DNA from: Chloroflexi bacterium HGW-Chloroflexi-10 | GTDB taxonomy: Bacteria; Chloroflexota; Anaerolineae; Anaerolineales; Anaerolineaceae | Length of the DNA: 64,000 nt | NCBI GenBank assembly: GCA_002840755.1 | Contig: PHBZ01000008.1 | Location: 1 to 64,000 of the forward strand | Direction: 5' to 3' | Part shown: positions 1 to 64,000 of the stretch, one piece after another | Layout: every line of letters starts with the position of its first letter | How positions within the stretch are numbered: position 1 is the stretch's first letter | The notes under the pieces: generated by a model | The model's database searches: none | Told to the model about the DNA's origin: nothing | Seen by the model: only the letters and a program-made list of their open reading frames with translations | Made by a program: the position numbers and the translations under genes

Positions 1-479
1 AATACCTTGGAAAAAAGATTGAAGCGTTTGAAATTAAGATGGCTGCCCTGCTAATTCTGATCATGCCACTAACGGTATTAGGGCTGACAGCCATCGCCGT
101 TTCGGTGTCTCCCGGACAGAGTTCGGTGTTAAACCCAGGGCCGCATGGATTAAGTGAAATTTTATATGCTTTTACTTCTCAAGGAAATAATAATGGGAGT
201 GCATTTGCCGGGTTAACAGGCAATACCATTTTCTATAATCTGGCTGGTGCGTTAGCGATGCTAATTGGTCGCTTCGGGTTGGCAATTCCAACTTTGGCAC
301 TCGCAGGATCATTAGCCCTGAAAAAGAAATCCCCCGCCGGTGCCGGTACTTTATCTACAACTTCTATTCTTTTTATTGGGTGGTTAATTGTGGTCATTAT
401 TTTAATTGGTGCGCTGAATTTCATCCCTGTTTTGGCATTGGGTCCAATAACAGAGCATTTACTGATGATTGGTGGGTAG
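1..479 (+). CDS. kdpA: Potassium-transporting ATPase subunit KdpA (C-terminal part)
   Basis: This is the end of the K+-translocating subunit of the KdpFABC pump. The frame is open from base 3, so the gene is cut by the window edge; the first internal Met codon at 39 is not the start. The visible 159 residues contain the motif [11 protein letters not shown], typical of the last selectivity-filter repeat of KdpA, followed by hydrophobic segments that fit the final transmembrane helices. The stop lies 2 bases before kdpB, as expected for a kdpABC operon. KdpA belongs to the superfamily of K+ transporters (SKT) and forms the channel-like path through which K+ passes to KdpB. Confidence 0.95.
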
Positions 480-481
480 TC

Positions 482-2578
482 ATGAAGAATATACAGAAAA
501 AAAATTCGCTCAAACGAGAGCTTTATCAACATGCAGTTATTGATTCATTTCGAAAACTCAACCCACGGATTCAAATACACAATCCGGTTATGTTTGTGGT
601 AGAAATCGGCAGCATATTAACCACAGGTCTATGGATTCAGGCTTTAGCTGGTTTTGGTGAAGCACCAACTGTTTTTATTGGAGCTATAGCAATTTGGCTT
701 TGGTTTACGGTTCTGTTTGCAAATTTCTCGGAGGCATTAGCGGAGGGGCGCGGCAAAGCTCAGGCTGAAGCATTGCGCAAGACACGTCAGGAAACCAATG
801 CAAAAAAATTACCTGCAGCCTACATTCCTGGTGGAAGTCGCGATTATTACATCATGACACCCTCAACCATTCTGCGGAGTGGAGATAAATACCTGGTGGA
901 AGCCGGAGATGTTATTCCAGCAGACGGAGAAGTGGTGGAAGGAATCGCTTCGGTCGATGAAGCGGCGGTTACCGGAGAATCCGCCCCGGTGATTCGCGAA
1001 TCAGGTGGCGACCGCAGCGCCGTTACCGGAGGCACCCGCCTTCTTTCCGATTGGCTTATCATCCAGGTAACCGCCAACCCCGGTGAAGGATTCCTCGATC
1101 GCATGATTGGTTTGGTGGAAGGGGCAAAACATCAAAAAACACCCAATGAAATTGCACTGAATGTTCTATTGGCTGCATTCACCATCATATTTTTGGGTGT
1201 TTGTGTAACATTGCTGCCATTTTCTTTGTACAGTGTAAAAGCAGCCGGTGGCGGTCAGGTGATAACCATTACCGTATTAATTTCGTTGTTAGTTTGTCTG
1301 ATCCCAACAACGATAGGCGGATTACTCTCGGCAATTGGAATTGCGGGAATGGATCGCCTTATTCAAAGAAATGTGATCGCATTATCAGGAAGGGCTATTG
1401 AAGCCGCTGGCGATGTAGATGTATTGCTTTTAGATAAAACCGGAACAATTACATTGGGAAATCGGGAAGCAGTGGATTTTATTGCTGTAGGTGATATCAC
1501 CCAAAGAGAATTGGCAGAAGCCGCTCAACTAGCATCCTTAGCAGATGAAACCCCGGAAGGCCGCTCCATTGTAGTCCTGGCAAAAGAAAAATATGATTTA
1601 CGCGGTCGTTCAGTCCGGCCCTCAGAAATGATGCCGGAAGGAATGCAATTTGTGCCATTTACCGCTCAAACCCGCATGAGTGGGGTGCGCTTTGATCATA
1701 CATCCATTTATAAAGGTGCTCCGGATACAATGATTGCTTATCTGCAAAGTCAGAATGGAATCGCTACCCAGGAATTACGCCATCTGGTCGATACGATCGC
1801 GCGCAGCGGGGGCACACCACTGGTGGTTATCCGAAATGATGATGCTTTAGGTGTGATTCATCTGAAAGATATCGTTAAAGGCGGTTTAAATGAACGTTTC
1901 GTTCAACTTCGAAAGATGGGCATTAAAACGGTAATGATTACCGGTGATAACCCATTAACGGCTGCGGCAATTGCCGCCGAAGCGGGTGTGGATGATTTTC
2001 TGGCGCAAGCCACCCCGGAGAAAAAACTTAAATTGATTCGTGAATATCAGGATGGCGGCAGGTTAGTAGCGATGACAGGTGACGGAACCAATGATGCACC
2101 CGCTTTAGCCCAGGCGGATGTGGCTGTCGCTATGAATACCGGCACCCAACCCGCACGTGAGGCTGCCAATATGATCGATTTGGACAGCAACCCCACCAAA
2201 TTGATTGAAATTGTTGAAATTGGCAAACAATTACTGATGACCCGCGGTGCCTTAACCACCTTTAGTATTGCAAATGATGTTTCAAAATATTTTGCGATTA
2301 TTCCGGCTGCCTTCGTTTCAATTTACCCGCAATTGGGTGCCCTGAACATTATGCAGCTGGCAACGCCGGAAAGCGCTATTCTTTCAGCAGTAATTTTTAA
2401 TGCGCTCGTTATTATTCTGCTGATTCCGCTGGCTTTGCGTGGAGTCCCGTACAGAGCCGTAGGGGCGGCCAGGCTATTGCGAGACAACTTACTCATCTAT
2501 GGTCTGGGTGGTTTGATCACTCCGTTTATTGGAATTAAATTAATCGATATGCTGCTGAATGCGTTGCATTTGGTGTAG
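482..2578 (+). CDS. kdpB: Potassium-transporting P-type ATPase subunit KdpB
   Basis: This is the catalytic ATPase subunit of the high-affinity K+ pump, 698 residues against about 680 in E. coli. The phosphorylation motif DKTGT has its Asp at residue 318. The actuator motif TGES is at 164-167, and the hinge motif [12 protein letters not shown] lies toward the C-terminus. The frame stays open further upstream into kdpA, but the ATG at 482 gives the normal KdpB N-terminus and has a GGTGGG ribosome site about 6 bases upstream, so it is chosen as the start. In other Kdp systems the serine of TGES is an inhibitory phosphorylation site, and it is present here. The gene is followed by kdpC after 15 bases. 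Confidence 0.96.
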
Positions 2579-2593
2579 AAAGAGGATAATACA

Positions 2594-3163
2594 ATGAAAC
2601 TCCTTAAAACATCTTCTGTTTTTTTTGGTCTTATGGTCTTGCTCACCGGTGTAATATACCCCGGGATAATCACTGGAATCGCGCAATTGGCTTTTCCATA
2701 CCAGGCAAATGGTAGTCTGATCTACCAAAATGAACAAATTGTCGGTTCAGTTTTGATCGGACAACAATTTGATGATCCAATGTATTTCTGGGGCAGGCCT
2801 TCAACAACCGCGAATTTTCCTTATAATGCTATGTCTTCTGCAGGAAGTAATCTGGGGCCAACTAACCCTGTTTTGGAAACGCAGGTTTCAGCGCGTATCG
2901 CTGCGCTCCAGGCCGCTGACCCGGGTAATCCGCTGCCCATTCCTGTGGACCTCGTAACCACCTCTGCGAGCGGCTTAGATTCGGATATCAGCGTAGCTGC
3001 GGCACAATATCAGGCGGCGCGGGTGGCGCGGGTCCGCGGTTTGCCCCTGGATCGTATCGAGTCTCTAATTACCGCGAACACCACCGGGCGCACCTTTGGC
3101 TTGCTTGGGGAGCCGCGCGTCAATGTATTAAAGTTGAATCTTGCTCTGGATGCGCTAGAATAA
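2594..3163 (+). CDS. kdpC: Potassium-transporting ATPase subunit KdpC
   Basis: This is the small single-span subunit of the KdpFABC complex, 189 residues, a normal length. It has one N-terminal transmembrane helix (about residues 10-32). The outer domain shows the conserved stretch with FDDPMYFWGRPS, then SAGSNLGPTNP, and ends with GEPRVNVLKLNLALD, all typical of KdpC. An AGAGGA ribosome site lies 6 bases before the ATG. No separate kdpF is visible between kdpA and kdpB; it may be upstream of the window or absent. Confidence 0.95.
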   Translation: MKLLKTSSVFFGLMVLLTGVIYPGIITGIAQLAFPYQANGSLIYQNEQIVGSVLIGQQFDDPMYFWGRPSTTANFPYNAMSSAGSNLGPTNPVLETQVSARIAALQAADPGNPLPIPVDLVTTSASGLDSDISVAAAQYQAARVARVRGLPLDRIESLITANTTGRTFGLLGEPRVNVLKLNLALDALE

Positions 3164-3167
3164 AGAT

Positions 3168-5867
3168 ATGATAGAAAGCTATTCACGCCCCGATCCGGAT
3201 AAATTGCTGGAACGTATAAAAGCCGAAGAGCGACAACAATTACGCGGCAAGCTTAAGATATTTTTAGGTTATGTTGCCGGTGTTGGCAAAACCTACGCTA
3301 TGCTGGAAGCCGCCCATCAGCGCAAAGAAGAAGGTGTTGATGTGGTTATTGGCTATATTGAAACACATAACCGCAAAGAAACTGAAGCATTGGTTAGTGG
3401 TTTGGAAGTTTTACCACGCCATGAGCTGGATTATCGCGGCAGAATATTAACCGATATGAATCTGGATGCCGTATTGGCGCGGCACCCGCAATTGGTACTG
3501 GTGGATGAACTGGCGCATACCAATGTGCCCGGTTTACGCCATCCCAAACGCTACCAGGATGTGGAAGAAATATTGGAGGCCGGGATCGATGTTTACTCAA
3601 CCGTAAACGTGCAGCACTTAGAAAGCCTGAAAGATATCGTGTTCCAAATTACCGGTGTGACAGTACGCGAAACGGTTCCGGATCGAATTATTGATGAGGC
3701 TTATGAAATTGAACTTATTGATTTGCCCACGGATGAATTATTAAAACGGTTGCATGATGGCAAAGTATATATCCCGGATCAGGCCGCCCGGGCATTGGAT
3801 AAATTTTTCCGAAAAGGCAATCTCACAGCGCTGAGGGAATTGTCACTAAGAAGAGCTGCGGATCGGGTAGATAGCCAGATGCTTGACTATATGCAAACCA
3901 GGTCAATATCCGGTCCCTGGCCGGTTGGCGATCGCATTATGGTGTGTGTCAGTTCACATCCGATGGGCGAGCGCCTTATCCGTGCCGGCCGGCGTCTGGC
4001 AGACGATCTGAAAGCAGATTGGTATGTTGTCTTTGTGGAAACACCCGGGCATATGCATTTGCCCGCATCGAACCAACTGCGGATGCATGAAAATTTTCAG
4101 CTTGCCGAGGAACTGGGTGCCCAGGTATTGAATGTTACCGGTGAATCAGTGGCGGATTCTGTTATTGAATTTGCCCATAAACATAATATAACAAAAATTA
4201 TTGCAGGAAAACCCATGCGCCCACGTTGGTTTGAAATCCTGCGTGGCTCTGTAATAGACCAAATTATTCGTAAAAGTGGCCAAATAGATGTATACATCGT
4301 AAGCGAAGACACCGGCGTAATGCAAAATTCCGTTCACGGAATGATGCCCAAGGGTACAATATCTCAAAAATTATTTGGTTATTATGCCGGTAGTATACTG
4401 CTTGTCCTGTTAATAACAGTACTTGGTTTTCCTCTGCGTACTTTTTTAGAACCGACCAATCTTGTGATGTTGTACCTGGTGGCTGTCGTTCTATCCGCCG
4501 TATTTTGGGGACGAGGTCCTTCAATCCTGGCATCCGTTGTCTCGGTATTGGCTTTTGATTTCTTTTTCATTGACCCACGTTTGACATTCACCGTCAATGA
4601 CACACAATATATTCTTACATTCATAAGTTTATTGATTGTTGGTTTAATTATCAGCAACTCTGCTTCGCTTTTACGTAACCAGGTGATTGTTCTTCGGCGA
4701 AAAAGTCAACAAAGCCAAGCCCTAAACAATTTGAGCAGGGAATTAACCGGTGCGCTTACCCTGGATCAGGTGCTAAGCACGGTAATTCGGCATGTTTACA
4801 GTATGTTCATGCGTGAAATCGTTATATTGCTTCCTGAGGATGGAATTTTAACAGTTAAAGCTTCCACACCTGGCTTTATCATTAGTGAGTCTGAAATGGC
4901 AGTCGCTGATTGGGCATTTAAACACGGCAAAGAATCCGGAAGAGGAACAAACACTTTACCTGCCGCCGCCATTTATTATATTCCCTTGATCACTGCCAAC
5001 AAAACGGTCGGCATTCTTGGAAGCAAACCTCAAAACCCACAAGAGTATTTATCGGATGACCAACGCTTGCTAATGGAAGGTGTAGTAAACCTGGCTGCCA
5101 TCACCATAGAACGTGCTGCCTTTGCAGAAAAAGCTGCGCAGGCAGAAATGCTCCATAACACTGAAAAATTGCAGACTGCACTTTTAAATTCCATTTCTCA
5201 TGAATTAAGAACACCCCTGGCAACCATAACCGGTGTTTTAACCAGTTTTGAAGAAGAGGAAAGGATGAAATCCACTAACAAGATGGACCCAACAACCCGC
5301 TTGGAACTACTTCAATCTGCTACCAGGCAGGCCGGGCGGCTTAACCATATCGTTGAAAATCTGCTCGACATGACTCGATTGGAAGCCGGCGCTATTCATT
5401 TAAATCGCGAGCCTACCGATATTCAGGATCTGATTGGATCAGTGTCTCTTCTTTTGGAAACCGAGTTAACCAACCATCCTTTAAAAGTAGAAATGCCTTC
5501 TGACTTTCCATTAATCATGATGGATGCTGTTCTGATCGCCCAGGTATTGGAGAATTTACTGGATAATTCTTGTAAATACTCCGCAGCGCAGAGCCCAATT
5601 ACCCTGACTGTCGAAATAGAAGAAAAATTCATCAGGTTTGCTATCCATGACCAGGGAATCGGAATTCCTATAAACGATCTTGAACGTGTGTTTGATAAAT
5701 TCTACCGTGTGCAGCGCGAAGAAACTATCGCTGGAACCGGTTTAGGCTTATCAATCTGCAAGGGAATTGTAGAAGCGCACGGCGGTAAAATTTGGGCTGT
5801 AAATAACCCGGAAGGTGGAGCTACGGTTACCTTTATGCTGCCGTTATCGCCAGAGGATTTGAAATGA
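3168..5867 (+). CDS. kdpD: Sensor histidine kinase KdpD
   Basis: This is a full-length K+/turgor sensor kinase of 899 residues. The N-terminal KdpD domain carries a Walker A motif GYVAGVGKT (34-42), followed by a Usp-like domain (about 250-370). Next come four transmembrane helices of the DUF4118 type (about 400-505) and a GAF-like region (about 520-640). The kinase core has the phospho-accepting His at residue 678 in SHELRTPLATITG, and an HATPase domain with N, G1 and G2 boxes (ENLLDNSCKYS, DQGIGIP, GTGLGLSIC). It starts 4 bases after kdpC and overlaps kdpE by 4 bases, so the two are probably translationally coupled. It is expected to phosphorylate KdpE when K+ is low. Confidence 0.96.
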   Translation: MIESYSRPDPDKLLERIKAEERQQLRGKLKIFLGYVAGVGKTYAMLEAAHQRKEEGVDVVIGYIETHNRKETEALVSGLEVLPRHELDYRGRILTDMNLDAVLARHPQLVLVDELAHTNVPGLRHPKRYQDVEEILEAGIDVYSTVNVQHLESLKDIVFQITGVTVRETVPDRIIDEAYEIELIDLPTDELLKRLHDGKVYIPDQAARALDKFFRKGNLTALRELSLRRAADRVDSQMLDYMQTRSISGPWPVGDRIMVCVSSHPMGERLIRAGRRLADDLKADWYVVFVETPGHMHLPASNQLRMHENFQLAEELGAQVLNVTGESVADSVIEFAHKHNITKIIAGKPMRPRWFEILRGSVIDQIIRKSGQIDVYIVSEDTGVMQNSVHGMMPKGTISQKLFGYYAGSILLVLLITVLGFPLRTFLEPTNLVMLYLVAVVLSAVFWGRGPSILASVVSVLAFDFFFIDPRLTFTVNDTQYILTFISLLIVGLIISNSASLLRNQVIVLRRKSQQSQALNNLSRELTGALTLDQVLSTVIRHVYSMFMREIVILLPEDGILTVKASTPGFIISESEMAVADWAFKHGKESGRGTNTLPAAAIYYIPLITANKTVGILGSKPQNPQEYLSDDQRLLMEGVVNLAAITIERAAFAEKAAQAEMLHNTEKLQTALLNSISHELRTPLATITGVLTSFEEEERMKSTNKMDPTTRLELLQSATRQAGRLNHIVENLLDMTRLEAGAIHLNREPTDIQDLIGSVSLLLETELTNHPLKVEMPSDFPLIMMDAVLIAQVLENLLDNSCKYSAAQSPITLTVEIEEKFIRFAIHDQGIGIPINDLERVFDKFYRVQREETIAGTGLGLSICKGIVEAHGGKIWAVNNPEGGATVTFMLPLSPEDLK

Positions 5868-6562
5868 CAGAAAACACCTTCCGCATCCTAATTGTGGATG
5901 ATGAGCCTGAGATCTTGCGCTTTTTACGAGCTGCCTTGTTAACGCACCGGCATGCCGTAATTGAAGCAGACCGTGGAAAGGAGGCAATCAGAATGATTCG
6001 TGACCAAAACCCGGATTTGATGATTTTGGACCTGGGCCTGCCGGATATTGACGGTGTTGAAGTGACGCGTCGTGTTCGGGAATGGACTCAAATTCCAATC
6101 ATTATTCTGTCCGTTCGCAACCGCGAAGCTGATAAAATTGAAGCTCTCAATACCGGTGCGGATGATTATTTGTGCAAACCCTTCGGGATTGGAGAGCTAT
6201 TGGCACGCATTCAGGTGGTGATGCGTCGGGTGGGAAATACTGGCACGAAACCAATTTATCAGGTAGGCGAATTAATTCTAGATATCAACCGCCACCAGGT
6301 TGCTCTGGCTGGTATAAGTGTTGAACTTACGCCAACAGAATTTGATATCTTGAGCATTTTGATTCAAAATTCAGGCAAAGTAGTTACTCAAAGACAACTC
6401 ATTCAAAAAGTTTGGGGCGCAGGATATGAAAACGAATCCCGATTACTCCGTGTAAATATCAGTAATTTGCGCCGAAAAATTGAGTCTGATCCAACTCAAC
6501 CAATCTATATTCTGACAGAATTGGGAGTCGGATATCGTTTGAGAGACATTGAGATACAATAA
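5864..6562 (+). CDS. kdpE: Response regulator KdpE
   Basis: This is an OmpR/PhoB-type response regulator of 232 residues. The receiver domain has the acidic pocket VDDEPE at 11-16, the phospho-accepting Asp56 in LMILDLGLPDIDG, and the switch Lys in DYLCKPFG. The C-terminal winged helix ends GVGYRLRD. Its ATG overlaps the kdpD stop by 4 bases. In the known system it activates kdp transcription; the kdp promoter is outside this window. Confidence 0.95.
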   Translation: MTENTFRILIVDDEPEILRFLRAALLTHRHAVIEADRGKEAIRMIRDQNPDLMILDLGLPDIDGVEVTRRVREWTQIPIIILSVRNREADKIEALNTGADDYLCKPFGIGELLARIQVVMRRVGNTGTKPIYQVGELILDINRHQVALAGISVELTPTEFDILSILIQNSGKVVTQRQLIQKVWGAGYENESRLLRVNISNLRRKIESDPTQPIYILTELGVGYRLRDIEIQ

Positions 6563-6639
6563 AGAAAATAATTGGTTTAGTTTAAATCATTTTAAAAAAT
6601 GAATATTGCTAAACAATTAAGAGAGGTATTTCGGTTATT

Positions 6640-8139
6640 ATGCCGCGATTTGGATCACTTAAGTATATAAAGGGGAATCTTGGTGAAAGAATTTTCAAAA
6701 AATTTGCCATATACCTGCGTGCAATTTTACTCACCGGTGTAATTGTCGCAATACTTTTCCCTTTTCGCGGTTGGTTAAACCCAACCACCGTTGCATTAAT
6801 TTTTTTGATTCCTGTTTTAATTTGTACGACTTGGTGGGGATTAATCCCAGGGATCATTTCTTCAATTCTTACGTTTCTACTATATAATTTCCTTTTTCTC
6901 ACCCCCTACTATACATTTACGGTTCATGATTCACAGGATGTTGTTGCCCTGGGTATTTTTCTTGTCACAGCAGTTCTTATCAGTCAATTGGTTGGGTGGT
7001 CAAAGAAGAATCTTGAAATTGCAATATCACGTGAAAAAGAATTATCGCGTTTGTATGAGTTAAGTTTGAGTTTAACCGGAGTCAACAATCCTAAAGAAGT
7101 GGCGGAAATTATTGTTACGAATGGTACCGAAGCTATTCCAAATTGTGCGGTAGAGGTAACTATTTTCCTGGACCAACAAACACTGTTGGTAAAAAATTCA
7201 AATATTGCGTTTGAGTCTGATTTGGAAATTATTTCCAACAAGGTTTTTGCTCTAGAAACTGCACGCGGGAAGGTTGGCGAACTCCACTTGCAAAAAAGAT
7301 ATTTTCCTCTATCGCAACCCGAAATTCGTCTAATGCAAGCTTTTACCGCACAGGGCGCTTTAGCATTGGAAAGAGCAGTCCTGGCTCAAGTTGAAAATAA
7401 TACCAAGGTTTTGATAGAAAGTGACCGGATGAAAACTGCCCTGCTTTCCTCCGTTTCTCATGAACTACGCACCCCCTTGGCAGCCATTAAAGCATTTGTT
7501 ACAAGCTTGCTTAGTGATCAGGTTTCATGGGATAGCATTGAAAGAAGTGACCTGCTCAGTTCCATCGATGAAGAAACCGATCACTTAAATCTTCTAGTGG
7601 GTAACTTACTGGATATATCCCGCATTGAATCAGGAGACATGAATCCTAACAAAAAATGGAATCTGCTTTCAGAAATTGTCGAAGCAGCTATCAAACGCAC
7701 ACATTACACGTTAAATAATTTCACTATCAAGGTTGATATTCCTGATGATCAACCCCTCATTCCCGTAGATTATATGCAATTGGAACAGGTGTTTACAAAT
7801 TTATTCAGTAACAGTGCCAAGTATTCTCCTAAAGGAAGTATCATTCGGGTTTGGGCTGAAAAAAATGATAAAAATGAATTGCTTGTAGAATTACACAATC
7901 AATCGCCTCATGTAGAGCAGGAACACATAGATAGAATATTTACCAAATTTTACCGGGTCACCGATTCAGATAAAGTGAGTGGAACTGGGTTAGGTCTTTC
8001 TATTTGTAAAGGAATCATAGAAGCGCACGGTGGCAGGATCTGGGCAGAGAATTTATCAGAAGGTTTTGTCTTCAAATTTACCATACCACTTCACGCAAAA
8101 GATATGGCCCCGCCAATTATTACGCCGGAGATAGTATGA
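6640..8139 (+). CDS. DUF4118-GAF histidine kinase (KdpD C-terminal-half-like)
   Basis: This is a sensor kinase of 499 residues that resembles KdpD from its membrane part onward. It has DUF4118-type transmembrane helices (about 28-112), a GAF-like region (about 140-255), a HisKA domain with His274 in SHELRTPLAAIKAF, and an HATPase domain ending with GTGLGLSICKGIIEAHGG. The N-terminal KdpD ATP-binding and Usp domains are absent. Nothing upstream encodes them in frame, so this is a short architecture and not a frameshift. An AGAGAGG lies rather far (about 13 bases) from the ATG. It overlaps the next regulator by 4 bases. What it senses is unknown. Confidence 0.9.
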   Translation: MPRFGSLKYIKGNLGERIFKKFAIYLRAILLTGVIVAILFPFRGWLNPTTVALIFLIPVLICTTWWGLIPGIISSILTFLLYNFLFLTPYYTFTVHDSQDVVALGIFLVTAVLISQLVGWSKKNLEIAISREKELSRLYELSLSLTGVNNPKEVAEIIVTNGTEAIPNCAVEVTIFLDQQTLLVKNSNIAFESDLEIISNKVFALETARGKVGELHLQKRYFPLSQPEIRLMQAFTAQGALALERAVLAQVENNTKVLIESDRMKTALLSSVSHELRTPLAAIKAFVTSLLSDQVSWDSIERSDLLSSIDEETDHLNLLVGNLLDISRIESGDMNPNKKWNLLSEIVEAAIKRTHYTLNNFTIKVDIPDDQPLIPVDYMQLEQVFTNLFSNSAKYSPKGSIIRVWAEKNDKNELLVELHNQSPHVEQEHIDRIFTKFYRVTDSDKVSGTGLGLSICKGIIEAHGGRIWAENLSEGFVFKFTIPLHAKDMAPPIITPEIV

Positions 8140-8831
8140 TCACACAACCAAAACTACTGGTCATCGATGATGAACCTCAAATTCAACGAGCATTACAAAC
8201 CATTTTGAAAAAACATAATTACCAGGTTTCCATTGCTGCAACCGGTGAAGAAGGGTTGACCTTAGCGGCTATTGAGAAACCGGACATTATTATTTTGGAT
8301 TTAGGGTTACCCGATATCAATGGTATTATTGTATGTGAACGCCTGAGAGAATGGACGCAGACCCCCATTATTGTTCTTTCAGTACGCGACTCGGAACGTG
8401 ACAAAGTGATGGCGCTCGATAAAGGGGCGGATGATTATCTGGTAAAACCTTTCAGCATTGAAGAATTATTGGCGCGTGTACGTGTTTCCATGCGCCATGC
8501 TCTCCATTTACAGGGTCATCGTGAACCGGTATACCATTTTCATGGATTGGATATTGATCTCTCGCGATACTATGTAGCCAAAAATGGTATTGAAGTAAAG
8601 TTTACTGCAACAGAATTCAAACTGTTAGCATTTCTGGTAGCAAATGCCGGCCGAGTTTTGACCCATCAAACCATACTCAAACAAGTTTGGGGAATGGAAT
8701 ATATGGACAATATCGAATATTTAAGGGTATTCATCAGCCAATTACGCAAGAAAATTGAAGAAAATCCCAAAGAACCCAACTTCATTCTAAGTGAACCTGG
8801 CATTGGCTATCGTTTTTGTATAATCGACTAA
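8136..8831 (+). CDS. OmpR/KdpE-family response regulator
   Basis: This is the second KdpE-like regulator, 231 residues, and the partner of the short kinase just upstream (4-base overlap). The receiver has the acidic pair in IDDEPQ, Asp55 in IIILDLGLPDING, and a Lys in DYLVKPFS. The C-terminus is a winged-helix DNA-binding domain ending GIGYRF. It closely parallels KdpE at 5864-6562, which suggests duplication of a kdpDE-type pair and loss of the N-terminal half of the kinase. Targets may include the cation transport genes downstream, an inference from position only. Confidence 0.92.
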   Translation: MITQPKLLVIDDEPQIQRALQTILKKHNYQVSIAATGEEGLTLAAIEKPDIIILDLGLPDINGIIVCERLREWTQTPIIVLSVRDSERDKVMALDKGADDYLVKPFSIEELLARVRVSMRHALHLQGHREPVYHFHGLDIDLSRYYVAKNGIEVKFTATEFKLLAFLVANAGRVLTHQTILKQVWGMEYMDNIEYLRVFISQLRKKIEENPKEPNFILSEPGIGYRFCIID

Positions 8832-8856
8832 AGCAAAATCTTTCTCCCTTTACTTC

Positions 8857-8887
8857 AAAGCACCGGAATTCGGTGCTTTTTTATTTT
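8857..8887 (+). terminator. Rho-independent terminator after the second two-component pair
   Basis: A 9-bp stem AAAGCACCG / CGGTGCTTT encloses a 5-base loop and is followed by an uninterrupted run of T residues broken by one A. It sits 25 bases after the response-regulator stop and separates the regulatory genes from the transporter genes that follow. Confidence 0.85.
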
Positions 8888-8899
8888 TTCTTTATTTTA

Positions 8900-8929
8900 T
8901 TGACCAATTAGTTTGTATGCTCCTAATAC
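8900..8929 (+). promoter_or_regulatory. Predicted sigma-70 promoter for the Usp-like / permease genes
   Basis: The -35-like TTGACC (8900-8905) and -10-like TAATAC (8924-8929) are separated by 18 bases. The pair is placed between the terminator and a GGAGG ribosome site at 8955-8959. Sequence match only. Confidence 0.5.
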
Positions 8930-8964
8930 CCATCCGATATAAATAAACTATACCGGAGGCAGCC

Positions 8965-9711
8965 ATGAATACAATTCAATCAGAAATAATATCCAATTTC
9001 AAAACCGATCCAGGAAATACTGTGCAAATAGAACATGCCTTTACCAAGGGTGAAATTCGCAGCCAAATTTTCGATCGATTTAATCAACCCAATTCGTATC
9101 TCCTTCTCCCGGAAATCAGCGACTCAGTTGCAATTAAACGATTGATCGTTTTGGTACCGGCTGCGTCTTTTTCAGCATCCGAGTTTTCTTCCAAATTACG
9201 TCTATTTTTGTTGGAAAACTCTACTATCTTGTTTATCTCTATTATCACTGATCAAGAACAAGAGCTATTAGCACGCCGGCAGTTGTTATTTCTTGAACAA
9301 ATGTCTCGTTCTTCCAAAATTAAGGTCCACACAAAGTTGGTTCCTCAAGAATCCTGGGTAAAAGAAATTGAATGTATTACTCAACCAGGGGATTTGATAT
9401 TGTGTTCAGAAAATCATTTTGAACGCCAATCAATACGGAACCCCGTTTCTGTGGGTAGAGAAATATCTAGCAAACTTCATTTGCCTGTCTTGGTCCTCCA
9501 AAATATCGATTTCATTCGTCAGACACCAACAAAGAAAAAAGGACGTGAATTAATTGCCTGGATAGTATTTTTTTTGGTAATTTCATTTTTTACGTTTTTT
9601 CAATTTCAAATTTATCAATACATTACCGGATGGATCGGAACTATGTTTTTTTCTGTAACGGTGATTATTGAATTCTATTTAATTTGGAAGATCAATAAAA
9701 TTTTTAGTTAA
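8965..9711 (+). CDS. Membrane-anchored Usp-like protein of unknown function
   Basis: This protein of 248 residues is not firmly recognised. Residues about 50-175 read like a universal-stress-protein fold: alternating hydrophobic strands, a central region of the type QPGDLILCSENHF, and a late VGREISSKLHLPVLVLQN that resembles the last strands of Usp domains. Two hydrophobic helices follow (about 190-213 and 217-240), which would anchor it in the membrane. A clear GGAGG ribosome site precedes the ATG. It follows a kinase that lacks the Usp domain of KdpD and precedes a KimA-like permease that lacks the C-terminal Usp-like domain of B. subtilis KimA. A stand-alone sensory partner is therefore possible (inference). 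Confidence 0.7.
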   Translation: MNTIQSEIISNFKTDPGNTVQIEHAFTKGEIRSQIFDRFNQPNSYLLLPEISDSVAIKRLIVLVPAASFSASEFSSKLRLFLLENSTILFISIITDQEQELLARRQLLFLEQMSRSSKIKVHTKLVPQESWVKEIECITQPGDLILCSENHFERQSIRNPVSVGREISSKLHLPVLVLQNIDFIRQTPTKKKGRELIAWIVFFLVISFFTFFQFQIYQYITGWIGTMFFSVTVIIEFYLIWKINKIFS

Positions 9712-9750
9712 TTTTAGATCAAAAAATCACTATAAAAGGAAATTAAAAAC

Positions 9751-10878
9751 ATGTTATTAAACCAAGATCCTATGAAACATAGTGATCCGATGGCTTTTTT
9801 GCTTACGGATTATCAACACTGGGTGCATTTATACAAATTACAATCAAAAACTATTCAGCGTTTTCTGGATATTCAAGCGAGAAATTTAAGTCAATATTTG
9901 ATAAAACCCTTACATCAATTCCGTTTTAATTTACCGGACCAGGTCATTTGTGGTGAGGGGATTGAAATCAATTCCCATAAAGCGCAAATTGTTCCTGCAG
10001 AATTACGAGAACAAACAATCGGCGGTTTGTTTGAACGCCTTAATAAAAACACAATCAATGTTACATTACGTGAAACTTTAAATGAGTTGGAAGCCTCCAT
10101 AAACCCGGCTGTAGCTACCAGTGCGGGATTAATCCGTTTCACTACTGCCATGTACCTGGTTTATAACCAGTTGCCGGAAGGTCGTACGGTCCATTACCAT
10201 ACGGCAGAAGATGAAGAAATCCCATCTATTCCGAATGAAGATCCTTCACAGCATGGTTCAGCGATCACCGAAGCCACGGATGCCATAGTGGAAGAAGAAC
10301 AGCAAAGCAGCGCTGAAACGGTTGGAGAGTTACAAGTACCGTACGTTCCAGCTGCGCGCCGGTTTTATTTGCCTCAATGGGTTGCTTTTGATGCGGAAGA
10401 TCGTTTATTGGTAAGTTCACTCGAGGAAGGCGAAACTTATATCCATTCCATGCAGGAATTCTTACATACGCTCCATCTTGCAGTATCTTTAGGCTCCTAT
10501 ATGCTTGCAGATGAACAATATCAAAGAAAGCGCTATGGAATTTTAGGCCAACTTGTTAATCAGGGCCGTGCAATGGCGCGCTTTGAGACAAAACAAATTA
10601 TATCCACCATACAAAAACGTGCGCTGGATAACACGCTCAATCGTGGACTCAGTTTGAGTTTGCCCTATTTTGATGATCAAACCCTGGTCATCAAAACTTA
10701 CGAATTTCAGGTGATACCTGCAGGCCGGATCATGTTTGTTCCAGCGTTTGTTGTGCGTGCCTCACGCCATGAACAGGCAAAAGTTGCCCAGGATACACGC
10801 CTGAGTCCTTCAACCAGAAATCATTTATTAATTTTGCTCGAATTGCTTGAAAACGCATTTTCGGATATGAGCGCCTAA
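9751..10878 (+). CDS. Conserved-looking protein of unknown function, 375 aa
   Basis: I do not recognise a family. The protein has no signal peptide and no transmembrane segment. The N-terminal half (1-150) is helix-rich and contains a short hydrophobic stretch near 125-140 (SAGLIRFTTAMYLVYNQL). The middle (about 158-200) is acidic and Gln/Ser rich, likely a linker. The C-terminal part (205-375) is regular, with blocks such as FYLPQWVAFD and MFVPAFVVRASRHE. An AAGGA site lies 10 bases upstream of the ATG. It sits between the Usp-like protein and the KimA-like permease on the same strand, so it probably belongs to the cation-transport operon, perhaps as a cytoplasmic accessory factor. Confidence 0.75.
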   Translation: MLLNQDPMKHSDPMAFLLTDYQHWVHLYKLQSKTIQRFLDIQARNLSQYLIKPLHQFRFNLPDQVICGEGIEINSHKAQIVPAELREQTIGGLFERLNKNTINVTLRETLNELEASINPAVATSAGLIRFTTAMYLVYNQLPEGRTVHYHTAEDEEIPSIPNEDPSQHGSAITEATDAIVEEEQQSSAETVGELQVPYVPAARRFYLPQWVAFDAEDRLLVSSLEEGETYIHSMQEFLHTLHLAVSLGSYMLADEQYQRKRYGILGQLVNQGRAMARFETKQIISTIQKRALDNTLNRGLSLSLPYFDDQTLVIKTYEFQVIPAGRIMFVPAFVVRASRHEQAKVAQDTRLSPSTRNHLLILLELLENAFSDMSA

Positions 10879-10896
10879 ATCCTTAATTTTAGGCGC
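10871..10896 (+). promoter_or_regulatory. Hairpin spanning the stop codon of the preceding gene
   Basis: A perfect 9-bp stem GCGCCTAAA / TTTAGGCGC has an 8-base loop. The stop codon of the 375-residue gene lies inside its left arm, and the permease ribosome site AAAGGA follows a few bases later. There is no T-run, so it is more likely a translation-coupling or mRNA-processing element than a terminator. Confidence 0.55.
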
Positions 10897-10912
10897 ATCA
10901 AAGGAAACCAAC

Positions 10913-12724
10913 ATGATTTTTTCAATATTATTATTAGCAGCTTTCGCCTATTTATCTTTTCGTGGTGCTCCCAAAGAAAAAGAAGAAGATAAACATATCC
11001 ATGGAGCTGGGCAAATTGGCATTTTGGCTGCGATCGCATTGTTTGGCGTTGATTATTTTACTTCTTTTTATTATGCTACCGGTGAATTGATGAGCGCATT
11101 GCACCCATATGGCTTACAACAATACAGTTATATAGCTGTGGGTGTGATTGCATTGGCAAATATTGCATTCGGTGGGTTATATATGTATTCCTTGGGAATT
11201 TTTAACGAAGGTGGTGGTTCATATACTGCATCCATGCGCTATTTATGGCCAGGATTAAGCCTGGTAGTGGCAGTAACCCTTTTACAGGATTATGTTCTCA
11301 CCATTGTCGTATCTTCCCTTTCCGGTAGTGACCAGCTTTTATCAATTCTGAATGCCTATGATGCAGATTGGATCTGGCATTTTCTGATCGGCGCAGTACT
11401 CGCCAGCATTACCTGGTACCTTACAATTCGTGGCAGAGGTGAATCAGCCCAAGTCGTTTTTGGTTTATTGGGTATTTTCTTGCTGATGACAATCACCATG
11501 GTCATTGGGTTGATCATCGCTCACCTTCAAGGTGTTCCTCCGATTGTTGCTGATGACCCCATTAAACAGGCAACCTTTGGTCAGGCATTGCTCCATCTGC
11601 TGACAGCTTCCATGAAAGGCATGGTTGCTTTAACCGGTTTAGAAGCAATGTCTAACGGTATTCAGTTCGCAAAAAATGAGGATGCCGGCCTGGTAAAATG
11701 GGGCAAAAAACAGCTTCCCCGCCTGGCAGGATTATGGAAGTTTTACAGTGGCAAATCGGGTATAGGTCGTATTGTTCAGACCTCTTTCCTTTTTTACGGT
11801 GGAATTACAACGCTATTACTCACCGTGTTTTCACTCCGCTTCAATGTATTTGACGGTACTTTTGGCCGCACTCTGGTTGGCAATCTGGCCTATATAGGCT
11901 TTGAGCAAGTTCCGGGTGGCATCATTCTTTTTTGGGCTTACCAAATCCTTGGCGTAGCATTACTGGCAGCAGCCTCCATGACAGCTTTTCAGGATTTGCA
12001 ATCCACTGAATGGCGCGATGTAGCTATTGGTGAACTTCCCGAGATCATCGTGTATCGCAACGAACAGGGAACATTTACCCGTTCGGTTACAGCAGGCCTG
12101 ATTGTTACAGTCCTCATTCAATTATTAGTTAGGGGAAATACTTCTTACGCAATCCCATTCTATGGCGTTGGTGTCTTCATGCCTATTGCAGTCATGAGTT
12201 TTGCGATCCGGCGACACATACAAACTCATTCAACTGGAAACAAACGCAGATGGGGTGTGTTTGCCTCAACAATTGTCGCTTTTCTAGCTGTTGCAGTTTT
12301 TGTAGGGCAGATCGTTGGCAAATGGGAAGAAGGTGGCTGGGTAGTACTAATCTCTTTCACAATCCTGGTCTTAGCAGCCCATATGCTCTTACTTTCACCA
12401 GCCGGGTATCGCGATCATGACCAAATTCGAAGAATTGTGTATGAAAAAGCAAAAGTTAAAGGTTCATTGGCTACCATCGTAGAATGGCAATCACTGCGCA
12501 TGCAGGAATATAGGTATACCTTCATTCAACGAATTGCATATCAAGTCACACGATTTTGGGGAATTTTTGGAATTCGGCGTCCATTACGCTACGAACCAAT
12601 ACCTGAAATTGCCGGTGAATATGATGAGGCATTACACATCGATCACCCGCTGGATCACGAAACCAGCTTGGATCATTCAAGCGCTTCTGAAGATGCCGTG
12701 AGTAATATTCAAAAGATAGACTAA
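10913..12724 (+). CDS. APC-superfamily permease, KimA-like (probable K+ importer)
   Basis: This is a polytopic membrane protein of 603 residues with about 12 transmembrane helices. Several blocks match the KimA family of the APC/KUP superfamily: EGGGSYTAS, LLQDYVLTIVVSSLSGSD, ALTGLEAMSNGI and YGVGVFMPI, in that order and at comparable spacing. KimA is a high-affinity K+ importer. This protein lacks the long soluble C-terminal domain of B. subtilis KimA and ends with about 90 polar residues. It lies among Kdp genes, a cation ATPase and TrkA proteins, which supports K+ transport. An amino-acid permease of the same superfamily is the alternative. The AAAGGA ribosome site is 8 bases from the ATG. 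Confidence 0.75.
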   Translation: MIFSILLLAAFAYLSFRGAPKEKEEDKHIHGAGQIGILAAIALFGVDYFTSFYYATGELMSALHPYGLQQYSYIAVGVIALANIAFGGLYMYSLGIFNEGGGSYTASMRYLWPGLSLVVAVTLLQDYVLTIVVSSLSGSDQLLSILNAYDADWIWHFLIGAVLASITWYLTIRGRGESAQVVFGLLGIFLLMTITMVIGLIIAHLQGVPPIVADDPIKQATFGQALLHLLTASMKGMVALTGLEAMSNGIQFAKNEDAGLVKWGKKQLPRLAGLWKFYSGKSGIGRIVQTSFLFYGGITTLLLTVFSLRFNVFDGTFGRTLVGNLAYIGFEQVPGGIILFWAYQILGVALLAAASMTAFQDLQSTEWRDVAIGELPEIIVYRNEQGTFTRSVTAGLIVTVLIQLLVRGNTSYAIPFYGVGVFMPIAVMSFAIRRHIQTHSTGNKRRWGVFASTIVAFLAVAVFVGQIVGKWEEGGWVVLISFTILVLAAHMLLLSPAGYRDHDQIRRIVYEKAKVKGSLATIVEWQSLRMQEYRYTFIQRIAYQVTRFWGIFGIRRPLRYEPIPEIAGEYDEALHIDHPLDHETSLDHSSASEDAVSNIQKID

Positions 12725-12736
12725 CCCTGGTATTCA

Positions 12737-12774
12737 GGAATGTTGGATGCTTATCTCCAACATTCCCTTATTTT
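12737..12774 (+). terminator. Rho-independent terminator after the KimA-like permease
   Basis: A perfect 11-bp stem GGAATGTTGGA / TCCAACATTCC has an 8-base loop and is followed by CTTATTTT. It lies 12 bases after the permease stop, before the P-type ATPase gene. Confidence 0.75.
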
Positions 12775-12801
12775 CAAAAACCGTACTGGAAAATATTTTC
12801 A

Positions 12802-15693
12802 ATGTTTTTAAACACAATTCATTCATTAAGTGTAGAGGATGTTTACAATGAATTAGATACATCGCCAGGTGGACTTTCATCTGGCGATGTATTAACCCGC
12901 CAGGTTTTATACGGAAAGAACCAGTTACACACAAGCCAGTCACCATCCAACCTGCGTAAATTTCTAATACAAGTGACCCATCCTTTCGCAATATTACTAT
13001 GGATAGCCAGCCTTTTAGCCTTTTTAAGTCTTGATTGGGCTTTGGGTTGTATTATGTGTGTTCTGGTTCTTGTCAATGCGTGGTTCTCATACCAAAGGGA
13101 ATATCGTGCAGAACAGGCAATGTCTGAATTACAGGAAATTATTCCAAATTACGCCAGAGTGATTCGTGATAATGCGGAAAGTTATATCAATTCCAAAGAA
13201 ATTGTACCGGGAGATGTATTGATTTTGGCGGAAGGCGATCAGATTCCGGCGGATGCCCGGATAATTGAATCATTTGGATTACGCACCAGCAATGCAATTT
13301 TGTTAGGCGAGTCAATCCCTGCAAGAAAAACCGCGGATGCTTCACTGGCAGAAGAACTGAGTGAATTGGAACGACCCAACCTGGTATTCGCCGGCACCTC
13401 CGTTGTTTCTGGCACTGGGCGGGCAATTGTTTTCGCTACAGGCATGTTAACCCAATTTGGAAAAGTTGCTCATCTTACCCAAACTGTCACTGATACACCT
13501 AGTTCTTTACAGAAAGAATTAAATCAGTTTACCCGTCTGATGCTGCTTATTGCTTTATTTTTAGGCGCAATTATATTCTTTATAGGCATCTTTGAAATTG
13601 GTTTTCAACTATCACAAGCCTTTCTTTTATTTCTTGGAGTAATTGTTGCACTCGTTCCTGAAGGGCTTTCTGCTAATGTTACGCTTTCATTGGCATTAGC
13701 CGGCCAACGCCTGGCGAGGCAGGGTGTATTAGTTAAAAAACTTTCAGTAATTGATTCCCTGGCAACTTTATCTGTTATTTGCACAGATAAAAGTGGTACG
13801 CTCACGCAAAACGAAATGACGGTTCGAGAGATTTGGGTTGCAGGAAAAAAAATTAAGGTCTCCGGAATTGGATATTCTCCAATTGGTGAATATAGGCCAA
13901 CATCTGAACTTGCTAATATTCAACCGGAATTGCGTTTATTACTCACCTCCGCAATGTTGTGCAACAATTCCAAACTGTGTGCTCCCACTCCAACACGCCC
14001 GGATTGGAATTTTCTGGGCGATCAAACAGAAGTGGCTTTACGTGTTGCTGCATTAAAAGGTAAAGTGGATGAGATCGGCATATTAACAAAGTTTCCACGC
14101 ATACATGAATTGCCTTTCGACGCCCGCAGAAAAAGAATGACAACCATACACCGCATGGAATCGAATCATCAAATCAATAAACCCGGTGATCCGTTTGTCC
14201 TGTCAAAAGACCATACCCAGATTGCTTTTGTGAAGGGCGCCCCAAAAGAGATTTTGTCGCTATGCACAAAAATTTATATCGATGGCAAAATTTGCAATCT
14301 GGATTTAAACCTGAGGCAACAAATTCTCGCGGCACAGGATACGTATGCCCATCAGGCCTTAAGAATATTAGCGTTTGGATATCGCACTCTACCAGTTCAC
14401 CGCGGTCAATTCCTGACTGAAACAATAGAACAGGATCTTGTTTTTCTGGGTTTAATGGCCATGCAAGACCCTCCTCGTCCGCAAGTGGAAGAAGCCATCC
14501 GTGCGTGTAAACAGGCTGGTATTCGCATCATAATACTAACCGGTGATTACGGTCTTACCGCCGAAGCATTGGCACGAAAAGTAGGTATTTTGGGCAAGGG
14601 CACACCGCAAATCATAACCGGTGCAGAATTGGAAACACTTTCAGAAGACCAATTACAGAGAATCCTTCCAAAGGAGGTTATTTTTGCACGGATGGCGCCG
14701 GAGCATAAAATGAGACTGGTGGACGCCTTCCAAAAACTGGGTGAAATCGTTGCCGTTACGGGGGATGGGGTAAATGATGCGCCGGCGTTACGTAAGGCGA
14801 ACATTGGAATAGCAATGGGTAAATCCGGAACAAGTGTGGCCCGGGAAGCGGCTGATATTATCCTCACGGATGATAACTTTGCTCATTTAATCAATGCTAT
14901 TGAGGAAGGTCGTACTGTATATAATAATATTCGTAAGTTCATTACTTACATCTTCTCGAGTAATGTTCCCGAAGTATTGCCTTATCTAATCACAGCATTG
15001 TTCAATTTACCGCTAGCATTATCCATAAAACAGGTACTTGCAATTGATTTACTAACCGATATGCTCCCCGGTATGGCATTAGGCGCCGAAAAACCTGAAC
15101 CCAATATGTTAAATTTCCCTCCCAGAAACGCAAAACAGCACTTGATTGACAAGAGTCTGATTCGCCGGTCTTTCTTTTGGCTTGGTCTAATTGAAACCGG
15201 GCTTGCTTATACCGGTGTTTTTTTAGTTTACCAATTGTTCAACCCTGAATTCATCGGATTCATTGAGAAAATTCCGTTATTGCGATCATTTATTTCTCAA
15301 GTTTCACTTGATCCAAATGATTTACAGAATCTGGCTATGACCGTATTTTTTACCGGGGTCGTAATGGCACAAATAGGAAATTTATTTTCATGCAGAGCCG
15401 AATACCAGACCGGGCGTACCATTGGCTGGTTTCGTAACCCCATTTTAGTTGCTGCGTGCATTGGCGTGGCCATCATTTTGTTGAGTCTTATTTACCTGCA
15501 GCCTTTGGCAAAAATATTCAATCATGTACCAATCCCGCCTATCGTTTGGGTATGGTTGGTATTTTACCCAATCATTTTATATGGTTTGGAAAAAATCCGT
15601 AAAAATATCTTTCGTACAAAAAACAGAATGGTAATTTCAGAGAAAGCAATCTACGTTTCATCGAAAGCTAAAGAAATAAAGGAGTACCTATGA
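12802..15693 (+). CDS. P-type cation ATPase with Na+/K+-ATPase-like ion-site residues
   Basis: This is a P2-type pump of 963 residues with a cation-ATPase N-terminus. The phosphorylated Asp329 lies in CTDKSGTLTQNEMT, and the hinge is VTGDGVNDAPAL. The membrane helices that bind the ion read like the animal Na+/K+ pump and not like SERCA: PEGL with Glu287 in M4, SSNVPEVLPYL with Glu724 in M5, and IDLLTDM with Asp749 and Asp753 in M6. SERCA has a Gly in place of the Pro of the M5 motif. No beta-subunit gene is visible. The gene overlaps the first TrkA gene by 4 bases. Likely transported ions are Na+ or K+; Ca2+ cannot be excluded from sequence alone. Confidence 0.88.
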   Translation: MFLNTIHSLSVEDVYNELDTSPGGLSSGDVLTRQVLYGKNQLHTSQSPSNLRKFLIQVTHPFAILLWIASLLAFLSLDWALGCIMCVLVLVNAWFSYQREYRAEQAMSELQEIIPNYARVIRDNAESYINSKEIVPGDVLILAEGDQIPADARIIESFGLRTSNAILLGESIPARKTADASLAEELSELERPNLVFAGTSVVSGTGRAIVFATGMLTQFGKVAHLTQTVTDTPSSLQKELNQFTRLMLLIALFLGAIIFFIGIFEIGFQLSQAFLLFLGVIVALVPEGLSANVTLSLALAGQRLARQGVLVKKLSVIDSLATLSVICTDKSGTLTQNEMTVREIWVAGKKIKVSGIGYSPIGEYRPTSELANIQPELRLLLTSAMLCNNSKLCAPTPTRPDWNFLGDQTEVALRVAALKGKVDEIGILTKFPRIHELPFDARRKRMTTIHRMESNHQINKPGDPFVLSKDHTQIAFVKGAPKEILSLCTKIYIDGKICNLDLNLRQQILAAQDTYAHQALRILAFGYRTLPVHRGQFLTETIEQDLVFLGLMAMQDPPRPQVEEAIRACKQAGIRIIILTGDYGLTAEALARKVGILGKGTPQIITGAELETLSEDQLQRILPKEVIFARMAPEHKMRLVDAFQKLGEIVAVTGDGVNDAPALRKANIGIAMGKSGTSVAREAADIILTDDNFAHLINAIEEGRTVYNNIRKFITYIFSSNVPEVLPYLITALFNLPLALSIKQVLAIDLLTDMLPGMALGAEKPEPNMLNFPPRNAKQHLIDKSLIRRSFFWLGLIETGLAYTGVFLVYQLFNPEFIGFIEKIPLLRSFISQVSLDPNDLQNLAMTVFFTGVVMAQIGNLFSCRAEYQTGRTIGWFRNPILVAACIGVAIILLSLIYLQPLAKIFNHVPIPPIVWVWLVFYPIILYGLEKIRKNIFRTKNRMVISEKAIYVSSKAKEIKEYL

Positions 15694-16349
15694 AAGTAAT
15701 AATTATGGGCTATGGCAGGGTAGGTGAACAAGTTGCTATACTATTAATAGAAGAGGGGCATCAAATTACCGTAATTGATAACAACCATAGTGCTAATAGC
15801 CGTTCAGTAATGCAAAATAAAATCCGAATGGTAAAAGGTGTCGGCTTCGATCGAGATGTATTAATTCAGGCAGGCATAGAAGAAGCAGATGCATTTGCAG
15901 CAACCAGCTCATCGGATAATTCAAACATTATTGCGGCTCGGGTTGCTCGTAATATTTTTCATGTTCCTAAAGTTGTTGCGCGCCTTTTCGATCCCCGGCG
16001 GGCTGAAATCTATCAAAGGCTTGGGTTGACTACAATCTCATCCACAACATTAGGCGCTGAACGAATACGAGAATTGCTTATCCACACAAATGAAGATCCT
16101 GTAATGACATTTGGCAGAGGAGAAGTTTGTATCTTTACTATTGAAACACCTTCGCACTTGATTGGCCACAAGGTTAAGGATTTAACCGTTCCTGGTGAAA
16201 TTCACCTGAACAGTATTACACGTAAAGACCAGGCTTTCATTCCACTAAGTGGGACGGAGTTTAAAGCAGGAGATTCGTTACATCTAACCGTGTTGGCTTC
16301 GGCAATTGAGCGCATGAAAATGCTCTTGGGCTATGGGGAAGGAGAATAA
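15690..16349 (+). CDS. TrkA/KtrA-type RCK potassium-uptake regulator 1
   Basis: This is a soluble RCK protein of 219 residues. It has a TrkA_N Rossmann fold with MGYGRVGEQVA near the start and the acidic residue in VIDNN at the end of strand 2, followed by a TrkA_C domain (about 135-215). Such proteins bind NAD(H) or ATP/ADP and gate K+ channels of the Trk/Ktr type. The ATG overlaps the ATPase stop by 4 bases and a second RCK gene follows after 2 bases, so all three are one transcript. No TrkH/KtrB channel gene lies nearby. Confidence 0.9.
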   Translation: MKVIIMGYGRVGEQVAILLIEEGHQITVIDNNHSANSRSVMQNKIRMVKGVGFDRDVLIQAGIEEADAFAATSSSDNSNIIAARVARNIFHVPKVVARLFDPRRAEIYQRLGLTTISSTTLGAERIRELLIHTNEDPVMTFGRGEVCIFTIETPSHLIGHKVKDLTVPGEIHLNSITRKDQAFIPLSGTEFKAGDSLHLTVLASAIERMKMLLGYGEGE

Positions 16350-16351
16350 CC

Positions 16352-17056
16352 ATGTACGTTATTATTGTAGGTGGTGGTAAAGCTGGTGCGCATCTCGCTT
16401 ATCAATTATTAAATCAGGGTCACTCGGTCCGGATTATTGAAATTCGTCCGGAAGTCGCGGAGCGCCTTAAGACAGAATTTTCTGCTCACATTGTCATAAC
16501 AGGGGATGGAAGCTCACCTTCCATTCTGGAAGAAGCTGAAATTGAAAAAGCCCAAATTTTAACTGCTGTAACCGGTGAGGATGAGACAAACCTGGTGGTA
16601 ACCACTTTGGGACGCTTCGAGTTTAATGTTCCGCGAACAATTGCGCGGGTGAATAATCCTAAAAACGCCTGGCTATTTAATGCCGATATGGGTGTAGATG
16701 TAGGTATAAATCAAACAGATATATTGGTAAAACTAATTGAAGAAGAAATGTCAGTTAGCGATATGATGACGTTATTAAAGCTTCGCCGAGGCGAGTATTC
16801 CATCGTTGAAGAAAAACTTCCGCTGAATTCCCAAATTATTGGCATGCCACTAAAAACCATCCCTTTACCAAGTACCTGCGTGATTGCAGCAGTAATACGA
16901 AATGGTGAAGTATTGATACCTAGGGGTGATATGATTTTTTATGGCGGTGATGAAATATTAGCAATTGTGAATGATCATTCGAAAGTCCAACTACAGAACT
17001 TATTTTCTGCACAACAAGAGTTGCAGCCAATAACTCCAAAGCCCACAGCGGGTTGA
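16352..17056 (+). CDS. TrkA/KtrA-type RCK potassium-uptake regulator 2
   Basis: This is a second RCK protein, 234 residues, with IIVGGGKAGAHLA at the start, an acidic residue in RIIEIRPE, and a TrkA_C domain near 140-220. It is clearly related to but distinct from the gene just upstream. Two adjacent single-domain RCK genes correspond to the two halves of the double-RCK TrkA of E. coli and may form a hetero-oligomer. A GGAGAATAACC ribosome site overlaps the previous stop. Confidence 0.9.
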   Translation: MYVIIVGGGKAGAHLAYQLLNQGHSVRIIEIRPEVAERLKTEFSAHIVITGDGSSPSILEEAEIEKAQILTAVTGEDETNLVVTTLGRFEFNVPRTIARVNNPKNAWLFNADMGVDVGINQTDILVKLIEEEMSVSDMMTLLKLRRGEYSIVEEKLPLNSQIIGMPLKTIPLPSTCVIAAVIRNGEVLIPRGDMIFYGGDEILAIVNDHSKVQLQNLFSAQQELQPITPKPTAG

Positions 17057-17119
17057 GCGCTGAAAACACCCGCTCCAAAATTCATTATCTATCTTTCATT
17101 TTTGTTAGGCCGATAGGTC

Positions 17120-17147
17120 TATACTGCGCTATATAATTTACAGTATA
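17120..17147 (+). promoter_or_regulatory. Inverted repeat flanking a -10 box
   Basis: Seven-base arms TATACTG (17120-17126) and CAGTATA (17141-17147) surround TATAAT (17132-17137), a perfect -10 hexamer. No convincing -35 box lies 17 bases upstream. It is placed about 40 bases before the secreted-protein gene, so it may be an operator that covers its promoter. Confidence 0.4.
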
Positions 17148-17188
17148 AACCCTGCATTACAAAGTTTACATTGAAAGAGGTCGGCAAA

Positions 17189-17770
17189 ATGAAAAAAGAA
17201 TTGCGTGTTTTTATATTATTTTTATTCTGTGCCATCACGATCGCTCTGGGAATATCTATTTCATCAATTGTGGAAGCTTCGAATACTGCACCAACTTACA
17301 CCGAACTGTTATCCGAAATTGGCAATCCCCCGGCATCCTACTATTGGCAGATACAATCAGTCCCAACCTACGACACAACAGAAGCCCAGCAGGACTGGCG
17401 GAGTTCTTTTACCCTCTGTCACCCTCCAGGCGCCTTCAATAAATTGGCTCTTGCTAATGGTGCAGCCAACCAACCAACCACAGTTACGCTAAGTTGGGAA
17501 GCCGCCAGCGGAGCCACCTCCTATAAATACTGCTATGACTCTACAAACGACAACTCCTGTAATAACTGGAAATCCAACGGCACCAGCACCACTAAAACGA
17601 TCAGTGGGTTAAGCATAGAAACTACCTACTACTGGCATGTAAAAGCAATGAACGACGCCGATGGCACCTATACCTACGCAAACGGCAATTCCACAGCATT
17701 TTGGAGCTTTACCACTGAAGCGCAGCACTACGATGTATATCTGCCAATCATTCTTAAAAGTGCTCAATAA
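17189..17770 (+). CDS. Small secreted protein with one fibronectin-III-like module
   Basis: A protein of 193 residues with an N-terminal signal peptide (charged MKKELR then about 20 hydrophobic residues). A single fibronectin-III-like module spans about 75-178, with the signature YKYCYDSTNDNSCNNW, TTYYWHVKA and FWSFTT. The two cysteines probably form a disulphide. The last residues are YLPIILKSAQ. The ATG at 17189 has AGAGG 8 bases upstream and is preferred over the upstream TTG at 17171. The same module occurs six times in the 1182-residue protein at 45925-49473. Function unknown; an adhesive or carbohydrate-binding role is possible. Confidence 0.75.
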   Translation: MKKELRVFILFLFCAITIALGISISSIVEASNTAPTYTELLSEIGNPPASYYWQIQSVPTYDTTEAQQDWRSSFTLCHPPGAFNKLALANGAANQPTTVTLSWEAASGATSYKYCYDSTNDNSCNNWKSNGTSTTKTISGLSIETTYYWHVKAMNDADGTYTYANGNSTAFWSFTTEAQHYDVYLPIILKSAQ

Positions 17771-17816
17771 TCGCTAATTCATTTTTTCCTAAATAACTCC
17801 GCCATACGAGCATTAC

Positions 17817-17853
17817 AAATCAAAACCGGGATATAATATCCCGGTTTTGATTT
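17817..17853. terminator. Bidirectional terminator between convergent genes
   Basis: A perfect 17-bp stem has a 3-base loop (TAA). The left arm begins AAATCAAAACC and the right arm ends GGTTTTGATTT, so both strands end in a T-rich tail. It serves the small secreted-protein gene (+) and the eight-gene operon (-), whose last stop is 26 bases away. Confidence 0.85.
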
Positions 17854-17878
17854 CAATCTTCTGTTTACAGATTCTCTA

Positions 17879-19963
17879 TCATTTCATCACGCGCGTCACG
17901 TTGGCAAAGTCCAGTTCCAGGCTGTGTTCATTATAGACTATGCGCAGCTTTTGACTATCAAATTCCATATTGGTGTAAGGGTTTTCCCAGCGTGGGTAAC
18001 CGTCCAAAGGTACCACAACCCCATCCAGGTTCAGATCACCATCCCAGTCAAATTGGAGCATGCCATTTCCTGGCGAGTCGAAACGAACTTGCAATCCCTT
18101 TACCTCCAATTTGGCGTTGCTGATACCCGCCACGAATTCTTCAAAACTGCCATCTACTGCGGCTCGCCCCACCTGACAAATCCACACATTTCGGCGGCCC
18201 AGGGCAATTACTTCCTGCTCGGCATCCACACCGCTGCTGGTCCACTGGTACGGTAAGTGCGAGTACAGCGCCACATAGCCCTCCCCCACCCGGCCAAAGA
18301 TCCAGCCGCCGCCCGATTCAGCCGCTGCTTCGCGTACTTCGTCAAATGCCCATTTAGGGAAATAAGCATGTGTGAAGGCGTAGTGCCGCGTTTCCAATGG
18401 TTTGGGGGCGCTGGGGTAACGATCGATATCATGCAGTGCAATCAGCACATTATCCACCTGTCCGCTGCGTGGCAGTCGTCCGTTGGACATCCAGTAACTG
18501 GGGCGTTGTTTGTCATCAGTACGCATGGAATCCGGATTGGTGGCAAACACCACAGCATAAGGGCTGAGCGTCGCCTGCCAGATATGCTGCTGGTAACCTT
18601 TCTCACCTTTGCGGAAATCCTGTGCCGAGGAAAGCATAGCATCCGGGGTGCGGTAGGTGACTTTGTTGACTTCGCTCATCAACATGCCATTGGTGTCCGG
18701 GTCTAGTAGCCGGCTGGCTAAAGGTAAAGCGTTGATTTTCTGTAATACTTTAGCAATCGATTTCAAATCTTTAAACTCATCATAATGCCACAGGTTCCAC
18801 ACATCCGCTGTGTGAATGGTATGGGCAATGATCTCCGGCTGGGTAAACGCTCCCATACCCCAGAAAAGCGGCATATCATTGACGTCATTGATATCCAGAC
18901 CATAGAGTGCAGCATCCGCAATTGGAAACGAGTCACGTTCATAGTTGCGGTAGACTTCCGGGTTATCCAACGCCAGCGCTTCAATCACCGGCGGAATCTG
19001 GTATTTGGGCGATGTGACCAATCCGATAACAGCCATATTGCCTGCAGAGGTGATCCGTCCCTGTCCCCATACCAGCGCATTTAATGTAGTCACCGTTCCG
19101 CCTGCAGTCTTGATCGAAGCAGGCGTCACCCGTCCATGCGAGGTGGCGAAATGCCCGTAAAAGGAATCAACGGCAATATCAAAGAGGATCACATCCACCA
19201 GCATGGTTGAGAGTGTGGCAATCTCCGTATCGTCAGCGAAATCAACCAGGTTGAATAGTGCTCCCAGATCTTCAGGGTAATAGGTTTCCGAGTCCCACTC
19301 GGCGAATCCGGTACGTGCACGTAGATCAATCCACTGGCGGATCAAACCCTCCGCGTGCTCCATGTGCCAGCGCCCGCTCTTCCCGTTATTGGTAAAAATT
19401 TCATCAGGAAAGAGCTGCCCGGCCAGGTATTCTATGCTGTGGTTAAGAATCTGATGATTCTCGGTCCACATTTGCACCAGGGTTGGGTTCGGTTCGTCCA
19501 ACCAATAGCACCAATTCAGGATGGCATCACGCAAGGCGGCTTCCTGTTCCGTGCTTAGCTTGCCGCTGCCCTGGTAGAGGTAATACAAACGGATCAGCGA
19601 GGTCATAGCGAAATCACTCGGATCTTCACGCTGGTTGACAAAATCGAGTGCGGCCTGCAAGGCAATCGGGTTGATGGATTGGGCGCCGGCAGCCAGCTTA
19701 CCAATATCTACCCAGACGCCGCCGCGGTCATCCGGCGTGGTTTGTTCCAGTATCCAATCAAAGTAGATCTGACGGCGTTCTGCAAACGTTGCGGCAATCG
19801 GTTCCTGTGCAAAGGGCACATCCCCTTCTGCCGGTCGTTTAGGATCCGGGTCACCTTCACGCAATGACGGTAACTGCGGTTTCACCGCTGCCATCTGGTC
19901 AAACACCACCCCGGCGATCAGCAAAACAACCACAACAATGATCCAGCCCCGTTTCTTTTTCAT
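17879..19963 (-). CDS. Membrane-anchored toroid-like protein, possible polysaccharide lyase (paralogue A)
   Basis: An uncharacterised protein of 694 residues. An N-terminal hydrophobic segment (7-22) after MKKKRG acts as signal or anchor, so the rest is outside the cytoplasm. Residues about 60-420 look all-helical and the C-terminal third looks beta-rich, as in alpha/alpha-toroid plus beta-sandwich lyases. Motifs shared with the neighbouring paralogue are WTENHQIL (Asn169-His170), YYPEDLGALFNLVDF (Tyr228, Tyr229), SHGR (His276, Arg278) and QQHIWQATLSPYAV. An Asn-His pair and a Tyr are the catalytic pattern of several uronate lyases, which suggests but does not prove this activity. The ribosome site GGAGG is strong and the start overlaps the previous stop by 4 bases. 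Confidence 0.75.
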   Translation of the reverse strand: MKKKRGWIIVVVVLLIAGVVFDQMAAVKPQLPSLREGDPDPKRPAEGDVPFAQEPIAATFAERRQIYFDWILEQTTPDDRGGVWVDIGKLAAGAQSINPIALQAALDFVNQREDPSDFAMTSLIRLYYLYQGSGKLSTEQEAALRDAILNWCYWLDEPNPTLVQMWTENHQILNHSIEYLAGQLFPDEIFTNNGKSGRWHMEHAEGLIRQWIDLRARTGFAEWDSETYYPEDLGALFNLVDFADDTEIATLSTMLVDVILFDIAVDSFYGHFATSHGRVTPASIKTAGGTVTTLNALVWGQGRITSAGNMAVIGLVTSPKYQIPPVIEALALDNPEVYRNYERDSFPIADAALYGLDINDVNDMPLFWGMGAFTQPEIIAHTIHTADVWNLWHYDEFKDLKSIAKVLQKINALPLASRLLDPDTNGMLMSEVNKVTYRTPDAMLSSAQDFRKGEKGYQQHIWQATLSPYAVVFATNPDSMRTDDKQRPSYWMSNGRLPRSGQVDNVLIALHDIDRYPSAPKPLETRHYAFTHAYFPKWAFDEVREAAAESGGGWIFGRVGEGYVALYSHLPYQWTSSGVDAEQEVIALGRRNVWICQVGRAAVDGSFEEFVAGISNAKLEVKGLQVRFDSPGNGMLQFDWDGDLNLDGVVVPLDGYPRWENPYTNMEFDSQKLRIVYNEHSLELDFANVTRVMK

Positions 19964-21930
19964 ATTGCTTCCTCCCGCAAATTAATTGTCCAATGATTAC
20001 CGCCGCATTGCACGTGCACCTGCTGTGGGTCAAAATCTGCCTGCACAAAGCGGCTGTCATAGCGCGGGTAATCGTGCAGCGGCATCACTTCACCATCCAC
20101 GCTCAAGGATCCACGCCAGCCAAAGCGCACTTCACCAATCGATGGTGAATGGTAATTAACCCGCATCCCGTCAAATTCCACCCTGGCCGCCACAACCTGC
20201 TCAATGAAATCTTCAAAGCTGCCAGACTCGCTTACGCTGCCCATCTGACATATCCAGATGTTGTTTGCGCCGGGAGCAATCAGTTCGTTCGTCCCCTGCC
20301 AGGCTGCTTTTTTCTGCGAGTATAATCCCAGGTAGCCATCTCCCTTGCGCGCAAAATACCATCCGCCAATTTCGTCGCTGACCTCGTCAAACGCGTCCCT
20401 CGGCAGCCATGCATGTGTGAAAAAATGGCGCGTGGGAACATACAAGGCCGGGATTTTCTCGATTTTGTAAACAATAATAGCCACGTTGCGGTATTGCGCA
20501 GCCCTTGGCAGCAGACCGGAACCGGTCCAGTAGTTGGGCGACGGTCCGTCAGTCTCCAGGTTAGCCGGGTGGGTCGTGAAACATACAGCATTCGCACCTA
20601 ATGTGGCCTGCCAGATATGTTGCTGGTCTCCCCCGTAGCCAGTACGGTAATCCTGCGCGGTGGAGAGCATGTAGTCCTGCGTTTTGTAGGTGTAAGTATT
20701 AACCTCTTCGCGTGTATTGCGGCACAGGTCGCGCTCGGCAAAGGCTGCCAGTATCGGCAATGTCCGGGTAGTTCGCAGCACATTAAGCAGCCGGCGGTAT
20801 TTTCGGAATGGCGCAAAGAACTCATTCTCCCACCAGTTATGCCGGTCAAATAGTTGCATCGTCGTTTGAATCAGCCGCGGATGCAGATAAGCCTCCAAGG
20901 TTAGCAGCAGCATGCCATCTTCCGGGTCTTTTGCATCCAGGTTCCATGTTTTCAAGTCCTTCATGCATATCCCCATGCGCTGGCGAATCTCCAATGCATC
21001 TTCCAGGACATCATGCGCAATCTCATAAATCACTTGCGGTATCTGATAGTTTTCGCTGAGCGCGAACTGCACGGCACTCATATTATCCCGCCGCGCAAAC
21101 ACGCCTACACCAAAAAGCAGCTTACCGGTATCCGTGGTGGTTTCATCCACCACCCAGCGTTTGCCATTGGCGTAACTGCGCCCATGTGTGCAACCATAAA
21201 CGCCTTTATAGGTTTGCAGCGCCATATCCAGCAGCAGTAAATGGATAATCTTCTTCGCTTGCTCTGAAATCTGACGCTCCGTACAAAAATCAACCAGGTT
21301 GAGCAGAGCTGTTAGATCTTCATCATAATACACATGTGAAAGCCACTCGCTGAAACCGCTGCGGAAGCGCAAATCCAGCCAGCGTAGAATGCGCCTGCGG
21401 ACAACTTCTATCTTCTGTTCCCCGCTTTGCCCGGAATTGGTGAACACCTCCCGCGGATACAACTGCCCTGCCAGAATTGCCCCCGTGCTGAAAAGGATCT
21501 GGTGATTCTCTGTCCAGGTGCACATCGAATCAACCCCGGGTTCATCCGGCCAATATTTGAATCCCAATACGCTTGCCTTTGCCCGCTCAAGCCAACCGTC
21601 AGGCATAAGTGGACTCGCGGCAAACTGGTACAGCAGCCGCAGCACGGCCTGCAAAACAAAATCAGCGCAGTCTTTGCGCGCATCCAGGTAATCCAGTGCG
21701 GCAAACAACACCCCGCTATGGGGTGTCTGTCCGCAGGCAAGCCGTGCCATCTCAGTATAGATCGCCTTAAAGTTCTCTTGCGCCGGGTTCTGGCAGATAT
21801 AGATTAAGAAGACGCTCTTGCGCTCCTCAAAGTTATCGGCAAAAGGCTCTTTACAGAACGTATCCGGGATGAATCTTTGCGGGTATCCCTGCGGGGGCGG
21901 GTAATGAAGCAGAAAACTGGTCTCTGGCAT
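19960..21930 (-). CDS. Cytoplasmic toroid-like protein, possible oligosaccharide-degrading enzyme (paralogue B)
   Basis: A protein of 656 residues, paralogous over its whole length to the membrane-anchored protein downstream but without a signal peptide, so probably cytoplasmic. Shared motifs are TWTENHQIL (Asn142-His143), YYDEDLTALLNLVDF (Tyr201, Tyr202), CTHGRS (His249, Arg251), QQHIWQATLGANAV and NNIWICQMG. The predicted layout is a helical toroid followed by a beta-sandwich. Together with the GPH symporter just upstream this suggests that extracellular fragments are imported and split further inside. The start at 21930 has only a weak ribosome site and lies 11 bases after the symporter stop. 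No known family could be assigned with confidence. Confidence 0.72.
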   Translation of the reverse strand: MPETSFLLHYPPPQGYPQRFIPDTFCKEPFADNFEERKSVFLIYICQNPAQENFKAIYTEMARLACGQTPHSGVLFAALDYLDARKDCADFVLQAVLRLLYQFAASPLMPDGWLERAKASVLGFKYWPDEPGVDSMCTWTENHQILFSTGAILAGQLYPREVFTNSGQSGEQKIEVVRRRILRWLDLRFRSGFSEWLSHVYYDEDLTALLNLVDFCTERQISEQAKKIIHLLLLDMALQTYKGVYGCTHGRSYANGKRWVVDETTTDTGKLLFGVGVFARRDNMSAVQFALSENYQIPQVIYEIAHDVLEDALEIRQRMGICMKDLKTWNLDAKDPEDGMLLLTLEAYLHPRLIQTTMQLFDRHNWWENEFFAPFRKYRRLLNVLRTTRTLPILAAFAERDLCRNTREEVNTYTYKTQDYMLSTAQDYRTGYGGDQQHIWQATLGANAVCFTTHPANLETDGPSPNYWTGSGLLPRAAQYRNVAIIVYKIEKIPALYVPTRHFFTHAWLPRDAFDEVSDEIGGWYFARKGDGYLGLYSQKKAAWQGTNELIAPGANNIWICQMGSVSESGSFEDFIEQVVAARVEFDGMRVNYHSPSIGEVRFGWRGSLSVDGEVMPLHDYPRYDSRFVQADFDPQQVHVQCGGNHWTINLREEAI

Positions 21931-21941
21931 GCGCGTTCAGT

Positions 21942-23390
21942 CTAACCTACCAGGTCACGCTTCAAATCGGCACGTTCTGCTTCCTGCTCGGGGGTCAATA
22001 CCGTGCCGGCCCGCACAAGTTTGAGGATCTGATTCAGGCGCGCATGTTTCTGCGGAGTCAGCGGGTAACGCCTTGCCAGCAGTGCCGAAGCGCCTACCAG
22101 AATCACCGGTAAAATGGCAAAGATCAGGCGGATGGTGGTGATGAACGACTCCGGTTGAGGTTGTTCAATCAGTTTTGTCGCTCCATTCACCACCTCTTGA
22201 AGCGGAGCTACATAACCCGAACGCGCTATCGCCTGCGAGACGAGGAATATGGCAAAGGCCGAGCTCATCTTGCGCATAAAGGTCACCATCGCCGAGTAGA
22301 TTCCCTCTCGGCGCTGTCCGGAGGCCAGTTCATCCACGTCCGGAATATCCGGGAAAATAGCGTACATAATAACAATCACGCCGCCTGTGCCAATTCCCAC
22401 CAGCGCTGCAAAGATATACACAAAAGCTGGCGCTTGCCCGGGAATCAGCAGCAGGCTGAAGAGCATCATCACTGCCCAGACAGTCGCGCCAATGGTAAAG
22501 GCTTTCTGTTTTCCCAGTTTTTTGCTGAGGAACACATACAACGGCAAAGCGATCACTTGCACCACCAGCAAAGTCCCGCTGACAAAACTGGACTCTGAGC
22601 CGCGCTGTAGATAGTATTTCATAAAATAAACAATCAGGCTGGAAACGGTATCAACCGCCACAAACGCCAGCAAATACATTAACAAGGCGCCAACAAAAGT
22701 CTTGTTCCGGAAAGGTTCAATAAAAGCAATCTTCCAGTCGAATTTTTCAGGCGGTTTCTGGAATTCCTTGCGTTCGCGGGTGGCGCTCACCGTGGCAATA
22801 AATGGTAGTGCAAAGAAAAGCCCAAAAACCAGCCCCATCACAATATATCCCTGGCGCACATCGGCAAAAGCTTTCACAATCTCAAGTGGCAGCAAAGCAG
22901 CCAGAATAGAGGATAGTGTGGAAAAGAGGATACGAATAGAACTGAGTGAGGTTCGTTCGTTGTAGTCCAGAGTCAGTTCGGAATGCAGGGCATTGTAATT
23001 CAGCATGACAATACTCACCGTGGTGGAGAAGAACAGGTAGGTGAGTAAAACAAACCAGAAACGCGAGATCTCGGCGTCAAAATCAACCGGATAGAACATG
23101 GCAAAAAAGGAGAAGAAAATCAGTGGGATACCGATCAGCAGATAAGGCCGCCGCCGCCCCAGGCGCGTCCGCGTACGGTCTGCGATGAGCCCTTCAAACG
23201 GGTCGGTAACCGAATCGTATATCTTGCTGATCAGAATAACAGTCCCTGCCAATGCCGGGCCAATGCGCACAATATCGGTAAGAAAATAAAGGTAATAAAA
23301 GCTGATCAGAGTACCAGAGCCGCCGCCAAAAATATCGCCAAGCCCATAACCAATTTTTTGCCACCAGGTAAGTTTTTCTGAATTTTCCAT
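21942..23390 (-). CDS. GPH-family sugar:cation symporter
   Basis: A transporter of 482 residues of the glycoside-pentoside-hexuronide family (MelB, UidB, XynB type), with 12 predicted transmembrane helices. The N-terminal signature contains YDSVTDPFEGLIADRTRTR followed by LGRRRPYLL, typical of the family, including the Asp residues used for Na+ or H+ coupling. It would import a mono- or oligosaccharide together with a cation. AGAGGAG lies 6 bases before the ATG. It sits between the Gfo/Idh/MocA dehydrogenase and the two toroid-like enzymes in a single operon. The C-terminus has a short charged extension (about 450-482). Confidence 0.9.
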   Translation of the reverse strand: MENSEKLTWWQKIGYGLGDIFGGGSGTLISFYYLYFLTDIVRIGPALAGTVILISKIYDSVTDPFEGLIADRTRTRLGRRRPYLLIGIPLIFFSFFAMFYPVDFDAEISRFWFVLLTYLFFSTTVSIVMLNYNALHSELTLDYNERTSLSSIRILFSTLSSILAALLPLEIVKAFADVRQGYIVMGLVFGLFFALPFIATVSATRERKEFQKPPEKFDWKIAFIEPFRNKTFVGALLMYLLAFVAVDTVSSLIVYFMKYYLQRGSESSFVSGTLLVVQVIALPLYVFLSKKLGKQKAFTIGATVWAVMMLFSLLLIPGQAPAFVYIFAALVGIGTGGVIVIMYAIFPDIPDVDELASGQRREGIYSAMVTFMRKMSSAFAIFLVSQAIARSGYVAPLQEVVNGATKLIEQPQPESFITTIRLIFAILPVILVGASALLARRYPLTPQKHARLNQILKLVRAGTVLTPEQEAERADLKRDLVG

Positions 23391-23415
23391 GATCTCCTCT
23401 TGTTGAATCGGGAAT

Positions 23416-24429
23416 TCAGGCGAACGCTTCTACAGCCTCACGCTGCCCGCTGCCAGACGAACGATAAATCGCTTCCACGGCGGCCAGTACCGGCACGGCG
23501 GAGGAGGCGGGAATTAGAAAAGGGGTATCTTCCAGCACCCAGGCCGCAAATCCAGCCAGGCTGCGCTGCAGCGCATGCACACCCAGCACAGGCAGGCGCT
23601 CTGTAATCCGCTTTGCTCCGATCAGTTTAATATGCGGAAAAGGGAAATTGCCGTAAATGGCCGTGCCAATACTGCCGTAAACCTCAATACTGACCGCCTG
23701 CTCTGTAGCAACTGCCATACTGCTGGCAATCTGCACCAAGGCACCGTTTTGCATGCGTACAATGCCATGCGCCAGGTCTTCCACCTCAACATCCTGAAAC
23801 TTGAAATGGCTGCTGTAACCTTGAGCAGATTCGGGTTGGTCGCCCAATCCCCACAGAACGATATCCAGAAAGTGGCTGCCCTGGGTGAGCAGTGTCCCTC
23901 CCCCGGCTTGTTCAATCGTCCGGTGCCAGGCAGATTGCTCAAAGTAACCGGATTGGCGTGCCCAGGGAATGTTGATACGCACACTGGATATTCTTCCAAC
24001 TACTCCGTGCTGCATCCAGCGCGCCAGGGTGTAACACGCATTGTCGTAGCGATACTGGTAATTAACACCTACCTTAACCCCGGCAGCCTCAATCAAGGGC
24101 ATCAGGCTGCGCGCTTCGGCCAGGGTACGCGTCAGCGGTTTTTCCACCAGCACCGGTATTCGTTTTTCAACGGCCAAGCGGATCATCTCATAATGCAGGT
24201 GATGTGGTACCGCCAGGTAAACCGCATCCAGACCGCTTTCGTGGATCATTTCGGCAAAATTATTGGATTGCCTGGGAATGCGATGTTTGCGGGCAAATCT
24301 GGCACTGCGCACCGGGTCCACATCACAGCAGGCCGCCAAATGTACAGCCGGCACCAGGCGGCTGACCAGCGCCATAAATCCGGCAATATCACCACAGCCC
24401 GCTATACCCAATCTTAATTTACGACCCAT
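23416..24429 (-). CDS. Gfo/Idh/MocA-family NAD(P)-dependent oxidoreductase
   Basis: An oxidoreductase of 337 residues. A Rossmann fold starts [14 protein letters not shown], the hallmark VEKPLTRT contains the family's catalytic Lys (residue 97), and a C-terminal alpha/beta domain follows. The frame is open for another 36 codons upstream, but the ATG at 24429 has GGAAGG in front and gives the normal Gfo/Idh/MocA N-terminus; it overlaps the thuA-like gene by 16 bases. These enzymes oxidise sugars or sugar acids, often at C3. The pairing with a ThuA-like gene resembles the ThuA/ThuB pair of disaccharide catabolism through 3-keto sugars. Confidence 0.9.
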   Translation of the reverse strand: MGRKLRLGIAGCGDIAGFMALVSRLVPAVHLAACCDVDPVRSARFARKHRIPRQSNNFAEMIHESGLDAVYLAVPHHLHYEMIRLAVEKRIPVLVEKPLTRTLAEARSLMPLIEAAGVKVGVNYQYRYDNACYTLARWMQHGVVGRISSVRINIPWARQSGYFEQSAWHRTIEQAGGGTLLTQGSHFLDIVLWGLGDQPESAQGYSSHFKFQDVEVEDLAHGIVRMQNGALVQIASSMAVATEQAVSIEVYGSIGTAIYGNFPFPHIKLIGAKRITERLPVLGVHALQRSLAGFAAWVLEDTPFLIPASSAVPVLAAVEAIYRSSGSGQREAVEAFA

Positions 24430-25028
24430 CGCAAACCTTCCACTATCACCTCTCGATAAGCCGGGTTCGTCATTGTCGCACTGCGGTGTCCGGGGCAAGC
24501 ATAACACACCCGCCCTTCGCCATATCCCCGTGTCCACACCACCGGCACAGGCTTATTGTTGTATATACTTTCAAATTGTACCTGGACGTCGGCCCGCATG
24601 TCGTGCAGATAAAGTTCATCAGTCACTGTAAAAGCGCCAACCTGTGCAAAAGCCGGCTCCACCTGGGCAGTCGGTGTAAGCGTAAAAGACTGCACGGGTC
24701 CATGCCCGCTAAACTGCCCGCCGATAATTTCAAAATAATGCGCAGATGTCTTAAACGAAGCTGTGGCCGAATGCACCCCCAGCAAGCCGCCTCCCTCGCC
24801 AACAAATTTATCCAGTCTGCTCAGCGCTTCTGCGGAAAGGGTCTGCTGATGCACATATAAGACTAACGCAGCTACACTGGAAAGATCCATGCTGGTGAGG
24901 GATTCCAGAGAATGCGCCTGTACAAGCTGCCACTGCCTCTGAGAAGCGATTAATCGCGCTAGGCTCAGTCGTCCCAGCCAGGGCGGATGAAAAAAAGCGG
25001 CATTGACGTACACAATTTTGTTCTTCAA
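24414..25028 (-). CDS. ThuA-like domain protein
   Basis: A protein of 204 residues with the glutamine-amidotransferase-like fold of the ThuA family. Visible features are the central [17 protein letters not shown] with its strand-turn, the ELYLHDM segment, and [17 protein letters not shown] near the C-terminus. ThuA proteins act in trehalose and sucrose breakdown through 3-keto sugars together with a Gfo/Idh/MocA partner, which is encoded next here. The start overlaps the upstream oxidoreductase stop by 4 bases. Confidence 0.85.
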
Positions 25029-26446
25029 ATCTTCAATCCTTTCAATTCCCTGGCTTCGGGTCGCGTTTTATAAAAAGCATCCAGCGGGTAACAACCGGAA
25101 ACCAATCCATTACGTGGTGCTGTTGTACAATCACTAAAGGTGCGGCAAATCTGTTTTCGATCCAGTTCTTTACCGGCTAGCACATCGGCACAAAATCTGG
25201 GATAAGAGAGCATCATCCGTCCCAGACCCACAAAATCGACCTGACCGGTACGCACCATTCTCTGTGCCACAAACGGCAGCCATTCCTGTAGATACGAGTA
25301 GCCTGTACCCGCAATAATAAGCTCTGGAAACTCCGCTTTAAGTTGCGCGGTTATGTTAATCATGCGTGCTGCCCCCGCCAGCGGATCTTCCGGCGGTCGG
25401 TAACCATCCGAAGGCGGGAAAAGCGCCGGACGCTGAATATGCGGAACATAATATGGGCTGCCGGCGGTAATATTCACCAAGCGGATGCCTAAAGCTTCAA
25501 GCATGGTCAATAATTGTCTCGGCTCACTCAGATCTATTCCTGTTCCACTGCCGTCACCGCCAAAGGCGTAGGGGTATGTGCCCTCATATTCCAATGGCTC
25601 CCCGACGCTCTCAAACCCGGGTCGGAAAGGAATAAAATCAAACACTGAAAGACGCACGCCAATCTCCAAACCGGGTGCATCTCGTCGGATACCGGCCACT
25701 ATTTCCCGCAGGTATCGCGTACGATTCTCCAGACTGCCGCCATACGGTCCTGAACGGGTGACTGCACTAAGGAATTCATGACCCAGGTAACCGTGGCAAT
25801 GTTTGATATCTACAAAATTAAAACCAGCCTGTTGAGCCAGAATCGCAGCACGCACCGTTTCACCGATAATGTCACCAATCTCTCCGTCACTCAATATAGG
25901 GAAATCCATCGGCAGTCCAAAACGAGGGTTAAGCAATGGGTGTGGGTAAAGAATTTGCGGTTTTAGACGTTTGGGTTCATCCGGGCGGCAAAAACGTCCG
26001 GAATGAGTTAATTGCAACCCTACCAGCAAATCATGGGTAGAGGAATGCATTGCGTGTGCCGCAATTAAATCCATGCGCAAACCGGCAATCGTTTTGGCAT
26101 TCTCTGCGTTCAGCAGAAGTTGGTTCGGGTTAGCGCGCGCCGCCGGGTTTACGGCTACAGCCTCACCTCCCCATATCAGCTTGGCGCTGCTGCGTCCGAA
26201 GTTCACCCAGCGCCGCCGTGTCAGCTCGGAAGGTTTCCCGTCCGGATGGGCATCCCAGCCTTCCATCGGTAATACACAGAAGCGGTTGCCAATCCAGCCA
26301 TTCTTCCAGGGGTAGGGCTGTGCCAGCGGAGCGCCTTCTCCACAGAGGAGTTCTTCATCAAATTCCAGGTTTATTCCCTGGTTATCCAGATAATTCCGGA
26401 AATCCTCGGCACTGCGCAGTTGTGCAATTTTTTTGATCGGTTTCAT
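25025..26446 (-). CDS. NADH:flavin oxidoreductase (Old Yellow Enzyme family)
   Basis: A TIM-barrel FMN enzyme of 473 residues. Family hallmarks are QLTHSGRF, the pair [10 protein letters not shown], and [16 protein letters not shown], followed by the phosphate-binding [14 protein letters not shown] near the C-terminus. A short Cys-containing tail ([14 protein letters not shown]) is unlike the Fe-S and NAD-binding extension of 2,4-dienoyl-CoA reductases, so this is the short form with an extended N-terminus. It probably reduces or dehydrogenates an activated C=C or keto intermediate of the pathway. The start overlaps the aldolase stop by 4 bases. Confidence 0.88.
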
Positions 26447-27390
26447 AAGCTTTCCAATTGTTCTAAAATTAGTGCCAATACGGCCACATCGCTGGTTGGA
26501 CGGCGGGCGGCTTGCGCATGCGGGTTGGAGCAGGTCAACCAGCCACGCAGCTTGAGAAACTGGGCAGCACTGTGTTTATAGGCGCTCACCGGTGCCCTAA
26601 AAGCGAACTGTCCCAAATATTGCAGCAGATCATTTAACGCATAGAATCGCACATCACCCTGCGCCCAATACTCATCCCGTTTGGCAAAATAATCCGGGGC
26701 AAAGGTAGAAAGCCCCAGCAGGTAATCACAGCCATACATGATCATATCAATCGCCAGGTCATTACCGGTGTAAAGTTTAAATTCCGGTCGTATCTCATCC
26801 CGCACAGCCAGCCGCTGCCACTCCAGGTTGCGCTGTAAAGAAGAATGTTTCATCCCGATCATCTGCGGAATCTGCATCAGTTCACGCACCAGTTCCAGCT
26901 CATAGATCATTCCATTTGGTGCAAACATCCGCCCCAATTCAAAGCCCAAAAAGGCATCACAACCGCTAGCTACCTGCCGGTAACAGGCAAGAATCTCATC
27001 AGCAGTGAACCGTTGAAAACGGGATGTCTGAAACACAATCGGCAGTCCGCCAAAACGCTGGATATTCTCCACTTCGCTGGCATACAAAGCCGCCGGGTCA
27101 CCAGGCAGCTTTTCAATAAAAGCCCCGGCAACGAAACGCTGTCCGGCGGTCACGGCCTGGGTAATCTCCAATACCAGGCGGCGCTGATCTACACTCAACA
27201 AATTGGTGTAACCGGTATCCATGTTCACAGCCGGGGTCAGGCCGGCAAGGCAGGTACGCTCAATATGCGCGGCCAATCCCTTTAAATCCATTTCGCCGTT
27301 CTCCTGAAAGGGCAGCAGAATAGCTGAGATACCCTCCGGCTTGCGGCGGTAGGTTACACGCGCGCCAAGCGTTTCGGTTGTGAGTTTCAT
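26443..27390 (-). CDS. DapA/NanA-superfamily aldolase-like protein without the usual tyrosine
   Basis: A TIM-barrel class I aldolase-like protein of 315 residues. The Schiff-base Lys is visible as Lys181 in MIGMKHSS. In DapA and related lyases a tyrosine lies in a motif like VLYNVP about 30 residues after strand 4; here the equivalent stretch reads [10 protein letters not shown], with Phe120 in its place and no NxP. The substrate loop is therefore different and a retro-aldol or dehydratase activity on a sugar acid is uncertain. It lies in the middle of the overlapping operon, between gntR and the flavin oxidoreductase (4-base overlaps on both sides). Confidence 0.82.
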
Positions 27391-28055
27391 ATCGTTTCTT
27401 CCTTTAACAATCTCCGGTAATTCTCATGCGCATGCCGGTTATGCGTCCCCGTCAAAATAACCAATCGGTCAATCTCCCCGCTGCGCAGATAGGATAGCAT
27501 CTCGCGGTGTTCCGCCTGTGCCTGAAGCATGCGTTCAGAAGCAACCCGCGGAAAATAACAATGACTCAAGCGTTCCCACTCATCCAGCGTACGGTTGGTA
27601 AATTCCATCAACAATGGCATACCGCTCATCTCGGCAATTTTTCGGTGAAAACGGATATTGCCGGTTAACCACCCCTCGGCATCCCCCTGTTGCGCAGCCG
27701 CATCCATACTGCCAATCAGCGTGGCCAGTGCATCCAGATCAGCCGCATGGGCTGCACCGGCCGTCAACCGCAGCGCCACCTGCTCCAAAGCGGCCAGCAG
27801 CGCAAAAATCTCATCCACCTTTTCAGGTGGCAATTCGGCCACCACTGCCCCACTGTGCGGTGTGATCACCACCAGTCCTTCCGCCTGCAAACGCTGCATC
27901 GCCGAACGAATAGGAATCTGACTGATCCCCAAATCAACAGAAAGCCGGTCAATCACCAACTTATCACCCGGCTTTAAATCACAATGAATAATGGCTTTGC
28001 GCAAAGCCTGGTAAGCATATTCTTCTTTGGTTTGAAAAGTCTGCGAAGTTTCCAT
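27387..28055 (-). CDS. GntR-family regulator with FCD domain
   Basis: A transcription factor of 222 residues. The winged helix-turn-helix covers about 10-75 (YAYQALRKAIIHCDLKPGDK, LGISQIPIRSAMQRLQAEGL). It is followed by an all-helical FCD ligand-binding domain with the metal or ligand histidines in the HRKIAEMSG and HREML regions. FCD regulators usually respond to acidic sugars or small carboxylates. It is the first gene of the eight-gene minus-strand operon and has a perfect palindrome 12 bases upstream of its ATG, so it most likely represses its own operon. Confidence 0.9.
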   Translation of the reverse strand: METSQTFQTKEEYAYQALRKAIIHCDLKPGDKLVIDRLSVDLGISQIPIRSAMQRLQAEGLVVITPHSGAVVAELPPEKVDEIFALLAALEQVALRLTAGAAHAADLDALATLIGSMDAAAQQGDAEGWLTGNIRFHRKIAEMSGMPLLMEFTNRTLDEWERLSHCYFPRVASERMLQAQAEHREMLSYLRSGEIDRLVILTGTHNRHAHENYRRLLKEETI

Positions 28056-28066
28056 TATCTCGATCC

Positions 28067-28084
28067 TATATCCTATAGGATATA
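28067..28084. promoter_or_regulatory. Perfect 18-bp palindrome, probable GntR operator
   Basis: TATATCCTATAGGATATA is self-complementary over its full 18 bases, with an extra ATCCTAT half-repeat partly overlapping on the gntR side. It lies between the gntR start codon and a predicted -10 box, the usual place for an autoregulatory operator. Confidence 0.75.
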
Positions 28085-28111
28085 TTAAACAGGAAATTTA
28101 AATTAAGGCAA
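28083..28111 (-). promoter_or_regulatory. Predicted promoter of the gntR-led operon
   Basis: On the minus strand TTGCCT (28106-28111) and TTAATA (28083-28088) are 17 bases apart. The -10 box touches the 18-bp palindrome, so a bound regulator would block transcription. Confidence 0.45.
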
Positions 28112-28519
28112 CTCAAATCGGGTATAGAATTTTTTCGTAGGTGAAGTCCCGCCACGTAGAGGGCGGGGGTGAGGTTAGAAGGAGTCCGTAAATGAGCTTC
28201 CCCGCCAACCACCATCCTGCACAACCACCAATTAACCAATCTGACACCAATTCCCATTGCTCATCACAATAACTCTGTTAATTCGTGCGTGCTTGTTTTT
28301 GTTTGCAGATATGAAAGAAAAAGCCGGGCTTGGTTGGGCTGCTCGTGGAATCAAAAGGATGAAACAAAAAAGTTAAAAAATCTGTCATAAGAACAGTGCC
28401 ACAAACATCAAAGTCCGCAAAATATTTATGGTAAATTAAACCGTGAAAAATAGACTAAAAAAATTATTCCGCTTACCCCTTTCACGGTTAACAGTATCAC
28501 TGTATAAAGGAATTCACCG
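28112..28519. other. Intergenic region between gntR operon and VanZ-like gene
   Basis: About 400 bases without a gene. A GC-rich inverted repeat CCCGCC / GGCGGG occurs near 28146-28168 with no T-run. The last 60 bases probably hold the promoter of the VanZ-like gene, but no clear -35/-10 pair stands out. A possible 63-codon minus-strand frame here has no recognisable product. Confidence 0.4.
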
Positions 28520-29932
28520 ATGAATTACATCCTCATGATCTTACCCGCGTTCCCGTTTGCAGCCCTCATCACAACTGTAATTTATGCGCTTATTTACTGG
28601 CTCACAAAACACAAACGCAACAAACCTGCCTTTCTTCAGAGGATCTTTGAATTCACCCTGGTTGGTTGGTTCGTCATGTTCATTTACGTGACCCAAGTGA
28701 TGTCCTTTGGAAATGGTCTCGGTGAATCACTTAACTTAATCCCATTAAAACCCGTCTACCTGGCTATAAAATATGGCGCAGTCAATGCAGGGATGGCTAA
28801 CCAGATTGTGCTGAACATTCTTATGTTTATTCCGCTTGGAATTTTGTTGCCGCTTATCTCAAAAAAGCGATTCGGTGGTTTTTTACCTTTACTGGGTTTT
28901 TCTTTTATCATCACCTTTCTCACAGAGGCTTCGCAATTACTCAGTGGCAGAAGTGCTGATATTGACGATATTATCGCCAATTCATTTGGTGGTGTTTTGG
29001 GATTTGCTCTGGTTGTCTTCTTTTGTGGAATAGTATACTGGATCAAATCAAAAAGGCAGGGAAAGCCAATCTGCATGCCAAATTATCCGCTCAAACTGGC
29101 CGCATCCATCATGCTTGTATTGCTGTTGGTAAGCCCTCTGGTGGTAATCCGGATTCTTGAAGGCAACAAGGGCATTGGTTATGTGTATTATGGACACCTT
29201 CAGCCAACTCATATCGAATACCCTGAAACAATCAGCGCTGACGAAACATCAGCCAATCTCTACAAGAATATTCTATTGGAATCGCAGGATTCCCTTACCA
29301 CAAGGCTAATTGAGATCACAGGTTTTGATTGTGCTTTTGAAGACGTTGGTTACGGAACTTTCCGATGCGGAAAAGCGGGTGATAAAAAAGTCATTTTTAT
29401 CTACCCTTACAATACCTGGTCCGTAACCTATACCTATGCAGAACCTATCGAAACAAATCCATCCAAACTACCGGGTGAACCGCAGGCGCTTGAAATAGCT
29501 AAAACTTACCTGGAAAATTTCGGGATTCCCCTGAATTCAGTTGAATATGCCGGGCTTCGTGAAGACTTTGGCGATAACAACCTGCATCTTATGTTTATGG
29601 ACCGGACCAGCACCCGGAACCACTTTATATGGGGTTCAGTAGATGTGACCATCGGCGAAGAAGGCACGTTGCTGGGCATTTCTGATGATAGAACCTATTT
29701 CGAATTCGTGAAAACGGTTAAGGCCATCTCTCCACAAAAAGCCATTTCAATAGCACAGGACATTGGAGTTGGTGAATGGAGCAACACGGCTTCGATTACC
29801 AAAATTGAACCTTCCTTTTACTTTAATGAAGACACCGGCTACCTCATCCCTACCTGGCAGATTCACGGAACACTTACGGGTTATCAGGGACAGGAATATG
29901 AATGGACACCAAACATTGACGCAACAAAATAA
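28520..29932 (+). CDS. VanZ-like membrane protein with C-terminal extracytoplasmic domain
   Basis: A protein of 470 residues. The N-terminal part (about 1-175) is a VanZ-like domain with five hydrophobic helices and the family motifs NILMFIPLGILLPL, FLTEASQLLSGRSADIDD and NSFGGVLGFAL. After another helix (about 190-212) comes a soluble domain of about 250 residues, in which the blocks EALEIAKTYLENFGIPL and SPQKAISIAQDIGV resemble PepSY/YPEB-type repeats. The combination is not one I recognise. VanZ-type proteins are linked to glycopeptide tolerance or envelope functions. An AAAGGA ribosome site lies 9 bases before the ATG. Confidence 0.8.
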   Translation: MNYILMILPAFPFAALITTVIYALIYWLTKHKRNKPAFLQRIFEFTLVGWFVMFIYVTQVMSFGNGLGESLNLIPLKPVYLAIKYGAVNAGMANQIVLNILMFIPLGILLPLISKKRFGGFLPLLGFSFIITFLTEASQLLSGRSADIDDIIANSFGGVLGFALVVFFCGIVYWIKSKRQGKPICMPNYPLKLAASIMLVLLLVSPLVVIRILEGNKGIGYVYYGHLQPTHIEYPETISADETSANLYKNILLESQDSLTTRLIEITGFDCAFEDVGYGTFRCGKAGDKKVIFIYPYNTWSVTYTYAEPIETNPSKLPGEPQALEIAKTYLENFGIPLNSVEYAGLREDFGDNNLHLMFMDRTSTRNHFIWGSVDVTIGEEGTLLGISDDRTYFEFVKTVKAISPQKAISIAQDIGVGEWSNTASITKIEPSFYFNEDTGYLIPTWQIHGTLTGYQGQEYEWTPNIDATK

Positions 29933-30174
29933 GTAAAAAGGGAAATTTTCGATTTTCCTCCCCCTGAAACGCCAAAACCCCGTCAGCTGCTAAAAGTAGC
30001 ATTCGTGTCAATCTGACCCATCTCGTAGCTTCGCAGCAAAGTTACCTGTCACTCCTCACCCTGCCGGTAATAGCACGGCAGTGACCTTCCTCTGCGTTGA
30101 GTGAGATGTAAGATTCCGCGAAGATCAGCAAAAAAAGCTTCAGCCCACGGCGGAAAAGGAAAATAATATCTCCA

Positions 30175-32628
30175 TCACTCGTTCACCATCACGGGTCTTT
30201 CCCTTATTCCTTTTCTCTTTGAATTTTTTCGTGGTTTACTTTTCCTTGCAGCTTCCAAAATCTCCACTAACCCCTGTCCACCATTGACGCGCACCCGGTC
30301 GCCGGTCTTCAGGCGCATCGTGGCATTCCCACAGCCAACCACAGCCGGAATGCCCAGCTCTCGCGCGGCGATGGCAGCGTGGCTCTGCGGCGTACCCACA
30401 TCGGTGACAATGGCCGCGGCGCGTGGGAAAAGCAGCGTCCAGCCGATATTGGTCGATGTAGTGACCAATATCTCCCCCACCTGGAAATGCCCGTTGTTTT
30501 CCAGGCAATCCACACAACGTACGCTTCCTTCAACGATGCCAAACGCCCCGGTAAAGCCGCTGATCGGCTCGTTTGTGTCCGCAGCAGTTGCTCTATCAGG
30601 AACACTTGCATTAAAAATATCACTTCGTCGCAATGGATCAGCCGCCCATTGGTGGGGATCAAACCGACCGGCAATAATCGTCGGGTATGGCGGCAAGGCA
30701 CGGTAACCATCATAAGTTTCCTTGCGCATGGGAAGGGACTGTAAAACCAGGTCATCACCCTCCAAAACTGCGAGGACTTCATCCACGGTCAGGTAGAATA
30801 CATTTTCACCCGCAGTGGTCAATGCACCGGCCCGCCGAGCAAAAGTGCGGATCACAGCCGCTGAGCGTGCTGCCTCCGAACGCACCATTTCCCACTGTTG
30901 AGCCGCTAGAGCCGCTTTTTTCAAACGCAGGCGCATTTGCTTCACTTTTCGCGGATAACGCTCACAAAAACGTTCCCACGTTTCCGTATAAGCAGCCTGC
31001 TGCCTGGTAAAAAGCACGTCAATATCGAGTGGCGTTTTGGTAAACTCTTCAAGTTGCTGTTCAATCCAATTAGGGTCTTCCAGCGGACGCGGCCAAGCAT
31101 ACTCATTTTCGTTCATACCTCGGTGACCATACGTTTTCATATATTCCTCGCGGCTCATCTCTCCGCGTGCCACTTTGTCCAAATCGGTTAACGGTCCGAG
31201 GCTCCCCAATGGGGATGACAAACCGCTCAGGTTGGAGAGCAGTGCGTTGGCATCTTCCTTACCAACCATTTCACCCAGCACACTCTCCAGACGATTAGGC
31301 AAGCCTGTCACGCCGGCATTGGCCAGGAAGAAGGCATTATTGGAATATGGCGCAATCTCCTCTCGCCATAGCGCTGCCAATTCAGCCGGATTCTCAATCT
31401 GGTGGATCCGTTCAGTCATCACGGCACACCAATTCAGATTCTGACCAACAAATTGCGGGATCTTCTTGCGCAGGTGCGCCATCTTTATCACAAACCGTGA
31501 AAGACTCGGAAGCACTTTGGTCCACCATGCCCAGGTTGATATGGGGACTAGCGGAACCTCCACATCTTGCGGAGTACCACCCCACCAGGCACTGGCCTGC
31601 TGCAGCGTCTTGCGCGTATCTCCGCCAAAAAACGGGCGGCTGGCAGAAACCAGGATGCTCAGGTTGATATACCCGCGGCCGCTAATGATGCCAAGCATTG
31701 GGTAACCGTCCACCCCCAGGGAAGAGCTGTCACAAAAATCCACACCGTTATATACCAATCCCTTGCGCAAAGAGCAAGAGAATGGAGTAAGCACGTGCGG
31801 CGCGTTTTCCACCATACTTGTACCCAGCCATAAAAAGTTACCCGTTAAGCTGTCATTCCATTCGGCGGTATCCGCTTTATATCCGCTCAGCGTTGTGATG
31901 GGGCGTGCCTGGAGAATGTACAACCGCCCCCCCGCGCAAGCCCATTTGATTTCCTGCGCACTACCCAGATCTTTCTCCAATTCACAAGCGTTGCGATACA
32001 GCGCTCGTACGGGTTTTTCAAGTTCCACGGGTCCGCTGTAGGTTCCTTTCGGTCGAGCCAGCGTAAAAGTTTGTGGAGTGGCCCTTCCGGAGACCTGGTC
32101 CTCACCCAACCCTTGGATAAAATTGCCGGTCATACGCATTTGGTCACCGGTAACCGGGTCAACGGTAAACAGCACACCGGAATATTCAGCTCGGATCAAG
32201 CACTGGACAACTACAGCCAATTCATGTTCCGTCGCTGGTAGTGCCTGTTCCTGGTTGAAAGTCCTCACACTGGCGCTATGGCGTGAGCGGCGCACAAAAT
32301 GGATGGCCTGGCGGATTTCTTCATCTGTGTCTACATCCAGTACACTCTCAAATTCGCTGGCAAAAGATGCCATAGCAGTATCTTCACACAACACGGAAGA
32401 GCGGACAACGAAAGTTTTCTCCTTGCTCTCTCTTCGCAACCGGACAAGTTGTGCCCACACTTGTGCGCAGGCTTCCATTGTCAGCTCGTCATCAACGAAA
32501 GCCTCCGGCAGAATGATAAACCCATCCGGCACCCGGTAGCCCATGCGAAATAGCTTAGACAATATTCTACCCTTACCGCCGGCCAATCGCTCTTCTTCCT
32601 TGGCTAATTTTTGGAATGAAATGATCAT
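30175..32628 (-). CDS. PEP-synthase-like dikinase, rifampin-phosphotransferase (Rph) type
   Basis: A protein of 817 residues with an N-terminal ATP-grasp (PEP/pyruvate-binding) domain: GGKGRILSKL, VVRSSVLCEDTAMASFA, YSGVLFTVDPVTGD. A long middle helical domain follows, and then a C-terminal swivelling domain with the phospho-carrying His750 in TPQSHAAIAARELGIPAVV. This order, with a middle domain instead of a PEP-binding barrel, is that of rifampin phosphotransferases and not of PpsA. It could inactivate a rifamycin-like compound or act on another acceptor. The ATG at 32628 has GAGGA 8 bases upstream; the frame is open to 32700 but without a ribosome site. The tail is Lys/Arg-rich. Confidence 0.75.
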   Translation of the reverse strand: MIISFQKLAKEEERLAGGKGRILSKLFRMGYRVPDGFIILPEAFVDDELTMEACAQVWAQLVRLRRESKEKTFVVRSSVLCEDTAMASFASEFESVLDVDTDEEIRQAIHFVRRSRHSASVRTFNQEQALPATEHELAVVVQCLIRAEYSGVLFTVDPVTGDQMRMTGNFIQGLGEDQVSGRATPQTFTLARPKGTYSGPVELEKPVRALYRNACELEKDLGSAQEIKWACAGGRLYILQARPITTLSGYKADTAEWNDSLTGNFLWLGTSMVENAPHVLTPFSCSLRKGLVYNGVDFCDSSSLGVDGYPMLGIISGRGYINLSILVSASRPFFGGDTRKTLQQASAWWGGTPQDVEVPLVPISTWAWWTKVLPSLSRFVIKMAHLRKKIPQFVGQNLNWCAVMTERIHQIENPAELAALWREEIAPYSNNAFFLANAGVTGLPNRLESVLGEMVGKEDANALLSNLSGLSSPLGSLGPLTDLDKVARGEMSREEYMKTYGHRGMNENEYAWPRPLEDPNWIEQQLEEFTKTPLDIDVLFTRQQAAYTETWERFCERYPRKVKQMRLRLKKAALAAQQWEMVRSEAARSAAVIRTFARRAGALTTAGENVFYLTVDEVLAVLEGDDLVLQSLPMRKETYDGYRALPPYPTIIAGRFDPHQWAADPLRRSDIFNASVPDRATAADTNEPISGFTGAFGIVEGSVRCVDCLENNGHFQVGEILVTTSTNIGWTLLFPRAAAIVTDVGTPQSHAAIAARELGIPAVVGCGNATMRLKTGDRVRVNGGQGLVEILEAARKSKPRKNSKRKGIRERPVMVNE

Positions 32629-32706
32629 AAAATATATCCTCGTCGCACAAATCTTAAAAAGCCGATCGTTTTCGCCATAACGTCTGCAATGCAACGGCAT
32701 ATGGAA

Positions 32707-32723
32707 GGGCTTGATGGCAGCCC
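32707..32723. promoter_or_regulatory. Inverted repeat in the leader of the Rph-like gene
   Basis: GGGCT and AGCCC arms, 7 bases apart, lie just downstream of the predicted transcription start. The sequence resembles, from memory, the rifamycin-associated element found before inactivation genes in Actinobacteria, but the match is partial. Confidence 0.35.
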
Positions 32724-32734
32724 ACCGGAATTTT

Positions 32735-32762
32735 GATATACTGCAGAATTGCTGTATGTCAA
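32735..32762 (-). promoter_or_regulatory. Predicted promoter of the Rph-like gene
   Basis: On the minus strand TTGACA (32757-32762) matches the -35 consensus fully. The -10-like TATATC (32735-32740) follows after 16 bases. The leader to the ATG at 32628 would be about 100 bases. Confidence 0.6.
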
Positions 32763-33141
32763 CCTGAGGATAAGGTGATATATTGGAAATCTGCGGGGTT
32801 ACTCACCCTGGAAGCGAATTTATTGATTAGCTAAGTATAGCAGCGATTATTTTTAAGCCAGAGAAAAATGAGGGAGCAATTTTCGGACTACCGGTCTATT
32901 GTACAAACCAGATTCATAAAGTAGAGGTTAACAGCGTTGTGAAACACAATCAACCTCTACAATATTCCCTCGAGTGACCCTGTAAAAATTGCAATATGGT
33001 CAAGCCACTCACGAAACCGCACAGTAGGAATATTTCAAGTTTGGTTTTTAAAAAGCTCACCCCTAAACTGTGTTTCGGGACGAATAGCGCAAAGGTTCCT
33101 CTGACGAACATACCCCGCTCTCCTTGGAAAATCAGAGGACA
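32763..33141. other. Intergenic region with a compound hairpin
   Basis: No gene is visible. A perfect 9-bp inverted repeat GTAGAGGTT (32921-32929) / AACCTCTAC (32952-32960) encloses a second smaller stem TTGTG / CACAA, giving a cruciform or RNA hairpin. A degenerate copy of a dispersed hairpin repeat lies at 33061-33081. Confidence 0.45.
33061..33081. repeat. Degenerate copy of a dispersed hairpin repeat
   Basis: The 17 bases AAACTGTGTTTCGGGAC (33065-33081) recur exactly at 56229-56245, where the full element is a perfect hairpin. Here the left arm is damaged (CCCCTAAAC), so the hairpin is imperfect. Confidence 0.5.
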
Positions 33142-33774
33142 TTACCATCCGCTGGATTTCAACCAGATCAAGAATTGTTCGTCATCACTATACTGATAAG
33201 CATAGCCACCGTTCCATCTGAACTTTGCCACATTTTTCTCTCCGTCTTCAATCAAGAGACACTGCCTGTATCCTATCCCATCACCCATCAACTCAAAAGC
33301 CTTGGGCCATAACAATGCTTTATCTATTTCCCGGTGATCAAAACTATTAATGATCCCGTCGAATTTATCAGCCAGATCATGCCACGGGACAACAATTTTC
33401 GTGAACACATCCATGTTCCCGGTTACAATGGCTGTTTTTCTGCCCAGTTTGCGCTGCTCAATGGCAAAAGTCAGGACAGCCTGGTTAAAGCCCAGGTTCC
33501 GGCAGCCTGATTCCAAAAAATCTATAATCCTTGGAACATTCATGCAAACCACAGGTGCCAATTTTTTAGCAATATCTTCAAGCGTCACATCAGCCCTCAT
33601 CCAATCATCGACCAAAGCCGGATTGCTGAAAATGTGCTTTTGAATCAAATTTTGCCAATCGGGGCATTCCGGAGGCGTCACATTGAAATATAAATCGGAA
33701 GACAGCGTAAAGCCGAAATCAAAAATAATGCAGGTTATATCAACTGGATTGACAGGTGTGTTTTCAATGTGCAT
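33142..33774 (-). CDS. HAD-family hydrolase
   Basis: A phosphatase-like protein of 210 residues. The nucleophile Asp lies in motif I IIFDFGFTLSS, where the second acidic residue of the usual DxD is Gly, as in several HAD subfamilies. Motif II Thr lies in TAIVTGNMD, and motifs III/IV in WPKAFELMGDG and LLIEDGEKN. The cap region between motifs I and II is helical. GGAAGG lies 5 bases upstream of the ATG. Substrate unknown. The gene is single; its neighbour upstream is a broken gene. Confidence 0.8.
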   Translation of the reverse strand: MHIENTPVNPVDITCIIFDFGFTLSSDLYFNVTPPECPDWQNLIQKHIFSNPALVDDWMRADVTLEDIAKKLAPVVCMNVPRIIDFLESGCRNLGFNQAVLTFAIEQRKLGRKTAIVTGNMDVFTKIVVPWHDLADKFDGIINSFDHREIDKALLWPKAFELMGDGIGYRQCLLIEDGEKNVAKFRWNGGYAYQYSDDEQFLIWLKSSGW

Positions 33775-33831
33775 AATACCTTCCTGTACCTGAAATTTTT
33801 AGGATTATCATGTTTTTTTGTGCTGAACAGC

Positions 33832-34103
33832 CTACTTTACAAGGACGTCCCCTGAACCATCCCACGTACGGGTTTCGATAAGCCGTAGCATATCCGGAAA
33901 CTGGCCATTGAATACCGGCGTGCCTGAGCCCAAAACAACTGGGTTAATTCACCAGACTTAATTCGTCCACAAGATCATTTATCAGTAGATCGTTCCAAAG
34001 TGTGTGGCTGCCAAACATCAGGCTGTCATTGCCGGCTTGAAGTTTGAGTTCGGCAATTTGATTGTGAGTGTATTTACCAATACCATATAGATTTAAAGGA
34101 ATA
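33832..34103 (-). pseudogene. Frameshifted remnant of a RibD-C/dihydrofolate-reductase-like gene
   Basis: Translated on the minus strand, one frame reads IAELKLQAGNDSLMFGSHTL then LINDLVDELSLVN and stops. The adjacent frame continues INPVVLGSGTPVFNG then MLRLIETRTWDGSGDVLVK and stops. Together they match the C-terminal half of the YyaP/RibD-C family, in which GS.TL, LVDEL and P-V-V-L-G-S-G follow each other. A single extra base near 33943-33951 explains the break. The N-terminal half is missing and there is no start codon, so the gene is dead. It abuts the HIT gene stop directly. Confidence 0.75.
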
Positions 34104-34592
34104 CTAATCCAAGTGCCAGTGATGTTTTATCTCCTCTATCGATATTTCCAGTTTTTTCCACTCTTCCTCTCCAATACTTTGTTTTCTATAATCAGCCATT
34201 ATTTCACGTATCTTTGTCAGAGACGGTTGCCCATATCGTTCACTAACGTCCTGGGTCCAGGGGAAAAACCATAAGTGGAAGTGAATTGAATGTTCTTCCT
34301 GAACAATCGTAAGGTACTCAACATCTGTAACCTCTTTGACAACGCGATGTGCGGCTCTGATGAGACTGGAGAATTCCTCATATTCAGCCTCTTGCATATC
34401 GGAAATAGATTGTATATGTCTTAATGATGCAACCACCAAAAAACCTGGGAGTGGAATGAGCGGATCCTGATGAACACAAAAATGTTGGGTTTTGTGTATG
34501 ATCCCTCCCGGGATTAACATCGACTGATCCGCGATGGCGCAGCCCATACAGCTAATTTCCCATTCGTTTCCAAGAAAGTCTAATGTTTTCAT
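34104..34592 (-). CDS. HIT-like protein with degenerate histidine triad
   Basis: A protein of 162 residues with the HIT fold pattern: an N-terminal CMGC, a middle strand block IPLPGFLVVASLRHIQSISD, and the triad region EEHSIHFHLWFFPW. The canonical H-x-H-x-H is reduced to S-x-H-x-H or H-x-H-x-W depending on alignment; the central nucleophilic His appears kept. Typical members hydrolyse or transfer nucleotides. The tail (about 125-162) is charged and helical. It is divergent from the DoxX gene and shares the 216-base intergenic region with it. Confidence 0.7.
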   Translation of the reverse strand: MKTLDFLGNEWEISCMGCAIADQSMLIPGGIIHKTQHFCVHQDPLIPLPGFLVVASLRHIQSISDMQEAEYEEFSSLIRAAHRVVKEVTDVEYLTIVQEEHSIHFHLWFFPWTQDVSERYGQPSLTKIREIMADYRKQSIGEEEWKKLEISIEEIKHHWHLD

Positions 34593-34694
34593 AGTTACCT
34601 GTTGGAATCTAAGACAAAAAACTCATATGAATCTCTGGATTTGTTTAAAATTATAGGTGAATTTTACAATAATAGTTGGAATGAACGATTGGGC

Positions 34695-34739
34695 TTGCCA
34701 GGATGATATACTTACACTATAATATATCGCATACGATAT
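34695..34739 (+). promoter_or_regulatory. Promoter with overlapping operator upstream of the DoxX gene
   Basis: TTGCCA (34695-34700) and a perfect TATAAT (34718-34723) are 17 bases apart. Directly after the -10 box lies the inverted repeat ATATCG-CATA-CGATAT (34724-34739), across the expected transcription start. This is a typical repressor-site layout; the regulator is unknown. Confidence 0.65.
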
Positions 34740-34808
34740 AATCTTAAGCGATAATAAATCAAATTTTTTATACTTAAAGTCACAACCACAGAAGAAAGAG
34801 ATAAGTAG

Positions 34809-35264
34809 ATGATGAATAAAGAAAACAAAAATCGTTCAATCGGAAATACCAGTATATTTCAGGTTATTTTTCGCTTGCTTCTTGGCGTTTTCCTGGTTTT
34901 TGCAGGGATTAATCACCTCACAGTAGCGCGCACAGAGTTTTTGGCACAGGTACCACCATGGGTGCCATTGGATGGCGACCTTGTCGTTGTCCTATCTGGA
35001 ATCGCTGAAATTACGCTGGGAGCAGCTTTGGTTTTTCTGTCGAAACAGCGTATATGGATCGGCCTGGCTGTTGCTGCGTTCTTTGTGGCAATTTTCCCGG
35101 GCAATATCTCCCAATACGTCAACCGGATTGACGCCTTCGGATTGAACACCGATCAAGCCCGTTTCATTCGCCTTTTTTTTCAGCCGCTTCTGGTGATATG
35201 GGCGTTGTGGTCCAGTGGTGCATGGCAGGTATGGAGTACTCGTAAGTCAAAAAACTATCTCTGA
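34809..35264 (+). CDS. DoxX-family membrane protein
   Basis: A protein of 151 residues with four hydrophobic helices. Family motifs are FRLLLGVFLVFAGINHLTVA near the start, VVLSGIAEITLGAALV in the middle and FFVAIFPGNISQYVNR. DoxX-like proteins are often linked to redox or thiol stress; here an OhrR-type peroxide sensor follows 330 bases downstream. The ATG may be at 34809 or 34812; the upstream AGAAAGAG fits both. Transcription probably starts at the regulated promoter near 34730. Confidence 0.82.
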   Translation: MMNKENKNRSIGNTSIFQVIFRLLLGVFLVFAGINHLTVARTEFLAQVPPWVPLDGDLVVVLSGIAEITLGAALVFLSKQRIWIGLAVAAFFVAIFPGNISQYVNRIDAFGLNTDQARFIRLFFQPLLVIWALWSSGAWQVWSTRKSKNYL

Positions 35265-35474
35265 AGGTTGTCTGCTTAATTACTGAGTAACCCCAATGTA
35301 TTCAAAAATAGAGGTCAATGGTCAGAATGCACGTCCATTTATAAATATATTAAAAATGAATTAAATAGTTTATTGGGAAGCAAAATAAAATGGAATTTCA
35401 CTAAATCCCTGATAGACACTACAGGAAATCCGGTTAAACGGTTTTCTCCATTCACTAAACCGGAAAAATTGATC

Positions 35475-35492
35475 AAAATCTGAAAAGATTTT
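35475..35492 (+). terminator. Weak terminator-like hairpin
   Basis: A 7-bp A/T-rich stem AAAATCT / AGATTTT with a GAAA tetraloop is followed by TAAATT. It lies 210 bases after the DoxX stop, so it is uncertain as its terminator. Confidence 0.3.
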
Positions 35493-35515
35493 TAAATTAG
35501 AGATACAGAAATCAA

Positions 35516-35568
35516 ATCAGGTGGTTATAAATTATTTTCTGAATCGAGAAATATCGTAATCACCTGAT
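35516..35568. promoter_or_regulatory. Widely spaced inverted repeat before the OhrR-like gene
   Basis: ATCAGGTG (35516-35523) and CACCTGAT (35561-35568) are perfect inverse copies 37 bases apart, and the similarity continues to TTA inside each arm. The right arm ends 26 bases before the regulator's ATG. They may be two operator half-sites or a leader stem. The rest of 35265-35594 shows a 7-bp repeat TCCGGTT / AACCGGA and no gene. Confidence 0.4.
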
Positions 35569-35594
35569 GATCTTTGAAACAAAAAGAGAATCAC

Positions 35595-36044
35595 ATGGAA
35601 TTTGAACAACTAAAATTAGAGAATCAGTTATGTTTCCCGGTTTATGCTGCATCACGCCTGATAACCAGGGAATACCAACCTCATTTGGATAAACTCGGCA
35701 TAACATACCCACAATATTTGGTGCTCATGGTTTTATGGGAAACAGACGGCATTTCAGTAAATGAGGTTACACAAAAACTGCTGCTTAATACCAATACGGT
35801 TACCCCTCTCCTGAAACGTATGGAATCGCAGGGAATAATTACCCGGCAGCGTTCCGAAAATGATGAACGAAAGGTAATTGTTAAGCTTACCCATGAAGGA
35901 AAACAATTGCAAACCGCCGCCGCTTCAATCCCCGAGAAGTTGGTATCCGGCTTGATTTCCGAAAAAATGAATCTGGAAGACTTGAAAAAACTGAAGGATC
36001 AGCTTTACATCCTTATAACTTACCTGTCAAACGTACCAGACTAA
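35595..36044 (+). CDS. OhrR-type MarR-family regulator
   Basis: A MarR winged-helix protein of 149 residues. The N-terminus reads LENQLCFPVYAASRLITR, with Cys13 in the position of the redox-sensing Cys15 of B. subtilis OhrR, followed by YQPHLDKLGITYPQYLVLMV, the OhrR signature. The DNA-binding helix and wing lie near 60-95 (NTNTVTPLLKRMESQGIITR). The ATG at 35595 with AAGAGAA in front is preferred over an upstream TTG at 35574. OhrR proteins derepress peroxide-defence genes when the Cys is oxidised. No ohr gene is next to it. Confidence 0.85.
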   Translation: MEFEQLKLENQLCFPVYAASRLITREYQPHLDKLGITYPQYLVLMVLWETDGISVNEVTQKLLLNTNTVTPLLKRMESQGIITRQRSENDERKVIVKLTHEGKQLQTAAASIPEKLVSGLISEKMNLEDLKKLKDQLYILITYLSNVPD

Positions 36045-36199
36045 GATGCATGCCAGCCATTTGCCTCGCTGTGCGTCATAGTTACACCGGATTCAGCGGT
36101 TCAAATAGCTCAGTGGGAAATTCAACTTGTATGGAGACTTTATGTAAAATTTTGGGGATGCTGTTACGGTAAGGAGTGAAATATCAAATTACACACCAC

Positions 36200-37054
36200 T
36201 TAGCCATCTTCAGGTTTTGAGAATAAATTAATTTTATGTAGTGTCTGATTAATTGGGGTTTCATATTCATTTTTCCCCAACTCCCATTGCAGCCTGAAAT
36301 ATAAGGACTGAAGAAAATTCTTAACATTGGCGCGGATTACAAGTTTTTCTGGCATAGCGTTAATCAGCAGTGTCTGGTCAGCAAAACTTTCTATCCACCG
36401 GATAATTTCTTTTTCAGTCAATACTTGTCTCTTTAGTATAGCGATCACTGCTGTTATATTTCGCTCATCTTCCAAATGAATATACCCTGTATCCTGTATG
36501 CATATAGCACTTCTTATAACATCCAGAATTTCCGCTAAATCATTATTATTCAATTCCGTACATTGTGCCAAATCATCCAATGCGTCCGCTGCATGAGCTA
36601 CGGCATGCGCCCAACCCTTTTCAGGGATATATCCTCGGTGGTCCTTCTCATTTTTCAAAAAGTAGAGTAACTTTTCTTTAATCTGGTAAATTTCCGCCGG
36701 TGTAAAAAAAGGTTTTGAACGGTGAGAGATAAGCAGGAGTGGCAGCAACAATGCGGAAAAAGAACGTCTGAATACACTGTCTGTGTTTTGCTCGCCTATT
36801 CGATAAAGCAAATGCTGATCACCAAGAATAATGGGCAGCATTTCTCGTAATTTTTCATGGTCAATAACATCGTATCTCAGTATCCAGGTTCCAAATGCGG
36901 AGTAGATTAAATCATCACGCAAGTAACTATCTGTCGAACCAATATGATTCAGCATTTCAGGGATAATTTCTGATAAATCTTCATTTTCTGCAAAACGAAA
37001 CCCATTTTGTGCGAGTTTTTGCAGCTTTTCTTTTAACTCCGTTTCATTCATCAT
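36200..37054 (-). CDS. DUF2785 protein
   Basis: An all-helical protein of 284 residues. It carries the typical block DHRGYIPEKGWAHAVAHAAD (about 138-157) and a preceding stretch of the type FRRSFSALLLPLLL, characteristic of DUF2785. The repeated helices look like a HEAT-like superhelix. Function is not established for the family. It is a single gene; no clear partner is visible. The start MMNE is ambiguous by one codon. Confidence 0.82.
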   Translation of the reverse strand: MMNETELKEKLQKLAQNGFRFAENEDLSEIIPEMLNHIGSTDSYLRDDLIYSAFGTWILRYDVIDHEKLREMLPIILGDQHLLYRIGEQNTDSVFRRSFSALLLPLLLISHRSKPFFTPAEIYQIKEKLLYFLKNEKDHRGYIPEKGWAHAVAHAADALDDLAQCTELNNNDLAEILDVIRSAICIQDTGYIHLEDERNITAVIAILKRQVLTEKEIIRWIESFADQTLLINAMPEKLVIRANVKNFLQSLYFRLQWELGKNEYETPINQTLHKINLFSKPEDG

Positions 37055-37358
37055 GATATTTTTTCCTTGATTGTCATAAAAATATAATTAATGGGAACTC
37101 ATAATACATATTCTGGCATAAATACAAAAGAAATCCAAATAATATCCGGATTGTTTTTGGTTTAGCCCACACTGTCTTTAAAAAAAAGATATGCTGAGTT
37201 TTGCGATGATGTCTTATACCGCTCCCACATCATAAATTGATACACACCTCGGAGTCCTGCTTATCGGTGATTGAAAAAAACAAATAATGCATATTCATTG
37301 GGAATTTAGCAATGGTTGAAGACTGATTACAATGGAAATTGGGCAAAGTATTAAAATC
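37055..37358. other. Intergenic region without recognisable feature
   Basis: A 304-base A/T-rich stretch between two minus-strand genes. I see no open frame with a familiar product, no strong hairpin and no clear promoter. Confidence 0.5.
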
Positions 37359-37790
37359 TTAAGGGGTATTGTTTCGTTCAAAAAAGAACCAGCGATGACC
37401 CTCCGGATCTTCTGCTCGATAACGTCGGCCAGGATAACCATCTTCGATAACCGATAGAATTATGGCTCCCGCAGCTTTGGCACGTTCAAAATGTGCGTTT
37501 AGATCATCAACATAAACCAGCACACCATCAAATATCCATGAAGCAACTGACCACTTACGCGTCTGCTCACAACTCTCACGATGGTGCCTGGGACTCTCAT
37601 AATCAGGTGAAGGCGTCGCCAGCATAATCAGCCCATCGCCTACCTCCATCTCTCCGTGAGAAAGCGTGCCATCTGGTGCTGTCAGGCGGGTGCGCTCACG
37701 AAAGCCAAACGCTTTCGTGAGCCATTCTAGAGCGGCAATGCCATCTTCATAAGAAATCATTGGTATAACGGTCGGATACTCTGGATTCAT
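37359..37790 (-). CDS. VOC-family (glyoxalase/bleomycin-resistance-like) protein
   Basis: A protein of 143 residues with two beta-alpha-beta-beta-beta halves: VIPMISYEDGIAALEWLTKA with HGEMEVGDGLIML, then LVYVDDLNAHFERAKAAGA with YRAEDPEGHRWFFFE. The pattern of the second half is that of PhnB-like and bleomycin-resistance-like VOC proteins, with His and Glu residues available for a metal. AAGGAG lies 6 bases before the ATG. Substrate unknown. Confidence 0.85.
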   Translation of the reverse strand: MNPEYPTVIPMISYEDGIAALEWLTKAFGFRERTRLTAPDGTLSHGEMEVGDGLIMLATPSPDYESPRHHRESCEQTRKWSVASWIFDGVLVYVDDLNAHFERAKAAGAIILSVIEDGYPGRRYRAEDPEGHRWFFFERNNTP

Positions 37791-38001
37791 TGATTCTCCT
37801 TATATAAAAAACGTATCAAAGCGCGCACAAGGGCGCTTGATACGCTGCCAATATGTCGAAAATGAATCATATAGCAGATTGATGTGTTGGAGATCCATAG
37901 TGTTATCCACTTTGCATGGTAGTGCTTTGCCAAGCTTGTCTTTTATCATCTGTCCTTCGATGGAAACGCGCCTGGCATATAGAACCACAATCATTCCGAA
38001 A

Positions 38002-38544
38002 CTATACAGGCTCCAAAGGTGAAAACGGCCCACTGGGAAACATCACTCGGATGGGATCATCAACAGTTACTTTGCCCCCTGAGATGACCACAGCCATCAC
38101 TCCTGCCTTGCGTACAATGTTTCCTTCGAGCGTGCGTTCAAGAACGGCTGCCATGAGCCCAGGCTGAAAGTTGTCCAGTTGCTTGCAAGGGTTTCGTAAC
38201 CCCGTAATCCGTAATACGACATCTGGGCCAATGAGGAGTTCGGTATCTGTGGGTAAATCGAGCAGATCAATACCTCGCGTTGTGATGTTCTCTCCAACTT
38301 GACCAGGTAATACATTGTGGCCTATTTTTGCCAGCGAATCAAACAACTCCGCTTGAATCAAATGCACCTGTCGCAGATTAGGCTGTGATGGATCACGAGC
38401 GACACGTGATTGGTGTTTCACAGTCTTCCCGCAATGTGCGTCTCCTTCAACACCCAAACCAGCTAGGAGGATGATTGTGTCTGAAGTACGCTTCGAAAAT
38501 GTATGTGTGGGGCTTGTGTGAACTGCAAGAACGTGGGGTTCCAT
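38002..38544 (-). CDS. MOSC-domain protein
   Basis: A protein of 180 residues consisting of a MOSC domain. Visible features are GVEGDAHCGK (His37), QVHLIQAELFD, LPGQVGENITTRGIDLLDLP, and the conserved Cys120 in GLRNPCKQLD. MOSC proteins bind molybdenum cofactor or transfer its sulphur, for example YiiM and mARC relatives that reduce N-hydroxylated compounds. AGGAG lies about 9 bases before the ATG. No other Mo-cofactor gene is nearby. Confidence 0.88.
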   Translation of the reverse strand: MEPHVLAVHTSPTHTFSKRTSDTIILLAGLGVEGDAHCGKTVKHQSRVARDPSQPNLRQVHLIQAELFDSLAKIGHNVLPGQVGENITTRGIDLLDLPTDTELLIGPDVVLRITGLRNPCKQLDNFQPGLMAAVLERTLEGNIVRKAGVMAVVISGGKVTVDDPIRVMFPSGPFSPLEPV

Positions 38545-38600
38545 AGTTTAAATCTCCTAATTCAGTAGAGATTGCTTTCCTGCATGCCTCAGTGCAGTGT

Positions 38601-39386
38601 CTACGTTGTAGCTTTCACGGCCCATGCTTTGGCCATAAGAGAAATTGAACCATCACCGTCTATAGGCAATGACCGGCGAAGTTTTTCTTCTAGTTTTTTC
38701 CTGTCTTTTTGACTCAAACTCATCGTATAGACAGACCCATGACCTACATTACCGAGAAATGGCTGCCAGTAATCATCAAAGTTTTGGAAAACAGTTTTTA
38801 CTTCAATGAATGTTGCCTCAACTTGCTTCAAACCAACCTTTTTCACCAGAGATTCCAGTTTCCCTTCTTGGCAAAGCAGAAATCTGGTACCCTCATCAAG
38901 CTTTTTGGCCTCAGGATCAAGCCCTATAGCGGCATCCCAAAAATAACGTAACATCTGCATACCCTGCATATAATCCCAAAGGAATATTCCGATCGTACCA
39001 CCAGGTTGCGTTACTCTCATCATTTCCGAAACTGCAGCTTCAGGTTTTGAAACAAAGTTAAGAACCAGCCCGGAAACAGCGACATCAATGCTATTCGAAT
39101 CTAATTCGAGTGATTCAGCCTGACCTACTTTAAAGTGAACGGCTGGATTAAGGATTGACTCTTGTGCATCTCGAATAAAATCACTGGAAGAATCAATGGA
39201 ATAAATTTTCTTTGGTTGGTAGCTTTCTAATATCAATCTGGTAATAGTACCTGTACCGCAACCTAAATCTAACCAGATACAGGCAGGGGGAATGGCAAGC
39301 CAACTCAAAAATTTTTGGGCAATAAGTTTGCTCCACCGGCCCATATACCTGTCATAAGCGGTTCCGCTTTGCCACGCATTATTCAT
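38601..39386 (-). CDS. SAM-dependent methyltransferase
   Basis: A class I methyltransferase of 261 residues. Motif I WLDLGCGTGTITRLIL binds SAM, followed by the acidic IYSIDSSS, IDVAVSGLVLNFV (motif II/III region) and VTQPGGTIGIFLWDY. Two ATGs are possible; the one at 39386 gives the typical start MNNAWQSGTAYDRYMGRWS, with an AGGAG somewhat far upstream, so it is preferred over 39443. The substrate is unknown; the architecture is like many small-molecule or ubiquinone-type methyltransferases. Confidence 0.85.
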   Translation of the reverse strand: MNNAWQSGTAYDRYMGRWSKLIAQKFLSWLAIPPACIWLDLGCGTGTITRLILESYQPKKIYSIDSSSDFIRDAQESILNPAVHFKVGQAESLELDSNSIDVAVSGLVLNFVSKPEAAVSEMMRVTQPGGTIGIFLWDYMQGMQMLRYFWDAAIGLDPEAKKLDEGTRFLLCQEGKLESLVKKVGLKQVEATFIEVKTVFQNFDDYWQPFLGNVGHGSVYTMSLSQKDRKKLEEKLRRSLPIDGDGSISLMAKAWAVKATT

Positions 39387-39498
39387 GAATTTCTGTATTC
39401 TCCTATAACAGTATCCTTTGAATGCATAGCTTACTATAAACATTCATGCAGTCTTCAGCAAATATTCATACAACTCTTCATAACGCCTACCGGTCTGC

Positions 39499-39801
39499 TT
39501 AACCGCTAGCAACAAGACCATGTCCACCAATTGGTTCCGTCTCAAACCTTTCGCCAAATCCGGCAATGAGCGGTTTGGCCCTCGAGATTGCCTCTTGGAC
39601 GTTAGCAAGAGAAAGCGACTCATGATGGCTGTTTTTATTATCCCAGACTTCAGTAATCCAAATAGCGTCCGCATCAGTTGAATCATACGCAACAATATAA
39701 CTCAAACAACCAGGCATATCTGCAATACCTTCGATCAGGATCGTGATGAGAGCATCCCGCTGTCCAGATACTGCTTTCATTTTTCCAATTAAGCCATACA
39801 T
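39499..39801 (-). CDS. Antibiotic biosynthesis monooxygenase (ABM) domain protein
   Basis: A single ABM ferredoxin-like domain of 100 residues starting MYGLIGKMKAVSGQRDALIT and containing YIVAYDSTDADAIWITEVWD, a typical order for quinol monooxygenase-like proteins such as YgiN. The frame is open further upstream, but AAGGAG stands 8 bases before the ATG at 39801, which decides the start. Probably dimeric and cofactor-independent. It lies between a methyltransferase and a GNAT gene. Confidence 0.85.
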   Translation of the reverse strand: MYGLIGKMKAVSGQRDALITILIEGIADMPGCLSYIVAYDSTDADAIWITEVWDNKNSHHESLSLANVQEAISRAKPLIAGFGERFETEPIGGHGLVASG

Positions 39802-39884
39802 ATTTTTTCTCCTTTGAATCTGGTTCAAATCACAAAATCTGCATAAATCAACTCCGTGGCGCTGAGCCCGATCGGAACACCCGC

Positions 39885-40313
39885 TTAGCTGCAGATGCGC
39901 TGCTCCCGATCCAATACCCAGCACCTTGGATTATTGGTAAAGCCAATATGCTCATAATACGAGTTAGCCGCCGGGGCAGCGATCAATATCAGTTTACATT
40001 TTGGCCCTAATTGCTCTTGGGTTAAAGCTTGCAGCTTTTTACCAATGCCCGAACCCTGATAATTCTTATCAACTGCCAGATCAGAAAGATAGCAGGCGTA
40101 GTAAAAGTCCGTCATGGAACGTGCAATGCCAACCGGTTTTATTCCATTCCAGGCTGTAACTACCAGGTTGCTGTTTTTTAACATACCTTCCATACATTCA
40201 CGATCATCGATAGGTCGGCGCTCCCCAAGTGTAGATGCGCGCAACAATTCAATAAATTGGTCCACTGACACAGATACGTTAATTTTAAATTCAATGCTCA
40301 GTATTTCCTGCAT
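39885..40313 (-). CDS. GNAT-family N-acetyltransferase
   Basis: An acetyltransferase of 142 residues. The acetyl-CoA site is seen in LSDLAVDKNYQGSGIGKKLQ (the Q/R-x-x-G-x-G/A pattern), followed by KLILIAAPAANSYYEHIGF near the C-terminus. The start is taken as ATG 40313; a GTG two codons upstream is equally possible. Substrate unknown. It is separated by 15 bases from the SnoaL-like gene upstream. Confidence 0.87.
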   Translation of the reverse strand: MQEILSIEFKINVSVSVDQFIELLRASTLGERRPIDDRECMEGMLKNSNLVVTAWNGIKPVGIARSMTDFYYACYLSDLAVDKNYQGSGIGKKLQALTQEQLGPKCKLILIAAPAANSYYEHIGFTNNPRCWVLDREQRICS

Positions 40314-40328
40314 GCTCACTTTTTTGCA

Positions 40329-40712
40329 TTACCCTTTTACGTAGGATAGTTTCTCGTTGATCAATCCATCCTTCACCAGGAATATATCTACTCCGCGGAC
40401 ATGTCCCTTTACCCCTTTCGGATCCTCCCAGGTATATTTCCAACGCATAATACATCGAGTACGAAACCCAAAAATTTCTTCGCTATCAATGTGGGCATGA
40501 GGTGACGCACGGAAGAAGTCTTGCCAAAATAACAGTATGGCTTCTTTTCCTGAATACACGGCACCATCTGGGGCAGGACTTGTGTTATCGAAGACACAAT
40601 CTGCACTCATCAGCTGCATCATGCCATTCACATCGTGCCGGTTAAAGGCCTCATTGAACGCCAGGACGATGCTTATCGCTGATTCTATCTTTGACATACG
40701 GGGTAGGTTCAT
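40329..40712 (-). CDS. SnoaL/NTF2-like protein
   Basis: A protein of 127 residues with the cone-shaped NTF2 fold pattern: AFNEAFNRHDVNGMMQLMSA, then CVFDNTSPAPDG, YSGKEAILLFW and VRGVDIFLVKDGLINEKLSY. Such proteins include polyketide cyclases, isomerases and ligand binders; the activity here cannot be told. AGAGAG lies about 9 bases before the ATG. Probably co-transcribed with the GNAT gene. Confidence 0.83.
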   Translation of the reverse strand: MNLPRMSKIESAISIVLAFNEAFNRHDVNGMMQLMSADCVFDNTSPAPDGAVYSGKEAILLFWQDFFRASPHAHIDSEEIFGFRTRCIMRWKYTWEDPKGVKGHVRGVDIFLVKDGLINEKLSYVKG

Positions 40713-40811
40713 TCAAATGATCTCTCTGCTATCACCATGAATATAAAATTGATGATAGGACTAGTATATCAATGAAATTTTCAAAGAAAAATTTTTGTGG
40801 AGTTTTGAAAC

Positions 40812-42080
40812 CTACCCAATTACCTCATAACACTCAATGTAACGGGCCTTATCTGCCGCTTGATAATCCAGTACCTCAACCATAATTGATTCATAATTAT
40901 CTACCAATGCCTCGATTATTCTTGGTTCGAGTGTACCTTTGCTCGACATTTTGAGTAATGCATAAAGCACGGCAGCTTTATCTCCAGGCTCACGATAAGG
41001 TCTGGATTCAGAAATGGCCGTAGCAACATCAGCGACAGCTACAATTTTTGCACCGAGGTCAATTTCTTCTTGTTTAAGCCGCATGGAATAGCCGCTCCCA
41101 TCGTTTCGTTCATGATGAAATCCGGCCCATTCGGCAATTTTCTCAAACCCGCGAATTCGAGACAGGATTCGAAAGGTGTAATACGGATGCTGTTTTATAA
41201 CTGCATATTCGTTAGAAGTCAAACCTGTTGGCTTGCAAAGTATTGCATCGGGTACCACCAACTTACCAATGTCGTGCATCAACCCGGCCATGTCAATCTG
41301 CTGCAATTCCTTTCCTGTAAAAGCCATAGCTTTGCCGATACCACGGGCACAAGCGGCAACACCAGTGGAATGTGTAGCAGTAAAAGGCGAGCGAAAGTCA
41401 GTCATATCCTTAAACACGGACACTATGGAACGCGCAGCGTCATAGTCAAGGTCTATTGAACGCAATAGGCTTCGCTCACGCAAATTTCTACCCAAACTAT
41501 TAGATACCAGTTCAAGCCAGAACCCTTCGTTAGCTGAAACCTCATCGAACAAGCAAATAACATCAGCATGAACCCCATGGTCAATAAGGTCATGCATCTG
41601 TGCGCACAACGTCTCTGTCTGGTGCAGTATGAAAGTGTCGCGTTGGATCATCCTTTCGAGATGATCTGCCAGGAATAATATCTGAGAAGCCAGGACATTA
41701 CTTTCAGAAAGGGATCGGTCAGCCTCCCTGTGTTTTGCCATCGGGGTGTGATGCCAGTCAATAATCCATGCAGATGGCTCTAACCAGAAGGCTTCACGAA
41801 ACAGCCTGCCTCCCCGCTTACAGTGCATCTCGGGGCACAAATCTTCAAAGATGTGTGCCCCAATTTTTTCTTCCGGCGACATAGCGCCGATATCGTGCAA
41901 CAAAGCAGCCACGAACAATCGCTCGGTTTGTCCATAATCCAATTTCATCGCACGTGCCACCTCAGATGAAACAAATGCGGTTCGAATCTGATGATCTACC
42001 AGAGAGGTATCGGATAAATCCATAGCTTCTGATACTGAGAACAACAGGTCGGCAAGGTTTACAGTTAAGTTGTATAACAA
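40812..42080 (-). CDS. Tandem HD-domain protein (HD plus HD-GYP-like)
   Basis: A protein of 422 residues with two HD modules. The first has VDHQIRTAFVSSEVA and LLHDIGAMS (His-Asp near 61-62), then DWHHTP. The second is HD-GYP-like: HSTGVAACARGIG, LMHDIGKLVVPDAIL, HHERNDGSGYSMRL and VADVATAISESRPYRE. The GYP triad reads GYS, so the c-di-GMP phosphodiesterase activity is likely but not certain. The start is a TTG at 42080 with AAAGGG upstream; the conserved N-terminus NLADLLFSVSEAMDLSDTS begins right after it, which supports this start. Confidence 0.85.
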   Translation of the reverse strand: MLYNLTVNLADLLFSVSEAMDLSDTSLVDHQIRTAFVSSEVARAMKLDYGQTERLFVAALLHDIGAMSPEEKIGAHIFEDLCPEMHCKRGGRLFREAFWLEPSAWIIDWHHTPMAKHREADRSLSESNVLASQILFLADHLERMIQRDTFILHQTETLCAQMHDLIDHGVHADVICLFDEVSANEGFWLELVSNSLGRNLRERSLLRSIDLDYDAARSIVSVFKDMTDFRSPFTATHSTGVAACARGIGKAMAFTGKELQQIDMAGLMHDIGKLVVPDAILCKPTGLTSNEYAVIKQHPYYTFRILSRIRGFEKIAEWAGFHHERNDGSGYSMRLKQEEIDLGAKIVAVADVATAISESRPYREPGDKAAVLYALLKMSSKGTLEPRIIEALVDNYESIMVEVLDYQAADKARYIECYEVIG

Positions 42081-42404
42081 TAAGAAACCCTTTCTGGTTG
42101 TAGTAAATCTGCCTCATTTGAATTACTGGCGTGTAGTCGGCTAAGAATAACTTTTTCTTTCTAAAAGAAGTGTTCTACCCAAAGTCATCAGGCGTTTCTT
42201 GATCCCAGAATGAAGCAGGGTCGTGATACATTGTAATTTTGTCGACCAGTGATTAGCTTTATGTTTGGTATTGAACACATCTTTATTGTCAACAAACCTA
42301 AAAGGAAATATATAGCATTGATATATTTATTGCAAGGAAAATATTGGGTAGTAATTTTTTTGTAATTTCGCTGGGAATCGGATTTCAGGATGCGGCACGT
42401 GATG
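42081..42404. other. Intergenic region without recognisable feature
   Basis: A 324-base A/T-rich stretch. A 74-codon minus-strand frame runs through it into the DUF1697 gene but has no family resemblance. No strong hairpin or promoter is evident. Confidence 0.45.
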
Positions 42405-42947
42405 TCAGGCATACTTTCGGACTAACCGAACTACAGTATTCCAATTGCGTGTGGTAGCGGGGAGATTAAAGAATTTTTCCAGGAACGCATTTGGGCTGCC
42501 TGGCGTTTTTCCGATTTGGTAACTGGTGCATAAAGCCTCGCTGCTCGTAAAACGCAATACCTCAACATCTTTCCGGCTAGAAAACAAAGGCACTTCAGGA
42601 AGGGTAGGGATGCCTGCATGCAGAAATGTAATACAGCACAAATAGATGGAACTCAAGTCAACGGATGCGAAGGGATCAAGATTAACCAGGTCGCTCAGGT
42701 AGGCAACTGAACGCAAGAAACCTGGCTCTTTTAACCCGCATTCAATCTTCAGCAGAGCGGACGCTTCAGTTAGTAGTTGGATTGGATCAGTTTCTGGTCT
42801 GATCGTGAAAACAAGCGTACCATTTGTAAGGAAAGAGGCTGCACTCTCCGCACCGGCATTCATGAAGGCTTGCTCAAACTGGACCTTACTCGGCGAACCC
42901 GGGCGACCTAAGTTGACATTACGATAAAAGACAGCATATTTCATCAT
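42405..42947 (-). CDS. DUF1697 protein
   Basis: A protein of 180 residues. It starts MMKYAVFYRNVNLGRPGSPS (family pattern ...RGINVG...), continues with the FLTNGTLVF strand like the SGNVVF motif, and ends with ATTRNWNTVVRLVRKY, the most conserved motif of DUF1697. Function is unknown for the family. A weak AGGAA site lies before the ATG. It is upstream of, and on the same strand as, the HD-GYP gene. Confidence 0.87.
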   Translation of the reverse strand: MMKYAVFYRNVNLGRPGSPSKVQFEQAFMNAGAESAASFLTNGTLVFTIRPETDPIQLLTEASALLKIECGLKEPGFLRSVAYLSDLVNLDPFASVDLSSIYLCCITFLHAGIPTLPEVPLFSSRKDVEVLRFTSSEALCTSYQIGKTPGSPNAFLEKFFNLPATTRNWNTVVRLVRKYA

Positions 42948-42998
42948 GTGAAAATTTCCTACCGAATTATTAATTTTCCAAAACTAAAAAGACCCACC

Positions 42999-43613
42999 TC
43001 AATTGGCAATTTCTCTTGCTATTTTTAACGTTCGGTCTGTCATAAATTCCAAACGCCGCTGAATCTCTTGTTCATTGATGAGGTGATCAAAAATATAATC
43101 GGTCTCAAACTCGGCTTGGTTGATTACCTCGAAGCCGACTACTTTACGATCCATTCCCTTTACTTCATCACTCATAAAAGAAGGAATCCAGGATGCGCCA
43201 CTGGATTGGTGAGGTGATGCCTGCACTACCCCACTGACAACCGACTTGTTTAATTTATCACGCGGAGCCTCGCGGAAAAATGCCTGCTGTCGTTGAGAAA
43301 AAGCCAACCATAATGCTGGTGGCATTCCCCCATAGGTAGGTACAAACACAAGCAATATCTCACTGGACCAAATATTTTCCCAGATAGGGCGTACATCATC
43401 TGCTATGGGACAAGGCGCATCCATACCTTTATGAGGATCGCAATGTTGAAGACATTCGTAGGCACAGTGCTGACAGGGGGTAATCTGGTAATCGAAGAAG
43501 TTTATCAGTTCAGTTTCTACTCCGTTCGCCGTTAATCGTTCAAGAGCAAACTTAGCAAAATCGTAACAATTACCACGTTTCCTGGCGCTTACAGCAAGAG
43601 CTATTGCCTTCAT
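42999..43613 (-). CDS. NADPH-dependent FMN reductase / flavodoxin-like protein with Cys cluster
   Basis: A flavodoxin-fold protein of 204 residues. The FMN phosphate loop is seen at the N-terminus (ALAVSARKRGNCYDF) and the second FMN loop as VPTYGGMPPALW. A Cys-rich insertion has Cys47, Cys50, Cys54, Cys58 and Cys68 (CQHCAYECLQHC), like the iron-sulphur flavoproteins of the Isf type, so it may carry a [4Fe-4S] cluster. AGGAG lies about 8 bases before the ATG. A reductase or electron-transfer role is likely. Confidence 0.82.
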   Translation of the reverse strand: MKAIALAVSARKRGNCYDFAKFALERLTANGVETELINFFDYQITPCQHCAYECLQHCDPHKGMDAPCPIADDVRPIWENIWSSEILLVFVPTYGGMPPALWLAFSQRQQAFFREAPRDKLNKSVVSGVVQASPHQSSGASWIPSFMSDEVKGMDRKVVGFEVINQAEFETDYIFDHLINEQEIQRRLEFMTDRTLKIAREIAN

Positions 43614-43932
43614 AGCTTTCTCTCCTGATTTAATTGGTAAGTAGTGTAACAGCAGTCTAACAGTGTTAAGTGCGTTATTCTTATGCTAATTCTACATTAA
43701 CAAAATTAATACTTAACACAAGATTGAATTTATCCTTCATAATTAACTGACTGACAGGACAAATATGTAGATTTTTTATAGGTTGTAGATGGTTCTTTGA
43801 TAGTTGCTTTTGCTTAAAATGGTAAAGTACTAGAAGATCATCTTTTGATTGAGATGGATGCTGTTAAAGCCCAGATGACTTGTTTTGATCGGTTATCTGC
43901 CAGACATCATGGTAGCAAAAGTGGCACAATAG
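43614..43932. other. Intergenic region between divergent genes
   Basis: A 319-base region that must hold the promoters of the FMN reductase (-) and TPM (+) genes. No consensus pair stands out. A repeated TAACAG occurs near 43640-43670. A plus-strand frame 43818-43997 (59 codons, first ATG at 43854) runs into the TPM gene in another frame; I do not recognise its product. Confidence 0.4.
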
Positions 43933-44877
43933 ATGAAGAGCAAAGCGCAGGAAGTAGTAATTTTCAAATGGAAGGTGCAAGCCTTGGTTGGTCATAAGCT
44001 AATTGTCGTGGGTGTAGTAATTGTTTTTCTGCTTGCGCTGGGACTTTCAGTAAATATTTCTCAGGCAAGCGCCAATTCAATTTTAATCGAAACATTGTGT
44101 GGCAACGGTTCTGCCCCGGATTACGGCTTCACTTATGACCTTCAGCAGGCGCATTGGACGGTAAATTGGCAAAACTATGTCTCGGAACAGGCGGTAACCG
44201 AGGTGGACGCGATTCTAGACCAACTGAATGGGGATTCCATTGCGCAGACAATGATCCTCTTCAAGTCGGAGGCCGAGGTTGGTAACCGGGTCAACTGCGC
44301 CGTACATTTTCTGCGGTATATGCTGCTTGGTGAACCGGATGGCAGGCGCAAGGATAATGGTTTTGTCTTTTTGATTGTAGTTGAACCCAATTCAATTGAT
44401 GTGCATTATGGTGTGGGGTTAGGCCTGCCGGCACTTACCGCCTCCGAGCTGACAAATCTCAATCGCGCCTCTGAGGTTGCTTACCAGAATACCCAAAGCA
44501 TGGATCAGGCGCTTCTAACCCTGGTGCAGGAGTTCGATAAGGTTGCCCGTAGCAATTACGATCCTCTGACTTACTCAACATCGATCCCGGAAACAAGTGA
44601 TCAGCCACAACCAACATCTGAGCCGCTGGGAATTTTTGCCTTTTGCGGTCTGCTGTGTTTGGGCATGCCTATTCTTATCTGGATACTCATCCAGTTGACT
44701 CGTAACGGGATCACTTTCAATTCCTCGGGTTCAGGTTCACGCGGGGGAATGGGAAATCCCTTTGGTGGAGGAGGTGGCTGGGGTAGAGGCGGAGGAGGCG
44801 GATGGGGCAGAGGTGGTGGCGGTAGTCCACCAACGCGTGGCGGCAGCGGCAGTGGACGTTCTGGACGCGGTAATTAA
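43933..44877 (+). CDS. TPM-domain membrane protein with Gly/Ser/Arg-rich tail
   Basis: A protein of 314 residues. A signal-anchor helix lies near 18-42, then a TPM (YgcG/Psb32-like) domain (about 60-200) with VTEVDAILDQLNGD, NGFVFLIVVEPNSIDVHYGV and a TASEL-containing helix. A second transmembrane helix (about 233-256) follows, and a low-complexity tail made almost only of Gly, Ser, Arg, Trp and Pro, common in this family. TPM proteins are regularly encoded beside LemA proteins, as here. The ribosome site is poor. Confidence 0.82.
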   Translation: MKSKAQEVVIFKWKVQALVGHKLIVVGVVIVFLLALGLSVNISQASANSILIETLCGNGSAPDYGFTYDLQQAHWTVNWQNYVSEQAVTEVDAILDQLNGDSIAQTMILFKSEAEVGNRVNCAVHFLRYMLLGEPDGRRKDNGFVFLIVVEPNSIDVHYGVGLGLPALTASELTNLNRASEVAYQNTQSMDQALLTLVQEFDKVARSNYDPLTYSTSIPETSDQPQPTSEPLGIFAFCGLLCLGMPILIWILIQLTRNGITFNSSGSGSRGGMGNPFGGGGGWGRGGGGGWGRGGGGSPPTRGGSGSGRSGRGN

Positions 44878-44898
44878 ATACAATAAGGAGAGAAAGAT

Positions 44899-45588
44899 AT
44901 GAAACACACTATTAAACAGATCATTTCCATTTTTATGATGGTTGGCGTATTCGTCGGGCTGTCCGGTTGTGGCATCGCGAAGTCCGGTACGACAGAATAT
45001 GATGAGTTGGTTGCATTGGTACAGGGAGTACAATCTGCGGCAGCCAATTTTCAATTAGTCACAGATACACAATATGCCAAAATTCAGGCTAAAACGCAGA
45101 TCACCAAAGATTATTACGATGCAGTCAACACCAGCGGCGAAGTATGGACGGGCAACTTCCGTTCACAGGCAGAGGCACTCACCAATATGTTAAATAATTA
45201 TCGTGACGAAAACGGACAGCCCTTAGACCCAACAAAGCTAAACTTGGACGAACTGCAAAATAAAGGAGCTTTACCTACAGACCTGGGCCAGGGTTTTAGT
45301 TTATATGTAAACGCTATTACCCAGGCGCCACCACCCGTACCTGATTCCGAAGTCACCATTGCTCTTGGCGATACTATTGATGAAGCAATGAACACCATTC
45401 AATTGGGTGGCACCGATTGGAATGACGCTGTTAAAGCGTACAATACCCGCCGGGCGCAGATCAAAGGCGAGATTGTGGCACGCGTTTCTGAGTTTTTTGG
45501 TTTCGAACTGCCAGTATCCTTCCCCTACTATCAAGGTGGCAATGCCGGTCAGCCTGTACAGAATCCGCTGGAAACCACTCAGCCATAA
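44899..45588 (+). CDS. LemA-family lipoprotein
   Basis: A protein of 229 residues with a lipoprotein signal; the lipobox LSGC places the lipidated Cys at residue 24. The rest is helical, with YDELVALVQGVQSAAANFQL early and the LemA-like block WNDAVKAYNTRRAQI followed by FFGFELPVSFPYY near the C-terminus. A GGAGAG ribosome site is 7 bases upstream and the gene follows the TPM gene by 21 bases, the usual TPM/LemA pairing. Function of the pair is not established; an envelope role is likely. Confidence 0.75.
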   Translation: MKHTIKQIISIFMMVGVFVGLSGCGIAKSGTTEYDELVALVQGVQSAAANFQLVTDTQYAKIQAKTQITKDYYDAVNTSGEVWTGNFRSQAEALTNMLNNYRDENGQPLDPTKLNLDELQNKGALPTDLGQGFSLYVNAITQAPPPVPDSEVTIALGDTIDEAMNTIQLGGTDWNDAVKAYNTRRAQIKGEIVARVSEFFGFELPVSFPYYQGGNAGQPVQNPLETTQP

Positions 45589-45619
45589 ACAAACAGGGTC
45601 CATATACCTTCTTGAAAAA

Positions 45620-45695
45620 AATACGCCAGGGTTGTTTCGATTACGTTTTGAAAACCAAGCATAACTGGAGGCCGTCAGCAACACCCTGGCGTATT
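45620..45695. repeat. Long-range inverted repeat after the LemA gene
   Basis: AATACGCCAGGGT (45620-45632) and its exact reverse complement (45683-45695) are 50 bases apart. This 76-base unit could fold as an RNA stem-loop at the end of the TPM/LemA transcript or be a miniature mobile element. T-richness after the right arm is limited. Confidence 0.55.
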
Positions 45696-45824
45696 GCCTA
45701 TATTTGTTTTGAAGAAAGCGATCAGTTCCTCAAGATTTTTACCAATACGCTGTCGCCAAAGACTTGTCTGCGCTAAATATGGGGGTCGCTTTAATTGCTG
45801 CGAAACATACTTGGGAGTGCCGAT

Positions 45825-45862
45825 GTCACCCTATCGCGCCCAGGAATGCGCGATAGGGTGAC
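45825..45862. repeat. Perfect 15-bp hairpin between convergent genes
   Basis: GTCACCCTATCGCGC and GCGCGATAGGGTGAC flank an 8-base loop. The hairpin is strong and lies between the LemA gene (+) and the large secreted-protein gene (-), but neither strand has a T-run after it. The rest of 45589-45924 holds no recognisable gene; a minus-strand frame of about 50 codons (about 45700-45860) is unassigned. Confidence 0.6.
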
Positions 45863-45924
45863 CGTCCTGCCCAGCATACCCCTCCTGATCAGTGGGAGTC
45901 TCTATTGGTTATATTCTGGAAAAA

Positions 45925-48900
45925 TTACTTGAAAATAAGTGGGAAGTAACTAAAGTTAAAATCGTCAGGCGAATTAACCAATGTAGTAAAACTCCAAAAA
46001 GCAGTACCCCTGCCATTCGAATAGGTTGTGCCGCCGTCATTCACGGCGCGGACGTGCCAATAGTAGGTGGTTCCGGCACTCAGCCCACTGAGTACTTGGG
46101 AAGTGTCGGTTCCATTGGAAGTCCAATTGCTGCAAGCATCGTCGTTGCTGGTGTCGTAACAATACTCGTAAGACACGCCGCCAAAACTGCTGCTCCAGCG
46201 CAATGTTGGGTTGGTAGATTGACCGGTTACACCATTGCTGGGAGCTGATTTATTAAAGGCGGCTGGGGGGGCAATAACAGTGGTGAAACGCCAGAATGCA
46301 GTACCACTGCCATTCGAATAGATTGGTCCATCACTATTAATAGCCCGGACATGCCAGTAGTAAGTGGTTCCGGTACTCAACCCACTGAGTACTTGGGAAG
46401 TGTTGGTTCCATTGGAAGTCCAAGTGCTACAGGCATTGTCGTTGCTGGTGTCGTAACAATATTCGTAAGATATAGCGCCATAACTGGTACCCCAACTCAA
46501 CTCGGGACTGGTGGATTGGCCGACCGCGCTGTTACCGGGAGCCGATTTATTAAAGTCGGCAGGCGGATTGACCAATGTAGTAAAACTCCAAAAAGCAGTA
46601 TCATTGCCATTCGAATAGGTTGTGCCGCCGGCATTCACAGCGCGGACGTGCCAATAGTAGGTAGTTACGGCACTCAACCCATTGAGTTCTTTGGTGGCGT
46701 TGGTTCCATTGGAAGTCCAAGTGCTGCAAGTATCGTCGTTGCTCGTGTCGTAACAATATTCGTAAGACACGGCGCCAAAACTGGTAGCCCAGCTCAGCAC
46801 AGGATTGGTGGATTGGTCGACCGCACTGTTACCGGGAGTCGATTTACTAAAGTCGGCAGGCGGATTGATCAATGTAGTAAAACTCCAAAAAGCAGCACTA
46901 TTGCCATTCGAATAGGTGGTGCCGCCGTCATTTACGGCACGGATGTGCCAATAATAGGTGGTTCCGGCACTCAACCCAATGAGTACTTTGGAAGTGTTGG
47001 TTCCATTGGAAGTCCAATTGCTGCAAGCATCGTCGTTGCTCGTGTCGTAACAATATTCGTAAGACACGGCGCCGGAACTGCTGCCCCAACGCAATGTTGG
47101 GTTGGGAGATTGACCGGTTACGCCATTACTGGGAGCCGATTTATTAAAGGCGGCTGGGGGGGCAACAGCAATAGTGAAACTCCAGAATGCAGTACCACTG
47201 CTATTCGAATAGGTTGTGCCGCCGGCATTCACGGCGCGGATGTGCCAGTAATACGTGGTTCCGGCACTCAACCCACTGAGTACTTTGGAAGTGTTGGTTC
47301 CATTGGATGCCCAATTGCTGCAGGCATTATCGTTGCTCGTGTCGTAACAATATTCGTAATATGCGGCGCCGGAACTGCTGCTCCAATTCAATGTGAGACT
47401 GGTGGATTGGCCGGTTACGCCATTACCGGGAGCCGATTTATTAAAGGCGGCTGGGGGGGCAACAGCAGTAGTGAATCTCCAAAAAGCAGTACTATTGCCA
47501 TTCGAATAGATTGTTCCTTCACTATTTATAGCCCGGACATGCCAGTAGTACGTGGTTCCAGTACTCAACCCACTGAGTATTTTGGAAGTGTTGGTTCCAT
47601 TGGAAGTCCAATTGCTGCAGGCATTATCATTGCTCGTGTCATAGCAATATTGGTAAGATGTAGCGCCAGAACTGGTACCCCAGCTCAGCACAGGACTGGT
47701 GGATTGGCCGGTTGCTTCGTTAGCGGGAACGGTTTTGTTAAAATACTCCGATTCCTCCACTGTGATAAAAATCCAATCCGTTTGTGAAATTCCATGTTCA
47801 TCAGTGACAGTGCAGGAAACCAGATAATGACCTTCTCGGGCATAATTATGCGTCTCATTGGAGTTGATCTGACCATCGCCATAATTGTACAGATAAGTCA
47901 GGTCGTCCCCGTCGGCATCATAAGTTGTCACAGAAATTGTAACTTCCATCCCGTTATATGAAACAGAGTCAATAGAAACTCTTGGGGCATAGTTACTTGA
48001 GGAACCATTATCGTACAAATATTTCAAAAGCCAATATGCATCGGCATCCATCTGGTCCTGGACACGCCTCATTTCCTCACCGACAATGTTAACGACGCCA
48101 TCATCTGGCCAATCCCGGTTGCGCCAATCCGGAAGCAGCGTATAGTTCACCACATCAAACAAGTGTTCTTCAAATGGCAAGGTGCGGGCCTGGACGTTCG
48201 CTTCATTGTAGCCTTCATTGTGCATGCCTTTGGCTGGGGTGTAAACACATTTACCGTCATCACCCTTATTGAGATATTGTGGCACCTGATTCGTTCCGCC
48301 GGATTCTACGCCATGAAGCCACACAGGCACAAAAATGCCGGTTTCGGTGTGCCCCAACAACACCCACATTGTCGATAGTCTTGGATCTTCATAAGGCAGC
48401 ACACCCTGAACGATCATATTGGATACAGTATTGTCTATGGCTAACCCATCCCGGCGAAAGAAACTAACTGCCAGGTGTTTCGCCGAAAGAGCAGTGCCAT
48501 TTCCATTATTGTAAATCAAGGATCCTATTACATCTCGCCCAACATTGTAGCGATCAGTGATCCAAAGATCATCAGTACCATCATTATTAAAATGACCAGG
48601 TGCGTTGGCTCGCACTACCCATCCGGAAAGAGATACATCCGTGCCGGTCGCGTAATTGCCATCACCATCCGCATTATCACCATCGATCCACTGATTGTTC
48701 CGGGCTGGCGCACGAGTATTGTACTCCCAATGCTGATCCAACCCAGTTTGGCTCTCCCATAAGACAGCCTCTCCATCAACATCGATAAAATTGTTATGCG
48801 TTGAAAGATTCGTCATCTCATTCAGGAACTCTCGTACCTGGTTTACGGTGCTGTAGTATCCCAACGCTTGATGGTTAAGCAATTGCCAACCGCTGCTATC

Positions 48901-49473
48901 AAGCACATTCCATCCAACAGCCAGCCCTTGGGAATTCAGACCCTGACGAACCGACTCATCGGGAGAATCATTCGCAGGTCCCATTCCCAGGAAACTATAC
49001 TCGGTCAGGCCTAGCCCTGAATAATATTCAACACCTGAGATAAAATATTTTAAATCATTTGTCTCGTCAATCTCATTGCGTAGTTTCCACAGCAAAGGTC
49101 GGCCATCGACAGTGACGTCGCCATCGGCAACACCAGCGACACACTCATCGGCATATGATTTTTCTGAAAATGCTTGTCCAAACTCTGGCGTGGTGGATTC
49201 CCCGCTTGAAAAGTCAATAGCAGCGGTTTTGCTTGGTTGGGATATCCATTCCTGACCATACTCAAAATCGGCATTCAAGTCTCTCCCTGCAGGATAATTT
49301 GCTATAAATAACCAGCCAGTGGGATTATCCAACATTTCTGTTAAAGTTATGGATGATGTGTAACACACACACAAATTCAACATTGCCACGGATACCAACG
49401 CCATAGCTAGTTTAACAAAAGAACCCCCATTTTCTTTTCTCTTCCAAGCCATTCTTCCACTATTAGTTGCCAT
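45925..49473 (-). CDS. Secreted Ntn-hydrolase-like protein with PKD domain and six fibronectin-III-like repeats
   Basis: A protein of 1182 residues. The signal peptide covers about 1-41. The N-terminal domain (about 45-500) resembles Ntn-type Cys hydrolases (C45/C69 group), with Cys111 in YADECVAGVADGDVTVDGRP as the likely self-exposed nucleophile. A PKD-like domain follows at about 505-575 (YNYGDGQINSNETHNY). Next come six modules of exactly 99 residues, each with the signature YCYDTSND.ACSNW and YYWH(V/I)RA. The C-terminus is SYFPLIFK. Such an enzyme could cleave an amide or peptide bond outside the cell, with the repeats as spacer or binding modules. No upstream ribosome site is strong. 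Confidence 0.7.
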   Translation of the reverse strand: MATNSGRMAWKRKENGGSFVKLAMALVSVAMLNLCVCYTSSITLTEMLDNPTGWLFIANYPAGRDLNADFEYGQEWISQPSKTAAIDFSSGESTTPEFGQAFSEKSYADECVAGVADGDVTVDGRPLLWKLRNEIDETNDLKYFISGVEYYSGLGLTEYSFLGMGPANDSPDESVRQGLNSQGLAVGWNVLDSSGWQLLNHQALGYYSTVNQVREFLNEMTNLSTHNNFIDVDGEAVLWESQTGLDQHWEYNTRAPARNNQWIDGDNADGDGNYATGTDVSLSGWVVRANAPGHFNNDGTDDLWITDRYNVGRDVIGSLIYNNGNGTALSAKHLAVSFFRRDGLAIDNTVSNMIVQGVLPYEDPRLSTMWVLLGHTETGIFVPVWLHGVESGGTNQVPQYLNKGDDGKCVYTPAKGMHNEGYNEANVQARTLPFEEHLFDVVNYTLLPDWRNRDWPDDGVVNIVGEEMRRVQDQMDADAYWLLKYLYDNGSSSNYAPRVSIDSVSYNGMEVTISVTTYDADGDDLTYLYNYGDGQINSNETHNYAREGHYLVSCTVTDEHGISQTDWIFITVEESEYFNKTVPANEATGQSTSPVLSWGTSSGATSYQYCYDTSNDNACSNWTSNGTNTSKILSGLSTGTTYYWHVRAINSEGTIYSNGNSTAFWRFTTAVAPPAAFNKSAPGNGVTGQSTSLTLNWSSSSGAAYYEYCYDTSNDNACSNWASNGTNTSKVLSGLSAGTTYYWHIRAVNAGGTTYSNSSGTAFWSFTIAVAPPAAFNKSAPSNGVTGQSPNPTLRWGSSSGAVSYEYCYDTSNDDACSNWTSNGTNTSKVLIGLSAGTTYYWHIRAVNDGGTTYSNGNSAAFWSFTTLINPPADFSKSTPGNSAVDQSTNPVLSWATSFGAVSYEYCYDTSNDDTCSTWTSNGTNATKELNGLSAVTTYYWHVRAVNAGGTTYSNGNDTAFWSFTTLVNPPADFNKSAPGNSAVGQSTSPELSWGTSYGAISYEYCYDTSNDNACSTWTSNGTNTSQVLSGLSTGTTYYWHVRAINSDGPIYSNGSGTAFWRFTTVIAPPAAFNKSAPSNGVTGQSTNPTLRWSSSFGGVSYEYCYDTSNDDACSNWTSNGTDTSQVLSGLSAGTTYYWHVRAVNDGGTTYSNGRGTAFWSFTTLVNSPDDFNFSYFPLIFK
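45958..47739 (-). repeat. Six tandem 297-bp repeats encoding fibronectin-III-like modules
   Basis: Equivalent codons (the Asn of FNKSAP or its match) lie at 47737, 47440, 47143, 46846 (Ser), 46549 and 46252, and the phase ends at 45955. Every step is exactly 297 bases, with no insertion or deletion. The high DNA similarity and constant length indicate recent duplication or ongoing conversion. Confidence 0.85.
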
Positions 49474-49797
49474 AGCAGATCTTTTTACAACCAGCTTGAA
49501 CGAATCGAATATGTAAATTGATTATACAACTTTCAACAATTAAAATATATACACTCGGAGGACAAATGCACAGTTTCCACAAGATTAATTTGCAAAAAAA
49601 TCAATATTTGTAATGCCGGATATAGAGACCTTATGGTCCATAAACCTCTCACCGATGTTCTCATCAAACCGGCAGGTCTGGGCGGTGATGAACATTGAAG
49701 ATAAATACGTCCATGTGGTCAATATACTTGATGTAGTTTACGGAAAGGCCCTCTGATTCAAACCAATTTCATCAAAAGATATAGAAAATCTAAAATG

Positions 49798-49817
49798 AGC
49801 CGTAAAAACGGCTTTTT
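49798..49817 (+). terminator. Terminator-like hairpin
   Basis: AGCCGT-AAAA-ACGGCT is followed by TTTT. The stem is short (6 bp) but the layout is canonical. No intact plus-strand gene lies upstream, so it may be left over from a lost gene. Confidence 0.5.
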
Positions 49818-49825
49818 CTATTTAA

Positions 49826-49942
49826 CTAACCGGTCAGGTTATTCCTACGGAAATGGTAATTACTTCACTTGTTGCCACTATCCTATCGATTGTGTTGATC
49901 GTCATTGTATCCTTATCCAAGTTTGAGAAAATGGAATTTTAG
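49826..49942 (+). pseudogene. Possible C-terminal remnant of an ABC-2-type permease
   Basis: A 38-codon frame between two stops reads PTEMVITSLVATILSIVLIV then SLSKFEKMEF. This is a transmembrane helix with the kind of charged ending seen at the C-terminus of ABC-2 permeases. There is no start codon and no upstream match, so if real it is a fragment. Confidence 0.3.
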
Positions 49943-50001
49943 AGATGAAAAATAAAATCATTTTTATCTAAAAAACTCTTTTCATCATAAATTATTAATT
50001 G

Positions 50002-50039
50002 TTGTATTAAAGAAAAACATTGCTATACTTTTAGTATAG
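50002..50039 (+). promoter_or_regulatory. Promoter and operator of the ABC transporter operon
   Basis: TTGTAT (50002-50007) and TATACT (50024-50029) are 16 bases apart. The inverted repeat CTATAC-TTTTA-GTATAG (50023-50039) covers the -10 box, a likely repressor site. The leader to the GTG start is about 85 bases. Confidence 0.55.
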
Positions 50040-50120
50040 TTAAGTCAAGGACAGGACGGCTTTCATCAATAATAATTTACGGCTCCGCATTTATCAAAGA
50101 ATATATGTCATGGAGAAATT

Positions 50121-51077
50121 GTGAATGCCCAGTCTCAAATAATCGAAAAAGTCCCCCCAAAAAAGAATTTCGAGAAAAAACCTAAGATTTCCGGTATACA
50201 GAAAAGGCAGATCAAAACTTTTCTGATTGCTTTAATGTTTCTTGCTCCATCCCTGATCATTTTTATTACATTTGTATTTATCCCGCTTATTCGGTCATTT
50301 ATTCTCAGCTCTCAATTAACAGATCCGATCGGCAGAGCAGTTGCTTTTTACGGTCTTGAAAATTACAAGAAATTATTTGCAACCCCTATCTTCCTGAACA
50401 GTTTATCCAGATCATTATTGTTTGTGGTATATACGGTCCCTAGCACGCTGCTGATTTCGTTATTATTAGCCCTACTGGGAAATTTAAGACTTAAGCAAAT
50501 TGCAATTTTCAGAATGATTTTTTCATTGACCATAGCTGTCTCCGCTGCCACAGCCTCATTAATTTTTATGGCCTTATTTCATCCAGCATTGGGAAATATT
50601 AATTACATTCTGAGTTTAATCGGTATTAAACCCGTTCCATGGCTGATAAGCGATAAGACTGCCCTAATCGGAATTGCCATTTGCGCTGTTTGGCTACAAA
50701 TTGGGCTTAACACTGTAATTATGTTGGCAGCCATGCATGGAATCTCAGAAGAATTATATGAGAGCGCTATGATTGACGGTGCAAATGCATGGAATAAATT
50801 TAAATCCATCACCTTACCGATGATCTCTCCTACCCTGTTCTTTTTAACTGTAATAGATGTAATAGCAGCTCTGCAGACCTTTACACAAGTCCATGTCATG
50901 ACGAGCGGGGGACCATTAGATTCAACAAATGTGATTGTCTATTCTATATACCGGGAATTTTATTTCAACGGAAAATATGGGTTTGCGGCGGCACAAGCGA
51001 TCATGCTCTTTTTGATAATGTTGACTTTAACCATCATCCAATTTACAGTGATTGAAAAAAGGGTGAACTACGAATGA
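50121..51077 (+). CDS. ugpA: ABC transporter permease, UgpA-like
   Basis: A carbohydrate-type (CUT1) permease of 318 residues with six transmembrane helices. The EAA loop is seen as EELYESAMIDGANAWNKFKS, which docks the ATPase. An extended charged N-terminus (about 1-30) precedes helix 1. The start is a GTG at 50121 with GGAG 5 bases upstream. It is the first gene of a three-gene operon with a second permease and a UgpB-like binding protein, so glycerol-3-phosphate or a related glycerophosphodiester is the likely substrate. No ATPase gene follows. Confidence 0.85.
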   Translation: MNAQSQIIEKVPPKKNFEKKPKISGIQKRQIKTFLIALMFLAPSLIIFITFVFIPLIRSFILSSQLTDPIGRAVAFYGLENYKKLFATPIFLNSLSRSLLFVVYTVPSTLLISLLLALLGNLRLKQIAIFRMIFSLTIAVSAATASLIFMALFHPALGNINYILSLIGIKPVPWLISDKTALIGIAICAVWLQIGLNTVIMLAAMHGISEELYESAMIDGANAWNKFKSITLPMISPTLFFLTVIDVIAALQTFTQVHVMTSGGPLDSTNVIVYSIYREFYFNGKYGFAAAQAIMLFLIMLTLTIIQFTVIEKRVNYE

Positions 51078-51913
51078 GCCAATCCTTTCAAGTAACTCGC
51101 ATTCTTAAATCAATCTTCTGGTATTTACTCCTGATCATAGCAGCCATCATTGTACTCTACCCAATATGGGCAGCCATCACGATGAGTTTATTAAGTGACG
51201 CCGAGTTTACTTCTTACCCGCCAAAAATGGCCCCAATTCATTTCAATATCGAAAATTATAAACACGCATTTGAACAGGCGCCGCTCGCCAGATACATGAT
51301 GAATAGTGTAATTCAATCAAGTCTGGTTATGTTCGGACAATTGATCACAGCAAGTCTTGCAGCCTACGCGTTTGCCTTTATTGACTTTAAATATAAAAAT
51401 ATTTTATTTCTTGTTTTCCTGTCTACCATGATGATCCCCTGGGAAGCCACGATTATTCCCAATTATCTTATGATTAAAAAATTAGGCTGGACAGATACAT
51501 TCCAGGGATTAGCGATTCCATTCATGGCAACTGGTTTTGGAACTTTTCTTCTGAGACAATTTTTTCTGAAAATACCCATGGAATTAAGAGATGCTGCCGT
51601 CATGGATGGCTGCGGTCATTTGCGATTCTTATGGAAAATCGTATTACCACTGGGCAGACCAGCATTAGGGACATTGGCCATATATAGTTTTTTGCAAACA
51701 TATAACCAGTATTTATGGCCACTATTGATCACCAACAACGTAAACATGCGTACGGTACAAATAGGAATTAAGTTATTGCAGGATGAAGAAAGGTTTAGCT
51801 TTAACATAGTGATGGCTGGTATTGTTTTAATTTTGATCCCAACATTTACATTATTTGTTTTTAGCAATAAACAACTTATCCGCGGCTTAACCGCCGGTGC
51901 TGTAAAGGGATAA
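51074..51913 (+). CDS. ugpE: ABC transporter permease, UgpE-like
   Basis: The second CUT1-type permease, 279 residues, six transmembrane helices. It has the MalG-like opening ILYPIWAAITMSL and the EAA loop MELRDAAVMDGCGHLRFLWK. Its ATG overlaps the ugpA-like stop by 4 bases. Motifs and length fit UgpE/MalG relatives. It pairs with the preceding permease to form the membrane channel. Confidence 0.85.
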   Translation: MSQSFQVTRILKSIFWYLLLIIAAIIVLYPIWAAITMSLLSDAEFTSYPPKMAPIHFNIENYKHAFEQAPLARYMMNSVIQSSLVMFGQLITASLAAYAFAFIDFKYKNILFLVFLSTMMIPWEATIIPNYLMIKKLGWTDTFQGLAIPFMATGFGTFLLRQFFLKIPMELRDAAVMDGCGHLRFLWKIVLPLGRPALGTLAIYSFLQTYNQYLWPLLITNNVNMRTVQIGIKLLQDEERFSFNIVMAGIVLILIPTFTLFVFSNKQLIRGLTAGAVKG

Positions 51914-51963
51914 TTTATTTATCCATTCCAATTTGTTCCACTCATATTTTCGAAGGAGGAGAA

Positions 51964-53394
51964 ATGAAGAAGTCACTGTTTTTAATCATGGTATTCGTCA
52001 TGGTTCTATCAGCATGTACGCCTACGGCCACACCCGTTGCCCCAACGGCAGAATCCGTAGCGCCTGTTGTAGTACCTGCGACACCCGTTCCTGAAGAACC
52101 AACCCAACCACCCCCACCCGCAGAGCCTGGAATTACAAAAGTTAATTTCTGGCACAGTATGGCTGGCGATATTGGGGGAAAAGCAATCCCGCAGATGACC
52201 AATGATTTCAACGCTTCCCAGGACAGCTGCTATGTTGTTTACACCTTTCAAGGATCTTATGATGATTCCCTGAATAAATTAAAAGCTGGATTACAGAGTA
52301 AAGATACTCCAACAGTAATACAGCTATTTGATATCGGCACACGGTTGATGGTCGATTTGGACGTTGCAACCCCGGTTCAAGACTTCATCGATGCTGAGAA
52401 TTATGATGTTTCAGACCTCGAACCCAATGTTTTGGCATATTACACCGTAAATGGCAAACAATACTCAATGCCATTTAATTCTTCAACACCCATGCTCTAT
52501 TTCAACAAGGATATGTTTGTAGCCGCCGGGCTGGATCCGGAAAATCCGCCGCGAACTTTTGATGAATTTACGGAAGCTGCAAGAAAATTAACCGTCAAGG
52601 ATGCTGCCGGAACCACATCTGTTTACGGTGGTGCATTTGCTATTTACGGATGGTTCTTTGAACAATTCCTTGCAGTTTCGGGTGGATTGTATGCCGATAA
52701 CGGGAATGGCCGGGAAGCTGCGGCAACCGCTGCGACATTTAACAGTCCTGAAGGGGTAAGAATCCTGGAATGGTGGAAAGCCATGGTCGATGAGGGTATT
52801 CTAGCGAATTATGGCCGTCCAACTGTAGATACCCGCAATGCATTTCTAGCGGGCCAAACCGCCATGTTCATCGATTCCACTGCTGTTTTAAGAGGTATGA
52901 TGGATAGTTCGGCTGGAAAATTTGAGATTGGTACCGCGTTCCTGCCGCGTCCAAATGAGGAAGCATTAACCAAATTTGGTACAGTAATTGGCGGCGGTTC
53001 ATTGTGGATTATCAAAGATAGACCAGAAACTGAAAAGGCCTGCGCCTGGGAGTACATTAAGTTTATGGCTTCTGCTCCACAACAGGCTTATTGGCAGACA
53101 ATGTCGGGATATTTCCCGATTCGAAAGTCTGCGTATGAGGAACAACTGGCTATTGATTGGACCACCAAATACCCTCCATTCAATACCGCAATTGACCAGT
53201 TGCATGCTGCCCCCAACAACCTGTTTACAAACGGCGGTTTGATTGGTGTATTTCCTGAAGCCCGGCAGACCATTGAAGGTGCCATTGAAGAGGTTCTGGC
53301 TGGAAAAACAACTCCTCAGGAAGCATTAGATAAAGCGGCCGAATCGGTCACCTCCGCCATTGTTGAATACAACCTTTCAATGGGTATTAAATAA
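51964..53394 (+). CDS. ugpB: Substrate-binding lipoprotein, UgpB-like
   Basis: A solute-binding lipoprotein of 476 residues. Signal and lipobox LSAC put the lipidated Cys at 18, followed by a Pro/Thr-rich linker (about 19-55). Blocks match UgpB of E. coli: VNFWHSMAGDIGGKAI, MPFNSSTPMLYFNKD, AGLDPENPPRTFDEF, IGGGSLWII, TMSGYFPIRKSAY and AGKTTPQEALDKA. It would capture sn-glycerol-3-phosphate or glycerophosphodiesters outside the cell. GGAGGAG stands 4 bases before the ATG. A strong terminator follows. Confidence 0.85.
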   Translation: MKKSLFLIMVFVMVLSACTPTATPVAPTAESVAPVVVPATPVPEEPTQPPPPAEPGITKVNFWHSMAGDIGGKAIPQMTNDFNASQDSCYVVYTFQGSYDDSLNKLKAGLQSKDTPTVIQLFDIGTRLMVDLDVATPVQDFIDAENYDVSDLEPNVLAYYTVNGKQYSMPFNSSTPMLYFNKDMFVAAGLDPENPPRTFDEFTEAARKLTVKDAAGTTSVYGGAFAIYGWFFEQFLAVSGGLYADNGNGREAAATAATFNSPEGVRILEWWKAMVDEGILANYGRPTVDTRNAFLAGQTAMFIDSTAVLRGMMDSSAGKFEIGTAFLPRPNEEALTKFGTVIGGGSLWIIKDRPETEKACAWEYIKFMASAPQQAYWQTMSGYFPIRKSAYEEQLAIDWTTKYPPFNTAIDQLHAAPNNLFTNGGLIGVFPEARQTIEGAIEEVLAGKTTPQEALDKAAESVTSAIVEYNLSMGIK

Positions 53395-53420
53395 AGCTCA
53401 AAGAAAATTTTGAATTAATC

Positions 53421-53449
53421 AAAAGGGAGCTGCCAGGCAGCTCCCTTTT
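53421..53449 (+). terminator. Rho-independent terminator of the ugp-like operon
   Basis: A perfect 12-bp stem AAAAGGGAGCTG / CAGCTCCCTTTT has a 5-base loop CCAGG; the right arm ends in TTTT. It lies 27 bases after the ugpB-like stop. The symmetry would allow function from both strands. Confidence 0.85.
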
Positions 53450-53533
53450 GCGTTTATATAAAGAAAGTTAATCTGTAAAACCTTCCTTTTGTTTTATTTC
53501 TCGTGAAAAATAAAATTTATAAACTTTTTCCTC

Positions 53534-53539
53534 TATAAT
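53534..53539 (+). promoter_or_regulatory. -10 box directly before the MalT-like gene
   Basis: A perfect TATAAT ends 9 bases before the ATG at 53549, so transcription would begin within about 3 bases of the start codon. No Shine-Dalgarno sequence and no good -35 box (TAAAAT at the right place) are present. Confidence 0.45.
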
Positions 53540-53548
53540 TAGACAATC

Positions 53549-56185
53549 ATGCAAAATCGCCTCCTTGAAACCAAATTTCATATGCCGCCGCAGCGAACCG
53601 GAGAAATGTCCCGTCCGCGATTGATGAACTTATTAAATGCTGGTTTGGAAAAAAAACGCAAACTGGCTTTAATCTCCGCACCTGCCGGGTATGGAAAAAC
53701 AACACTGATTGCAGAATGGTTGCATGGCTTGGAGATCCCCTGCCACGTTGCATGGCTTTCTCTTGAAGAGGGCGATAACGAAACGTTCCGTTTTTTCAGC
53801 TACTGGATCAACGCCATTCACCGCGTTAGGGAAAATGTTGGCAAACACGCCAAAACCGTACTGGGTATGCCCAACTTACCCTCTATAACGACACTGATGG
53901 ATGAATTGCTCAACGAACTTTCCACCGTGGAAGAATCCCTTATCCTGGTGCTTGACGATTATCATGTTATCCATAACACGCAAATTCACGAAGCTCTTGA
54001 GTATTTTCTGGAGCATCTACCCATACAGGTGCATCTGGTTATTACCACCCGTCAGGACCCGCCCCTGCCCCTCGCGCGTATGCGTGCCCGGGGACAGATG
54101 ACCGAAATCCGCGCACGCGATTTACGCTTCTCAGCGGAAGAGGCGCGTCTTTTTTTTATCAGCTCCATGAAGCTGGATATATCAGAAGAAATCGCCGGAC
54201 AATTGGAGGAACGCACCGAAGGCTGGGCGGTTGGTTTGCAATTGGCTGGGTTAGCCCTCCAGAACTTGGCCGATCCGCAGCACTTTATCGAAACCTTTCG
54301 TGGCAGTCATCGCTACGTGTTAGATTATCTGGCGGAGGAAGTTATCCGTCAGCAGGAAGAGGAGATTCGCAGTTTCCTCATCCGAACCAGCATCCTTGAG
54401 CATTTTAACGCCGAAACATGTTGCGTGCTTACCGGCCGGGCGGATGCGCAGGCGATAATTGCCCAATTGGAACAAGCCAATCTATTCATCGTTCCGCTGG
54501 ATGATGAACGAACCTGGTACCGCTATCATCACCTTTTTGCAGATTATTTGCGCACCCTGCTCAGTAAGTCTGAACAAATCGAATTATATAAAAAAGCGTC
54601 GACCTGGCATAAAGCCAACAACATGCTGGAAAAAGCTGTACAATATGCACTTGCCAGTCGTGACCCTGATTTTGCTGCAGATGTTATCGGGCAGGCATTA
54701 CTGGCCAATACAACCTGGTCGGGAGGCAATGTCGCTTTATTATCTTCATGGCTGGACGATCTGCCTCCGCAAACGCTCCAAAACCGGCCCCAATTGAGTT
54801 TGAATGCCTCACGCATTCTCTACCTTTCTGGGCGCTTTGACCTCGCGGAAAAACGTATCAATCAGGCAGAAAATGCCCTGAAGTTACTGCCTGCCACACC
54901 CGAAACTGAAGAAATGTTGGCTTTGGCGGCTTTATATCGTGGTTCGATCGCCTCTGTTCGTGGAGATGCTCAAGAAGCCATCGAGAAAATCACCTTTGCC
55001 CAATCGCACCTTTCCCTGGAAAATCATCTGGCGCACGCACGTGCTTTTTTCGGGCTGGGGCTGGCGTACGAAGTCATCGATCAAACTGATTGTGCCGTAC
55101 ACAATTATCTTGAATCAAGTGAGAAAGCCAAATTAGCCGGAGTTCTTTTTCTTGCTATACATGCGCGCTGTGCCGCAGCACAGGTACAGATCAAACAGGG
55201 ACGTTTGCACCTGGCTGAGCAATCCTGTCAGATAGCCATACAACTGGCTGAAGGCATGCGTATCCTTCCAATGGGGTTAGCATGGATCATTCTGGGCAGT
55301 ATTGCTCTGGAACGCAACGATCTTAACACCGCTGAACATCACTTGCAGGAAGGTATTGCTTTGGCTCGTGAAGGTGGTCTGACAGATGATCTCATCTTGG
55401 GATTGGTGTCGCTTGCCCGTCTGCATGCCATAAAAGACAACACAAACGGCTTCCAGGCTGTATTTCAGGAAGCGAATTCCATTGTTCAAATGTTTAATGT
55501 TCCACGCATGTCATTAATCGCTGCTGCATATATTGCTCGTCTTCAACTGAATAGAGAACAAAAACAAGCGGCAACACAATGGGCAGCAGAATATCAGTCT
55601 GTTCGCGCCGCCCTCCAGCTTGAGTTCGCTGACTTGACTCTGGCGCGTGTTCTGCAGGCAACAGGCGAACTGGATCTACTGCCATCCATTCTGCATCCGA
55701 TTTTGGAAAAATCAAACGCAGCTGGCCGAATGCAAACCAGTATCGAAGTGATGCTGTTACTCGCTTTATTCCATCAGTCAAAAAAGGAATCACAATCCGC
55801 GCAGGATTGGCTTGGAAAAGCCTTGCAGCTGGCCGCACCCGAAGGCTATTCCCGCATCTTTCTGGATGAAGGCAAACCAATGCTGGATCTGTTACCCAAA
55901 GCGCGCCATTTCGCGCCTGAACTGGTCGACTCCCTCATTGGTGTTTCCCAATATGAAGGCAAATCGAACACAGCACCTCTTGAACAACTACTCGCCCCGC
56001 TCAGTGAGCAGGAACTGCGTGTGTTAAATTTGATCGTAGCAGGTAAATCCAATCAGGAGATCGCCGAAGTATTGTTCATCAGCGTGGGAACGACCAAATG
56101 GCATGTTCACAATGTGCTGCAAAAACTGGGCGTCAACAACCGCCCGCAGGCAATCGCCCTCGCACGGGAATTAGGGATAGGATAA
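53549..56185 (+). CDS. MalT-type LuxR-family transcriptional regulator
   Basis: A large regulator of 878 residues. The N-terminal STAND ATPase has Walker A ISAPAGYGKTT (residues 42-52) and Walker B LILVLDDYH. It is followed by a winged-helix region, a helical TPR-like superhelix (about 400-790) and a C-terminal LuxR helix-turn-helix (about 812-875; LSEQELRVLNLIVAGKSNQE, ISVGTTKWHVHNVLQKLGV). In MalT, ATP and an inducer trigger oligomerisation and DNA binding. The inducer here is unknown; the ugp-like operon just upstream is a possible target. The predicted message lacks a leader. Confidence 0.88.
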   Translation: MQNRLLETKFHMPPQRTGEMSRPRLMNLLNAGLEKKRKLALISAPAGYGKTTLIAEWLHGLEIPCHVAWLSLEEGDNETFRFFSYWINAIHRVRENVGKHAKTVLGMPNLPSITTLMDELLNELSTVEESLILVLDDYHVIHNTQIHEALEYFLEHLPIQVHLVITTRQDPPLPLARMRARGQMTEIRARDLRFSAEEARLFFISSMKLDISEEIAGQLEERTEGWAVGLQLAGLALQNLADPQHFIETFRGSHRYVLDYLAEEVIRQQEEEIRSFLIRTSILEHFNAETCCVLTGRADAQAIIAQLEQANLFIVPLDDERTWYRYHHLFADYLRTLLSKSEQIELYKKASTWHKANNMLEKAVQYALASRDPDFAADVIGQALLANTTWSGGNVALLSSWLDDLPPQTLQNRPQLSLNASRILYLSGRFDLAEKRINQAENALKLLPATPETEEMLALAALYRGSIASVRGDAQEAIEKITFAQSHLSLENHLAHARAFFGLGLAYEVIDQTDCAVHNYLESSEKAKLAGVLFLAIHARCAAAQVQIKQGRLHLAEQSCQIAIQLAEGMRILPMGLAWIILGSIALERNDLNTAEHHLQEGIALAREGGLTDDLILGLVSLARLHAIKDNTNGFQAVFQEANSIVQMFNVPRMSLIAAAYIARLQLNREQKQAATQWAAEYQSVRAALQLEFADLTLARVLQATGELDLLPSILHPILEKSNAAGRMQTSIEVMLLLALFHQSKKESQSAQDWLGKALQLAAPEGYSRIFLDEGKPMLDLLPKARHFAPELVDSLIGVSQYEGKSNTAPLEQLLAPLSEQELRVLNLIVAGKSNQEIAEVLFISVGTTKWHVHNVLQKLGVNNRPQAIALARELGIG

Positions 56186-56223
56186 AAAGGAATTAGGAAC
56201 TGGGAATTCTTGTAAAATGCTGC

Positions 56224-56245
56224 TCCCGAAACTGTGTTTCGGGAC
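56224..56245. repeat. Dispersed hairpin repeat, intact copy
   Basis: TCCCGAAAC-TGT-GTTTCGGGA is a perfect 9-bp stem with a 3-base loop, followed by C. A damaged copy lies at 33061-33081. It stands between the convergent MalT-like and larC genes and has no T-run. Confidence 0.6.
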
Positions 56246-56313
56246 AAATAATAAGCTCCGAAAAAAACCGTGTATCATCCCCCTATTCAATTCCTGATTA
56301 CCTTTACACCGCA

Positions 56314-57561
56314 CTACGAAAATTCTACTCTTTCTCCCAACTTCTCCATCACCATCTGAAATACCGTCTGCACTGCCAAACCATGCTCATCCGCCAGCCG
56401 GCGGCACTCTTCATACTCCGGAACAGATTGGATCAGCTTGCCGGCCAGCCACTTACGTTTAACCCGCACATCCCCCAGGCTAATATTCACCACGATGAAA
56501 TCGCGCTCAGCCTCGTAGCGCCGCACCGGGTAAGCCCGCACACCAAAGGTGGTCGACTCAGTCAGTATCAGGTTAGCCAGGCGATCTTCATCCGCAGTCT
56601 GCACCACCACAGTCACACAGGTAGCCGGGCGGTTCTTTTTCATAAATATGGGAGTATAGGCCACATCCAGTGCGCCGGCAGCAAACAGGCGCTCCATCAG
56701 CGCACCGTACAATTCCGGATTCATGTCATCAATATGAGTTTCCAGAATGGCATGCGTACTCTGCCGTACTTCGTCAGCCTCGCCGATCGTCAGACGCAAT
56801 ATATTTGCCCAGGGCAGTTCTCTTCGCCCCGCACCGCTGCCGCTGGCAATCAAACGCATGGCCGGCTGCTCAAAGCGTGCGAAAGCAGCTACAATTGCCG
56901 CGCCGGTGGGGGTAACCAACTCCATCCCACACTCAAGTGGACGCACTGGCGCACCGGCCATCGTCAGTAGCACCTGGGTTGCAGGTGCTGGCAGCGGCAT
57001 CTCACCATGCTGCGTCATCACGCGGCCACTGCTCCATGGCAAAGCCGCGCAATACACCTGTTCAATGCCAAAGTACTCCAGGCTTACTGCCGCACCAACA
57101 ATATCCAGAATCGAATCGGTCGCACCGACCTCATGGAAATGCACCTTATCAGCCGGGACTCCATGCACTTGTCCTTCAGCTTCGGCCAGTTTTTCAAAGA
57201 TCAACAGGGTGCGGGCTTTCACCGCATTGTTGAGATGAGAGCTATTGATCAAAGTTCGAATATCCGCCATGCTGCGGTGACCAAGCGCATGAACATCTTT
57301 TGAATGTTCGTGTTCCTGTTTTTTATCATGATGACTATGGTCGTGAGTATGCTCTGCATGGTCATGCAGGTCTATTTGGAAAAGCGTGGCGGAAAGCGCT
57401 CCTTTAAGCACCTTCTCGGTATAAATATGAAAATGCTCAGGCAGATGCAGGCCATCAAAGGCTTCCTTCAATACATGCATGGGCAAACCGGCATCTACCA
57501 TTGCCCCCAGAAACATATCCCCGCTGATACCTGAAAATGGATCGATAAAAAGGATCTTCAT
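56314..57561 (-). CDS. larC: Nickel insertion protein LarC (nickel-pincer cofactor biosynthesis)
   Basis: A protein of 415 residues. It inserts nickel into the pyridinium-3,5-bisthiocarboxylate mononucleotide made by LarB and LarE (CTP-dependent cyclometallase). It begins MKILFIDPFSGISGDMFLGA, the family hallmark, and holds a His/Asp-rich segment (about 65-95, e.g. HDHAEHTHDHSHHD) and HFHEVGATDSILDIVGAA. The C-terminal half has the LarC2 part (ETHIDDMNPELYGALMERLF). Here LarC is one uninterrupted frame, while L. plantarum uses a programmed frameshift between larC1 and larC2. It overlaps larE by 4 bases. Confidence 0.93.
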   Translation of the reverse strand: MKILFIDPFSGISGDMFLGAMVDAGLPMHVLKEAFDGLHLPEHFHIYTEKVLKGALSATLFQIDLHDHAEHTHDHSHHDKKQEHEHSKDVHALGHRSMADIRTLINSSHLNNAVKARTLLIFEKLAEAEGQVHGVPADKVHFHEVGATDSILDIVGAAVSLEYFGIEQVYCAALPWSSGRVMTQHGEMPLPAPATQVLLTMAGAPVRPLECGMELVTPTGAAIVAAFARFEQPAMRLIASGSGAGRRELPWANILRLTIGEADEVRQSTHAILETHIDDMNPELYGALMERLFAAGALDVAYTPIFMKKNRPATCVTVVVQTADEDRLANLILTESTTFGVRAYPVRRYEAERDFIVVNISLGDVRVKRKWLAGKLIQSVPEYEECRRLADEHGLAVQTVFQMVMEKLGERVEFS

Positions 57562-58379
57562 AATTTCATTCCTTCATTCATACTGCCGCTGCGAAATCCC
57601 TGCAAATCCAGGGTGATATAAAGCATACCCAGCTCTTTAAACGCTGTCAGGAGCTTTGTACGCAAGGGAATTAGCCGCTCGAGTTCATCAAATGGCACTT
57701 CAATGCGCGCCAGGTCGCCGTGCAGGCGCACCCGGTTCTGAGTAAAACCTTGCCCGCTTAACCATGCCTCGGCAGCAGATACTTTTTGCAAATCTTCCAA
57801 GAAAATGTGTGTCCCATAAGGAATACGTGTGGCCAGGCACGGATGGCTGGGTTTATCCCAAACTGGCAAACCTTTCCATTGGGCCAATGCGCGCACATCC
57901 GCCTTGGTGATGCCAGCCAACGCCAGCGGACTTAGCACACCCAGTTCGGTCAAGGCGCGTCGTCCGGGCCGGTAATCGTCGCCGTCATCCTGATTGGAAC
58001 CATCACACACGCTATAAATACCTAATGCGCTGGCGCGTTCTCTAATTTGCGCCAGGCGTTCTTTTTTACACCAATAACAACGATCCACTGGATTTTGGGC
58101 AAAACCCGGGGTATCCAGGTCATTCCAATCAATGACCTCATGCTGCACACCCAACAGACTGGCAATTTGCTGCGCTGTTTCCAATTCTTCCGGCATTTCC
58201 ACCGGAGAAGCTATGGTGAAGGCAGTCACCTTTCCAGCACCCAACGCTTCAACCGCCGCACAGGTGACCAAGGCACTATCCACTCCGCCGCTAAGTGCCA
58301 CACCCACAGACATTTGATCCATCAATAGATGAGCCAGTGCTTTCCATTTTTTCGTTAATTCCTCATTCAAGAGCTGCAT
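57558..58379 (-). CDS. larE: Sulfur transferase LarE, three-cysteine type
   Basis: A PP-loop ATP pyrophosphatase of 273 residues that adds sulphur to the LarB product. The ATP motif is SGGVDSALVT (30-39). Cys181 in SHPCLATRIPYG matches the sacrificial Cys176 of L. plantarum LarE. In addition Cys101 and Cys104 (DRCYWCKKE) form a CxxC, which with Cys181 is the set that binds a [4Fe-4S] cluster in other LarE proteins such as that of Thermotoga. Turnover without loss of its own Cys is therefore likely. It overlaps larB by 13 bases. Confidence 0.93.
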   Translation of the reverse strand: MQLLNEELTKKWKALAHLLMDQMSVGVALSGGVDSALVTCAAVEALGAGKVTAFTIASPVEMPEELETAQQIASLLGVQHEVIDWNDLDTPGFAQNPVDRCYWCKKERLAQIRERASALGIYSVCDGSNQDDGDDYRPGRRALTELGVLSPLALAGITKADVRALAQWKGLPVWDKPSHPCLATRIPYGTHIFLEDLQKVSAAEAWLSGQGFTQNRVRLHGDLARIEVPFDELERLIPLRTKLLTAFKELGMLYITLDLQGFRSGSMNEGMKL

Positions 58380-59140
58380 GGTTCATCCATCTGCCATTGA
58401 CGGTTGATCAGGGCGGCTTGGTAGCCGGCGCCAAAACCATTATCAATATTGACCACCGAAACTCCATTGGCACAGCTATTCAGCATCGCCAGCAGCGCTG
58501 CCACACCCTGAAAACTGGCACCATAGCCCACGCTGGTCGGTACTGCAATTACAGGTACATTCACCAACCCGGCCACCACGCTGGGCAAAGCGCCTTCCAT
58601 ACCGGCGCAAGCCACAATCACGTGTGCACTTTGCAGTCTCTCCAGGTAACGCAGCAGGCGATGCAAACCAGCCACACCCACATCAAAGATACGCTCCACG
58701 GCAGCACCCATCATCTCGGCAGTCACAGCCGCCTCTTCCGCCACCGGAATATCCGCCGTTCCGCCGGTAAGCACCAGTACATGGCCTACACCGGATTTCG
58801 CTGTAGGTTGCCAGGTTAATACCCTTCCGTCCGGGTTATAAACCAACCTCGGATGAACCATTTGCACAGAGCGAGCCATTTCAGGTGTCACCCGTGTCAC
58901 CAGAACTGCAGAATCCCGTAACAGCAGCCGTTCAACAATTGCGCAGATCTGTTCATTCGTCTTACCAACACCAAAAACCACTTCCGGAAAACCGCAGCGC
59001 AATGCGCGGTGGTTATCCAGACGTGCAAAATTACCCACTTCTTCAAACGGTAATGTTTTAAGCTTTTCAAGCGCTTCCTCAGTGCTGACACTACCTGCCT
59101 GAATCGCTTCAATTAACTTAATTATTTGTTCCGGCTGCAT
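58367..59140 (-). CDS. larB: LarB, nicotinic acid adenine dinucleotide carboxylase/hydrolase
   Basis: A protein of 257 residues for the first step of nickel-pincer cofactor synthesis: carboxylation and hydrolysis of nicotinic acid adenine dinucleotide. The PurE-like core shows GGTADIPVAEEAAVTAEMMG, DVGVAGLHRLL, CAGMEGALPSVVAGLVNVPV, IAVPTSVGYGASFQG and VVNIDNGFGAGYQAAL. GGGAGG stands before the ATG, partly in a small hairpin. It is the first gene of larB-larE-larC. No lactate racemase larA or nickel transporter is seen in the window. Confidence 0.93.
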   Translation of the reverse strand: MQPEQIIKLIEAIQAGSVSTEEALEKLKTLPFEEVGNFARLDNHRALRCGFPEVVFGVGKTNEQICAIVERLLLRDSAVLVTRVTPEMARSVQMVHPRLVYNPDGRVLTWQPTAKSGVGHVLVLTGGTADIPVAEEAAVTAEMMGAAVERIFDVGVAGLHRLLRYLERLQSAHVIVACAGMEGALPSVVAGLVNVPVIAVPTSVGYGASFQGVAALLAMLNSCANGVSVVNIDNGFGAGYQAALINRQWQMDEPCSS

Positions 59141-59153
59141 GGGAGACCTCCCA
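59140..59153 (-). promoter_or_regulatory. Hairpin covering the larB ribosome site
   Basis: On the minus strand TGGGA-GGTC-TCCCA forms a 5-bp stem that includes part of the GGAGG ribosome site and ends at the A of the ATG. It could lower larB translation until melted. Short, so uncertain. Confidence 0.35.
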
Positions 59154-59198
59154 AAGGTATAGAATGCTTGAAATTATACCGTAGAAGGCGGTGGGGAT

Positions 59199-61661
59199 TC
59201 AGGACTTTCGTAAACAGACTGCCGTGTTCGTTTCTCCATTTTTTAACATTTCCAATGGCGTCCCCGTAAATACAACCTGTCCACCATTTTTCCCTCCTTC
59301 TGGGCCTAGGTCTATAATCCAATCGGCGGCTTTTATAACCTGTTGATTATGTTCCACGACAATTACCGTATTGTCGGAATCGACAATGCGGTTTAATAGA
59401 GTAAGAAAGTTTTCTACATCCACTGGGTGTAATCCAATTGTTGGTTCATCCATCAGGTATAAATTGTTTTTTCCGCTTTTATTAATCAGCTCTTTGGCCA
59501 ATTTTAAACGTTGCCCTTCACCACCGGATAAAGTAGTCAAAGTTTGACCTAACTCGAGGTAACCCAACCCTACATCTAGAAGGAGGTTTAGTATTTTCTC
59601 AATTTTGGGATATCCTTGAAAGGCAGGCAGGGCATCTTCAACACTCATTTTAAGAATGTCCTTAATTGAATATCCTTTGTATTTTACAGATAAAACCTCA
59701 TCATTAAACTGGTTTCCGCCACAAACCGGGCAGGTCACATCTAAGTTGGCAAAAAACAGCATATTACTCGTAACATATCCAAGCCCTTCACAATTCTCGC
59801 AACGTCCTCCTTTTGTATTAAATGAAAAATGCTTAACAGTTAACCCCTTATCTCTGGCTTCTTTTAATTCACCAAAGATCTTTCTTATTTCTGAATACAA
59901 ATCGGAGTAAGTGGCAACATTTGATCGTTTCATTCTCGTGATCGCCGATTGTTCTATAGTGACAATTTGGTCAAATTTGTCAATACCGGAAACGATATTG
60001 TTGCCGCTTAGGTTCTTCTTCCCAGATTTTGCTAGCACATCCAATACCAATGTCGATTTGCCGGAACCCGACACTCCCGTAACTGCAACCAGACACCCAA
60101 TCGGAAAATTCACATCAATGTTTTTTAAATTGTACAAATTTGCATTTTTAACTTTGATGATGTCTCCGCTTCCTTTTCTGAACGCTGTTTGATCCTTTTT
60201 CTTTTTATTCAAATAAGTCCCGGTTACTGAAGATTCTCGCCTCTTAAGTTCTTCTAACGTCCCTGTTCCTATGATTTTACCGCCATGTTTCCCGGAGCCG
60301 GGACCAATATCCACAATATAATCCGCTTCTTCCATCACATCAGGATCATGCTCAATAACGATCACGGTATTGCCTGCATCCCGTAATTTTTTTAGTATCG
60401 TTACCATTCCTTCGGTATCTTTCGGATGCAGACCAATCGTTGGTTCATCCATAATATAGATGATCCCCGTCAGATCAGAATCCAAAGTTGCAGCCAGTTT
60501 TACTCTTTGTAACTCACCCCCTGATAAGGAAATGGTCTGACGGTCAAGAGAAAGATATCCCAATCCCACATTCATAATCCTTTGAATTTTTGTTTTCAAA
60601 TCCAGTAAATATGATTCCACCAGACTGCGCCTGGCATCATCCATAGAGCTTTCAAGTTGTAAAACCCACGCATATAACTCTTCCAAAGACAGTAAAACCA
60701 GTTCTGGAAGGCGTATACTTTCAACCGTTACACTGCGGCTTAACACTCCCAACCGCTCTCCCAAACAATCAGGGCAAGTGTCAAAATCAAAATAATCATT
60801 TAATTGTTTTGCGTCACCACCTTTTTCAGACATACGTCGCCAAAGTGATGAGAAAACCCCTTCAAATTTACCTCCGGCAACAGTCTTTGGAGGACGAATA
60901 TCGGGAAACGCTTTTTTAACTTCATCGCTTTCCACGCCATAGAAAAGTATCGATTTTTGAATATCACTATATTCTGCCACCGGGGTATTCTCAACAACTG
61001 GAATGCCATAATGCTGAAAGGCATTATATAAAGACGATATTTGATACTCCTTATAGTTTTGCACCCAAAAGTCGACCGCGCCATCTTCCAAAGATATCGA
61101 TTCTTGGATAACATTGCCTTGATTGATCGCCAGAACCTTTCCCAATCCCTGGCATGTTTCACAGCCACCTTCTCGGGTATTATGCGAGAAGTACGTTCTG
61201 GTCAGTTTTTCCATCCTGTAATTGCACAAATTACAAACCATAAATACATTAAATTTTCCATCTGCCTTTTCAACTTCTTCCTTGCATTCTGCTGCCGATA
61301 TTACTTGATTGCAATGCGGGCAGACCCGCACCCCCAGCTTTTCATAGACCATCCGCAGTTCCGTATAAATGTCAGTAAGCGTTCCAACGGTCGAACGGGG
61401 ATTCTTATTTGATTCATTTTGTGTAATCATAATCGCCGGTGACACGTTGCGAATGAAATCAATTTTCGGTTTACGAATCCCCTGTAACCCCATTGCCTCT
61501 AAATACTGCCGTTGACACTCTTGAAAAATCACATCAACTGCCAGGGTGGATTTTCCGGAGCCGGAAAGCCCCGTAAAAACGGTCAGCGCATCGCGAGGTA
61601 TCTCCAATGAAATATTTTTTAAATTTCCTTCTCTGGCGCCACTAACGATAATATCAGGCAT
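59199..61661 (-). CDS. UvrA2-type ABC ATPase (excinuclease-like)
   Basis: A UvrA-like protein of 820 residues, shorter than canonical UvrA (about 940). It has two ABC modules: Walker A GLSGSGKSTLAVD, signature LSGGELQRVKLAA and Walker B IYIMDEPTIGLHPKD; then GVSGSGKSTLVLD, LSGGEGQRLKLAKE and YLMDEPTIGLHPVD. Zinc-type Cys pairs are seen in VCPHC, VCNLCNYR, GGCETCQGLG, CENCEGLGY and CPVCGG. The short length fits the UvrA2 class, which is often linked to drug tolerance, though a repair role is possible. It lies between larB and the sensor gene on the same strand. Confidence 0.87.
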   Translation of the reverse strand: MPDIIVSGAREGNLKNISLEIPRDALTVFTGLSGSGKSTLAVDVIFQECQRQYLEAMGLQGIRKPKIDFIRNVSPAIMITQNESNKNPRSTVGTLTDIYTELRMVYEKLGVRVCPHCNQVISAAECKEEVEKADGKFNVFMVCNLCNYRMEKLTRTYFSHNTREGGCETCQGLGKVLAINQGNVIQESISLEDGAVDFWVQNYKEYQISSLYNAFQHYGIPVVENTPVAEYSDIQKSILFYGVESDEVKKAFPDIRPPKTVAGGKFEGVFSSLWRRMSEKGGDAKQLNDYFDFDTCPDCLGERLGVLSRSVTVESIRLPELVLLSLEELYAWVLQLESSMDDARRSLVESYLLDLKTKIQRIMNVGLGYLSLDRQTISLSGGELQRVKLAATLDSDLTGIIYIMDEPTIGLHPKDTEGMVTILKKLRDAGNTVIVIEHDPDVMEEADYIVDIGPGSGKHGGKIIGTGTLEELKRRESSVTGTYLNKKKKDQTAFRKGSGDIIKVKNANLYNLKNIDVNFPIGCLVAVTGVSGSGKSTLVLDVLAKSGKKNLSGNNIVSGIDKFDQIVTIEQSAITRMKRSNVATYSDLYSEIRKIFGELKEARDKGLTVKHFSFNTKGGRCENCEGLGYVTSNMLFFANLDVTCPVCGGNQFNDEVLSVKYKGYSIKDILKMSVEDALPAFQGYPKIEKILNLLLDVGLGYLELGQTLTTLSGGEGQRLKLAKELINKSGKNNLYLMDEPTIGLHPVDVENFLTLLNRIVDSDNTVIVVEHNQQVIKAADWIIDLGPEGGKNGGQVVFTGTPLEMLKNGETNTAVCLRKS

Positions 61662-61713
61662 GCTCTTTTCCGCCTTTCTTCAAGCAATCAATCGTAAGGT
61701 CATCTCTATGTTT

Positions 61714-64000
61714 TTACTTCCAAAGTTGATCCTTATCACCCTCCCCATCCACAATTTCCAAAAATTTCTCCAGAATCCCCGGGTCAAACTGCCTGTCGGA
61801 TTGCCCAATTAAATACTGTATCACCTCGTTCTTTGGCCAGGCAGGGCGATAGGGCCTGTTGGAGCTCAGTGCGTCCCACACATCCACAATAGCAAAAATG
61901 CGCGCAGCCACAGGAATATCAAGCCCCCTTAAGCCGCGCGGATAACCGCTCCCATCCCACCGCTCATGGTGGCAATAAGGGATATCCAGGGAAGGTTCCA
62001 GATATGGAATCTTGGAAAGCAAGCCATAGGCATAGGTTGGATGGCGCCGCATGGTAATCCATTCATCATCTGTCAGCGGCCCGGGTTTAAGCAGAATACT
62101 GTCCGGTATACCCATTTTGCCTATATCGTGTAATAGTGCGCCACGTTGAATATGTACCAGTTCATCTGAATCAATTCCCAACCGCCGTGAAAGATCCAAT
62201 GTAAGCTGGACGACGCTCTTGCTATGCCCGGCGGTTTCGCGTTCACGCAATTCCAGCGCTTTAGACCAGCCTTCCAGGGTTGAATCGTAAGCCACCATCA
62301 AATCTCCGGTTAATCTTGTCAGCGCTTCTTCAGAAAATTTCAAATCTTCCACCAGGCTTAACAGTGCCTGCCGTGATCGATCCGCTTCGTCTAAAAGGTG
62401 CTTCAACTCGATCTGGGTGGTCTCCACTTCTTTTTCCGCCTTCTTCCGTTCTGAGATATCAGCAAACATGCCAATCGTATACTTGGGGTGGCCATCCATA
62501 TCACTCACCATGGTGCAGGTCAACTGACCCCAAACATAGTGACCGTCCTTGTGGTGGTTCCGCTTCTCCATGGTGTAAGCAGAACGTTTTCCCTGCCATA
62601 GTTCCTGGAAAAACTGCATATCTTGTTTGCCATCTTCCGGATGAGAGACATCCTGAATGGTAAGGTTGCAGTATTCCTCCAGGGTATAGCCCAGCATGGA
62701 AAGGGTGGCGGGATTGCCGCTAATAAATTTACCATCCTCTGTATGCAGGGAAATCCCAACCGCCGATGTTTCAAAAATCTGACGGAATTTTTCTTCGCTT
62801 TCCCTGAGTGTTTTTTCAGCTTCCTTGCGTTGTTTGATATTACGCGAAACACCCCGGACTTCCACTCTTTTGGTTTCCTCGTTTAGATAATACATGGTGA
62901 CAACTTCTGTCCAGACACTGGAGCCGTCCTTACAGGGTTGTTCTACCTCATTCACATAGAATTTATCACGAGGTACTTTTCCACTCAATAAATCGGCAGC
63001 CTGGCGGATAATTAATTCTTTCAGATACGGTCCCATCTCCGCGGTTACTGCGTCGTCAATCGGCTTGGCCATCACCTCTTCAGCACTATACCCCCTTAAG
63101 CGTTCCACGGATGGGCTGACGTAACGAAAATACATGGTCTCAGTATCCAGAATCCAGACCACGTCCTGAATACTCTCGGTAAGCACACGGTAGCGCTGCT
63201 CATTTTCCTTTTGCTGCGTAAGGTCAATATGGCAGCCAATCAAGCGTTCAGCGCGCCCCTGCGCATCAAAATGCACCAGTCCCCGCGCCAGAATCCAGCG
63301 ATAATTACCATCCTTATGCAGTAGGCGGTATTCAGCTTCATATAAAGGATTATGCCCCTCAATACACTTGATTAAACGCTCTGTGACCAACTCCAGGTCG
63401 TCAGGATGAACCCTGCTCTGCCACTCGTGAATATCATTGGATAACTCATTGACTGCATAGCCAATCTGATTCATCCACTCAGCAGAATAATGTTCCCGAT
63501 TGGTTTGTAATTCACGCTCAAAAAAACCAATATTAGCAGCATTTACTGCCAGACGCAGCCGTTCTTCACTTTTCTGCAGGTCTTCAATAATTCGTTCCCG
63601 GCGTAACCGATTGGTTAATAAAAGCCCCAACAAGGCAGTTCCAATCGGATAAATCACCAATACCGGTATAGTGAGATTTTGCAGAACCTGTAAGGCAGTA
63701 TCCCAGGGCAAGGTGAAAGCGCATAGTAACATGACAATATGCTGAACCAATCCAAACAAATACAGTTCTTGCCAGGTCATCTCGGAGAGCGGACGCTTAC
63801 GTATATGACGCCAGAGGATTCCAATCACCCCTACCGATACAATCACGCTCACCCCCATCATGGTACCGGATCCACCCTGATAAATTCGCAAGGCAACTGT
63901 CATTACCATAGCAATAACCGTGGGAACAGTGCCAAAGAATAACCCGGAAATACCCATCAGCACTGAACGCGTGTCAAAGATTAAGCCGGGAAGCAATATC
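61714..64000 (-). CDS. 5TM-PAS-HD-GYP signalling protein (5' part cut off)
   Basis: At least 760 residues are visible and the frame is open to the window end, so the true start is outside. The N-terminal part has helices of the 5TM-LYT type (IFDTRSVLMGISGLFFGTVP). Three PAS domains with PAC motifs follow (NIGFFERELQTNREHY; QDVVWILDTETMYFRYVS; AVGISLHTEDGKFISGN). A coiled segment leads to a C-terminal HD-GYP domain: AGHSKSVVQLTLDLSRRLG, LLHDIGKMGIPDSIL, HHERWDGSGYPRGLRG and DVWDALSSNRPYRPAW. All HD-GYP residues are intact, so c-di-GMP hydrolysis is expected. Confidence 0.9.
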   Translation of the reverse strand, partial: ILLPGLIFDTRSVLMGISGLFFGTVPTVIAMVMTVALRIYQGGSGTMMGVSVIVSVGVIGILWRHIRKRPLSEMTWQELYLFGLVQHIVMLLCAFTLPWDTALQVLQNLTIPVLVIYPIGTALLGLLLTNRLRRERIIEDLQKSEERLRLAVNAANIGFFERELQTNREHYSAEWMNQIGYAVNELSNDIHEWQSRVHPDDLELVTERLIKCIEGHNPLYEAEYRLLHKDGNYRWILARGLVHFDAQGRAERLIGCHIDLTQQKENEQRYRVLTESIQDVVWILDTETMYFRYVSPSVERLRGYSAEEVMAKPIDDAVTAEMGPYLKELIIRQAADLLSGKVPRDKFYVNEVEQPCKDGSSVWTEVVTMYYLNEETKRVEVRGVSRNIKQRKEAEKTLRESEEKFRQIFETSAVGISLHTEDGKFISGNPATLSMLGYTLEEYCNLTIQDVSHPEDGKQDMQFFQELWQGKRSAYTMEKRNHHKDGHYVWGQLTCTMVSDMDGHPKYTIGMFADISERKKAEKEVETTQIELKHLLDEADRSRQALLSLVEDLKFSEEALTRLTGDLMVAYDSTLEGWSKALELRERETAGHSKSVVQLTLDLSRRLGIDSDELVHIQRGALLHDIGKMGIPDSILLKPGPLTDDEWITMRRHPTYAYGLLSKIPYLEPSLDIPYCHHERWDGSGYPRGLRGLDIPVAARIFAIVDVWDALSSNRPYRPAWPKNEVIQYLIGQSDRQFDPGILEKFLEIVDGEGDKDQLWK

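What the first reader, a model, noticed from the sequence alone, without database searches (positions are those of the whole stretch)
17879..21930. Pair of paralogous toroid-like enzymes, one exported and one cytoplasmic, with a lyase-like Asn-His/Tyr pattern
Both proteins share TENHQIL, a YY.EDL..L.NLVDF block, HGR and QQHIWQATL, so these residues are likely functional. Asn-His plus Tyr in a helical toroid is the catalytic pattern of uronate lyases such as PL5 and PL17. The export/cytoplasm split fits an endo-enzyme and an exo-enzyme. They may be a new carbohydrate-active family.
Basis: partly seen in the sequence, partly recalled or inferred. Interest (0 to 1): 0.7.

Follow-up and report, generated by a model that had tools for sequence, protein, structure and literature searches.

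The report
Unnamed sugar-acid-cutting lyase family, paired
Two neighbouring bacterial genes encode distant relatives of the enzymes that cut uronic-acid sugar chains by elimination; they belong to a widespread family that the databases searched here leave unnamed, and some relatives sit beside, or are fused to, the enzyme that processes such cut chains.

Summary
In detail: two paralogues (36% identical) share every quoted motif; A (17879-19963, -) starts with a hydrophobic export/anchor segment, B (19960-21930, -) does not. Neither matches Pfam, NCBIfam or (A, and the family profile) a PDB sequence. AlphaFold models are confident (B pTM 0.95, A 0.91). All nine (B) and twenty (A) Foldseek hits at E<=0.001 are alpha/alpha-toroid lyases.

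Asn-His, then Tyr 59 residues on (53-57 in PL12/33/35/17), an Arg and a Gln are kept in 41-43 of 45 rows; Asn, His, Tyr and Gln are lost together in three. The joint pattern NH-x11-G ... G-x5-S-x2-Y occurs in 33 of 45 family rows and 26 of 30 Hepar_II_III proteins, in 0 of 1328 control ORFs (chosen post hoc). Distant relatives lie in clusters with GH88, kduI, kduD; 12 of 30 copies in one order lie within 5 kb of GH88 (0.5 expected); one is fused to GH88.

Against: A and B's own locus has no GH88 and sits with symporter/Gfo/ThuA genes; profile comparison is not significant; the beta-sheet His seems replaced by Gln. Substrate unknown, endo/exo untested. Best reading: a new beta-eliminating uronate-lyase family; epimerase or 3-keto-glycoside eliminase not excluded.

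The parts
19960..21930 (-). B: cytoplasmic toroid lyase-like protein, 656 aa
   Evidence: ORF; AF2 pLDDT 95.2, pTM 0.95; Foldseek/VIA hits to toroid lyases; 47-55% identical to the homologues of loci L001-L020
17879..19963 (-). A: paralogue with N-terminal hydrophobic export/anchor segment, 694 aa
   Evidence: ORF; AF2 pLDDT 89.0, pTM 0.91; Foldseek/VIA; different clade from B
19901..19945 (-). A residues 7-21, hydrophobic segment (signal anchor or signal peptide)
   Evidence: hydropathy 3.31; modelled as helix 5-21 with low confidence
19454..19459 (-). A N169-H170: proposed carboxylate neutraliser (Asn) and base/charge partner (His)
   Evidence: each in 42 of 45 rows; comparison with PL12/17/33/35
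19277..19309 (-). A G219-Y229 (GFAEWDSETYY), proposed catalytic Tyr228
   Evidence: Y228 in 42, E222 in 43, S225 in 44 of 45 rows; G-x5-S-x2-Y shared with Hepar_II_III proteins
19130..19138 (-). A HGR 276-278, conserved Arg278
   Evidence: 43 of 45 rows
18584..18592 (-). A Q458-Q459-H460; Gln458 at the proposed place of the beta-sheet catalytic His of other toroid lyases (inferred)
   Evidence: Q458 41 of 45, H460 25 of 45
18368..18370 (-). A His532, invariant; probably structural because kept in degenerate members too
   Evidence: 45 of 45 rows
21502..21507 (-). B N142-H143
   Evidence: aligned to A N169-H170
21325..21357 (-). B G192-Y202 (GFSEWLSHVYY), proposed catalytic Tyr201
21178..21186 (-). 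B HGR 249-251
20617..20625 (-). B Q436-Q437-H438
21942..23390 (-). GPH-type sugar/uronide cation symporter (MFS_2)
   Evidence: PF13347 268 bits; TIGR00792 over cut-off; homologue before the family gene in 9 of 20 loci L001-L020
23416..24537 (-). Gfo/Idh/MocA oxidoreductase (true start probably the ATG near 24432)
   Evidence: PF01408, PF22725
24414..25028 (-). ThuA-like protein
   Evidence: PF06283 114.8 bits
25025..26446 (-). Old-yellow-enzyme-like flavin oxidoreductase
   Evidence: PF00724 77.8 bits
26443..27390 (-). DapA/NAL-superfamily aldolase-like protein
   Evidence: PF00701 29.4 bits
27387..28055 (-). GntR regulator of the FCD subfamily, first gene of the presumed operon
   Evidence: PF07729, PF00392; 4-base overlaps GntR-DapA, DapA-OYE, OYE-ThuA

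Best explanation
A and B are two members, from different subfamilies, of a family that the libraries used here do not name: toroid polysaccharide/oligosaccharide lyases, distantly related to heparinase II/III-type enzymes. They bind a uronic-acid chain between the alpha/alpha toroid and the beta-sheet domain, neutralise the uronate carboxylate with Asn169/Asn142 (helped by His170/His143 and perhaps Arg278/Arg251), take the C5 proton and protonate the leaving O4 through Tyr228/Tyr201 (with His170 or Gln458 as partner), and leave a 4,5-unsaturated uronide. In the window, A would act outside at the membrane, the GPH symporter would import the fragments, and B would finish them inside. Shown here: paralogy, predicted fold, conservation, gene order. 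Inferred: chemistry, residue roles, the A-then-B division of labour, substrate.
For: Models of both proteins are confident, and all 9 (B) and all 20 (A) PDB hits at E<=0.001 are toroid lyases. Of the 50 VIA rows shown for B, 46 are lyases matched over about 370-440 residues; the rest are dermatan sulfate epimerase, two unsaturated-uronyl hydrolases (3ani, 2gh4) and the PL27 toroid. Asn, His, Tyr are kept in 42 of 45 rows, Arg in 43, Gln in 41; the three rows without Asn, His and Tyr also lack the Gln, and two of them the Arg. Asn to Tyr is 58-59 residues in 36 of 36 against 53 (PL33), 54 (PL35, PL12), 57 (PL17). NH-x11-G followed by G-x5-S-x2-Y at 48-62 residues: 33 of 45 family rows, 26 of 30 Hepar_II_III proteins, 0 of 1328 other ORFs, 0 of 3750 shuffled copies (pattern chosen after seeing it). 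Distant relatives lie in gene clusters with GH88 and kduI (kduD in three of the four) or GH88 and GH28; 12 of 30 copies in the order of a Lachnospiraceae genome have GH88 within 5 kb, all on the same strand, 0.51 expected; a 1161-aa natural protein joins the family domain to GH88. The host genome itself has, on another contig, ABC permease genes, GH4, GH88, GH28, PfkB kinase, KDPG aldolase, IolB and KduD in a row, so it can probably use unsaturated uronides.
Against: No profile link to a known lyase family: no Pfam/NCBIfam hit, no PDB sequence hit; hhalign with 30 Hepar_II_III proteins stays far from significance (probability 0.5-2%, E 0.11 to 0.025). The substitution-score test of the G-x8-Y window showed no signal. 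VIA Z (10.8 and 10.5 at best) is above the 7-8 usual for models without a match but below the 13 the tool gives as possible for mostly helical models; rmsd 5-8 A, 6-12% identity, Foldseek TM 0.18-0.35. The beta-sheet His of other toroid lyases has no conserved counterpart at the matching place. 15 of the 20 genomes of L001-L020 have no GH88 match; the window operon has none, and the host's GH88 cluster is on another contig and holds neither A nor B, so the GH88 argument does not reach A and B directly.
Confidence: 0.72

Rival explanations
1. Uronyl C5-epimerase: same fold and active site, proton taken from C5 and returned to the other face without cleavage.
For: Human dermatan sulfate epimerase 6hzn is the top VIA row for B (Z 10.8, rmsd 6.3, 449 aligned), and the PL33 authors note a catalytic apparatus shared with the epimerase (passages).
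Against: Rows 2 and 3, within Z 1 of it, are lyases (tied); it is rank 6 (Z 9.0) for A and is not among Foldseek's hits at E<=0.001. GH88, kduI and kduD neighbours and the GH88 fusion in relatives fit cleavage, not epimerisation.
Confidence: 0.07
2. 3-keto-glycoside eliminase in the B clade: Gfo/Idh oxidises C3 of a glycoside, and B (and A) eliminate the aglycone using the keto group, not a carboxylate, as activator; ThuA and the flavoprotein handle the products.
For: Homologues of the symporter, Gfo and ThuA in 9, 8 and 7 of 20 loci L001-L020; GH88 mostly absent from those genomes.
Against: The putative carboxylate-binding Asn-His and Arg are unchanged between this clade and the GH88-linked copies. 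L002 carries a KDG-kinase-like gene after the family gene, with a homologue in L003.
Confidence: 0.09
3. Glycoside hydrolase with an alpha/alpha toroid that uses the conserved Glu168/Glu222 as acid/base.
For: E168 and E222 are kept in 43 of 45 rows. For A, several toroid-only enzymes (GH105 4ce7 Z 9.3, alpha-1,6-mannanase 7nl5 Z 9.2, cellobiose 2-epimerases 7d5g 9.0 and 4z4l 8.8) score as high as most lyases.
Against: Those align only about 220-240 residues; the matches over about 370-450 residues are lyases or dermatan sulfate epimerase, and Foldseek's hits at E<=0.001 are all lyases. GH88 is a separate, additional domain in the natural fusion.
Confidence: 0.08
4. Carbohydrate-binding or regulatory protein without catalysis.
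For: Three Chloroflexota relatives (L089, L090, L091) have lost Asn, His, Tyr and Gln together, so non-catalytic members probably exist.
Against: A and B keep every one of these residues.
Confidence: 0.04

Closest known systems
PL17 oligoalginate lyases (Alg17c 4nei/4ojz; Vibrio VaAly17A/B tandem pair)
   Same: Two-domain toroid + beta-sheet fold (Foldseek 4.5e-6 for A; VIA Z 9.4 for B); Asn then Tyr 57 residues on; a tandem pair that divides substrates by size is described in Vibrio (abstract and passages).
   Different: 7-12% identity; no conserved His at the H413 place; no PL17 PDB sequence matched by the family profile; Tyr490 as possible Y450 counterpart is only inferred.
PL33 lyases (BT4410, hyaluronan-active, 8r70)
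   Same: Foldseek 1.6e-5 for A and 2.7e-4 for B; N238, Y291, H444 apparatus, Asn-Tyr spacing 53 (passages).
   Different: 8-10% identity; H444, invariant in PL33, has no conserved counterpart; the metal site was not tested.
PL35 GAGases (GAGase II and VII, 8khv, 8khw)
   Same: 8khw is the top Foldseek row for B (6.6e-5) and has VIA Z 10.4; Asn192/Tyr246 spacing 54 (passages).
   Different: 7-10% identity; Mn site and His401 not matched.
Heparinase II/III-type proteins (Hepar_II_III; PL12 heparinase III)
   Same: NH-x11-G-x3-P stretch and G-x5-S-x2-Y in the same order, Asn-Tyr 50-54 against 58-59; heparinase III NH windows score above all 233 control NH windows.
   Different: Gln in place of the HAQPD His; no PF07940 match for A or B; hhalign not significant.
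Dermatan sulfate epimerase (6hzn)
   Same: Fold over 449 residues, Z 10.8 for B.
   Different: Genomic context of relatives points to cleavage.

Membership tests
Hepar_II_III superfamily (Pfam PF07940/PF16889; PL12, PL15, PL17, PL21) | Match to the Pfam models | tested here: not met
   No Pfam family at E<=1 for A or B; neither model among the 15 families matched by any of the 36 members
Hepar_II_III superfamily (Pfam PF07940/PF16889; PL12, PL15, PL17, PL21) | Profile-profile similarity | tested here: not met
   hhalign with 30 Hepar_II_III proteins: probability 0.7% for alignment A3 and 2.0% for the 45-row set, E 0.078 and 0.025 (first run, with 3 of 30 proteins taken from the wrong strand, 0.5% and 0.11). 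The aligned stretch does contain the NH motif in register
Hepar_II_III superfamily (Pfam PF07940/PF16889; PL12, PL15, PL17, PL21) | NH-x11-G and G-x5-S-x2-Y motifs in order | tested here: met
   33 of 45 family rows, 26 of 30 Hepar_II_III proteins, 0 of 1328 controls, 0 of 3750 shuffles; pattern set up from these data, so post hoc
Toroid + antiparallel beta-sheet lyases (PL8/12/15/17/21/33/35/39 fold group) | Two-domain fold | tested here: met
   (predicted models; moderate Z, best 10.8)
Toroid + antiparallel beta-sheet lyases (PL8/12/15/17/21/33/35/39 fold group) | Asn (or Asn-His) followed by catalytic Tyr about 53-57 residues later | tested here: met
   Asn-Tyr 58-59 in 36 of 36 (counted there from His: 57-58); 42 of 45 rows keep Asn, 42 keep Tyr; reference residues from papers
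Toroid + antiparallel beta-sheet lyases (PL8/12/15/17/21/33/35/39 fold group) | Conserved His from the beta-sheet domain near the Tyr | tested here: inconclusive
   At the place matched by sequence order the conserved residue is Gln458 (41 of 45); His532 is invariant but kept in degenerate members, and its place in the model was not measured
Toroid + antiparallel beta-sheet lyases (PL8/12/15/17/21/33/35/39 fold group) | Unsaturated uronide as product | not testable with these tools
   Needs enzyme assay; context of distant relatives agrees
PL17, PL33, PL35 individually | CAZy family profile (dbCAN) | not testable with these tools
   No CAZy/dbCAN library held; no PDB sequence matched at E<=10 by phmmer of A or by the family profile
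GH88/GH105 unsaturated uronyl hydrolases | PF07470 match | tested here: not met
   No Pfam family for A or B
Uronyl C5-epimerase (dermatan sulfate epimerase) | Fold similarity | tested here: met
   6hzn Z 10.8 for B, 9.0 for A, tied with lyases
Uronyl C5-epimerase (dermatan sulfate epimerase) | Epimerase activity | not testable with these tools
   Needs assay

The most novel reading that the evidence does not exclude
In the Chloroflexota/Spirochaetota clade the toroid lyase apparatus has been re-used on 3-keto-glycosides made by the neighbouring Gfo/Idh dehydrogenase, so that a lyase fold known for uronate beta-elimination (carboxylate activation at C5) works with keto activation at C3; ThuA and the flavin enzyme then handle the keto product.
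Probability: 0.08. Interest if true: 0.8.

Novelty: new variant of a known kind. Interest (0 to 1): 0.58.

Why it matters
Copies were found in Chloroflexota, Spirochaetota, Myxococcota, Hydrogenedentota, Poribacteria, Bacillota, Actinomycetota, Alphaproteobacteria and haloarchaea, yet no Pfam or NCBIfam model covers A or B, and every annotated copy among the plasmid rows listed is a 'hypothetical protein' (20, 30 and 40 of 199 records shown). If it is a uronate lyase family, it supplies the missing cutting step in GH88/kduI/kduD clusters, including those on plasmids of root-nodule rhizobia, and shows a toroid lyase that seems to manage without the usual beta-sheet histidine. One absorbance assay would test it.

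Tried and rejected
Considered and rejected: recent duplication of A and B (they fall in different clades, B in a 100/100 clade of 19 rows). QQHIWQATL His as catalytic (only 25 of 45 rows). His532 as the missing beta-sheet base: invariant in 45 of 45 including the three rows without Asn/His/Tyr, so more likely structural; not settled. PL27/PL42 as relatives: what I remembered of PL27 did not fit the paper I looked up (passages, a beta-propeller lyase); BACCELL_00875, named PL27 there, appears only as a toroid-only match. PL26 rhamnogalacturonan exolyase: considered from memory because of protein length in rhizobia; not in the listings, not excluded. Family-wide split by compartment: only A, L010, L017 and L018 have clear N-terminal hydrophobic segments among 44 rows (start codons of several rows are uncertain and one row is cut at a contig end).

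Led nowhere or corrected: hhalign to Hepar_II_III proteins is not significant. In one search my script took 3 of the 30 proteins (L062, L072, L078) from the wrong strand; redid it. The strict regex, which demanded E-x-S and used that faulty set, found 3 of 30; with a looser pattern that needs no Glu it is 28 of 30 and 26 of 30 for the joint pattern. Substitution-score test of the G-x8-Y window: no signal. The first NH-window control still held family members and was redone with 55 family ORFs removed: heparinase III windows then beat all 233 controls, two Chloroflexota heparinase-like windows were equalled or beaten by 4 and 8 controls. Paper searches for the family or for new lyase families gave nothing on it, and on keto-glycoside pathways nothing useful; no wider claim of absence from print is made. 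S. chiapasense and NGR234 records have no usable gene table there; Pfam scans of further neighbours in loci L001-L020 gave no shared substrate clue.

Limits of the GH88 count: the 30 family places were merged by hand from the rows, which include the centre genome G473 itself; the GH88 list typed into one search left out 12 weak rows (nine below the cut-off, three over it), none within 5 kb of a family place; G574, G674, G816 and G743 look like near relatives, so the 12 places are not independent; the expected value uses rounded genome sizes. The order is unnamed in the tool; it is the order of a genome titled Lachnospiraceae.

Full report
What is there. On the minus strand from 28055 down to 17879 lies a tightly packed run of genes: GntR/FCD regulator, DapA/NAL-superfamily aldolase-like, old-yellow-enzyme-like flavoprotein, ThuA-like, Gfo/Idh/MocA, GPH-type symporter, B, A. 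Four of the joints are 4-base overlaps, B-A included. A alone has an N-terminal hydrophobic segment.

No known sequence family. Neither protein matches any Pfam or NCBIfam model at E<=1. phmmer of A and a profile of 36 homologues find no PDB sequence at E<=10. Scanning the 36 homologues gave 15 Pfam families, each matched by one member only; the strong ones (PhoPQ_related, PKD, BACON) are domain types that I take to be N-terminal additions of the longest proteins, the others weak (which does not name the member).

Distribution. One scan of genome contigs gave 31 loci; plasmid records add rhizobia, Pseudosulfitobacter, Pannonibacter, Gemmobacter, Shinella, Haladaptatus and Subdoligranulum (199 records). 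It is patchy: 4 of 61 relatives of the host and 5 of 400 genomes of its phylum, the host included in both, and 22 of 392 genomes of the order of a Lachnospiraceae locus. In the tree of 44 rows B sits in a 100/100 clade of 19 rows with other Chloroflexota, Spirochaetota, Myxococcota, Hydrogenedentota and Poribacteria copies, next to L014 (96/95), while A groups, with moderate support (90/82), with a haloarchaeal copy and two copies of the host's phylum, one of them a long branch of unsure place. The pair is therefore not a recent duplication. Two divergent copies in one locus recur in L015, L022, L030 and L088.

Fold. AlphaFold2 with 33 aligned sequences gives pLDDT 95.2/pTM 0.95 for B and 89.0/0.91 for A: mostly helices to about residue 400 of B, then a beta domain. 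Foldseek hits at E<=0.001 number 9 for B and 20 for A, all toroid lyases (PL17, PL33, PL35, PL15, PL12, one hyaluronate lyase), with low TM-scores of 0.18-0.35. VIA gives best Z 10.8 (dermatan sulfate epimerase), 10.6 (chondroitinase 9o3q) and 10.4 (GAGase VII) for B over 386-449 residues, and 10.5 for A (9o3q). The tool warns that Z up to about 13 can mean only a common arrangement in mostly helical models, and for A toroid-only hydrolases and epimerases score nearly as high, so the two-domain span and the Foldseek list carry more weight than Z.

Active site. In 45 aligned rows Asn169 42, His170 42, Glu222 43, Ser225 44, Tyr228 42, Arg278 43, Gln458 41, His532 45. The three rows that lack Asn, His and Tyr (L089, L090, L091) also have R, S or T at Gln458, and two lack Arg278. 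That joint loss marks these residues as one functional set and His532 as probably structural. Papers (passages read) give Asn/Tyr pairs 240/294 (PL12), 192/246 (PL35), 201/258 (PL17), 238/291 (PL33) with a beta-sheet His (424, 401, 413, 444) (PMC12088678; PMC11848413). In A the pair is 169/228. Thirty Hepar_II_III proteins from the host's kin, taken on the right strand, show NH and a G...Y motif, Asn to Tyr 50-54, in 28 of 30. The joint pattern NH-x11-G plus G-x5-S-x2-Y at 48-62 residues occurs in 33 of 45 family rows and 26 of 30 of these proteins, in 0 of 1328 other ORFs of the fetched loci and 0 of 3750 shuffled copies. The pattern was set up after seeing both, but the controls are clean. 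Profile comparison in the same stretch aligns the NH motifs yet stays at 0.7-2% probability. The beta-sheet His has no conserved counterpart in the matching stretch; Gln458 stands there. That mapping is by order and motif, not by coordinates.

Context in relatives. Four alphaproteobacterial copies lie directly beside kduI with a GH88 gene in the same cluster (on the other strand in Pseudosulfitobacter), three with kduD too: Pseudosulfitobacter, Gemmobacter, Shinella, and without kduD Pannonibacter. Two Rhizobium copies precede GH88 and GH28. Two Bacillota loci (L028, L029) share genes for rhamnosidase GH78, a galactarate/altronate dehydratase-type enzyme and tagaturonate reductase (the reductase of L029 is over its cut-off, the dehydratase under). 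In the order sample 12 of 30 copies (11 of 22 genomes) have GH88 within 5 kb, all same strand, against 0.51 expected; 18 of 30 do not. One genome has a single 1161-aa reading frame with the family domain followed by GH88 at 834-1159, 302 bits. GH88/GH105 enzymes act on 4,5-unsaturated uronides made by lyases, and KduI/KduD on the sugar released (established knowledge). This is the strongest functional evidence, but it comes from distant relatives: those in the alignment are 21-29% identical to A.

The window's own clade and genome. Of 20 loci L001-L020 (18 placed in B's clade by the tree, L008 and L019 by identity) nine hold a symporter homologue, eight a Gfo, seven a ThuA (several contigs are short). 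Only 5 of their 20 genomes match GH88 at all, two of those weakly. L002 has a KDG-kinase-like gene after the family gene (467 bits to a KDPG-aldolase/kinase fusion model, under its cut-off) and L003 its homologue, which suits a lyase that releases monomers. The host genome has one GH88 match, on another contig, in a row with two ABC permease genes, an unmatched 555-aa ORF, GH4, GH28, PfkB, KDPG aldolase, IolB and KduD (KduD, aldolase and IolB over cut-off). That resembles the clusters in which the rhizobial family members sit, but here it contains none: A and B are the only copies found in the genome. So the host can probably use unsaturated uronides; whether A and B feed that route is open. 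The DapA-like protein could be a KDG aldolase, which is only a guess (29 bits to DHDPS).

Reading. The most likely function is beta-elimination of uronic-acid chains, A outside and B inside, with import between; a tandem pair of PL17 lyases that divide substrates by size is known in Vibrio (PMC12336832, abstract and passages). Substrate is not determined. Filing under a named PL family is not justified: the profile tests fail. It works like PL12/17/33/35 and shares two motifs with heparinase II/III-type proteins; it is not shown to be a member.

Noticed in passing
window 17879-28055: The gene run has 52.5% GC against 44.4% for the rest of the window, with GC3 of 0.49-0.60 against 0.34-0.38 in the four genes just before it, which suggests horizontal acquisition.
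   Followed up: partly
L106:4040-7525 (-): Natural 1161-aa fusion of an N-terminal part, the family domain and GH88, next to what by eye looks like a GH31 protein.
   Followed up: yes
L089:6716-9271, L090:7320-9773, L091:7352-10051: Three long-form homologues of the host's phylum with Asn, His, Tyr and Gln of the active site all replaced: possible non-catalytic partners.
   Followed up: partly
L036, L083, L088, L089, L106 N-termini: Long forms carry about 275-390 residues before the family domain; in the three scanned singly with Pfam (L088, L089, L106) no domain is found there.
   Followed up: no
window 17171-17770 (+) and 45925-49473 (-): Two exported-looking ORFs share the same fibronectin-III-like repeat; the second has about six copies behind another domain. 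Seen by eye; fn3 is weak for the first.
   Followed up: no
host genome C81:30000-41190 (L113, L092): Pectin/uronate-type cluster: ABC permeases, GH4, GH88, GH28, PfkB, KDPG aldolase, IolB-type isomerase and KduD in a row.
   Followed up: partly
61 genomes of the host's kin: 54 of 61 carry a Hepar_II_III protein, mostly one copy, perhaps a polysaccharide-assembly lyase.
   Followed up: no
L014:11139-13760: GH9 cellulase with CBM9 directly after the B orthologue in a genus-mate.
   Followed up: no
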